The notes under the pieces are model-generated. The model was given only the letters and a program-made list of their open reading frames with translations. It did no database searches and was not told the origin of the DNA. Of a stretch of DNA of 35,579 nucleotides, positions 1 through 35,579 are shown in pieces; position 1 is the stretch's first letter; each line of letters opens with the position of its first letter. The stretch spans positions 1-35,579 of the forward strand of contig CALVID010000008.1 of NCBI GenBank assembly GCA_944329355.1. Reading direction: 5' to 3'. This DNA comes from an uncultured Bacilli bacterium. GTDB taxonomy: Bacteria > Bacillota_I > Bacilli_A > RF39 > UBA660. Position numbers and translations under genes: made by a program.

Positions 1-68
1 TTATACTTTTTATGCATAGAATAATCTATGCGGTACTACTTACGAATAAGATGTGAGTAGTTAACCAA
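1..68. other. Host flank with several hairpins; possible 3' end of a structured RNA
   Basis: Two hairpins can be drawn: GCATAGA/TCTATGC around 15-31, and ACTACTTAC/GTGAGTAGT at about 35-61 (one G-T pair). If the element were excised at the 9-bp repeat, this sequence would lead directly into the terminator at 10378-10401, so it looks like the 3' portion of a transcribed RNA. The GGTAC and GTGAGTAG words recall the 3' half of 5S rRNA, but the extra hairpin does not fit. Identity is unknown and the start lies outside the window. Confidence 0.3.
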
Positions 69-77
69 CCCCCTGAA
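69..77. repeat. Left attachment core (attL), direct repeat CCCCCTGAA
   Basis: The same nine bases occur at 10369-10377 in the same orientation, 10,300 bp away, one copy at each end of the integrase-bearing element. The flanks of the two copies differ, as expected for attL and attR. In both copies the repeat is followed immediately by a terminator-like hairpin. A short core is normal for tyrosine integrases; the crossover could extend or be shorter. Confidence 0.6.
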
Positions 78-107
78 ATCCCGTCAGAAATGGCGGGATA
101 CTTTGTT
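78..107 (+). terminator. Element-borne terminator-like hairpin next to attL
   Basis: ATCCCGTC (78-85) pairs with GGCGGGAT (92-99), one G-T pair, with a 6-base loop, followed by ACTTTGTTT. It stands where the host terminator (now at 10378-10401) would have stood before integration, so the element appears to supply a replacement 3' end for the interrupted transcription unit. The T-run is imperfect. Confidence 0.5.
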
Positions 108-140
108 TATAAGGGCTTTATGCCATTTGATATATGTACT

Positions 141-160
141 AGGTACCCAAATAGGTACCC
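141..160 (+). repeat. Left pair of putative integrase arm-type sites
   Basis: AGGTACCC occurs at 141-148 and again at 153-160, a 12-bp period, just past the integrase stop. A matching pair with the same 12-bp period and orientation lies at 10234-10253 near the other end. Paired short direct repeats inside both ends are the usual layout of arm sites bound by the N-terminal domain of tyrosine integrases. Assignment is by position and symmetry only. Confidence 0.55.
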
Positions 161-163
161 ATT

Positions 164-1279
164 TTAATTTAGTTTGTCGATAATGTTTACAATTTCATTC
201 ATTTGATTTTTAAATAGATGAGAATAAGTGTTTAAGGTCTCATCTATTTTTGTATGTCCTAAATACTTTGCAACTACATTTATTGTTGCACCACTATTAA
301 TTAAAAGGGATGCGCAACTATGTCTAAAATCGTGTATTCTAATTTGTTTAACTTCTGCTAACTCACAATTTTTATTTTTCCTACATCTAAGTTTTCCATT
401 AGTAATTGGATCGGTATCGCCAAATAAATACCAGTCATCATTAAAACCATAATGTTTTTTTGAAACTTCATATAATTTTTTCATATCTTCAACTAATACT
501 TTAGGCATTGGAATATTTCTTATACTAGATTTTGTTTTAGGTGTTGTTACAATATATGGTTTCTTTTCATCGCCTTGAGTAGCAACAATATTTTTATTAA
601 TACTTAAATATTGATTATCAAAATCTATATCTTTCCAAGTAAGACCTCTAAGTTCACCACGACGAAGTCCACAATAATATAAAGTTTCAAATAATGTTTT
701 AAATAAAATATCTTCTTCTACAGAAATAAATTTTTTAAATTCATCATAAGTAAAAAATAACATTTCTTTAGGCATTTCATTTGGATCAGTAAAATTAGTC
801 ATTTTATTATAGGTTGCAGTAAAGTTAAAATTATACCATTTAGTAGCAAAGTTTAATAATTCTTTAAAAAATTTAAATAGATGATTTTTATGATTAGTAG
901 TATATCCATAAGAATTTATTTGCTTTTTCCATTTTTCAAAGTGTTCAATATTAAAATCTTTTAATTTAACATTATCTAAGTCTTTGAAGAACTTTTCTCT
1001 GTCACGATAAGTCTTTAGAGTAGTATATTTTACTTTATCTTCTTTATAAGCATAGAATAGAGTATATAAATCTTTAAAAGTCATATTACGATCTTTATCA
1101 CTTCTTTCACTATTAATAGTTAAAAACTCTCTTTCGGCTTTTAATGCTTCAGTTTTAGTGAAAAATTTCTTTGATTTATATTTTCTTCTACTACCATCTA
1201 AATTTTTAACATAGTCATAAAATATCCATTTACGACCATCTTTTGTCCACTCATTTTTATCTAATAATTTAACTGCCAT
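164..1279 (-). CDS. int: Tyrosine recombinase (phage/ICE-type integrase)
   Basis: This 371-residue protein catalyses site-specific integration and excision of the element. The N-terminal 60 residues, rich in basic and aromatic residues, look like an arm-binding domain; a SAM-like core-binding domain spans about 65-165. The catalytic domain shows R206 (GLRRGE), a lysine at K248 or K250 (TPKTKSSIR), H316 and R319 (HDFRHSC), H342 (LGHT) and the nucleophile Y352 (TYSHL), so the active site is intact. Start ATG at 1279 follows a good AAGGAGG. It overlaps the end of the upstream ATPase gene by 11 bp, so the two are co-transcribed and probably translationally coupled. The gene ends about 85 bp from the left attachment core, the usual position for an integrase. 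Confidence 0.95.
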   Translation of the reverse strand: MAVKLLDKNEWTKDGRKWIFYDYVKNLDGSRRKYKSKKFFTKTEALKAEREFLTINSERSDKDRNMTFKDLYTLFYAYKEDKVKYTTLKTYRDREKFFKDLDNVKLKDFNIEHFEKWKKQINSYGYTTNHKNHLFKFFKELLNFATKWYNFNFTATYNKMTNFTDPNEMPKEMLFFTYDEFKKFISVEEDILFKTLFETLYYCGLRRGELRGLTWKDIDFDNQYLSINKNIVATQGDEKKPYIVTTPKTKSSIRNIPMPKVLVEDMKKLYEVSKKHYGFNDDWYLFGDTDPITNGKLRCRKNKNCELAEVKQIRIHDFRHSCASLLINSGATINVVAKYLGHTKIDETLNTYSHLFKNQMNEIVNIIDKLN

Positions 1280-2282
1280 AATTTTCCTCCTTATCAGAAT
1301 TATTGCTATTACTTACTGAAAAAATATCATTAGTAAGCATTTCTAGAGGTTCCTTATATTTAGCAGTATATAATCTTTCTGTTGCAGTCCTTTTACATTC
1401 TATAAACAATCCCAATCTCTCTAATTCTTCTTTATTACTCGAAATTAATTTACCTAAAACAGGTGGAGTAATAAATAAATTTAATTTACTAACCATTTCA
1501 GAAATAGTAAAAGTAAATTCCTTTTTATTAATCGCATATTTTAAAAATTGAATTAAATTTGGATTAAGGGTTTCTTTTGATTCTTCATCAATTATTAGTG
1601 TTAAGTTATCAGTTCTTTTCAATACGTAATCTTTACTTGGATAATCTCTACTTTCATAACTTAAATAAAAGGTTGATTTAATATTTTCATCTTGTTTTAA
1701 GGCAAGTTTACCATCTACGCAAGTATCAATAGCAGTACTTCCTAAAGATTTTCCTTTACGATTTAAATGATGAACAATAATGATAGAAACTTTATAATCA
1801 TTACATAATTTACGAAGTTGTGGAAATATTTTTTGACTCATATCTTGATAATTGTTTAATTCGTAATAACTTCCAAAGTTTATTCCATTAAACATATCAA
1901 TAAATACTAATTTTCCATTATATTTTTCTTTAAATTCACTTATTTCTTTTTCTACTTTTAATATACTTATATGTGTCATATTGTCTTCTGGAAAAGTATA
2001 TAAGAATTTATTTTCTTCTAAATTACATTTCATAAAATTAATACGACTAATAGTTTCTGATGGATTCATTTCAGTGCTTAAATATAATACTGATGTTTTA
2101 TTAGTATTTAAATTTAAGAAGGGAATACCATTGCAAACAGAATTAGCAATTTGAAGGGCAAGAGCAGATTTACCAACTTTTGCTTCTCCAAGTAAGCAGT
2201 ATAAACCATTTTCTCTAATCATATTTTCAATTATATAATTAATATCGACAATACTATTTTTTAATTCTTCAATAGTTTTCAT
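1269..2282 (-). CDS. RepA/RecA-like AAA ATPase, probable replicative helicase of the element
   Basis: A 337-residue protein with Walker A GEAKVGKSA (about residues 32-40), Walker B KLVFIDM, and a following IIIVHHLNRKGKSLGS segment typical of the hexameric RepA-like helicase branch of RecA-fold ATPases (AAA_25 type). The C-terminal 90 residues are predicted helical and could be a winged-helix DNA-binding part. In related elements such proteins unwind or load replication proteins at the element origin; function here is inferred. It sits between the DUF3173 gene (13 bp upstream) and int (11-bp overlap), forming the leftward replication/integration operon. A role in DNA packaging is unlikely because no structural genes are present. 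Confidence 0.75.
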   Translation of the reverse strand: MKTIEELKNSIVDINYIIENMIRENGLYCLLGEAKVGKSALALQIANSVCNGIPFLNLNTNKTSVLYLSTEMNPSETISRINFMKCNLEENKFLYTFPEDNMTHISILKVEKEISEFKEKYNGKLVFIDMFNGINFGSYYELNNYQDMSQKIFPQLRKLCNDYKVSIIIVHHLNRKGKSLGSTAIDTCVDGKLALKQDENIKSTFYLSYESRDYPSKDYVLKRTDNLTLIIDEESKETLNPNLIQFLKYAINKKEFTFTISEMVSKLNLFITPPVLGKLISSNKEELERLGLFIECKRTATERLYTAKYKEPLEMLTNDIFSVSNSNNSDKEENYGS

Positions 2283-2295
2283 TTATAATTCCTTT

Positions 2296-2532
2296 CTATA
2301 ATTTTTCTTTAGCCATCTTTTCTAAATAATTGATGTTTATTTTTAGTTTATTGACTACTTCAATCATTGGTAATCTATTATTTGGCAGAGTATAACCTTT
2401 ATTTATTAGGTCATTTTTTATCTCTCTTCTAAGTTTAACTGCATTATTTTTACCTATTTCAGCAAGTTTCATTAAATCATCAAGATTACACCATTGCTTT
2501 GAAATAAGTTTTAAAGTTTCTCTAGCATCCAT
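2296..2532 (-). CDS. DUF3173-type small DNA-binding protein, probable excisionase
   Basis: A basic 78-residue protein with a helix-turn-helix-like pattern (NLDDLMKLAEIGKNNAVKLR, then INKGYTLPNNRLPMIEV). The DDL-K-G-K-A-...-KGY-...-N-R-P--V spacing resembles the DUF3173 family, found beside tyrosine integrases in Firmicute integrative elements, where an excisionase or directionality role is presumed. It is the first gene of the leftward operon with the ATPase and int, preceded by AAAGGAGG. Its promoter region holds two operators shared with the divergent XRE repressor, so excision genes are probably kept off in the integrated state. The family match rests on pattern recognition of a short protein. 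Confidence 0.6.
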   Translation of the reverse strand: MDARETLKLISKQWCNLDDLMKLAEIGKNNAVKLRREIKNDLINKGYTLPNNRLPMIEVVNKLKININYLEKMAKEKL

Positions 2533-2613
2533 ATAAACTATCCTCCTTTCGTTTAGACTCTAGATATAAATATATCTATGTACAATGATTACCAACTAAA
2601 GAAAGAAATTATA

Positions 2614-2725
2614 TTGTGAGCAATACTCACAATTAAATGATATCATTTATTATTAATTAATGTCAATACTTTTTGTGAGTTTTAATCACAAAAATATTGT
2701 TGAATAATCTTATTTATGGTAAAAT
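2614..2725. promoter_or_regulatory. Divergent control region: two 19-bp operators and two promoters
   Basis: Operator 1 at 2614-2632 is a perfect 7-bp inverted repeat TTGTGAG-N5-CTCACAA. Operator 2 at 2673-2691 has the same layout with one mismatch (TTGTGAG-N5-ATCACAA). Centres are 59 bp apart. Rightward promoter for the XRE gene: TTGTTG at 2697-2702, 17-bp spacer, TAAAAT at 2720-2725 with an extended TG. Leftward promoter: TTGACA read from 2666 to 2661, 18-bp spacer, TATCAT at 2642-2637. Operator 1 lies about where the leftward transcript starts and operator 2 lies between the two -35 boxes. This is the arrangement of a lysogeny-type switch. The repressor is presumably the adjacent XRE protein. 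Confidence 0.75.
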
Positions 2726-2757
2726 TAATATAGAAAAGCAAAAAGAGGTGTAGTTTA

Positions 2758-3285
2758 ATGAACAATAAAACTTTAGCTAGTGTAGTAAAAGGTGCTAGAG
2801 AAAAAATTAATATATCTCAAAGAGAGTTATCAAGAATAACTGGTATAGATAATAATACAATTGCTAAAATTGAAAAAGGTGAAAGAAAGAAACCTAATGT
2901 ATTATCTTTAAAGAAGTTAAGTTCAGTATTAAATCTATCTTTAGAGGTGTTAATGGAACTATGTGAGTATAGTAAAGAAGAAATAGAATCAACAGTTAAT
3001 AATTCCTATAGTAGTATGGTTATTAAGCCTGAAAATGCTCCAATTTTAGTTCTTGATGATATAGTTAATCAAATGCAGGATGAATTATATATCAAAATGG
3101 TTATTAAGGAATTATTAGATAATTGTGATTTAGAGGAATTAAACTTTATTTCTAAATTAAATAAAAAAGATAAAAATAGAGTTATTAAAATAATGAAAAA
3201 TTATATTAAAAATAATGAAAAAGATATTAAAAATCAAAAAGAATCAATTGATGATTTAACTAAATTACTGACTGATAATAATTAG
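2758..3285 (+). CDS. XRE-family transcriptional repressor of the element
   Basis: A 175-residue protein. Residues 6-65 form an HTH_3 domain (REKINISQRELSRITGIDNN with a following recognition helix and IEKGERKKPNVLSL). The C-terminal half is highly charged and helical, with no metalloprotease or peptidase motif, so induction by self-cleavage or ImmA-type cleavage is not evident. Start ATG at 2758 follows AGAGGTG. It is divergent from the excisionase-ATPase-int operon and has two matching operators in its promoter, so it most likely represses that operon and controls itself. Because the methyltransferase follows, it could alternatively act as a restriction-modification controller protein, but at 175 residues it is larger than typical C proteins (about 80-100). 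Confidence 0.85.
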   Translation: MNNKTLASVVKGAREKINISQRELSRITGIDNNTIAKIEKGERKKPNVLSLKKLSSVLNLSLEVLMELCEYSKEEIESTVNNSYSSMVIKPENAPILVLDDIVNQMQDELYIKMVIKELLDNCDLEELNFISKLNKKDKNRVIKIMKNYIKNNEKDIKNQKESIDDLTKLLTDNN

Positions 3286-3300
3286 TTATTTTAGTTAGTA

Positions 3301-3364
3301 ATGACAATATGACAAGAATTATAGATATATAGGTAGGGTGTAATAGAGGTGTCATTGCTGTCAT
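3301..3364. repeat. Cluster of four TGACA/TGTCA half-sites able to form a hairpin
   Basis: ATGACA at 3301-3306 and again at 3309-3314 faces TGTCAT at 3350-3355 and 3359-3364, giving two nested pairs with a small internal asymmetry. It lies after the XRE gene and just outside the left large inverted repeat. It could be an operator with four half-sites or the remnant of the XRE gene's native terminator (there is no T-run). Function unknown. Confidence 0.35.
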
Positions 3365-3380
3365 ATAAGTATAAATTATA

Positions 3381-3439
3381 TGTCTAGCCAGCACTGAATT
3401 TGTATAGTCACAAATTCCAATGTGGGAAAACCCAAGCCC
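3381..3439 (+). repeat. Left structured inverted repeat (IR-L) bounding the restriction/ATPase cassette
   Basis: The first 24 bases (3381-3404, beginning TGTCTAGCCAGC) are an exact inverted copy of 9425-9448. Similarity continues inward for about 35 more bases. Two hairpins form within it: GAATTTGT (3396-3403) with ACAAATTC (3410-3417), and TGGG (3423-3426) with CCCA (3431-3434). The right copy keeps both hairpins with changed loops and a longer second stem, which is evidence that structure is conserved. It lies 24 bp ahead of the methyltransferase promoter. It resembles a transposon or recombination end, but no family was recognised. Confidence 0.8.
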
Positions 3440-3462
3440 TTAGTAAAAAATGGTGTTTTTTG

Positions 3463-3471
3463 TGTTATAAT
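3463..3471 (+). promoter_or_regulatory. Extended -10 promoter for the methyltransferase operon
   Basis: TGTTATAAT (TG at 3463-3464, TATAAT at 3466-3471) fits an extended -10 sigma-A promoter with no clear -35. It lies inside the inverted-repeat cassette, so the cassette carries its own promoter. Transcription would begin near 3478, ahead of the GAGGTGAT ribosome-binding site at about 3491-3498. Confidence 0.55.
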
Positions 3472-3503
3472 TATATAAGAATTAAAAGTAGTGAGGTGAT
3501 AAT

Positions 3504-4442
3504 ATGGCAAACTTTAAATTTATAGATTTATTTGCGGGAATAGGAGGAATTAGGAGACCTTATCAAAAATTAGGTGGGAAATGTGTTTTTTCATCTGAAA
3601 TTGATAAATTTGCAGTGAAAACTTATGAGGCAAATTGGGGAGAAACACCAAGTGGAGATATAACTCAAATAGAAGCAAAAGATATTCCAGCATTTGATAT
3701 ATTATTAGCAGGATTTCCTTGTCAGGCTTTTTCGATTGCAGGGAAAAGGAAAGGCTTTGATGATACAAGAGGAACTATGTTTTTTGAAGTAGAACGTATT
3801 TTAGAGTATCACAAACCAAAGTGTTTTATGCTTGAAAATGTTAAAGGATTATTGAGTCATGACAAAGGTAATACTTTTAGAGTTATGAAAGATATTCTTG
3901 AAAAAAAGTTAGATTATAAAATTTATTACAAAGTTTTAAATGCAAAGGATTTTGGAGTTCCTCAAAATAGAGAAAGAATAATTATTGTTGGATTTAAAAA
4001 TCATAATATTAATTTTGAATTTCCAGAACCAACAGGAGAAAAGACAAGACTTGGTGACATTTTAGAAAAAAATGTGGATTTAAAATATACGATATCTGAT
4101 AAAATTTGGGAAAGTCATCAAAGAAGAAAAGAACAACATAGAGCCAAAGGTAATGGCTTTGGTTATAGTTTATTTAATGAAGATTCTGAATATACTAGTA
4201 CCATTTCTGCTAGATATTATAAAGATGGGTCCGAAATATTAGTTGAACAAAAAAATGCTAATCCAAGACGTTTAACACCACGTGAAGCAGCAAGATTACA
4301 AGGGTTTCCTGATGATTTTAAACTGGTAGTAAGCGATTTACAATGTTATAAACAATTTGGTAATTCTGTTCCAACAAAAATGATAGAAGCAGTTGCAAAT
4401 AAAGTAATAGATGCTTTGAAAGAAGGTGGAGAAATTGATTAA
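3504..4442 (+). CDS. C5-cytosine DNA methyltransferase (Dcm family)
   Basis: The 312-residue enzyme transfers a methyl group from S-adenosylmethionine to carbon 5 of cytosine in a target site, protecting DNA from the adjacent nuclease. All key motifs are present in order: I DLFAGIGG (8-15), IV GFPCQAFS with catalytic C73, VI ENVKGL with E111, VIII QNRERI (154-159), IX RRLTPREAARLQGFP (255-269), X QFGNSV (284-289). The target-recognition region (about 195-250) contains AKGNGFGY and ISARYYKDGSEIL, resembling Dcm/EcoRII-type methyltransferases that read CCWGG or CCNGG; specificity is inference. Start ATG with GAGGTGAT. The stop overlaps the start of the endonuclease gene, so the pair is one operon. 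Confidence 0.95.
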   Translation: MANFKFIDLFAGIGGIRRPYQKLGGKCVFSSEIDKFAVKTYEANWGETPSGDITQIEAKDIPAFDILLAGFPCQAFSIAGKRKGFDDTRGTMFFEVERILEYHKPKCFMLENVKGLLSHDKGNTFRVMKDILEKKLDYKIYYKVLNAKDFGVPQNRERIIIVGFKNHNINFEFPEPTGEKTRLGDILEKNVDLKYTISDKIWESHQRRKEQHRAKGNGFGYSLFNEDSEYTSTISARYYKDGSEILVEQKNANPRRLTPREAARLQGFPDDFKLVVSDLQCYKQFGNSVPTKMIEAVANKVIDALKEGGEID

Positions 4443-5547
4443 ACTTTTTAGTTCGAAGAAGGAACAACAGATATCTAATAATAAGATAGAAATAACAGAA
4501 GTAGTATATAATAATAACTTACAATTTTATACAATTTTAAAATTATTAATAAAATGCAAGTTATCGGATAAACAATTAATTTTATTACAAGATGTTTTAT
4601 TAAAAAATACAAAAGTATCTGATAGAATATTATTACAAAAGATTTTATTAAGTAACAATGAAATTGCAACAGAAGGAACTCAAAAATATGAAGATTTATG
4701 TATGCTAATTAATACTTTGGAACATTCAAATATTATTATGTGGAAGGATATGCTAGATATATCTGTTGAATTGATGTTAATAAAAGATTTAATATTACAA
4801 GAATCAAAAGCATATGCTAATAATCAATATAAAGAAGTAATAAGTCAATTAAATGATAAATTAAGTTTAGAGTGTGATATGTCAAAGTTGAGTTTACCAT
4901 ATGGTCAAAGAGTAATAAGTTCATTATTAGTTTTTGCATTAACAGATAATAATAGAAAAAACGAATTTATTTTAGAATCGAGTGGTAAATCTGTTAGGGA
5001 ATTTAGTGATAAAATTTCAAAAATTGTTAATAATTATGAAATAAATTGTAACAATATGTTTTCATTGATTATGACTGAAAGTGTTAATCAAAGTATAATT
5101 TCAGACGCTGGTCAATCATATGAAAGTAGAGTTGAAGAAAAGTTACTTCCAATTGTTGATAAACTTAATGGACATTCTCATGATAGTAAAATCTCTTCAG
5201 TCGAATATGATTTTACATTTGAATTAAATGATGTAAAATGTGGAATAAGTGCTAAAAGAACCTTAAGAGAAAGATATAAACAAAATTTTGAAGATGTAGA
5301 GTTATTAGATGTAGATTTTATGTTTTTAATTACATTGGGAATTGATTTGAATGAAGATAAATTAAATAATATTCTTCAAAAAAAAGGAATTTATGTTATT
5401 GTGGCTCAAGAGGTATATGAATCTAAAGAATACTTAAAAAATAATAGTAGAGTAATTTCTTCAGAAAAATTAGATAGAGAGTGCTTATTAAACTTAACTT
5501 CATTAAAATATTTATCAGAAGAAGAAATGAAGAGTATTGTAGGATGA
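4426..5547 (+). CDS. Type II restriction endonuclease, PD-(D/E)XK fold
   Basis: A 373-residue protein overlapping the methyltransferase gene by 17 bp. Its C-terminal half carries a likely nuclease core: AGQSYESRVEEKL with E233, then EYDF with D262, then SAKRTLRERYKQ (275-286) with K277. The last segment resembles the K-T-x-R/K-E-R-W block of EcoRII-C/PspGI/SsoII-type enzymes, which agrees with the Dcm-like neighbour. The N-terminal 200 residues are helical and unrecognised; they may be a recognition or effector domain as in EcoRII. The start is ambiguous: GTG at 4426, or TTG at 4435, which has the better AGGTGGAG spacing; no early ATG exists. The stop overlaps the ASCH gene by 4 bp. Confidence 0.8.
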   Translation: MEKLIKLFSSKKEQQISNNKIEITEVVYNNNLQFYTILKLLIKCKLSDKQLILLQDVLLKNTKVSDRILLQKILLSNNEIATEGTQKYEDLCMLINTLEHSNIIMWKDMLDISVELMLIKDLILQESKAYANNQYKEVISQLNDKLSLECDMSKLSLPYGQRVISSLLVFALTDNNRKNEFILESSGKSVREFSDKISKIVNNYEINCNNMFSLIMTESVNQSIISDAGQSYESRVEEKLLPIVDKLNGHSHDSKISSVEYDFTFELNDVKCGISAKRTLRERYKQNFEDVELLDVDFMFLITLGIDLNEDKLNNILQKKGIYVIVAQEVYESKEYLKNNSRVISSEKLDRECLLNLTSLKYLSEEEMKSIVG

Positions 5548-5918
5548 AAGTAATTACATTAAAACAACCATGGGCAACATTAGTGGCTGAAGGATTAAAA
5601 AAATACGAATTTAGAAGTTGGAAGTTTAATTATAGAGGAGAAATTTTAATTCATGCTGGTAAAGGTATAGATAAAGAGGCAATGAAAAAATTTGAACATC
5701 TTAACCTTAATTATCCACATTCAAAAATAATAGCAAAAGTAAAAATTTTAGATTGTATTGAATTGAATGATGAAATCAACAAGAAAATAATTGAAGAAAA
5801 TGAATTGATTTATGGATATAAATATGATAGAACTGGATATGCATGGAAATTAGAGTTAATTGAAAAAATAAATGATGAAACAACAGTGTCTGGTAAACAG
5901 GGAATATGGAATATTTGA
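5544..5918 (+). CDS. ASCH-domain protein linked to the restriction-modification genes
   Basis: A 124-residue protein that is almost entirely an ASCH domain: ITLKQPWATLVAEGLKKYEF at residues 4-23, then YRGEILIHAGK, and the closing GYAWKLE with a WNI tail. ASCH is a PUA-like beta-barrel that binds nucleic acid; some members hydrolyse N4-acetylcytidine. Whether this one is an enzyme or a reader of modified bases cannot be told. Start ATG at 5544 overlaps the nuclease stop (ATGA), a classical translational coupling; an in-frame start 63 bp upstream lacks a ribosome-binding site and would add residues foreign to the family. Co-operonic placement suggests a regulatory or modified-base role in the defence module. 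Confidence 0.85.
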   Translation: MKVITLKQPWATLVAEGLKKYEFRSWKFNYRGEILIHAGKGIDKEAMKKFEHLNLNYPHSKIIAKVKILDCIELNDEINKKIIEENELIYGYKYDRTGYAWKLELIEKINDETTVSGKQGIWNI

Positions 5919-5926
5919 AAGAATAA

Positions 5927-5972
5927 AAAGGGCGTTAGTATAAATTTTTAAGTTTTACTACGCTCTTTTAAT
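5927..5972 (+). terminator. Terminator or attenuator between ASCH and the ATPase gene
   Basis: AAAGGGCG followed by TAGTA pairs with TACTA and CGCTCTTT across an A/T-rich loop, ending in TTTT near 5970. The stem has one G-T pair and one bulged base. It would end or reduce transcription of the restriction-modification operon before the large ATPase gene, so the ATPase may be expressed at a different level. Confidence 0.6.
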
Positions 5973-5989
5973 GTGAATTGGAGGTAAAA

Positions 5990-8900
5990 ATGAATAAATC
6001 AAAAATAAATAAGGATAAAAAGGAAGTACTAACATTGTCTCCTAAAATTATATCAAATGAAATAAATGAAAAATACATTAAAAAATTAGATGAATTATTA
6101 AATTTAAAAAACTGTAAAAATATTGCTCTTATCGGAAACTATGGTAGTGGAAAGAGTAGTATTATAAAAACATTTTTTGATGAAAAAAAGGAGTATAATG
6201 ATAAATCGTTAACAGTTACAATTGGTTCTTATATAGTAGATGATGATGTAGTTAGTGAACAAGAAGATAATAAAATATCAACAAAAGAACAAAAATTGGT
6301 TAATAGAGTAGAGGAATCAATTTTAAAGCAAATAATATATAGAAAAAGATTTTCAAAGTTTCCTAAATCATCATTAATAAGATACGACAAGGAAACATGG
6401 CATAAAAAGGTTTTTTTTACATTTATTATTTTATATGTTATTTGGTTTGTCGTTTATTATTTATATAAATACTACAATAAAAGTATTTTATCATTTGGAA
6501 AACTATATAATTTTTTTGGTTTAAATGGCATTGTTATGTTGTTAATTTTGATGTTCTTCGTTTTCAAAATTGTTATACTTGTTGTTAATAAGATAAGAAT
6601 AAATAAAATAAAGGTCAAGGATTGTGAATTAGAATTGCATCATGACACAAATTCTTTATTTAGTAGATATTTATCAGAAATAGTTTATTATTTTCAAATT
6701 ACTAAATATGATTTGGTTATATTTGAAGATTTAGATAGATTTCCACCGGATGTTGCACTAAAAGTAATTCAAGAATTAAAAGAATTAAACACTATACTAA
6801 ATACTAGTTATGGTATAAAAAAAATAGTATTTGTATATGCAATAAAAGATAATTTATTTGAAAAGGTTGAGGATAAAAATAAGTTTTATGATTATAACCT
6901 TTCCGTTTTACCTATATCAACAGCATTTAATTCGGAATTAAATCTAATTGGTCTTTTAAAAGATCAAAATGTTTATAATGACTTATCAGCAAAAGTTATC
7001 AGTGTCGTTTCAAAATATATATTTGATATGAGAACACTAATAAATATAGTAAATGACTATTGTTTATTTAAGGAAGTAACTAATACTAAAAACTACGATA
7101 GACTATTTGCAATGGTGGTATTTAAAAATTATTATTATCGAGATTACAATTGGATGTTTTCTGATATAAAGAAAGATGTTATTAAAAATATGTTTATAAC
7201 TTGTGAAGAAAAAAGAGAAGAATTATTATCTGATTTAGATAAACAGAAAAATGAAATTTTAGAATCCATTGATAAAATTAAAAATGAATTTTTAGATAAC
7301 AGCAGGCAATTAAAAGAACTACTTTTAGTGCATAATATTTATGCAAATGGAAGCAGTAGTTATAACGTAGACTATTATTATTTGAACACAAGTGAACAAT
7401 ATCCAATAATTAAGTTTTTGAATGACGATTTTGATATAAATTTACTTAAAGATAATAGTTTTTCATTAAGAAAAAGTAATGGAAATAGAATTTCTGAAGT
7501 TGAAGTCTTTAAAGAATTTGGCTCAAAAGAAGAATTTTTAGAAAGATATAATAATTTAAACAATGAAGATAGAATTTTACAATTGGAAACGGAATTAAAA
7601 AAAATAAATACTCAGAAAGAGGAAATAAAAACTAAAGGGATTAACGAAGTGTTTAAACAATATTTTATAAAAAATGAATTAAAACTTTCTTCTGATAATA
7701 GCTTGTTGTATGATTTGATTAAAGAACATTTCATTACTCAAGATTATATGGATTATATAACTTCTCCAGTAGTATTTAAAAATCAAAATAATTCTGAATC
7801 GTTGATGTATAGTGATAGTGAGTTTTTGATGAATGTTAGACAACAAAAGTATTCATTTGATATTAAACTAACTGGGTTTCAGACTATATTAGATTTATTA
7901 AAAGATGATTTTGATTCGCCATATGTATTAAACTATGATTTATTTAATTATCTATTAGATAATAAACTAGATTTATATATAGATGAAATGATTTCTCAAT
8001 ATGAAGTTATTGATAATAAGAAATTAATTTTTTTAATTAATTTTTTTAAAAAACATCCTGATAAAATTAACTATATATTTAGTAAATTAAAATTAAAAAA
8101 GTATGATATATGGGAAGCTTTTACAAGTAATTATGATACATTATCTGATGAAGATGGTAAATATTTATTAACAAATATCCTTTTTCAAATTGATTATATA
8201 GAATGCATAAGAGATATTGACTCATTAAGAAAATTTATAGAGGATAAATTTATATCTGGTAATGACAATATAAATGAATTGTTTGAAAATCAAAATGTGC
8301 GACAAAATATTTTACGTATTAATCCTCGCATTAAAGAAATAATGATATTTAATGAAAATAATTATGATTTTATTTATAAAAATAATTTATATTCATTTAG
8401 TATAAAAAACATTTGTAGAATAATTGGTAAAGAGGAAATTAATTTTATTGAATTACAATTAGATTCTAAAAATTATTTGTTATATGAATATATAAAAGAA
8501 AATCTAAAAATTTTTTGTGAAGAATATTACATAAATAAGCAAGTGAAGTTTGATATACCAGATTTAATTAATTTTATCATTAATGATAAAACAATTAAAA
8601 TTTCTATTAAAAAGATAGTATATGAAAGGGAAATATTTAAATTACGAAGTATAGATAATGTAGAAAAAGAATTGTATCAGTTGTTAGTAATATATGATCA
8701 TTTAAATGTAAGTTGGAAAAATATAATTGATTTATATAAAGAAATTGATACAAATTTGTTATTTGAATATACTAACAAAAATCTTAGCAAATTACTTAAT
8801 AGGGTTATTCCTACTGAAAATGAAAATAAGAAAAAATCATTTTTTAAAAAATATATTTTATATTTAATAAAAATTGATTTGAAAAACACTGAAAGTATTA

Positions 8901-9382
8901 TTCAATTAAGTAATCCATTATATGAAGAAATTTACGATTTAGACGCTGAGCAATTACAATTATTAATTAAATATAATTGTTTAATGTTTAATAAAAATAT
9001 TTATAAATTTATTTGTAAAATATTATCAAAAGAAGAAAGATATAAATATATATTAAATGGATTCAATAGCACTAAAACTTTAACAGAAATATTAAATTTA
9101 TTTTCATTTGAAGACTTGGAAATGTTATTATATGCTGATGATCTAGATAATAATCAAAAAATAGAACTATTATATGGTATTTATAAAAAGGAAAAAAGAA
9201 AAGACAGCTCAGAAGCTATTGAAAAATTTATTAATAGATTAAAAATCACATTCAAAGAAAATATAATATATGAGATTTTCAATAATCAAACAATTTATAA
9301 TGCTATTTTAAGAAAAATTAAGCAAAGAGAAATCTTTAAAATATTTATTGTTGAAGAAGATAAAATTAAGTTTAAATTGTAA
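5990..9382 (+). CDS. YobI/KAP-type membrane P-loop NTPase, probable anti-phage effector or sensor
   Basis: A very large protein of 1130 residues. Walker A GNYGSGKSS is at 49-57, followed by two membrane segments (about 141-160 and 180-199) inserted before Walker B DLVIFEDLDRF (241-251). Transmembrane insertions between Walker A and an [E/D]DLDR Walker B are the signature of KAP and YobI-like NTPases. The 700-residue C-terminal part is helical, asparagine/lysine-rich, and looks like irregular helical repeats, possibly a sensor. Start ATG at 5990 follows GGAGG with 5-base spacing; a TTG at 5978 would overlap that site. Related NTPases occur in defence islands; the position next to restriction-modification genes within the inverted repeats supports defence, but function is unproven. 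The stop codon is 2 bases from the right inverted repeat. Confidence 0.75.
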   Translation: MNKSKINKDKKEVLTLSPKIISNEINEKYIKKLDELLNLKNCKNIALIGNYGSGKSSIIKTFFDEKKEYNDKSLTVTIGSYIVDDDVVSEQEDNKISTKEQKLVNRVEESILKQIIYRKRFSKFPKSSLIRYDKETWHKKVFFTFIILYVIWFVVYYLYKYYNKSILSFGKLYNFFGLNGIVMLLILMFFVFKIVILVVNKIRINKIKVKDCELELHHDTNSLFSRYLSEIVYYFQITKYDLVIFEDLDRFPPDVALKVIQELKELNTILNTSYGIKKIVFVYAIKDNLFEKVEDKNKFYDYNLSVLPISTAFNSELNLIGLLKDQNVYNDLSAKVISVVSKYIFDMRTLINIVNDYCLFKEVTNTKNYDRLFAMVVFKNYYYRDYNWMFSDIKKDVIKNMFITCEEKREELLSDLDKQKNEILESIDKIKNEFLDNSRQLKELLLVHNIYANGSSSYNVDYYYLNTSEQYPIIKFLNDDFDINLLKDNSFSLRKSNGNRISEVEVFKEFGSKEEFLERYNNLNNEDRILQLETELKKINTQKEEIKTKGINEVFKQYFIKNELKLSSDNSLLYDLIKEHFITQDYMDYITSPVVFKNQNNSESLMYSDSEFLMNVRQQKYSFDIKLTGFQTILDLLKDDFDSPYVLNYDLFNYLLDNKLDLYIDEMISQYEVIDNKKLIFLINFFKKHPDKINYIFSKLKLKKYDIWEAFTSNYDTLSDEDGKYLLTNILFQIDYIECIRDIDSLRKFIEDKFISGNDNINELFENQNVRQNILRINPRIKEIMIFNENNYDFIYKNNLYSFSIKNICRIIGKEEINFIELQLDSKNYLLYEYIKENLKIFCEEYYINKQVKFDIPDLINFIINDKTIKISIKKIVYEREIFKLRSIDNVEKELYQLLVIYDHLNVSWKNIIDLYKEIDTNLLFEYTNKNLSKLLNRVIPTENENKKKSFFKKYILYLIKIDLKNTESIIQLSNPLYEEIYDLDAEQLQLLIKYNCLMFNKNIYKFICKILSKEERYKYILNGFNSTKTLTEILNLFSFEDLEMLLYADDLDNNQKIELLYGIYKKEKRKDSSEAIEKFINRLKITFKENIIYEIFNNQTIYNAILRKIKQREIFKIFIVEEDKIKFKL

Positions 9383-9384
9383 TA

Positions 9385-9448
9385 GGGTTTGGGATTAGTC
9401 CCACATAAGAATTTCGTACGGGAGTACAAATTCAGTGCTGGCTAGACA
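9385..9448 (-). repeat. Right structured inverted repeat (IR-R)
   Basis: Read on the minus strand from 9448 it starts with the same 24 bases as 3381-3404. It then keeps the same architecture: hairpin GAATTTCGTAC (9409-9419, one bulged C) with GTACAAATTC (9424-9433), and hairpin TGGGA (9390-9394) with TCCCA (9399-9403). Compared with the left copy, the first stem is two pairs longer and the second one pair longer, with different loops. It begins immediately after the ATPase stop. There is no T-run, so it is not an ordinary terminator. No target-site duplication is obvious outside the pair. Confidence 0.8.
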
Positions 9449-9476
9449 ATGATTATACTCCTGTAAAGAAATTTAA

Positions 9477-9510
9477 AGCACTATCTGAACAAAAGATAGT
9501 GCTTATATTT
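9477..9510. terminator. Terminator between converging genes
   Basis: AGCACTATCT (9477-9486) pairs perfectly with AGATAGTGCT (9494-9503) around a 7-base loop, followed by TTATATTTTT on the plus strand and preceded by A-rich sequence. It can serve transcripts from both sides. Confidence 0.8.
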
Positions 9511-9822
9511 TTAATTATAATTAATCATTTTTAATTTAGTTAAATCCATAATTTTTAAATTGTATTTTATTTTTAAAATTTGCTCTATTTCTGGTATTAA
9601 CTTATCTATATCACATCTAACATTAAATATATCTAATGCTGAATTAATATGATAAATTAATGGACAATCTGATAAACAATTCCTACTATGCCCATTTGCT
9701 AAATAAAATGCTACAGCATCTGGTATTACAAATTTAATAAGATATTCATTGTAATTGTTGTAGAATGGTAGTAATATTTCTTCAAATTCTTTATCTGTAA
9801 TATCTTCTTTACCTTTAATCAT
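9511..9822 (-). CDS. Hypothetical protein, translationally coupled to TnpV
   Basis: A 103-residue acidic, mostly helical protein with no family I recognise. Two cysteines in NCLSDC (about residues 49-54) are spaced like part of a metal site, but no partner pair is seen. Its ATG (9822) overlaps the TnpV stop as ATGA, so it is made from the same transcript. Position at the right end of the element suggests an accessory role. It does not resemble a toxin or antitoxin strongly enough to call one. Confidence 0.6.
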   Translation of the reverse strand: MIKGKEDITDKEFEEILLPFYNNYNEYLIKFVIPDAVAFYLANGHSRNCLSDCPLIYHINSALDIFNVRCDIDKLIPEIEQILKIKYNLKIMDLTKLKMINYN

Positions 9823-10181
9823 ATTTCATCTCCATAAATAACTTCTTTTAAAACTACTTCTTCAGCAATACTTTTACAATTGTTAATTTTTTGAACCCAT
9901 AGTAATTGATTTTCAGATTTTAGTTTTTCTGTAATTGATGAATCTGATTTTATTAAGTTATTAACTATGTTATTAATTCTATCTTCAGCTATTATACTGA
10001 CTGAAAAAAGATGTTCATTTAATTTATCTTTCATAAGTAATTCTTGATATAATGCGTTCTTATTCTTTTTTAAGTATTCTAGTCTTAATAATCCATATTT
10101 ATTTAAAGGTTTATTTTCTTTTTCAGGTAGTGTTAAATTTGATAATAAATAATCACCATGTTTTGTATAAGTTATTTTCAT
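9819..10181 (-). CDS. tnpV: TnpV-family protein
   Basis: A 120-residue protein with the TnpV-family layout: Y-x-G-DYLLSNLTLPE, then KPLNKYGLLRLEYLKK, ALYQELL, LNEHL, and a C-terminal LLWVQKINNCKSIAEEVVL-E-VY. TnpV proteins occur in integrative elements and Tn4451-like transposons of Firmicutes; their molecular role is unclear. Start ATG at 10181 is preceded by AAAGGA; an upstream in-frame ATG at 10229 would add a hydrophobic tail foreign to the family. It is the first gene of a two-gene leftward operon at the right end of the element. No serine recombinase is nearby, which is unusual for a transposition accessory. Confidence 0.8.
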   Translation of the reverse strand: MKITYTKHGDYLLSNLTLPEKENKPLNKYGLLRLEYLKKNKNALYQELLMKDKLNEHLFSVSIIAEDRINNIVNNLIKSDSSITEKLKSENQLLWVQKINNCKSIAEEVVLKEVIYGDEI

Positions 10182-10233
10182 AATATTTATCCTTTCATTT
10201 ATATGAAGAATTAATAATAGTATTATCAATTTT

Positions 10234-10253
10234 AGGTACCCATTTAGGTACTC
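10234..10253 (+). repeat. Right pair of putative integrase arm-type sites
   Basis: AGGTACCC at 10234-10241 and AGGTACTC at 10246-10253 repeat with the same 12-bp period and orientation as the left pair at 141-160. They lie about 115 bp inside the right attachment core. One base differs in the second copy. Confidence 0.55.
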
Positions 10254-10368
10254 AAATTGTAAAATTTGATAATTATATTTAAAATTTTGTAATTAGGTAT
10301 AATTTAAAATGCTTATAATATAAGGTTTTTAACTAGCAATAATTTATTTTATGTGCAATATATTTTTG

Positions 10369-10377
10369 CCCCCTGAA
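10369..10377. repeat. Right attachment core (attR), direct repeat CCCCCTGAA
   Basis: Identical to 69-77. Immediately to the right is the presumed host terminator at 10378-10401, so excision would rejoin the left flank (1-68) to it. The stretch 10254-10368 between the arm sites and this core is A/T-rich and shows no gene. Confidence 0.6.
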
Positions 10378-10401
10378 GGAGCCTTATGGCTCCACTTTTT
10401 T
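10378..10401 (+). terminator. Rho-independent terminator of the host transcript interrupted by the element
   Basis: GGAGCC (10378-10383) pairs with GGCTCC (10388-10393) around TTAT, followed by A-C and six T. It directly adjoins the attachment core, indicating that the integrase targets the 3' end of a transcription unit. Confidence 0.85.
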
Positions 10402-10535
10402 GTCTATTAGTAATTTACTTTATAAAGGATAAAAATTTGTAAAAAAACAGTTATAAGAACATTTATTGCAATATAGTTAGTACAACAAAGATAGAACTTG
10501 ATGGTATAAAAACATTAAAAGGTTATCTACTTAGA

Positions 10536-10673
10536 ATGTATCCTAATGAAAAGTCCAAAAAGAAAATTTCACCCAACACTTTGTATCCAGAACAATCGCA
10601 CAAAACATTATATTATCAGAAAAAACGTCAACGCTTTTTGTCCGGAATTATAGACACCTTAAATACAAAATGA
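10536..10673 (+). other. Short open frame in the element-host junction region, probable gene debris
   Basis: An ATG-started frame of 45 codons, open upstream to about 10445 without a start. The translated stretch around its beginning (KTLKGYLLRMYPNEKS) reads like real protein, but I recognise no family and there is no ribosome-binding site at the ATG. Together with the truncated XRE gene that follows, it looks like the remains of an older insertion. The rest of 10402-10719 shows nothing supportable. Confidence 0.25.
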
Positions 10674-10719
10674 TAAAATTATTTTATAAAGGAATGCTTA
10701 AGCAGAAAGTAGGGATGGC

Positions 10720-10875
10720 ATGAATTCAGAAAAGCTACAAAATTTATTATTAAATGCGATAGATAAAAAAGGTATTTCACAAAGAGAACTTGCTAGATTA
10801 AGTGGAATAAGTAGAAGTACTTTAAATGATATAGTTAATGGAGAAATAAAAAAGATCAACGATCAGTGTTTCTAG
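10720..10875 (+). pseudogene. Truncated XRE-type helix-turn-helix gene
   Basis: The frame encodes 51 residues: an HTH_3 first half with ISQRELARLSGISRSTLNDI and then VNGEIKK, after which a normal domain would continue with a further helix pair. Instead it stops after INDQCF. A ribosome-binding site (AGGGATG) precedes the start, so a peptide could be made, but it lacks about 20 residues of the fold. Most likely a leftover of a mobile-element regulator. The segment 10876-10965 after it is A/T-rich without a gene. Confidence 0.6.
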
Positions 10876-10965
10876 TCATCTATCCATCAAATTGTACTAA
10901 ATTTATTGTTTTTTAATTGAATATTTTAATATTTTTTTAGAATAAATAAATACTTATTAAATTAT

Positions 10966-10994
10966 TTGACATATACCCCGGCGGAGTATATACT
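10966..10994 (+). promoter_or_regulatory. csoR promoter with overlapping CsoR-type operator
   Basis: A consensus -35 TTGACA (10966-10971), 17-bp spacer and -10 TATACT (10989-10994). The spacer is filled by a 19-bp inverted repeat, TATACCCCG-G-CGGAGTATA (10972-10990), with one mismatch. G/C-tract-centred inverted repeats are the usual operators of the CsoR/RcnR family, and this one is an island of G+C in very A/T-rich DNA. Binding would block RNA polymerase, so csoR and the next gene should be derepressed when the metal binds. Confidence 0.85.
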
Positions 10995-11009
10995 TAAAGT
11001 GGTGATAAT

Positions 11010-11306
11010 ATGCGAGAAAAACAAAAATATCATAAAATAAAATTTGAAAATGCTGAAGATCAAAAGAAAATAATTAAAAGATTATCAATAATTGAAGGAC
11101 AAATAAGAGGAATTTCACAAATGATCAATAATAATAGATATTGCAGCGACATTTTAATTCAACTTAGTTCCGCAGAAAATGGTTTAAGAAGTATATCTAA
11201 TAATATCTTAGAACATCATATGCGTACATGTATCGCCAATGAAATTCAAAATGGCAATCCTCAAGCAATTGAAGAAATGATGGCAATCATTAAAAGGAAT
11301 GGTTAG
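11010..11306 (+). CDS. csoR: CsoR-family copper-sensing transcriptional repressor
   Basis: A 98-residue all-helical repressor of the DUF156 (CsoR/RcnR/FrmR) family: LSIIEGQIRGISQMI, then RYCSDILIQLSS, then EHHMRTCI. C45, H70 and C74 reproduce the C-H-C copper(I) ligand triad of CsoR, including the 25- and 4-residue spacings, so copper is the likely effector; FrmR and RcnR would have other residues. The leader is very short: the start codon is about 15 bp past the -10 box. It is followed 9 bp later by a solo B3/B4 gene rather than copA or copZ, so its usual targets are either elsewhere or absent. Confidence 0.92.
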   Translation: MREKQKYHKIKFENAEDQKKIIKRLSIIEGQIRGISQMINNNRYCSDILIQLSSAENGLRSISNNILEHHMRTCIANEIQNGNPQAIEEMMAIIKRNG

Positions 11307-11315
11307 AAAGTACAT

Positions 11316-11975
11316 ATGAAATTTATCGTTAAAAGAGAAGCGTTAGATTTAGGATTAAAAGTAGTTGGTATAATTATTAAGAATATTAATAATTCTCAAA
11401 TGAATAAAGACATTTTAATATTTAAAGAAAAAGCATATAAAGAATTAAAAGAAAAATATAAAAATTTCAATATTGAAACTGATTTAATATTAAGAGGATT
11501 TAATGAAATTCATAAAAAAATAGACATAAAAAGAAGAAAAAATATACCAATTAATGAATATATAATAAAACGTTTTTTGAAATCAGAGCCACTAGAAGAA
11601 GGAAATTGCCTTATTGAGTTATATAACATCATTACCTTAGATTCAAGATTATTTATAGCTATCCATGATTTAGATAAAATAAAAGGAGATGTTACATTAG
11701 AAATTACTAATAATAAAAAATATGTAACAGTTAAAAACGAGATAAAAACGATCAACCAAGATGAATATGTTTATATGGATGCTCAAGATGTTATCTATAG
11801 ATTAGATGTGGATCAATCACAAAAAACATTATTTACAGATAATACAAAAAATATCTTTATAACTCTTGAAGGAAACGAAGCTACTAGTGCCGAATACTTG
11901 ATGGAAGTTGCTAGTGAAATCATTGATTTAATAACTACATATTGTGGTGGTACAGCTCAAATAATTTATAAATAA
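11316..11975 (+). CDS. Solo B3/B4 domain protein (PheT-like, COG3382 type)
   Basis: A 219-residue protein resembling the B3/B4 editing region of phenylalanyl-tRNA synthetase beta subunit without any synthetase part: RRKNIPINEYIIKRFLKS, the LYNIITLDSRLFIAIHDLDK stretch, and the C-terminal ITLEGNEATSAEYL and TTYCGGTAQI. Freestanding B3/B4 proteins may hydrolyse mischarged tRNA, but most are uncharacterised. It follows csoR by 9 bp, without its own promoter or a strong ribosome-binding site, so it should be metal-regulated with it. That pairing is unexpected. No terminator is obvious before 12074. Confidence 0.8.
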   Translation: MKFIVKREALDLGLKVVGIIIKNINNSQMNKDILIFKEKAYKELKEKYKNFNIETDLILRGFNEIHKKIDIKRRKNIPINEYIIKRFLKSEPLEEGNCLIELYNIITLDSRLFIAIHDLDKIKGDVTLEITNNKKYVTVKNEIKTINQDEYVYMDAQDVIYRLDVDQSQKTLFTDNTKNIFITLEGNEATSAEYLMEVASEIIDLITTYCGGTAQIIYK

Positions 11976-12073
11976 ACTTCAGTTATAACAAACTTAAATC
12001 GACAAATTATTTTATATAAAAAAACTATAATTATAAAAATGTCCAAAAAAAGTAAAGTAATTGACAAAAAACA

Positions 12074-12102
12074 TTGTAAACTTAAAGACGGTATGCTATA
12101 AT
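12074..12102 (+). promoter_or_regulatory. Extended -10 promoter for the DUF1292 operon
   Basis: TTGTAA (12074-12079), 17-bp spacer, TATAAT (12097-12102) with TG at 12094-12095. Transcription would start near 12109, only about 18 bases before the DUF1292 start codon. A perfect TTGACA at 12061 is too far (30 bp) to be the partner. Confidence 0.7.
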
Positions 12103-12126
12103 TAATACTAGAATGGAGGGGTTTTG

Positions 12127-12390
12127 ATGGAAGATATTCAAAAACTAAAAGTAAAAAAATCTAACGGTGAAGAAACTGAAGCTGAAGTATTACTATGTTT
12201 TGAATTAGAAAAAACGGGTAAAAAATACATTCTATATACATTTAATGAAATTGATAGTAAGGATATGGAAACTATTCATGCTTCAATATTAAACGAAAAT
12301 AAAGATGGTTATCGTTTAGATAAAATACCAGAAGATGAATGGAAAGAAGTAAAAGAAGTAATGCGTGAAATTATTAGAAATGAGGAGTGA
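12127..12390 (+). CDS. DUF1292 protein (YrzB-like)
   Basis: An 87-residue acidic protein of the DUF1292 family, typified by EVLLCFELEKTGKKYILYT near residues 22-40 and a closing WKEVKEVM region. The family is widespread in Firmicutes, often beside yrrK/yrzL, and its role is unknown. I chose ATG at 12127 because GGAGGG ends 6 bases upstream; the overlapping TTG at 12124 is too close. The next gene starts 6 bp after its stop, so they form an operon. The usual ruvX-like neighbour is absent. Confidence 0.85.
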   Translation: MEDIQKLKVKKSNGEETEAEVLLCFELEKTGKKYILYTFNEIDSKDMETIHASILNENKDGYRLDKIPEDEWKEVKEVMREIIRNEE

Positions 12391-12395
12391 TTAAA

Positions 12396-13982
12396 ATGGT
12401 TACAGCTACATTTGGAGGAGAAAATTTAGTAAAAATAAGTAAAAAAATGGCAGGTAAATTGCGTGGTTTTTTAAAAAAAGTAAAAGATGGTGTCACAACT
12501 GTTCCATATGTTCCAGGAGCTATTTTTGAACTAGCTAAAGAATATAAAGTTAAGAAAAAAGAAGGTTCAAAAGAAGTTGATAAGAAAAAGTCAAGCAAAG
12601 ACAAGAAATCTGAAAATTCTTTCTCTAAACGTGTAGAAGAAGTGGTAAAAAGACACGTGGAAGAAGAAGAAAAAAAGAGAAAAGCTGATCAAAATAAGGA
12701 CAAGAAAGAAAAAGCAGATAACAAAGAAAACAAAAAAGATCTAGAACAAAAAAACATTAAAGGAAAAACATTGGCTGAATTTGTTCAAGAAAAAAATAAA
12801 AAAGATATGAAAGATATTGATGAAACGAAAGAAATTCCTTCGAAAAAAGAAGATAAAGAATCTAATGTAGTTAAGCCAGTGGTAATGGCAGTTCCAGAGA
12901 AAGATATTAAACAACCTAAAAAAGAGAAAAAGAATTTAGAAGATTTAACAGAATTTGCAACATATAAAGATTATAAATACGCTTATTTCTGGAATTATAA
13001 AATAAATAAATATGATGCTGATGTTTTAGATAGCGTTGCCAAAGAATTAGCTAAAGTTGCTGATGTAAATCAATTTAGAACTCTACTTACAGAGGCACAG
13101 TTTAATGATAAAAGAGCTAAACAAGTAAAGGCAAAAGAAATTTCTGAAATAAAGAAAAAACATAAAGAAGAAATGACACAAGCTGAGCAAAAACGCCAAG
13201 CCGATGTTCAAGCTGCAATCGATGAACGTCAAAAAGAAGTAGATAGTCTTAATGAAAAACTAGAAACAGCAAGAAGCAAAAATAGAACATTAAATTCAAA
13301 ATTAAAAGTAACTACAGAATCACTTGCACAAATTCAAGAAAAAGCTGATTTAGTAGGAATCCAAGCTATTAGTGATATCATCAATGAGGCAAACACTAAG
13401 TGTGAAAATATTGATAAAAAAGCTCAAGAAAAAGCAGAGGATAAAAAACAAGCCGACAGCAAAGATGATAGTGATAAAACTTTAAACAAGGAAGTGGATG
13501 AAAGAGTAAAAAAGATCCACGAAAACATTAGTAAGGAAAACATGGTTGGCTTGACTAAAGAAGACAAAGCAACATTAGAAGACATGATGGCAGATATTCA
13601 TAAAGGTGATCCTCATTCACAGAAACATATTGACGATCATAAAAGTAATCAACCAAAAGAAACGCCAGCACCAAAAGAAGAAAAATCTAGTGAACCAACA
13701 CCTATTGTAAAAGATGAGAATAGTAATTCATTAGTAAATGAATTATCAAGTTATGATGATAGTTATACTCCAGTTTCATCTTCAATCTTTGACACACCTG
13801 CTGATAATTCAACAGAATTCAATGATATGGGGTTTGATCCTGAAGAAAGAGCCGAAATTGATCAAGAAACTTTCAAAAGAATGACAGATAGCAATAATTC
13901 TCTTACATGGCAGGAAGCCTTAGAACAAGTTGCTGCTGAACATAGAGAAAAAGAAGAAAAATCAAAAGGTAGAACTAGATAA
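12396..13982 (+). CDS. Large charged coiled-coil protein of unknown function
   Basis: A 528-residue protein with no recognised family. Residues 1-55 are compact and mildly hydrophobic (MVTATFGGENLVKISKKMAG). Residues 55-190 are very rich in lysine and glutamate and probably disordered. Residues 225-330 form a long coiled coil (heptads around DVQAAIDERQKEVDSLNEKL). The end is acidic, proline/serine-rich, and closes with a short helix. No signal peptide or membrane segment, so probably cytosolic. ATG at 12396 follows GAGGAG with an 8-base gap. It is co-transcribed with DUF1292. Its composition suggests a structural or scaffold protein. Confidence 0.75.
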   Translation: MVTATFGGENLVKISKKMAGKLRGFLKKVKDGVTTVPYVPGAIFELAKEYKVKKKEGSKEVDKKKSSKDKKSENSFSKRVEEVVKRHVEEEEKKRKADQNKDKKEKADNKENKKDLEQKNIKGKTLAEFVQEKNKKDMKDIDETKEIPSKKEDKESNVVKPVVMAVPEKDIKQPKKEKKNLEDLTEFATYKDYKYAYFWNYKINKYDADVLDSVAKELAKVADVNQFRTLLTEAQFNDKRAKQVKAKEISEIKKKHKEEMTQAEQKRQADVQAAIDERQKEVDSLNEKLETARSKNRTLNSKLKVTTESLAQIQEKADLVGIQAISDIINEANTKCENIDKKAQEKAEDKKQADSKDDSDKTLNKEVDERVKKIHENISKENMVGLTKEDKATLEDMMADIHKGDPHSQKHIDDHKSNQPKETPAPKEEKSSEPTPIVKDENSNSLVNELSSYDDSYTPVSSSIFDTPADNSTEFNDMGFDPEERAEIDQETFKRMTDSNNSLTWQEALEQVAAEHREKEEKSKGRTR

Positions 13983-14001
13983 AAATTTACATTAACAACT
14001 T

Positions 14002-14029
14002 AAGCACCGAAAAATATCGGTGCTTTTAT
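14002..14029 (+). terminator. Rho-independent terminator of the DUF1292 operon
   Basis: AAGCACCGA (14002-14010) pairs perfectly with TCGGTGCTT (14017-14025), followed by TTATT. Confidence 0.9.
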
Positions 14030-14048
14030 TGTAATTTAAAAATCACTA

Positions 14049-14057
14049 TGCTATACT
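14049..14057 (+). promoter_or_regulatory. Extended -10 promoter for the NfeD/SPFH operon
   Basis: TGCTATACT with TATACT at 14052-14057 and no clear -35. The ribosome-binding site AGGAGGGG begins about 10 bases later, giving a very short leader. Confidence 0.6.
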
Positions 14058-14080
14058 AGTATCTGTAGGAGGGGATAACT

Positions 14081-14506
14081 TTGGAACAATGGTTAGTATG
14101 GTTAACGATTGTTATTTTGCTTACTTTAATTGAATTAGCAACCGTCAATTTAACCACTATTTGGTTTGTCTTAAGTGGCATCATTGCCCTTATTATTTCA
14201 CTGTTTATTGACAATTATATTCTTCAATTTGGTATATTTGTTATATTAGGAGTCATATTATTAATTACCACAAAACCATTTTTAACTAAATTCATTAAGT
14301 CTCAGAAAGTAAAAACGAATATTGATAGAATCGTTGGCATGACAGGAGTTGTTACTGAAGCAATAGGAAAAAATAAAGATGGTGAAGTAAAAGTAGATGG
14401 AAAAAGATGGACCGCTTATGCAAGTGGACCAATAAAAAAAGATGAAATAGTAAAAGTTCTAGAAATAAAAGGCGTTAAAATCAAAGTAGAGAAAGGAGAA
14501 GATTAA
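14081..14506 (+). CDS. NfeD-family membrane protein
   Basis: A 141-residue protein with a hydrophobic N-terminal half (three to four membrane segments, about residues 3-75) and a C-terminal OB-fold domain (about 85-141, with IVGMTGVVTEAIG and VKVDGKRWTAYASG). This is the short NfeD form without the ClpP-like protease. NfeD proteins pair with SPFH proteins in membrane microdomains, as seen here with the next gene, which overlaps by one base (TAATG). The start is a TTG with a strong AGGAGGGG six bases upstream; no ATG occurs until deep in the OB domain. Confidence 0.88.
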   Translation: MEQWLVWLTIVILLTLIELATVNLTTIWFVLSGIIALIISLFIDNYILQFGIFVILGVILLITTKPFLTKFIKSQKVKTNIDRIVGMTGVVTEAIGKNKDGEVKVDGKRWTAYASGPIKKDEIVKVLEIKGVKIKVEKGED

Positions 14507-15399
14507 TGTCATTATTAATTGTTATTTTAGTATTAGTTTTGATAATTGTTATACCGAATGTTAAAATAGTTCCTCAATCAATGTGTTATATTATTGAAAG
14601 ATTAGGATCATATTATACAACATGGTCTAACGGTTTACACTTTAAAATACCATTTATTGATAGATATGCTGGATTAGGCGGTATTAGTTTAAAAGAAAAA
14701 GTAAAAGACTTTCCACCACAACCAGTTATCACTAAAGATAATGTTACTATGCAAATAGATACAGTTGTTTATTATCAAATCACTGATCCAAAGCTATATA
14801 CTTATGGTGTAGAAAGTCCAGTAAGAGCTATCGAAAATCTAACAGCCACCACTTTAAGAAATATTATTGGTGAATTAGAATTAGATCAAACTTTGACATC
14901 AAGAGATATTATTAATTCTAAAATGAGATCAATCTTAGATGAAGCAACTAATCCATGGGGTATAAAAATAAATCGTGTCGAAGTTAAAAATATTTTACCA
15001 CCTCGTGATATTCAAGATGCCATGGAAAAGCAAATGAGAGCTGAAAGAGAAAGAAGAGAAAAAATTTTACAAGCCGAAGGTGAAAAGAAATCAAGTGTTT
15101 TAATAGCCGAAGGTAATAAAGAAAGTCTAATTTTACAAGCTGAGGCTGCCAAAGAAGCTCAAATTAAAAAAGCTGAAGGAGAAGCAGCGGCCATTTTAAA
15201 AAGAAGTGAAGCCGAAGCTATGGCAATTAAAAATTTAAAAGAAGCTGGTGCTGATAAATCAGTTTTAACTCTTAGAAGTTTTGATGCTTTAGCCAAAATG
15301 GCCAATGGTCAAGCTACAAAAATAATTGTACCATCTAACCTGCAGGATTTAGCAACCTTAGGAACAACAATATCAGAAATGTTTAAAGACAAAAAATAA
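14506..15399 (+). CDS. SPFH/stomatin-like membrane scaffold protein (QmcA type)
   Basis: A 297-residue protein with an N-terminal membrane anchor (about residues 2-18), the SPFH/band 7 domain (IIERLGSYYTTWSNGLHF, TKDNVTMQIDTVVYYQITDP, ENLTATTLRNIIGELELDQT) and a long alanine/glutamate coiled coil from about 165 to 250, then a short globular end. Such proteins oligomerise into membrane microdomain scaffolds. Its partner NfeD is translationally coupled upstream. Length and order match QmcA/YbbK-type proteins; I give no symbol because the naming varies. The PHP gene follows 11 bp later. Confidence 0.92.
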   Translation: MSLLIVILVLVLIIVIPNVKIVPQSMCYIIERLGSYYTTWSNGLHFKIPFIDRYAGLGGISLKEKVKDFPPQPVITKDNVTMQIDTVVYYQITDPKLYTYGVESPVRAIENLTATTLRNIIGELELDQTLTSRDIINSKMRSILDEATNPWGIKINRVEVKNILPPRDIQDAMEKQMRAERERREKILQAEGEKKSSVLIAEGNKESLILQAEAAKEAQIKKAEGEAAAILKRSEAEAMAIKNLKEAGADKSVLTLRSFDALAKMANGQATKIIVPSNLQDLATLGTTISEMFKDKK

Positions 15400-15410
15400 G
15401 GGGAATTAAT

Positions 15411-16280
15411 ATGCAAAGCACTTTAGATTTACATATGCACTCTAACCATTCATTAGATGGTAAGTTAGATGCAAATATAATATTAGATAAATGTGCGTAA
15501 AAGGGTATTAAAGTAGTATCTATAACCGACCATGATTCTTGTGATGTTTACTTAGATATTAACAAGACAAACTTTGAAGGAACAGTTATTTACGGTATGG
15601 AAGCAGATGCTTTAGTAGGTAAATTAACTTACGACATCTTATGTTATGATTTTGATTTAGAACCTGTTAGAAAATGGGCTCATAGTCAGTATGGTACCCT
15701 TGAAAGTAGACAAACAAAAATATTTGAGAAATTATGCGAAATATGCAACAAATTAGATTTAAAATTAGATGATTCAACTCCATATCAAGCCAAAGATGAA
15801 TATGCTCATGCTGCACTATTCAGAATGCTAGAAAATATTCCAGAAAGCAAACAATTTTTAGATAATTTAAATATAAAAACAGTAACAGACTTATATAGAG
15901 AAGGTACAACTAGCGAATCCTTTCCTCTTTATATTGACATGCATCTAGTATGGCCTACAATTGAAGATGTTCAAAAAATCATTCATCAAAATGGTGGAAA
16001 AATATTTTTAGCTCATCCATTTAAATATGGTAAAGAAACCAACGTAGAAGATATATTAAATTCTTGCTTACCTTATATTGATGGTATTGAAATTTGTAAT
16101 GAAAGTAATCAAGAGCAAGTCCAATTTTTATATGATTTTGCTCATAAACATGATTTATTAATATCTGCTGGAAATGATTTTCATGGAAGTGAAAAACACT
16201 CTGAATTAGGTGTTACTAATATAACAAAGGATATGGAAGATGAAATAATTGGGTTAATAAAGCAAAACATAAAATATTAA
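15411..16280 (+). pseudogene. PHP-domain metal-dependent phosphoesterase interrupted by one stop codon
   Basis: Full length would be 289 residues. The first 29 codons encode the PHP start with LHMHSNHS metal ligands; codon 30 is TAA (15498-15500), and the same frame continues with KGIKVVSITDHDS, an IEDVQKIIHQNGG helix, LAHPFKYG and the late GNDFHGS motif. So the frame is intact except for one stop, in a position where relatives often have lysine or glutamate; a single A-to-T change in AAA would create it. Reinitiation at ATG 15597 would give 227 residues lacking HxH and TDHD, so catalysis would be lost. A recent nonsense mutation, a sequencing error or readthrough are all possible. The family hydrolyses phosphoesters such as pAp or nucleoside bisphosphates. 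Confidence 0.8.
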
Positions 16281-16282
16281 TT

Positions 16283-16316
16283 AAAAAAACTGAAATGAAA
16301 TAAGTTTCAGTTTTTT
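16283..16316 (+). terminator. Terminator after the PHP gene
   Basis: ACTGAAA pairs with TTTCAGT around a 9-base loop, with an A-run before and six T after (16311-16316). It separates the NfeD/SPFH/PHP unit from the sporulation cluster. Confidence 0.85.
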
Positions 16317-16363
16317 GACATTTTATTTAACATAAATAATTTAAAATATAATTGGTGATAAAA

Positions 16364-16411
16364 ATGACTTATAAATATCATATTTATGATGAAGTAATAT
16401 CAATTTATTAG
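16364..16411 (+). CDS. Possible 15-residue leader peptide
   Basis: A short frame with a TTGGTGAT ribosome-binding-site-like sequence at proper spacing encodes MTYKYHIYDEVISIY. It ends on the first base of the sigma-E-like -35 box for yqfC. It is too short for any family match and could be chance; the tyrosine richness is notable but A/T-rich DNA favours it. Confidence 0.25.
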   Translation: MTYKYHIYDEVISIY

Positions 16412-16439
16412 TATATTTAAATGCTTTCACCCATAAAAT
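16411..16439 (+). promoter_or_regulatory. Sigma-E-like sporulation promoter for yqfC-yqfD
   Basis: GTATATT (16411-16417), a 14-bp spacer, and CATAAAAT (16432-16439) match the Bacillus sigma-E consensus (KMATATT, 14-15 bp, CATACAHT) at nearly all positions. Position ahead of yqfC agrees with mother-cell expression known for this cluster. The -10 is embedded in an 8-bp hairpin, CACCCATA (16428-16435) with TATGGGTG (16442-16449), that also holds the yqfC ribosome-binding site. Confidence 0.7.
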
Positions 16440-16455
16440 TATATGGGTGATTTTC

Positions 16456-16689
16456 ATGCTTAGTACATTGCGTTCTTATATTTTAGAAGATGAATTCAAA
16501 ATAACAATTTTAACTAAAAAAATAGATATAGTAAATTATTCAGAAATAGATCATTTTGATGAAAACAAAATTATAGTCAGGTTCAATAAAGGAATTGTTA
16601 TAGTTAAAGGAGAAGATCTTTCAATAGCCAAACTTCTCAATGATGAACTATTAATTTTAGGAACAATAAAAACAGTTGAATTTCAATGA
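16456..16689 (+). CDS. yqfC: YqfC/YabP-family sporulation protein
   Basis: A 77-residue protein of the YabP/YqfC family (IDIVNYSEIDHFDENKIIVR, then GIVIVKGEDLSIAKLLNDEL with the typical G-x-L-x-I-x-x-L). It is a mother-cell sporulation protein of the sigma-E regulon in Bacillus. Start ATG at 16456 has GGGTGAT six bases upstream; the GTG at 16447 overlaps that site and adds non-conserved residues. The stop overlaps the yqfD start by 4 bp, the conserved gene order. Confidence 0.88.
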   Translation: MLSTLRSYILEDEFKITILTKKIDIVNYSEIDHFDENKIIVRFNKGIVIVKGEDLSIAKLLNDELLILGTIKTVEFQ

Positions 16690-17834
16690 TTGAAAAATTG
16701 ATCAGTAAAATATCCTTAAATATAAAAGGGAAAAACATAAATCGGTTCATCAAAAAACTGAGAACTCGCAAAATAGAAATTTTATCTATAAAATATAAAA
16801 ATCAAAACGAAGCTGATATCATCATCTATAAAAAAGACTATGAAACAGTTTTAAAAATAAAAAGTATATATGAAATAACCGAATTAGATGTCTTTGGATT
16901 AATAAAAATAAAAAGAAAAATAAAACTAACCAAACATTTAATAATTATAATTATAGTCGCCTTCGCACTATTCATGTTATTTACCAATATAATCTTCAAA
17001 GTAGAAGTCATTCATTCAAATAAAGAAATTAGAAATTTATTATTAAAAGAATTAGAAAAAGAAGGTATAAAAAAATATTCCTTTAAAAAATCATATAACG
17101 AAATAACTAAAATTAAAGAACAAATATTAAACAAATACCCAGATAAAATTGAATGGTTAGAAATTGAAAATAGCGGCACCAAATATACCGTTAGAGTAGA
17201 AGAAAGAGAAATTGTAAAAAAAGAAGAAAATAATAACCCAAGACACATAATAGCCAAAAAAGATGGCGTTTTGAAAAAAGTAATTGCCGAAAAAGGCGAT
17301 ATCGTTAAAGACATGAATGATTATGTAAAAAAAGGCGATTTAATAGTAACTGGCGAACTAATCTTTAATGAAAAAGTTAAAGGTAAAGTCAGAGCCGAAG
17401 GTAAAGCCTATGCTGAAGTATGGTATGTTACCAAAACAGAATACCCCTATGCCATGTATAAAGAAACAGAAACAGGAAAAGAAAAAGACATATATGCCAT
17501 AAAATTCTTAAATCACACCTTAGAATTAACCTTAAATAAATATAAAACCAAAAATATAAAAGAAGAAGAAATAATCAAACATAACCTAATTCCCTTAAAA
17601 CTAGTCAAACAAAGTCAAAAAGAAACCAAAGTAACAGATATAATTTTAACCAAAGAAGAAGCCATATCCAAAGCCAAAGAAAAAGCAACTAAAGATATAG
17701 AAAAAAAACTATCCAAAAACGAATACATCATCAGAAGTAAATATTTGAAAAGTACCGTCAAAGAGAGTATAGTAGAAGTAGAAATGTTTTTTGCGGTATA
17801 TGAAGATATTACCGATTATGTAGAATTTAGGTGA
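16686..17834 (+). CDS. yqfD: YqfD-family sporulation membrane protein
   Basis: A 382-residue protein (family usual length about 390-400). Cytoplasmic N-terminal 80 residues, one membrane segment (HLIIIIIVAFALFMLFTNII, about 84-103), then an outer domain with EWLEIENSGTKYTVRVEERE and ARKDGV-like HIIAKKDGVLKKVIAEKGD, NDYVKKGDLIVTGELI motifs typical of the family. In Bacillus it is made in the mother cell under sigma-E and supports forespore events; mechanism is unclear. Co-operonic with yqfC (4-bp overlap). Confidence 0.93.
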   Translation: MIEKLISKISLNIKGKNINRFIKKLRTRKIEILSIKYKNQNEADIIIYKKDYETVLKIKSIYEITELDVFGLIKIKRKIKLTKHLIIIIIVAFALFMLFTNIIFKVEVIHSNKEIRNLLLKELEKEGIKKYSFKKSYNEITKIKEQILNKYPDKIEWLEIENSGTKYTVRVEEREIVKKEENNNPRHIIAKKDGVLKKVIAEKGDIVKDMNDYVKKGDLIVTGELIFNEKVKGKVRAEGKAYAEVWYVTKTEYPYAMYKETETGKEKDIYAIKFLNHTLELTLNKYKTKNIKEEEIIKHNLIPLKLVKQSQKETKVTDIILTKEEAISKAKEKATKDIEKKLSKNEYIIRSKYLKSTVKESIVEVEMFFAVYEDITDYVEFR

Positions 17835-18451
17835 TGTATTTGATTAGACAAAGTATTATAGAAATATTAGGTCAAACCTGGCCAACCATATTAATCAGTA
17901 GTGTGATTGCCATAAGCATGCGTTTAGTATATTTAATCAAAAACAAACAAAAAATAATATTTTATAAAGAACTCCTTGCCTTAATATTTATCATCTATGT
18001 TTTGTGTTTGTTCTATGTTGTAACCTTTGGAGATGTCAGCTGGTCAAATTCAAACTTTATTCCATTCAAAGAAATGTTTAGATATTCCTTTGGAAGCAAT
18101 CTATTTATCAAAAATGTGTTAGGAAATATCATAATGTTTATCCCATATGGATTTTTTATCTCATATTATTTAAAACTAAAAAAACCATTATCCGCATTTT
18201 TATTAATTTTATTAGTATCCGCATCCATTGAAACCACTCAATTACTAATTGGCAGAGTATTTGATATAGATGATATAACCTTAAATGTCATAGGAGGAAT
18301 GCTTGGTTTTCTAATCTATAAATTAATAGACCTAATCAATGACCACCTTCCACCAGTATTGAAAAATCCCATAGTTTATAATATAATTATATTGTTATGT
18401 ACAGCCCTAATGGCCTTGTATATGTTTAACTTAATAGAAGTGGGAGTATAG
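17834..18451 (+). CDS. VanZ-like membrane protein, in the slot normally held by phoH
   Basis: A 205-residue integral membrane protein with five hydrophobic segments and the VanZ signature NIIMFIPYGFF followed by ETTQLLIGRVFDIDDITLNV and a GG before the last segments. VanZ proteins can lower teicoplanin binding, but most chromosomal homologues have unknown roles. Start ATG at 17834 overlaps the yqfD stop (TGATG); a GTG at 17831 is the alternative. In Bacillus the gene after yqfD is phoH, then pgpH; both are missing here. Proximity to dgkA and era may point to envelope lipid or lipid-carrier function, but that is inference. Confidence 0.88.
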   Translation: MYLIRQSIIEILGQTWPTILISSVIAISMRLVYLIKNKQKIIFYKELLALIFIIYVLCLFYVVTFGDVSWSNSNFIPFKEMFRYSFGSNLFIKNVLGNIIMFIPYGFFISYYLKLKKPLSAFLLILLVSASIETTQLLIGRVFDIDDITLNVIGGMLGFLIYKLIDLINDHLPPVLKNPIVYNIIILLCTALMALYMFNLIEVGV

Positions 18452-18452
18452 T

Positions 18453-18899
18453 ATGAATAATTTTGAAATATTTAATGAAACAAATGAAGAAGTAGATTTA
18501 AAAGAAGAAAAAAACATAATAGACTTTGCCTTAAAACATGAAAATCTAACCAACGTTACTTTTAATGTCATATTTGTAGATAGTGATAAAATAAGAGAGT
18601 TAAATAAAACTTATAGAAATATTGATAGAGAAACAGATGTCATAAGTTTTGCCTTAGAAGATGGCGAAGCTAATATAAATTTTGAATTTGGTAGACTATT
18701 AGGAGATATTTATATATGTGTACCTAAAATGAAAGCTCAAGCTAAAGAATATGGACATAGTATCGCAAGAGAAATGGGATTTTTAACCGTACACGGATTA
18801 CTACATTTACTAGGATATGACCACATGACTAAAGAAGAAGAAAAAATAATGTTTGCTAAACAGGAGGAGATATTAAATGCCTACGGTCTCAAGAGATGA
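18453..18899 (+). CDS. ybeY: Endoribonuclease YbeY (rRNA maturation)
   Basis: A 148-residue metallo-RNase for 16S rRNA 3' maturation and ribosome quality control. The zinc motif HGLLHLLGYDH (about residues 113-123) is intact, and NKTYRNIDRETDVISFAL is the conserved core strand region. It starts two bases after the VanZ stop and overlaps dgkA by 23 bp, so the block is one transcript. The gene ends with TGA, showing TGA is a stop here. Confidence 0.96.
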   Translation: MNNFEIFNETNEEVDLKEEKNIIDFALKHENLTNVTFNVIFVDSDKIRELNKTYRNIDRETDVISFALEDGEANINFEFGRLLGDIYICVPKMKAQAKEYGHSIAREMGFLTVHGLLHLLGYDHMTKEEEKIMFAKQEEILNAYGLKR

Positions 18900-19278
18900 T
18901 TTAAAAAAGAAAGGCTTTAAAAGACTATTTAAAAGCTTTAAATATGCCTTTGATGGTCTAAAATACGCCTTTAAATATGAACAAAATATCCTAGTTCATA
19001 CATTAGCTACCATATTAGTAGTAATAGCAGGAATTTATTTCAAAATATCTCAAATAGAGTGGCTTGCCATAATTCTAATTATCGGTTTAGTAATAGCCAC
19101 TGAACTAATAAACACAAGTATTGAAGCTACCATAGACTTAGTAACTAAAGAAACTCATCCACTAGCCAAAATAGCAAAAGATACCGCCGCTGCCGCTGTA
19201 TTAGTCTTTGGTCTAACCGCCATCATCATAGGATTTATCATATTTGTTCCAAAAATAATCACACTAATAGGAGGGTAA
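18877..19278 (+). CDS. dgkA: Diacylglycerol/undecaprenol kinase DgkA
   Basis: A 133-residue membrane kinase. FKSFKYAFDGLKYAFKYEQN at the N-terminus, then three membrane segments and ATELINTSIEATIDLVTKE with the conserved E, N and D residues of the active site, plus AKDTAAAAVLV. Gram-positive homologues phosphorylate undecaprenol, recycling the wall lipid carrier. ATG at 18877 follows GGAGGAG inside ybeY; the 23-bp overlap suggests coupling. The order ybeY-dgkA-(cdd)-era is conserved, with cdd absent here. Confidence 0.95.
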   Translation: MPTVSRDDLKKKGFKRLFKSFKYAFDGLKYAFKYEQNILVHTLATILVVIAGIYFKISQIEWLAIILIIGLVIATELINTSIEATIDLVTKETHPLAKIAKDTAAAAVLVFGLTAIIIGFIIFVPKIITLIGG

Positions 19279-19281
19279 AAA

Positions 19282-20169
19282 ATGCACACAGGATTTGTCA
19301 GTTTTGTTGGAAGACCTAACGTTGGAAAATCAACCCTAATAAATAAACTAGTTAAAACTAAAATAGCCATTACCTCAGATAAACCAGGAACGACTAGAAA
19401 CATCATTCAAGGAATATACAATGATGAAGATTCACAAATAGTATTTGTCGATACTCCAGGTATCCATAAACCAGTCAATAAACTGGGTAAAATCTTAAAC
19501 AAAGGAGCCTATTATAGTATAGAAGATGTCGATATAGTATGTTTCTTAGTAGATGCCAAAGCAGGACTTGGTAAAGGCGATAAATACGTTATAGAAAAAT
19601 TAAAAGATATAAATAAACCAGTAATTTTAATCATAAATAAAATAGATGGCTTATCAAAAGATGAAATATTCTTAAAAATAAACGAATATAAAGACTTATA
19701 TGATTTTAAAGAAATAGTTCCCATATCAGCTTTAAAAAATAAAAACATAAATGAATTAATAAAAGTAATTAAACAGTATTTACCAGATAACATAAAATAC
19801 TTTGATGATAATATAGTTACAAATAGAAGTATGCAATTTATGATATCAGAAATAGTTAGAGAAAAAATATTATGGTTAACCAAAGAAGAAGTCCCTCATT
19901 CAGTAACTTGTCTAACTGAAAAAATCATCAAAGATAAAGATAAAAACATCATAAATGTCGCCATTATAGTTGATAGAGATGCTCTAAAAAGAATAATCAT
20001 TGGAAAAAACGGTCAAATGATAAAAAAAATAGGCACCTTAGCTAGAAAAGATTTAGAAGAAATATTAAACACTAAAGTATACTTAGAATTATATGTTAAA
20101 ACAATTGAAAAATGGCGTGATAGAGAAAAATATTTATCAGAATTTAACTTTGGTGATTTTACTGAATAA
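19282..20169 (+). CDS. era: GTPase Era (30S ribosome assembly)
   Basis: A 295-residue protein of normal length. GTPase motifs G1 GRPNVGKST (11-19 region), G3 DTPGIH, G4 NKID, G5 SAL, followed by the KH domain with IIGKNGQMIKKIGTLARKDL that binds the 3' end of 16S rRNA. Works with YbeY, encoded upstream, in 16S maturation. Starts 3 bp after dgkA with GGAGG. Confidence 0.98.
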   Translation: MHTGFVSFVGRPNVGKSTLINKLVKTKIAITSDKPGTTRNIIQGIYNDEDSQIVFVDTPGIHKPVNKLGKILNKGAYYSIEDVDIVCFLVDAKAGLGKGDKYVIEKLKDINKPVILIINKIDGLSKDEIFLKINEYKDLYDFKEIVPISALKNKNINELIKVIKQYLPDNIKYFDDNIVTNRSMQFMISEIVREKILWLTKEEVPHSVTCLTEKIIKDKDKNIINVAIIVDRDALKRIIIGKNGQMIKKIGTLARKDLEEILNTKVYLELYVKTIEKWRDREKYLSEFNFGDFTE

Positions 20170-20209
20170 AAATAATAAAAAATCACCAAAATATAAATAG
20201 GTGATAAAA

Positions 20210-20329
20210 ATGAATAAAAAAAACTTATGGAACTTATTTAGATTGACAGGTAAAATCGAATACTATTTAAAATATAAAGAAGAGGATAAAAATGAACTTA
20301 GAAGAAGTAACGGGGATAATAGTAAATGA
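20210..20329 (+). CDS. yqzL: Small YqzL-family protein
   Basis: A 39-residue protein beginning MNKKNLWNLFRLTGKIEYYL. It has the W-x-x-F-x-x-TG-x-I-x-x-Y-L-x-Y-K pattern of YqzL, and sits exactly between era and recO, the position of yqzL in Bacillus. The start follows AGGTGAT. The last 38 bp overlap recO in another frame, so its C-terminal tail (RRSNGDNSK) is dictated partly by the recO start. Function unknown. Confidence 0.75.
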   Translation: MNKKNLWNLFRLTGKIEYYLKYKEEDKNELRRSNGDNSK

Positions 20330-21032
20330 AACAAGCTATGGAGAAACAAGTAAAATATTAAATGTTATAACCAAAGAAAAAGGACTAATTTCCATGATGG
20401 CCAAAGGGTGTAAAAACTTAAAAAGCCCTTTAAGAAGTGTCTCATCTAAATTAACCTATGGAAAATTTATAATTTACTATAAAGAAAATAAAATATCTAC
20501 ATTAAAAGAAGTAAGCGTTTTAGATAACTTTAAAAACCTAAAAAAAGACATAACTTCTATCAGTTATTCTGCTTACATGTTAGAATTAAGCGAAGGTGTC
20601 ATTAAACAAAATAATAATCCTCATATATTTGATTTACTAATACAAAGCTTAAAAAAAATAGATGAAGGATTTGACCCCTTAATAATCATGAATATATTAG
20701 AATTAAAATACTTAGAATTCTTGGGTGTCATGCCCATAATTGATTCATGTGCCATATGTGGAAAAAAAACAGGCATTGTAACCTTATCAAGTTATCGTGG
20801 GGGCTATGTCTGTAAAAACTGTTATACTAATGAATTTATGGTCTCAGATAAAACAATTAAATTAATCAGAATGTTTTACTATGTCGATATAAGCAAAATA
20901 TCTAAATTAGACATCAGTCCAAAATCCAAAAACGAAATAAATCTATTTTTAGATGATTATTATTCAAGATATACAGGACTATACTTAAAAAGTAAAAGCT
21001 TTATTAAAAATTTACAAAAATTAACAAATTAA
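20292..21032 (+). CDS. recO: DNA repair protein RecO
   Basis: A 246-residue protein that binds single-stranded DNA and loads RecA with RecR. N-terminal OB fold with EVTGIIVNETSYGETSKILN and TKEKGLISMMAKG, a helical middle, and a zinc cluster CAICGKK...CKNC (about residues 154-180). Start ATG follows AGAGGAT, and the gene begins within yqzL. Length is typical. It ends just before the T-box leader. Confidence 0.95.
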   Translation: MNLEEVTGIIVNETSYGETSKILNVITKEKGLISMMAKGCKNLKSPLRSVSSKLTYGKFIIYYKENKISTLKEVSVLDNFKNLKKDITSISYSAYMLELSEGVIKQNNNPHIFDLLIQSLKKIDEGFDPLIIMNILELKYLEFLGVMPIIDSCAICGKKTGIVTLSSYRGGYVCKNCYTNEFMVSDKTIKLIRMFYYVDISKISKLDISPKSKNEINLFLDDYYSRYTGLYLKSKSFIKNLQKLTN

Positions 21033-21034
21033 CT

Positions 21035-21193
21035 TGACTAAGTTAAAAGAAAAACATAAAATTAATATTGAAAGGCGAAGATCTGCGTGGAAAACAGGGA
21101 GTCATATATTAGAAAGTGATTCTTCTAGAATAAATAAGGTGGAACCGCGGGCAACCGTCCTTATATTTCTAGGAGAATTTTTATTTAGGGAGG
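21035..21193 (+). ncRNA. T-box riboswitch for glycyl-tRNA synthetase
   Basis: The canonical T-box AAGGTGGAACCGCGG is at 21137-21151. It is embedded in a long antiterminator-type helix: CTAGAA...ATAAGG before it pairs with CCTTAT...TTTCTAG after it. The variable base after TGG is A, which pairs with U73, the discriminator of bacterial tRNA-Gly. The leader is short, lacking room for stems II/IIA/B, as in known glyQS T-boxes. I cannot fix the specifier. No strong terminator follows; instead TCCTTA (about 21159-21164) can pair with TAGGGA covering the AGGGAGG ribosome-binding site at 21187-21193, so translational control is likely. Confidence 0.85.
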
Positions 21194-21198
21194 TAATT

Positions 21199-22569
21199 AT
21201 GGAAAAATTAACAATGGAAAAATTAGTAAGTATTTGTAAACAATATGGTTTCGTATTTCAAGGTAGTGAAATCTATGGTGGACTTGCCAACACTTGGGAT
21301 TATGGTCCACTAGGAGTAGAACTTAAAAATAACTTAAAAAAAGCCTGGTGGAAGAAATTTATAGAAGAAAGCATTCATAGTTATGGAATTGACGCTGCCA
21401 TATTAATGAATCCAAAAGTATGGGAAGCTTCAGGTCATGTTCAAAACTTTTCAGACCCATTAATCGACTGTAAGGAATGTAAGTCAAGACATAGAGCCGA
21501 TAAACTAGTTGAAGCCGTAAATCCAGAAATAGATGGAGACTCTTTAACTGATGATGAATTATATGATTATATAATTAAAAATCATATCAAATGTCCAAAA
21601 TGTGGTAAATCAAATTGGACTAAAATCAGACAGTTTAACCTTTTATTCGAAACAAGTAGGGGAGTTATCAAAGATGATTCATCAAAAGTATATTTAAGAG
21701 GAGAAACCGCTCAAGGAGAATTTGTCAATTTCTTAAACGTTCAAAAATCTATGAGAGCCAAGCTTCCATTTGGAATAGGTCAAATAGGTAAAGCCTTTAG
21801 AAATGAAATTACCCCAGGAAACTTTACCTTTAGAACAATAGAGTTTGAACAGATGGAGCACCAGCTTTTCTGTAAAGAAGAAGATTCAATGAATTTTTAT
21901 GAAAATTATAAACAAAAAGCTTGGAAATTCTTAATAGATTTAGGAATTAAAGAAGAAAATATCAGATTTAAAGACCATGAAAAATTAGTCTTTTACTGTA
22001 AAGCTGCATGTGATATTCAGTATAAATTTCCATTTGGCTTTGATGAACTTTGGGGAACTCATCATAGAGGAACTTATGACTTATCAAGACATGAAGAATA
22101 TTCTGGAAATCAAATGAGATATCTAGACCCAGATACTAATGAAAAAATATTACCAACCATTGTCGAATCAAGTGTAGGAGCAGACCGTCTTGCATTAGCT
22201 ATATTGTGTAACGCCTATGAAGAAGAAAAGCTAGAAGATGGCACTACTAGAGAGGTCATGCATTTCCATCCTTTTCTAGCGCCTTATAAAGCCGCTATTC
22301 TACCACTTGTCAAAAAACATCATAAAGATAAAGCTTTAGAAATATATAATAAATTATCTAAAACATTTATGATAACTTATGATGAAACAGGAAATATTGG
22401 TAAAAGATATCGAAGACAAGATATTGCAGGAACGCCTTTTTGTATAACCGTTGATGATGATACCATTAATAATAATACCGTTACAGTTAGAAATAGAGAT
22501 ACCATGAAACAAGATGTAGTTAAAGTAGATGAATTAGAAAACTATTTAAATGAAAAAATAAAATTTTAA
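21199..22569 (+). CDS. glyS: Glycyl-tRNA synthetase, alpha2 type
   Basis: A 456-residue class II synthetase joining glycine to tRNA-Gly. Start MEKLTMEKLVSICKQYGFVF is the family N-terminus. It shows a C-x2-C...C-x2-C zinc site (CKEC near 93 and CPKC near 132), motif 2 FRNEITPGNFTFRTIEFEQM and motif 3 GADRLALAI. The frame is open far upstream through the T-box, but that extension is not coding; ATG 21199 has AGGGAGG five bases ahead. The single-chain alpha2 form replaces the two-gene glyQ/glyS used by Bacillus at the same locus after recO. Confidence 0.97.
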   Translation: MEKLTMEKLVSICKQYGFVFQGSEIYGGLANTWDYGPLGVELKNNLKKAWWKKFIEESIHSYGIDAAILMNPKVWEASGHVQNFSDPLIDCKECKSRHRADKLVEAVNPEIDGDSLTDDELYDYIIKNHIKCPKCGKSNWTKIRQFNLLFETSRGVIKDDSSKVYLRGETAQGEFVNFLNVQKSMRAKLPFGIGQIGKAFRNEITPGNFTFRTIEFEQMEHQLFCKEEDSMNFYENYKQKAWKFLIDLGIKEENIRFKDHEKLVFYCKAACDIQYKFPFGFDELWGTHHRGTYDLSRHEEYSGNQMRYLDPDTNEKILPTIVESSVGADRLALAILCNAYEEEKLEDGTTREVMHFHPFLAPYKAAILPLVKKHHKDKALEIYNKLSKTFMITYDETGNIGKRYRRQDIAGTPFCITVDDDTINNNTVTVRNRDTMKQDVVKVDELENYLNEKIKF

Positions 22570-22587
22570 TTTAAATGGAGAAAACTT

Positions 22588-23340
22588 ATGATAAAACTAG
22601 TCAAAATAAACTTTCAAAAATTAATTTTTAAATCAAACATAAACATTAAAGAAAGAAGCTTAACCATTTCCAAAACATCTAAAAAAACCAGTTTTATAAA
22701 ATATCATATTGAATATGAAAGAAATTCATATGATATTTTAGTATTAATATTAAATAAAAAATTATTAGATTTATTAACAGAAGGTTCATCAGGTGGAGTA
22801 ACTAATACTATAATAGGTAAAAAAGTAAATAAGATAAATACTATATCTATTAGTGAACAAAAAACACTATTTGGTAAAATTGTCGTAATCACACCTAATA
22901 TTCCTAAAAGAACTAAAATAATCATTAATGCATCCAAACAAACAAAAAAACTTAAAGTTGAAAAAATAATTAAACCTCTAATTCAACATAAAGAAAAACA
23001 AAAAATAATAATAAAACCAAAAATAGAAATAAAAAAAGAAAAACCAAATACTAAACAAAAAGTAGAAAAACATAAAAAAACTAATAAACAAATCCAAATA
23101 AAAGCACAGGTAAAAAATACTAATATAAATAATAAACCCAAATATAAATTGCAAAAGAAAAAATCAAAGTTAATTGCCATCTTTAATACTTTTACAGCCT
23201 CTATCCTTTTTGGTATTGCTCTAGCAGTCATCACTACTAAAAAGCTAATTCATGGATTATTTGTCGCACCAGCTTTTGCCTTATTAAATCATAGAAAAAA
23301 TAAAACAAACAAAACCTTAGTAAAAAAATACCAGAATTAA
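22588..23340 (+). CDS. Lysine-rich protein of unknown function with a C-terminal hydrophobic segment
   Basis: A 250-residue, very basic protein. Residues 1-110 may be a small beta domain (IKYHIEYERNSYDILVLILN, KIVVITPNIPKRTKIII). Residues 115-200 are a low-complexity lysine/glutamine/isoleucine linker. A hydrophobic stretch at about 205-235 (IFNTFTASILFGIALAVIT) could anchor it in the membrane. No family recognised. It follows glyS by 18 bp, with a weak ribosome-binding site (ATGGAG), so it is probably on the same transcript. Its stop lies inside a bidirectional terminator. Confidence 0.6.
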   Translation: MIKLVKINFQKLIFKSNINIKERSLTISKTSKKTSFIKYHIEYERNSYDILVLILNKKLLDLLTEGSSGGVTNTIIGKKVNKINTISISEQKTLFGKIVVITPNIPKRTKIIINASKQTKKLKVEKIIKPLIQHKEKQKIIIKPKIEIKKEKPNTKQKVEKHKKTNKQIQIKAQVKNTNINNKPKYKLQKKKSKLIAIFNTFTASILFGIALAVITTKKLIHGLFVAPAFALLNHRKNKTNKTLVKKYQN

Positions 23341-23355
23341 TCACTGGTATTTTTT
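23323..23355. terminator. Bidirectional terminator overlapping two converging stop codons
   Basis: AAAAAATACCAG (23323-23334) pairs perfectly with CTGGTATTTTTT (23344-23355) around 9 bases. The loop contains the stop codons of the genes on both sides, which overlap by 4 bp. Confidence 0.9.
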
Positions 23356-24611
23356 AAATACTCATCCAAACCTAAAGCAATTCCTCTCGCATAATCATTC
23401 GGATTATCTATTATATTTTTAAGTTCTTTAACATTATCAATATATCCTAATTCAAGTAAATATCCTTCAGCTGTGTTATTGGAATTATAATAAGGATTCG
23501 CATCATATTTAGTATTACTTCCATCCACATAAGCATGAGTTGCTATGCCTCCAATTTCTCTAATCATATAATAGTAAGGAGTAATTCCATCATCAGAAAA
23601 TCTCTGATAAATTCCATCTTCTATCTTAAATTCTTTTTTAGTAGATGTACTGATATTGGCCTTTTTAGTTATGTTCTTAACAAAAGACTTAGCTAAATCA
23701 AACTTACTATTACCAGCTATAAAAACCTCTAAACCATAAGTGTTGCTCATGCCACCAGGCACATTAGAAGAATTATGATGAAGAGCTAAATTAAATTTAG
23801 CTTTAACCGTATTAGCCGTAGTACCACTTCCCATTTTACCATAAGTAGGTAACTTAGAATCTTTACTATCTCTAGTTAATTTTACCTTATAACCTAGTTT
23901 TTCTAACTCATCCTTTAAAGCCTTAGAAACCGTAAAATTTAAATCAGATTCTTTATAAGCCTTACTGTTTGAACATTCTCCCAAATAATTAGGAACATCT
24001 CCATTCGCACACACTATCATACCTGCATCACTTCCATCATGACCAGGGTCGATAGTAATATCATAAACATCATCTGGTAACTTAGTATTTTTTATATCAA
24101 ACTTTAAAATCTCATTTTCTAGATATTTATCCCAAATAATATCAATTTTCTTATCAGTCCCAGTTAAAGTGTAATACTCTAAATCCTTATATTCTGTCTT
24201 ATTTACTAAAGGAAAATAAATATCTTCTTCATCATTACTAACTTTAATCAATAAATAATATGTTCCAGTATTAAGCCTTTCTAAATTAATCCCATCATTA
24301 ATATACTCGCTAGTTTTAAAACTATATTCATCATCATGTTTATCCAAATCCCAATTTATAATCATTTCCTTAATCCCATCAGTTAAAACTAGTTTAGGAT
24401 TACTATATCCAGATAACTTAAAATTACCTTCAAAGTTCATATGAATACCATAAATATCATAATAAGTAATATTACCTTTTTGACTATAATCAACCTTATA
24501 TAAAAATCTTTCTTTATATATAAAAGTAAATAACAAAATTAGGATAGTTATAATCAATAAAACTATAAAAAATTTAAAACATCTTCTTTTTTTCTTACGT
24601 TTTATAACCAT
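23337..24611 (-). CDS. Membrane-anchored N-acetylmuramoyl-L-alanine amidase (Amidase_3)
   Basis: A 424-residue protein that cleaves the bond between muramic acid and the stem peptide. A basic start and one membrane segment (about 12-33) anchor it; residues 35-180 form a beta-rich unknown domain; Amidase_3 covers about 183-424. Zinc and catalytic residues are visible: H191 (DPGHDG), E221 (ESDLN), H278/H279 (LHHNSS) and E387 (LELGY). The catalytic domain is larger than in CwlC-type enzymes. Start at 24611 has AAGGAAG eight bases ahead; an ATG 42 bp upstream lacks one. Could serve daughter-cell separation or sporulation. Confidence 0.93.
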   Translation of the reverse strand: MVIKRKKKRRCFKFFIVLLIITILILLFTFIYKERFLYKVDYSQKGNITYYDIYGIHMNFEGNFKLSGYSNPKLVLTDGIKEMIINWDLDKHDDEYSFKTSEYINDGINLERLNTGTYYLLIKVSNDEEDIYFPLVNKTEYKDLEYYTLTGTDKKIDIIWDKYLENEILKFDIKNTKLPDDVYDITIDPGHDGSDAGMIVCANGDVPNYLGECSNSKAYKESDLNFTVSKALKDELEKLGYKVKLTRDSKDSKLPTYGKMGSGTTANTVKAKFNLALHHNSSNVPGGMSNTYGLEVFIAGNSKFDLAKSFVKNITKKANISTSTKKEFKIEDGIYQRFSDDGITPYYYMIREIGGIATHAYVDGSNTKYDANPYYNSNNTAEGYLLELGYIDNVKELKNIIDNPNDYARGIALGLDEYLKNTSD

Positions 24612-24742
24612 AAATCCAACTTCCTTTAAAATAATTATATCAAAAGAAATCAAAAATTGAATAAATAAGTCGTATTATATGTCTTACTTTACACAAAATA
24701 ATAAAAGTATAAGCAAAAAGCATTTTCTTTTTCCAAAATCTA

Positions 24743-24779
24743 TGATAAAATTAAGTATAGCAAAGTGAATATATTCACA
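24743..24779 (+). promoter_or_regulatory. Promoter and small palindrome ahead of sepF
   Basis: TGATAAAAT, an extended -10 with TAAAAT at 24746-24751 and no strong -35, lies 45 bp ahead of sepF. A perfect palindrome GTGAATATATTCAC (24766-24779) sits in the leader and could be an operator or hairpin. The divergent amidase starts about 130 bp to the left; the rest of 24612-24742 shows nothing definite. Confidence 0.5.
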
Positions 24780-24796
24780 CACTAAGGAGGATAAAT

Positions 24797-25201
24797 ATGG
24801 GTTTGATAAAGAAAATCATGGGTGAAGAAGAAGATGTCTTTGCTGCACCATCAAACGATCAATATTATGATTTAAAAGCAGAAGAAGCATTAACTGAAGA
24901 AGGCGGAGCAAAAATGATATTGCTTGAGCCTAGAGCTTATTCTGAGTCCCAGCAAATAGCTGACCATTTAAAGAAAAGAAATACCGTAGTTGTCAACTTA
25001 AAAAGGGTTACCCCTGAACAAGCTAAAAGAATAGTTGATTTTCTAAGTGGAACAATATATGCGATAGGTGGAGATTTACAAAAAATAGGTGGAGGAATCT
25101 TCCTATGTACACCAAATAACGTTAGTGTTCAAGGAAAAATAACAAACGATACCGAAGGCAAAGGTATTCATGATAATAATAATATAGATATAGAGTGGTA
25201 A
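24797..25201 (+). CDS. sepF: Cell division protein SepF
   Basis: A 134-residue protein that tethers and bundles FtsZ at the septum. The N-terminal amphipathic helix (MGLIKKIMG) is the membrane anchor. The globular SepF domain covers about 35-120, with [40 protein letters not shown] and [20 protein letters not shown], all typical. Strong AAGGAGG. It lies 40 bp ahead of divIVA, reproducing the sepF-divIVA neighbourhood, with ylmG and ylmH missing between. Confidence 0.96.
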
Positions 25202-25241
25202 AAGAATATAGGGCGTATATCGCCGAGGTGAGGTCGAGTTT

Positions 25242-25721
25242 ATGGAAAAATTTACAAGAGTCATGCGTGGTTATGATCCAGATGAAGTAAATAACTTTTT
25301 AGATCAGATTATCAAAAGAGTAGAAAAAATGATAGCCGATATAGATGCGAAAAATAAACTAATTGTCGATAAAAATGATGAAATCAGAAAATTAAAATTA
25401 AAATTAGAAGAAACAACCGCACTAAAAGAAAAATTAGAACAATATGAACGCATGGAAAACACTTTAAATAGAGCCATAATCATGGCCCAAAAAACCTCAG
25501 ATCAATTAAAAATAGCCGCTCATCATGAAAGCGAAATAATCTTAGATGATGCGAAGAAAAACGCTAGTAGAATAGTAAATGATGCATTAATCAAAGCTGA
25601 AAAAATAGAAAATGATGCTGAAATGACTAAAAGAAATATTAATGTTTTAAAACGTAGACTTAAAAGCATCATTGAATCACAATTAGATATAATTAATGAT
25701 ATAGACAAATTAGATATATAA
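25242..25721 (+). CDS. divIVA: DivIVA-family division/polar protein
   Basis: A 159-residue coiled-coil protein. The N-terminal lipid-binding motif is present as FTRVMRGYDPDEVNNFLDQI, and residues 28-155 form a long coiled coil with a break near 75-85. It marks curved membranes at the septum and poles. The usual 10-residue lead (L-TP-DI-NKEF) is shortened to MEK; GTGAGG is eight bases upstream of the ATG and the upstream frame does not restore the lead. A GGCG/CGCC hairpin (25212-25224) precedes it. The ileS T-box follows. Confidence 0.93.
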   Translation: MEKFTRVMRGYDPDEVNNFLDQIIKRVEKMIADIDAKNKLIVDKNDEIRKLKLKLEETTALKEKLEQYERMENTLNRAIIMAQKTSDQLKIAAHHESEIILDDAKKNASRIVNDALIKAEKIENDAEMTKRNINVLKRRLKSIIESQLDIINDIDKLDI

Positions 25722-25730
25722 AAGCATATG

Positions 25731-25934
25731 ATAGAGAGCGTATATTAAAAAAGTTTAAAGAGAGTTAGTGAATGGTGGAAACTAATAACGATTTTAATAT
25801 ATAAATCACTCTTGATGTTTCTTTTTGAATAAAGTAGATAAGAACGGTAACGCGTTATAGTTATTGAGAGTATTTAAAAAATAAAATAAGGTGGTACCGC
25901 GGGAAAACTCGTCCTTAACTAAGGACGTTTTTTT
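25731..25934 (+). ncRNA. T-box riboswitch, isoleucine type, ahead of hydrolase-murF-ddl-ileS
   Basis: T-box AAGGTGGTACCGCGG at 25888-25902, followed by a clear terminator: CGTCCTTA (25910-25917) pairing with AAGGACG (25921-25927) and seven T. In stem I, TATATT (25741-25746) pairs with AATATA (25796-25801), and AGAG near 25733 with CTCT (25809-25812), leaving a bulge with ATC at 25805-25807, the isoleucine codon. The T-box variable base is T, pairing with A73 of tRNA-Ile. Uncharged tRNA-Ile should allow readthrough. Four genes follow, with ileS the last. Confidence 0.93.
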
Positions 25935-25935
25935 A

Positions 25936-25964
25936 TTGTTGAAATATGGTATGTATGTTATAAT
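25936..25964 (+). promoter_or_regulatory. Second promoter downstream of the T-box terminator
   Basis: TTGTTG (25936-25941), 17-bp spacer, TATAAT (25959-25964) with TG at 25956-25957. The same TTGTTG/17/extended -10 layout occurs ahead of the XRE gene at 2697-2725. Transcription would start near 25971, just at the AAGGTG ribosome-binding site, so the leader would be only about 12 bases. If active, the operon has a basal supply not subject to tRNA-Ile. Confidence 0.55.
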
Positions 25965-25982
25965 AAAAAGAAGGTGAAAGAA

Positions 25983-26714
25983 ATGTTTAAATATAAAGAT
26001 ATTAATATAAATTATATTAGATATGGAAATATAAATAATCAAACAGTTGTTTTGTTACACGGCTGGGGTCAAAACATCCAAATGATGAAACCAGTCGGCG
26101 ATAGCTTAACTGATAATGATGTTATAATAATTGACCTACCTGGTCATGGACAAAGTGAAGAGCCTAAAGAAGTATGGTTATTAACCGATTTTGTCCAAAT
26201 GATTCACGAATTATTAACCTCATTAAATATAGAAAATCCTATATTAATTGGTCATTCATTTGGCGGTAAAATAAGTTTGTTATATGCAAGCATGTATAAA
26301 GTAAAAAAATTAATCTTGTTTGGAAGCCCATTTAAAGTCAAGAAAAATCCAAACAGTTTAAAAGTAAGAGCTTTAAAAAAATTAAAAAATATGCCAGGTT
26401 TAAATAAACTAGCTGAAACCATGAAAAAACATATGGGCTCAGAAGATTATAGAAAAGCCTCTCCAATGATGCGAGATATATTAGTAAAACATGTAAATAC
26501 TGACATAACCGAAAACGTAAAAAAAATAACCTGTCCAACTATAATTATATGGGGAACTAATGATGCCGCAGTCCCAATCGCTGATGCCTACGAATTAGAA
26601 ACATTAATCAAAGATTCAGCGGTAATTCCTTATGAAGGATGTACTCATTATGCTTATCTAGAAAGATTAGGCCAAACCAATTCTATCATTAAAAATTTTA
26701 TAAAGGAGAATTAA
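25983..26714 (+). CDS. Alpha/beta hydrolase, unknown substrate
   Basis: A 243-residue alpha/beta-hydrolase with LLHGWGQN (oxyanion region), the nucleophile elbow GHSFGG (serine near residue 90), acid in WGTNDAAVP and histidine in GCTHYAYLE, so the triad is complete. The helical cap (about 115-180) is small and basic. Substrate unknown; the position before murF and ddl suggests an envelope role but this is only context. ATG at 25983 has AAGGTG six bases upstream; a GTG at 25974 overlaps that site. It is 1 bp from murF. Confidence 0.88.
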   Translation: MFKYKDININYIRYGNINNQTVVLLHGWGQNIQMMKPVGDSLTDNDVIIIDLPGHGQSEEPKEVWLLTDFVQMIHELLTSLNIENPILIGHSFGGKISLLYASMYKVKKLILFGSPFKVKKNPNSLKVRALKKLKNMPGLNKLAETMKKHMGSEDYRKASPMMRDILVKHVNTDITENVKKITCPTIIIWGTNDAAVPIADAYELETLIKDSAVIPYEGCTHYAYLERLGQTNSIIKNFIKEN

Positions 26715-26715
26715 C

Positions 26716-28314
26716 ATGACTAAAATATTTTTAATAACAGTTATTATCTATTTTATTTATACATTTTTAAAAAGCCAAGATTCCATGCACATGCTTCAGC
26801 AAAATAAATATAATAGAAAAAAAACATATCTAAAATGGCTAAAGAAAAATCCTAAAAAAGCTTTCAAAGATTATAGTATATTATTTATAGTCCTAAGCAT
26901 ATTTATTTTTTATGATAACTTAATATTATTAATGTTATGTTTTAATGTACTATATCTAATATTAACTGTAAACTTATTATTAGAAAGAAAAAAATCTCAA
27001 AATAAACTACCTCTTAAATATACAGCTAGAGTAAAAAGACTCACATTTACAAACATCTTAACCCACCTAATTCCAATCATCATTATGAGCTTATTTGTAG
27101 ATGAGACAAATATAATTTATTTTTACTTAATCTTAGGTCTAATTGCATATTTAAATAACCTATATATTTTAGTGGCTCTATTAATAAATACTCCAGTTGA
27201 ATCATTAGTCGGTTATTATTTTAAAAGAAAAGCTATAAATAAAATAAAAAGCATGAAAACCTTAAAAGTAGTTGGTATTACAGGCAGTTATGGTAAAACA
27301 AGTAGTAAAAATATTTTAAATGATATTTTGAATATTAAATATAATTCCATGCCAACCCCTAAAAATTTCAACACTCCATTTGGTCTAATGATTACCATAA
27401 ATAATTATCTAGATAAATTCACTGATGTCTTTATAGCAGAAATGGGTGCTTGCCAAGAAGGAGATATTAAAGAATTATGTGATTTAGTTCATCCCAAATA
27501 CGGTATAATCACTAAAATAGGTGTTGCTCATTTAGCTACCTTTGGTTCAAGGGAAAACATTCAAAAAACAAAATTTGAACTAATCGAATCTTTACCAAGT
27601 GATGGAATAGGTATATTAAATAAAGATGATGAGTGGCAAAGAAATTATAAAATAAAAAATAACTGTAAAATAAAATGGATAGGTATAGATAGTTTAGATG
27701 CTGACGTCATAGCTAAAAACATAACCCTAAGTCCTAAAGGAACAACCTTTGATGTTTATTTTAAAAATGATGATAAACCTTATAAATTTGAAACAAAACT
27801 ATTGGGATACGCTAATGTGTATAATATTCTAGCGGCCATTGCCTTAGGCATAGAATTTGGCATGAATATAGAACAGTTAAAAGCTGGAGTTGCCAAAGTA
27901 AAACCTGTTGAACACCGCCTAGAATTAAAGAAAAATGGCGATATAAATATAATTGATGATGCCTATAACTCAAATCCAACAGGAGCTAAAATGGCTTTAG
28001 ATGTTTTAAAAATGATGCCTGGAAAACATATAGTAGTAACCCCAGGTATGATTGAGTTAGGTAATGAAGAATATGAAAAAAATAAAATATTTGGAACACA
28101 AATTGCTGATAGTGCCGACGAAGTAATATTAGTCGGTGCAGAAAAAACAAAACCAATATATGAAGGCTTAAAAGAAAAACATTATGATGAAAATAAAATT
28201 CATATTATAAATGATGTTTTAAAAGCTTTCCCATTAATTCAAACATTAAAAGAAAATGAAACATATGTCTTATTAGAAAATGATTTACCAGACATATTTA
28301 ACGAAAAGGAGTGA
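26716..28314 (+). CDS. murF: MurF-type ligase with an N-terminal membrane domain
   Basis: A 532-residue ATP-dependent Mur ligase, most likely adding D-Ala-D-Ala to the UDP-MurNAc-tripeptide. Mur centre: VGITGSYGKTSSK (186-198), then TPKNFNTPFGL and EMGACQEGDI; the C-terminal domain has DDAYNSNPTGAKMALDVL, a MurF hallmark. The usual UDP-sugar-binding N-terminal domain is replaced by about 160 residues with four or five membrane segments (around 3-17, 53-68, 69-88, 112-128, 133-157). This would hold the ligase at the membrane. ddl, which makes its dipeptide substrate, follows 5 bp later. MurT/MurE-like ligases are less likely because of the MurF motif and neighbour. Confidence 0.88.
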   Translation: MTKIFLITVIIYFIYTFLKSQDSMHMLQQNKYNRKKTYLKWLKKNPKKAFKDYSILFIVLSIFIFYDNLILLMLCFNVLYLILTVNLLLERKKSQNKLPLKYTARVKRLTFTNILTHLIPIIIMSLFVDETNIIYFYLILGLIAYLNNLYILVALLINTPVESLVGYYFKRKAINKIKSMKTLKVVGITGSYGKTSSKNILNDILNIKYNSMPTPKNFNTPFGLMITINNYLDKFTDVFIAEMGACQEGDIKELCDLVHPKYGIITKIGVAHLATFGSRENIQKTKFELIESLPSDGIGILNKDDEWQRNYKIKNNCKIKWIGIDSLDADVIAKNITLSPKGTTFDVYFKNDDKPYKFETKLLGYANVYNILAAIALGIEFGMNIEQLKAGVAKVKPVEHRLELKKNGDINIIDDAYNSNPTGAKMALDVLKMMPGKHIVVTPGMIELGNEEYEKNKIFGTQIADSADEVILVGAEKTKPIYEGLKEKHYDENKIHIINDVLKAFPLIQTLKENETYVLLENDLPDIFNEKE

Positions 28315-28319
28315 TTTAA

Positions 28320-29504
28320 ATGATTAAAGTTGGAGTTATTTTTGGTGGAGATTCAGTTGAACACGAAGTAAGTATCATTTCAGCACTGCAAGCTATGGAA
28401 AATATTGATGAAGAAAAATATGAAATTATACCTATCTATATCAGTAAAGATAGACACTTTTATACAGGTGCGGCTTTAAGAGATATGGATACATATAAAT
28501 ACTTTGATAACATGAAAAAATTTGTCAAAGAAATAACTATTTGTCGAAAAGGTAACGAAATTATCCTACAAAAAATAAAAGGATTATTTGGTAGAAATGT
28601 TAATACCATAGATGTCGCTTTTCCGATAGTTCATGGTAAAGGAGTAGAAGATGGCTCTTTAGCTGGATATTTAGAAACATTAGGTTTGCCAGTTGTTGGT
28701 CCATCAGTACTAGGTGCTGCTTTAGGACAAGATAAAGTCGTATTAAAACAAGTTTTAGAAGCCAATAATATTAAAACACCAAAATATGTTTGGTTCTATG
28801 ACTTTGAATATAACATGAATAAAGATGAAATAATAGAAAAAGTAGAAAGCTTAAACTATCCTGTAATTGTCAAACCCGCAAACTTAGGAAGTACTATTGG
28901 AATAAGCCCTGCCCACAACAAAGAAGAATTAATCAAAGCGATAGAAGAAGCTTTAGAATATGAAAAGAAAATCATTGTTGAACAAATGATTCCAAACTTA
29001 CAAGAATTAAACTGTGCTGTCTGTGGTAACTATGAATATATGGAAACTAGTTTCATTGCCGAAATGAAAATGAAACATGAACTTTTAACCTTTGAAGATA
29101 AATATCTAGGAGGTTCAAAAGGAAAAGGTATGAAAAATTCTAAAATGCCTTCTTCTATGTCGACAAGTGAATTTGATATTCCTGCTAAAATATCAGATGA
29201 AATGACAAATCAAATATATGAAATATCTAAAAAAGTATTTAGAATATTAAATTTAAAAGGTGTTTGCCGAATAGATTATCTAGTAAATAAAGAAACAGAT
29301 GAAATATACGTTAATGAACCAAATACAATACCAGGCTCACTCGCATTTTATCTATATAAACCAAAAGGAAAAGACTATAAAACCTTAACTGATGAATTAA
29401 TTAAATCAGCTATTAAAGATTATAAAAATGAAATGCGTAAAACCTCAAGTTTTACATCTAATATTCTAAGCGAATATAATGGAACAAAAGGAATTAAAAA
29501 ATAA
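28320..29504 (+). CDS. ddl: D-alanine--D-alanine ligase
   Basis: A 394-residue ATP-grasp enzyme producing D-Ala-D-Ala for peptidoglycan. GGDSVEHEVSIISALQAM at the N-terminus, VHGKGVEDGSLAGYLE, the ATP-grasp YPVIVKPANLGSTIGI, KYLGGSKGKGMK in the omega-loop region, and VNEPNTIPGSLAFYL at the metal site are all intact. The omega-loop shows the tyrosine expected of D-Ala-adding ligases rather than a VanA-type pattern, so vancomycin resistance through D-lactate is not indicated. Coupled to murF (5 bp gap). Confidence 0.97.
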   Translation: MIKVGVIFGGDSVEHEVSIISALQAMENIDEEKYEIIPIYISKDRHFYTGAALRDMDTYKYFDNMKKFVKEITICRKGNEIILQKIKGLFGRNVNTIDVAFPIVHGKGVEDGSLAGYLETLGLPVVGPSVLGAALGQDKVVLKQVLEANNIKTPKYVWFYDFEYNMNKDEIIEKVESLNYPVIVKPANLGSTIGISPAHNKEELIKAIEEALEYEKKIIVEQMIPNLQELNCAVCGNYEYMETSFIAEMKMKHELLTFEDKYLGGSKGKGMKNSKMPSSMSTSEFDIPAKISDEMTNQIYEISKKVFRILNLKGVCRIDYLVNKETDEIYVNEPNTIPGSLAFYLYKPKGKDYKTLTDELIKSAIKDYKNEMRKTSSFTSNILSEYNGTKGIKK

Positions 29505-29518
29505 AGGAGATATAATTT

Positions 29519-32248
29519 ATGGATTATAAAGATACATTATTAATGCCAAAAACAGAATTTAAAATGAGGGGCAACTTAGCAGAAAATGAAGTTAAACAAC
29601 GCAAAGAATGGGATGAAATGGATTTATATAATCTAATCAAAAACAAAAATAAAAACAATAAACCATTCATCTTACACGACGGACCACCTTATGCGAATGG
29701 TAATATTCATCTAGGTCATTCATTAAATAAAATATTAAAAGATTTTATCAACCGTTCTAAAATGATGGAAGGCTACTATGTAGAATATATCCCAGGGTGG
29801 GATACTCATGGTCTACCTATCGAACAAGCTGTTACTAATAGTGGTGTAGATAGAAAAAAAATGACCATTGCTGAATTTAGAGAATACTGTAAAGAATATG
29901 CCTTAAAACAAGTAGAAACCCAAATGGAAGACTTCAAAAGACTAAATGTTATAGCCGATTGGGATAACCCATATATAACCTTAAATCCAGAATATGAAGC
30001 AAGACAAATTGAAGTATTTGCTAAAATGGCTGAAAAAGGTTTAATCTTTCAAGGATTAAAACCAGTTTATTGGTCTCCAAGTAGTGAAACCGCACTAGCT
30101 GAAGCTGAAATTGAATATAAAGATAAAACTGACCCATCAATCTACGTTGCCTTTACTATAGTAGAAGGAAATGATTATGCAGATAAAGGAGATAAATTAG
30201 TCATTTGGACAACAACACCTTGGACCTTACCTGGAAATATGGGTGTCTGTGCTGGTCCAGAATTTGAATATTCTAAAGTAAAAGTAGATGATAATAACTA
30301 TATTGTCGCAAGTAATCTATTAGAAGACTTAATGAAAGAATTTGAATTTGAAAACTATGAAGTATTATCAACCTTTAAAGGAAAAGATTTAGAAAATGTT
30401 ATCTATAAACATCCATTTATGGATAGAACATCCCCAGTTGTAACCGCAGACCATGTAACTTTAGATGCAGGAACAGGTTTAGTTCATACCGCTCCTTCAT
30501 ATGGTGAAGATGATTTCAACGTTGGAAAAAAATACAACTTAGGTATGGTAAATGGAGTAAATGATAACGGTGTTTTAAATGAAGAATCTGGAATGTTTGC
30601 AGGGTTAACAGTTGAAGAAGCTAATAAAAAAATCCCAGAATGGTTAAAAGAAAACGGTTATTTATTAAAATTAAAGAAAATAACTCACTCATATCCTCAT
30701 GACTGGCGAACAAAAAAACCAATCATCTTTAGAGCTACTAAACAATGGTTTTGTAGTGTAGATAAAATAAGAGATGAAATTTTAAAAGAATTAGATACCA
30801 ATGTTAAATTCCATACAGACTGGGGTAAAACTAGAATATATAACATGATTAAAGATAGGGGAGACTGGTGTATTTCAAGGCAAAGAGCTTGGGGTGTACC
30901 AATTCCAATCTTCTATAATGAAGATGGCTCAGCTATTGTTGATTATAATGTTATGATGCATGTAGCTTCATTATTTAGAAAATATGGCTCAAATATTTGG
31001 TTTGAAAAAGACGCTAAAGAATTACTTCCAAAAGGATATACTAATCCAGCTAGCCCAAATGGTAACTTTACTAAAGAAACAGATATCATGGATGTTTGGT
31101 TTGACTCAGGAACATCTTGGGCTGGAACCTTATTAGAAAGAAAATTACCTTATCCAGCTGATGTTTACTTAGAAGGCTCAGACCAATACCGTGGTTGGTT
31201 TAATTCATCATTAATTTGTAGTATGGCTTATAGTGGTCATAGTCCTTATAAAGAATTAGTTTCCGCAGGTTTTGTCTTAGATGGTAAAGGCTTTAAAATG
31301 AGTAAAAGCATTGGTAATATTGTAAGACCAATGGATGTTGTTGGTAAACAAGGTGCGGATATCTTAAGACTATGGGTAGCCAGCGTTGACTATACTGAAG
31401 ATGTTAGATTTAGTGATGAACTATTAGCTGGAGTTAAAGAATCATATAGAAAAATAAGAAATACATATAGATTTATGTTAGGTAACTTATTTGACTTTAA
31501 TCCAGATAAAGATAAAATACCTTATGATAAATTACCTATATCTGATAAATATATGTTATTAGAATTAAATGATATCATTGAAAAAGTAATCAAAGAATAC
31601 GATAATTATAACTTTGATGAAATTTATAAAATAATTAATAATTATGTCAATTCATTATCTAATTTCTACTTAGATTATACTAAAGATATTTTATATATTG
31701 AAAAATATGATAGTGATGAAAGAAGAAGTGTTCAAACCGTTTTATATGAAATCTTAACTTCATTAATTAAATTAATGGCTCCAATTTTACCTTATACATC
31801 AGAAGAAGTTTATAAATTACTTCCAGGTAAAAAAGAAAAGAGTGTTCATCTAGAAAACTTCCCAGAAGTAAAACCATATAAAGATGAAGTAGAAACAAAG
31901 GAAATATTCGAATTATTCTTTGAAATTAAAAATGATGTTTATAAAGCCTTAGAAGAAGCAAGAAACGAAAAAATAATCGGTAAATCTTTAGAAGCTAAAG
32001 TATTCTTAAATTTACGCGACGAAGATAAAGAAACATTAAAACCAATTTTAACAAAATTAAAACAATTATTCATTGTATCAGATGTTATCTTAACCCCAGA
32101 TGAACTTCCAAAATATGAATACTGTGAAGTTAAAGTTCAAAAATTTGATGGCGAAAGATGTGAAAGATGTTGGAATTACTTTAATGAAATTGACTTAACA
32201 GAACATCTATGTCCAAGATGCCATGAAATAATAAATGAAGAAAACTAG
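29519..32248 (+). CDS. ileS: Isoleucyl-tRNA synthetase
   Basis: A 909-residue class I synthetase of bacterial length. HLGH (64-67, within PPYANGNIHLGHS), GWDTHGLPIE, the CP1 editing domain with TTPWTLPGN and HTAPSYGEDDF, KMSKS at 593-597, the anticodon-binding helices, and a C-terminal zinc finger CERCW...CPRCH. The editing domain is complete. It is the last gene of the T-box operon, 14 bp after ddl, with its own AAGGAG. The stop codon lies in the terminator hairpin. Confidence 0.99.
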   Translation: MDYKDTLLMPKTEFKMRGNLAENEVKQRKEWDEMDLYNLIKNKNKNNKPFILHDGPPYANGNIHLGHSLNKILKDFINRSKMMEGYYVEYIPGWDTHGLPIEQAVTNSGVDRKKMTIAEFREYCKEYALKQVETQMEDFKRLNVIADWDNPYITLNPEYEARQIEVFAKMAEKGLIFQGLKPVYWSPSSETALAEAEIEYKDKTDPSIYVAFTIVEGNDYADKGDKLVIWTTTPWTLPGNMGVCAGPEFEYSKVKVDDNNYIVASNLLEDLMKEFEFENYEVLSTFKGKDLENVIYKHPFMDRTSPVVTADHVTLDAGTGLVHTAPSYGEDDFNVGKKYNLGMVNGVNDNGVLNEESGMFAGLTVEEANKKIPEWLKENGYLLKLKKITHSYPHDWRTKKPIIFRATKQWFCSVDKIRDEILKELDTNVKFHTDWGKTRIYNMIKDRGDWCISRQRAWGVPIPIFYNEDGSAIVDYNVMMHVASLFRKYGSNIWFEKDAKELLPKGYTNPASPNGNFTKETDIMDVWFDSGTSWAGTLLERKLPYPADVYLEGSDQYRGWFNSSLICSMAYSGHSPYKELVSAGFVLDGKGFKMSKSIGNIVRPMDVVGKQGADILRLWVASVDYTEDVRFSDELLAGVKESYRKIRNTYRFMLGNLFDFNPDKDKIPYDKLPISDKYMLLELNDIIEKVIKEYDNYNFDEIYKIINNYVNSLSNFYLDYTKDILYIEKYDSDERRSVQTVLYEILTSLIKLMAPILPYTSEEVYKLLPGKKEKSVHLENFPEVKPYKDEVETKEIFELFFEIKNDVYKALEEARNEKIIGKSLEAKVFLNLRDEDKETLKPILTKLKQLFIVSDVILTPDELPKYEYCEVKVQKFDGERCERCWNYFNEIDLTEHLCPRCHEIINEEN

Positions 32249-32263
32249 TTTAAAGCTAGTTTT
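32241..32263 (+). terminator. Terminator of the ileS operon
   Basis: AAAACTAG (32241-32248) pairs with CTAGTTTT (32256-32263) around 7 bases, with more T after it. It includes the ileS stop codon. Confidence 0.85.
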
Positions 32264-32274
32264 TTCTATTTCCT

Positions 32275-32298
32275 AAAACTGTGTCTAGACACACTTTT
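32275..32298. terminator. Palindromic terminator between ileS and sigK
   Basis: A 24-base hairpin: AAAA and TTTT flanks enclose the perfect palindrome GTGTCTAGACAC (32281-32292), with one C-C mismatch. The A/T flanks allow it to act on both strands, mainly for the leftward sigK transcript. Confidence 0.65.
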
Positions 32299-32304
32299 GA
32301 GAAA

Positions 32305-32997
32305 TTAACTATTTTTATTTTTAATAAATTCCCTAAGCATCTTAGTTAAAGCCCTTTTTTCAATTCTTGAAACATAACTTCTAGAAATACCCATTTCCTT
32401 CGCAATTTCCTTTTGAGTTATCTCATCTTTACCATCTAAACCATATCTTTTAATAATAATTTCTTTTTCTCTATCAGTCAAAACATTAAAATATTTTTTT
32501 AATAATTTTACATTATTTTGTATATGTATATCTAAAGCAAAATCAGGTTTATCAGTTTTCAAAATATCTAAAAAAGTAATTGCATTTCCTTCTTTATCAA
32601 AACCAATAGGTTCATCTATACTTATGTTTTTATTATTTTTCTTATCTGACCTAAAAAACATTAAAATCTCATTTTCAATGCATCTCGCACAGTAAGTAGT
32701 AAGTCTAGTTTTATATTTAAAAGAATAGCTATCAACCCCTTTAATTAAACCAATAGTTCCAATACTAATTAAATCATCAGACATATCAGACCCATGGTCA
32801 TATTTTTTCACAATATGAGCAACCAATCTTAAATTATGTTCTATAAGTTTATTTCTTGCCTCCATATCTCCCATATTCGCTAATTTAATATATTTCTCCT
32901 CATCTTCCTTAGATAAAGGATCAGGAAAAACATTATTAGAATAAGAAGCTGTAAAAAGATAAAAATCTTTAAATAGTTTCTTCAAAAAATCAAACAT
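32305..32997 (-). CDS. sigK: RNA polymerase sporulation sigma factor SigK
   Basis: A 230-residue sigma-70-family protein. The N-terminal hydrophobic lead FKDFYLFTASYSNNVFPDPL followed by NKLIEHNLRLVAHIVKKYDH and DDLISIGTIGLIKGVDSYSF is the SigK/SigE pattern, and region 4 ends with EIAKEMGISRSYVSRIEKRA. The lead has the typical pro-sequence before FPDPLS, so processing by a membrane protease is likely. It directs late mother-cell genes. The gene is uninterrupted (no skin element). A sigma-E-type -10 (CATATAAT read from 33022 to 33015) lies just upstream, fitting known control, although its -35 is weak. Confidence 0.93.
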   Translation of the reverse strand: MFDFLKKLFKDFYLFTASYSNNVFPDPLSKEDEEKYIKLANMGDMEARNKLIEHNLRLVAHIVKKYDHGSDMSDDLISIGTIGLIKGVDSYSFKYKTRLTTYCARCIENEILMFFRSDKKNNKNISIDEPIGFDKEGNAITFLDILKTDKPDFALDIHIQNNVKLLKKYFNVLTDREKEIIIKRYGLDGKDEITQKEIAKEMGISRSYVSRIEKRALTKMLREFIKNKNS

Positions 32998-33069
32998 ATC
33001 ACACCTCTAATAAAATTATATGTGATAAAAAAATTATAATACAAAAAAAACTAAGGAATAATCCTTAAT

Positions 33070-33696
33070 TTATATATGATTTATTATATTCATTAAAAAG
33101 GCAAATCCCATAGAAGCAGTAACAAAACATAAAACTACACAATCTAAAAATGTTCTAGTTAAATTTCCGTTAGAAAAAGCAATACCTTGTTTAGTAGCTT
33201 TAGTAAGTGTTTTACCTTTACTTTGACTAACTCCATTATTTTCTAATTCCGTATTTTCTTCATCATCATTATATATTTTATATAATTCTTGTCGAATAGC
33301 CTTTAATTGTTCTAAACTTACACTATCGATTTCTTTAGTTTGATCCATTGGATCATTAGTAACATTATTTTCATAATTGTCTATATTACTAGAGTTATAA
33401 TCAGTATGATTAGGTGTATGTTTTTTCTTATCTTGTAATAATTCCTCATAAAATGAACTATTAGAATATGGAGTATGTTCATTTTTTTCGTGATTTAAAT
33501 AAGAAAATGATTTACTATCAAAAGGATCATTGTCTAAAGAAAAAGATTTTGAATCGTTTTTATCATCTTCATCCCATTCTTCAAACAATTTTTCAATAGC
33601 ATCCAAGTTTTGACTAGTTCTTAACTCTTGACTAGTATTATTTAAATAATCATCACTATAATTTCTTTGATCAAAACCATAATCTCTATTGTCCAT
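33070..33696 (-). CDS. Acidic, probably tail-anchored membrane protein of unknown function
   Basis: A 208-residue protein: about 165 residues of hydrophilic, asparagine/aspartate/serine-rich sequence, probably disordered, then a basic stretch (KGKTLTKATKQG) and one C-terminal membrane segment (about 182-204, LDCVVLCFVTASMGFAFLMN). This is a cytoplasmic tail with a C-terminal anchor. No family recognised. GGAGG precedes the start. Position between sigK and an unknown operon gives no strong hint. Confidence 0.65.
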   Translation of the reverse strand: MDNRDYGFDQRNYSDDYLNNTSQELRTSQNLDAIEKLFEEWDEDDKNDSKSFSLDNDPFDSKSFSYLNHEKNEHTPYSNSSFYEELLQDKKKHTPNHTDYNSSNIDNYENNVTNDPMDQTKEIDSVSLEQLKAIRQELYKIYNDDEENTELENNGVSQSKGKTLTKATKQGIAFSNGNLTRTFLDCVVLCFVTASMGFAFLMNIINHI

Positions 33697-33818
33697 TTCA
33701 TAGCCTCCTATTTAAAATAAGTATACTACATTTATAAACTATTTTCAATGTTTTTATGATTTAACTTTCCAAAACGCCAAAACTTAAGTCCAAAGCCCTT
33801 TTTTTTATATCTAAAATT

Positions 33819-33827
33819 TGCTATAAT
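33819..33827 (+). promoter_or_regulatory. Extended -10 promoter for the 33852 gene and the prepilin
   Basis: TGCTATAAT with TATAAT at 33822-33827. No clear -35. The start codon is 25 bases past the -10, with GAGGGG between, so the leader is very short. Confidence 0.65.
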
Positions 33828-33851
33828 GTTAATGATAGAAGAGGGGATAAA

Positions 33852-34358
33852 ATGACAAACGAAGATATTTTAAATCAAAGGTTAAAAATGGAATTTCAAA
33901 ATCCAATTTATGATATTCTAGACGAAGCCATTATATATACTATGAACAAACATCATTATAAAAAATATGATCTTGTCAAACTTATAATGATGATATATAA
34001 AAAAGACTATTCATTTATAAGTAAAACTAATGATTATAGAGATCAGTTTCAACTGTTAGATGAATATTTTTATAAAGAATTTCATCATAGTGTAATGACA
34101 TTTTTAATGATAAAAAATATCTTAAAATTTAAAGGACAAAAAGAATATGATTCTATTACCGCTGATATAGCTAATATGGAGACTATTTTAAGAACTCAAA
34201 AGCACACTAAAGCTAAAGATTTATGCATTTTTTCATATCCAATAGAAAATGAAAAGTATAATGATCTAATGATGAACATTGAAGCAAATGATAACTTCAA
34301 ATATGCTCTAGCCATAATTTACGATAAAATTAAAAACGGTAATATCAAAAATATTTAA
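33852..34358 (+). CDS. Hypothetical cytosolic protein ahead of the prepilin gene
   Basis: A 168-residue, predominantly helical protein with no signal peptide or membrane segment and no family I recognise. Histidine/tyrosine/lysine-rich motifs (YTMNKHHYKKYDLVKLIMMI) may be part of a helical bundle. Strong GAGGGG before the ATG. It ends 18 bp before the prepilin gene, so the two are probably co-transcribed. Confidence 0.65.
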   Translation: MTNEDILNQRLKMEFQNPIYDILDEAIIYTMNKHHYKKYDLVKLIMMIYKKDYSFISKTNDYRDQFQLLDEYFYKEFHHSVMTFLMIKNILKFKGQKEYDSITADIANMETILRTQKHTKAKDLCIFSYPIENEKYNDLMMNIEANDNFKYALAIIYDKIKNGNIKNI

Positions 34359-34376
34359 TACAAAGTAGGTGATGAT

Positions 34377-35579
34377 ATGAAAAAAGGATTTACACTAGCA
34401 GAGATATTGGGGGTTATAGTAATAATAGGGATACTGTTGATATTAATTGTACCAACGATAATAAATAGAATTAATTCAAGTAGAGAAGAGGCAGAAAATG
34501 CTGGAAATAATATAATATATGATGCCGCCGATCAGTATATAAGAGAACATCCAGATGATTATCCACCAGGGAAAAGTGGTAGATATTGTATAGAGATAAA
34601 AAAACTAATAGAAGATGGAAAATTAGCAGAACCAGTTAAAGATGTAACAACAGGAGAAGATATATCAGATAAATCAGTTATGGTAACAATATATAGTGCT
34701 GGAACTAGGGATTATGAAATAAGAGATGGAGAAAACTGTGAAGCGATAGCAGCGTTACCAATGATAGATTTTAATGTAACTCCAAAAGGAAGTAGCTGGG
34801 TACCAAAAAGGACAGTAGAGATTATATGGCCAGCAATTGAAGGGACATATAAAGCGAGATATAGGATAAATAAAGGGGAATGGAAATATGTAGAGATAGA
34901 TAATAAAGTAGGAGGAAAAACCGAATTAATATTTGATAAATCCTCAAAATCAACCCCATTAGAAGCCCAGTATGTAGGAGAAGGAGGAGAAACATCAAGT
35001 AATAATATTATCAGTTCAAAGATAAATATAGTAAATGTCGATAGTGTTGCTCCAGAATGTAGTTTAAGGTTAAGTGGGACAAAAGGGACAAATGAATGGT
35101 ATAAATCAGATGTAAAAGTAGATTTTGGAGATAATAACAAGAATTTAACAGATGATTTAAGTGGAGTAGAAGACTATGGAATAAGTATAAAAAAAGAAAA
35201 TACATTTGGAAAGATAAGTAGCCAGACACAGAAAGAAGATACAGCAAGTATAACATATTATGGATATGTCAAAGATAAAGCTGGGAACATAGGAGTATGT
35301 GAAAGTACCTTTAAGAAAGATGCGACAAAACCAACAATATCATACACATTAAGGAAAATAAATAATGGAGTAGATGAAGGACCAGCGTATAGTAATCAAT
35401 GGAGTCAAAGACAAATAAAGAGGAAATTTGATCCAAAAGACAATTTAAGTGGAATAGCAAGAGTAGAATATAGTTATAATGGAACAAGTGGATGGACGAC
35501 AGAGGGCAATGTAGGCGATTGGCTTATGAATGAAGGGAAATTAGATGCTTATTGGCGAAGTGTTGATAATGCCGGTAAT
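34377..35579 (+). CDS. Type IV prepilin-like surface protein with Ig-like repeats, partial
   Basis: The frame begins at ATG 34377 (GTAGGTGAT upstream) and is still open at the window edge after 401 codons. The N-terminus MKKGFTLAEILGVIVIIGIL is a class III prepilin signal: prepilin peptidase would cut after G4, leaving F1 and the conserved E5 of the helix. Instead of a normal pilin of 100-180 residues, it goes on to a string of beta domains: first about 115-210, then VDSVAPECSLRLSGT...WYKSDVKV near 222, then KDATKPTISYTLRK near 318 with DNLSGIARVEYSYN. The repeated D-x-x-x-P start and SGV/SGI motifs mark Ig-like domains. Cysteines in each domain may form disulfides. Likely an adhesin displayed on a pilus or pseudopilus; the remaining machinery is not in the window. 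Confidence 0.85.
   Translation, partial: MKKGFTLAEILGVIVIIGILLILIVPTIINRINSSREEAENAGNNIIYDAADQYIREHPDDYPPGKSGRYCIEIKKLIEDGKLAEPVKDVTTGEDISDKSVMVTIYSAGTRDYEIRDGENCEAIAALPMIDFNVTPKGSSWVPKRTVEIIWPAIEGTYKARYRINKGEWKYVEIDNKVGGKTELIFDKSSKSTPLEAQYVGEGGETSSNNIISSKINIVNVDSVAPECSLRLSGTKGTNEWYKSDVKVDFGDNNKNLTDDLSGVEDYGISIKKENTFGKISSQTQKEDTASITYYGYVKDKAGNIGVCESTFKKDATKPTISYTLRKINNGVDEGPAYSNQWSQRQIKRKFDPKDNLSGIARVEYSYNGTSGWTTEGNVGDWLMNEGKLDAYWRSVDNAGN

Follow-up and report, generated by a model that had tools for sequence, protein, structure and literature searches.

A probable modular type IV pilin with an Ig-like stalk and a cysteine-rich head, truncated at a contig edge, in an uncultured genus of Bacilli

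The DNA examined here (the window: 35,579 nucleotides) is the entire contig C8 of an uncultured Bacilli bacterium of the RF39 lineage, whose assembly of 1.17 Mb is spread over 58 contigs. At its right end lies a real open reading frame (34377..35579, + strand) of 401 codons with no stop before the contig edge. A ribosome-binding site (AGGTGATGAT) precedes its ATG. The features of this locus, all on the + strand, are as follows.

33852..34358 (+): gene of 168 aa, the upstream neighbor; part of an ileS-side synteny block kept in a relative (G032)
34364..34376 (+): ribosome-binding site and leader; identity with the paralogue loci on contigs C31 and C23 begins about here
34377..34766 (+): prepilin signal, N-terminal helix and small pilin head (residues 1-130); from the prepilin profile and the model of an orthologue (L060)
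34773..35042 (+): first Ig-like/FnIII-like beta domain (residues 133-222); from the orthologue model and structural matches
35043..35342 (+): second Ig-like domain, PKD/SiiE-like (residues 223-322); from a model of its own and its structural matches
35343..35579 (+): third Ig-like domain, OmpL47-type (residues 323-401), cut by the contig edge; from a match to NF047446 and 95% identity to L060
34410..35579 (+): stalk common to two genomic loci, entered from upstream C8 and from C23 and left toward C31 and C53, with exact 77-bp overlaps

The initial annotation had read the N-terminus as a class III prepilin signal, and this reading holds. The frame opens with MKKGFTLAEILGVIVIIGILLILIVP, giving the signal MKKG/FTLAE; its leader (MKKG-FTLAEILGVIVIIGILLILIVP) is short and basic and ends in G, followed by F, E5 and a hydrophobic helix, as in type IV pilins, and prepilin cleavage would fall between G4 and F5. 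The NCBIfam prepilin model TIGR02532 scores 17.2 bits against a cut-off of 16.3. Pfam N_methyl falls slightly under threshold on the window pilin (17.8 versus 21.2) and passes on the relative L060 (22.6); the geopilin 9egp is a weak match to the N-terminus (E 0.0025).

Downstream of the signal, the AlphaFold model of L060 predicts a helix at residues 12-62 and beta strands at 73-141 (pLDDT mostly 76-90 across residues 51-140), followed by a beta domain at residues ~133-225 (pLDDT mostly 78-85, about 80). The full-length model, built with three sequences, is poor past residue 226. A separate prediction for residues 221-327 gave a beta-sandwich with pLDDT 79.7. In structural searches, model residues 133-228 matched Ig and FnIII folds (best Z 7.9), and the best matches of residues 221-327 include PKD and SiiE Ig-like domains (Z 7.7-8.4); Z values near 8 are modest, sequence identity within the matches is low (13-24%), and a common fold says nothing of function. 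SiiE ranked first in a search behind the Ig-fold assignment; the likeness to SiiE Ig-like, OmpL47-type and PKD domains is one of beta-sandwich repeat fold, SiiE itself being an adhesin of far greater size that lacks a pilin start. At the contig edge, residues 348-401 match NF047446 (OmpL47-type) at 41.3 bits against a cut-off of 40, an extra domain of the kind that sets modular pilins apart. With the two modeled beta domains, this match bears out the proposal of at least three Ig-like domains within the window.

How the protein ends depends on the assembly. The final 77 bp of C8 are identical to the first 77 bp of both C31 and C53, which reads as the signature of an assembly-graph fork. A second path enters the same stalk from the other side: contig C23 (reversed) terminates within it, its last 77 bp being C8:34410-34486, so that the stretch shared between the two loci is 1170 bp. 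This stalk appears once in the assembly, with no separate contig for the second copy, which fits a collapsed near-identical repeat. Leaving the stalk, C31 and C53 differ in their first 125 positions only at 78, 120 and 122; past position 125, where the linker of the next Ig domain lies, all similarity between them ends.

Both continuations are short. Joined to C31, the protein has 605 aa, with an intact frame across all 605 codons and a stop 204 codons beyond the window; joined to C53, it has 579 aa, with a stop after 178 further codons. The initial annotation was thus right that the frame is open at the window edge, although it does not run far beyond, and the giant protein it envisaged gives way to one of 605 or 579 residues, where a giant tip adhesin would have thousands. 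A giant tip adhesin can be set aside on these stops. The suggested check for a frameshift or early stop found no frameshift, so a frameshifted or degraded gene is likewise rejected. Nor is a long series of Ig-like domains supported: about four precede a cysteine-rich tail. The third extends about 11 residues into C31 and C53, and past residue 415 the C31 form has a tail of 190 residues with 18 cysteines; the tail of the C53 form has 164 residues, also with 18 cysteines. Profile scans placed the matching tails of relatives in no known family, and PDB sequence searches with both tails returned chance-level matches only. Taken from sequence and models, the predicted architecture is a leader, a long helix with a small pilin head, three to four Ig-like domains as a stalk and, at the C-terminus, a cysteine-rich head.

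Synteny indicates which tail goes with which start. In G032, a run of ileS, a sigma factor, a 208-aa gene and the 168-aa gene leads into the nudix and 140-aa genes found after the pilin in C31; because the ileS block of C8 and these C31 genes lie together there, C8 is joined to C31. The ileS-side block of G032 likewise ends in a pilin start. C23 is joined to C53 because, in both L060 and G014, the two genes of C23 precede a modular pilin, which is followed by a relative of the first post-pilin gene of C53 and by pheS, the order also seen on C53. For the window protein, the 605-aa form is the most likely, via a join that crosses the assembly fork and leans on synteny with one relative. Near codon 12 of the pilin start on C23 (L021, first 92 bases, reverse strand), five G are reduced to four and the frame is lost; the missing G may mark a genuine off-state or a gene that is broken, or it may be an error at the contig end. 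Broken contigs such as these illustrate how short-read assemblies curtail such genes.

By its relatives, the window pilin appears to belong to a genus-wide family. All 35 other genomes of the genus examined hold matches (9-29 each); outside the genus, 6 of 23 Bacilli had any match, at E 1e-6 or weaker. Its closest relatives have 572-680 aa, and orthologues of 585 and 601 aa lie complete within their contigs. Modular members as a whole span 511 to 1282 aa; the longest (G029 contig C16, L079:6263-10111) carries ten DxAGN Ig-like repeats and has a second, near-identical copy behind it that the contig end interrupts. Among the heads, one cysteine-rich type (A) occurs on C31 of this genome and in G031 and G014, a second (B) on C53 and in L060 and G017, and a third in, for example, G014 (contigs C4 and C2), while a paralogue with a related pilin start (C31:9564) bears a beta-helix head. 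A viral origin was considered and rejected, two full-length relatives being without PHROG matches. The literature on pili in RF39-like Bacilli yielded general genome papers only.

The codon style of the window pilin had been noted as unlike that of its neighbors, and the counts agree: ATA makes up 34 of 40 Ile codons (85%) versus 283 of 652 (43%) in neighbors, GGG 9 of 36 Gly codons (25%) versus 15 of 290 (5%), and AGG 6 of 15 Arg codons (40%) versus 16 of 195 (8%), with GC at 33% versus 27%. The deviation is confined to the stalk and falls away in both heads: A/(A+T) at fourfold sites is 0.86 in the stalk versus 0.47 and 0.55 in the heads (p 3e-8 and 8e-6), an abrupt change at the stalk-head junction.

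What is new here is an identical 1170-bp stalk at two loci with different heads, together with a head at the pheS locus that varies by species. The second locus of this genome (C23 to C53) has the same stalk DNA and the other cysteine-rich head. At the pheS locus, head B is found in L060 (90% to C53) and in this genome, and head A in G014, where the head is 51% identical to that of C31 and has no match to C53 at E<1e-8. The 177-aa gene flanking the pheS-locus pilin is 93-94% identical between L060 or G014 and the copy in this genome. In G029, the two tandem pilins are 99.7% identical over 1514 bp. The shared stalk with different heads and the species differences at the pheS locus argue for head exchange. 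Together with the codon-style break at the stalk-head junction and the tandem copies of G029, they suggest that the stalk has been copied repeatedly and heads exchanged between dispersed paralogues. Recombination among dispersed copies could keep the stalk uniform and, by recombining heads, could diversify binding specificity. The family would then offer a testable case in which pilus-tip specificities diversify without a shufflase.

The same observations might instead reflect ongoing antigenic variation, the forks recording conversion or inversion within the population and one expressed locus alternating its heads. The 1170 bp of stalk in common, the abrupt breakpoint at the boundary of an Ig domain (divergence after 125 bases with 3 mismatches) and the different heads at one locus between species would all be expected of such a process. 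We nevertheless consider it unlikely. Each head of this genome keeps its own downstream gene, as in L060 for head B and G031 for head A; the sole integrase in the window, at 164-1279, does not adjoin the pilin, and a search for recombinases in the open reading frames beside the window pilin and after the heads recognized none. Repeats framing the heads were also sought, with AT-rich, chance-like inverted repeats the only result.

Among known systems, PilV of the I-complex plasmids (R64, TP114) is one of the closest. PilV is a type IV minor pilin whose variable C-terminal ends act as adhesins (PMC9045228), and the window family likewise joins a constant N-terminal part to variable C-terminal ends. 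In the PilV shufflon a dedicated recombinase flips clustered cassettes, whereas heads of the window family lie at dispersed loci. A shufflon of the PilV type was rejected, since the heads are on different contigs with different downstream genes, without convincing repeats and with no recombinase recognized in the reading frames beside the window pilin or after the heads.

The machinery that such a pilin would need had been proposed as a further check, and all three components sought are encoded in the same genome: a PilB-type ATPase (C3:38596), PilC (C20:1679-3436) and an adjoining prepilin peptidase (C20:3372-4208; A24_N_bact and Peptidase_A24). A strong PilB-type ATPase is present in 22 of the 24 genus members scanned; no PilT-type retraction ATPase stood out among the matches examined. 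Shortly before pilC and pilD, at the start of C20, lies a gene fragment (L089:7-1161) with a beta-helix and a ricin-B-type lectin domain, cut at the contig start; its beta-helix resembles the C31 pilin head, and it is possibly another modular pilin head.

The assignment of the window protein to the modular type IV pilins, a kind already in the literature, carries high confidence. More than 1,200 such proteins in 264 architectures have been described, the most extreme case named having 860 residues and 12 repeats (Raynaud et al. 2021, PMC8179133); the 1282-aa relative is longer. Like PilB and PilC of Streptococcus sanguinis (PMC8179133), the window pilin combines an N-terminal pilin module with a C-terminal graft in a monoderm, with a tip position inferred; the graft there is a vWA or lectin module, and here a tandem Ig-like stalk with a cysteine-rich head. 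Two further large minor pilins that carry added domains, CofB of the ETEC T4bP and ComZ, have been proposed to bind a ligand or present one (PMC8179133); the likeness, compared by description, lies in that general plan.

By the logic published for modular pilins (PMC8179133), and by resemblance to PilV (PMC9045228), the window protein is most likely one of the minor pilins, exposed at the tip, with a ligand-binding head displayed on its Ig stalk; a role as tip adhesin is held with moderate confidence, and Ig domains with cysteine-rich tails are by themselves no proof of adhesion. Prepilin peptidase would cut the leader after G4, and the pilin module would enter the filament, most likely at the tip because such bulk would clash inside the fiber. 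The stalk would then hold the head outward to bind a surface ligand on the host, a diet particle or another bacterium. As a whole, the explanation preferred here (a modular type IV pilin with an Ig stalk and a cysteine-rich ligand-binding head, its heads recombined between paralogues) is given a probability of roughly 0.72. It would link an uncultured, small-genome genus of Bacilli to surface attachment via modular pilins.

Alternatively, the protein could be a structural pseudopilin or wall-spanning spacer in Com, secretion-type or Tad machinery, its Ig chain bridging the thick wall and binding no ligand. Among pilin models, GspG and ComGC do score best on the window pilin (all far under cut-off), and Tad-type genes are present at C3:25-30 kb; yet it is the heads that vary, against a conserved stalk and pilin, as would suit a recognition surface better than a spacer, and the lengths of modular members range widely, as given above. 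We regard a spacer as quite improbable. Less probable still is an assembly artefact in which C8 is chimeric and the C23-C53 locus alone has the stalk: C8 does end at a fork, and C23 has the same ribosome-binding site and start with one G fewer, but upstream C8 and downstream C31 are syntenic in G032 with a pilin start at the block end, and the stalk in C8 has an intact frame.

Returning to the modular pilin family, expression of at least one member may be switched. The paralogue at C31:9564 is preceded by an element of ~105 bp in which 14 G lie directly 5' of TATAAT; the window pilin itself has no poly-G tract. The element has 14 matches in this genome, and matches also occur in 12 others, every one of them from the same genus. 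This genome has 12 tracts of at least nine G: TATAAT comes next in 11, and the other runs into a contig end.

C31:9519, C31:11774, C32:136, C7:112, and on C12, C10, C29, C30, C43, C47 and C56: poly-G tracts before TATAAT in this genome

G013 and G026 also have many poly-G tracts before TATAAT, those of G013 (9-17 G) lying upstream of a family of surface-type proteins. Across the genus, such tracts precede many surface-protein genes and one modular-pilin paralogue. The distance from a -35-like box to the -10 box is 7+n bp, which would come to 17 bp with n near 10; in Neisseria, the porA promoter is a known case of a poly-G tract (PMC3639595). From these sequence patterns, the tracts are likely a spacer-length phase-variation system across the genus. 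A broader reading, in which a homogenized pilin-Ig stalk and swapped heads diversify antigens on type IV pili and at least one copy, like a large family of surface proteins, is under the control of a switching poly-G spacer promoter, is offered only tentatively. One member of the surface-type family (L160:1543-3072, contig C3 of G013) has the N-terminus MSEKRKRNIIIFSLCG...GYAAFNTLLNINGT and a C-terminal PT-HINT/intein-like domain.

Elsewhere in the window, the left contig end (164-2282) holds the tyrosine-type integrase (164-1279) and an ATPase-like gene, probably a mobile element. Between 3504 and 9382, a DNA cytosine methyltransferase-like gene, a 373-aa gene and a gene for a 1134-aa P-loop membrane protein look, judged by eye, like a restriction or defense cluster.
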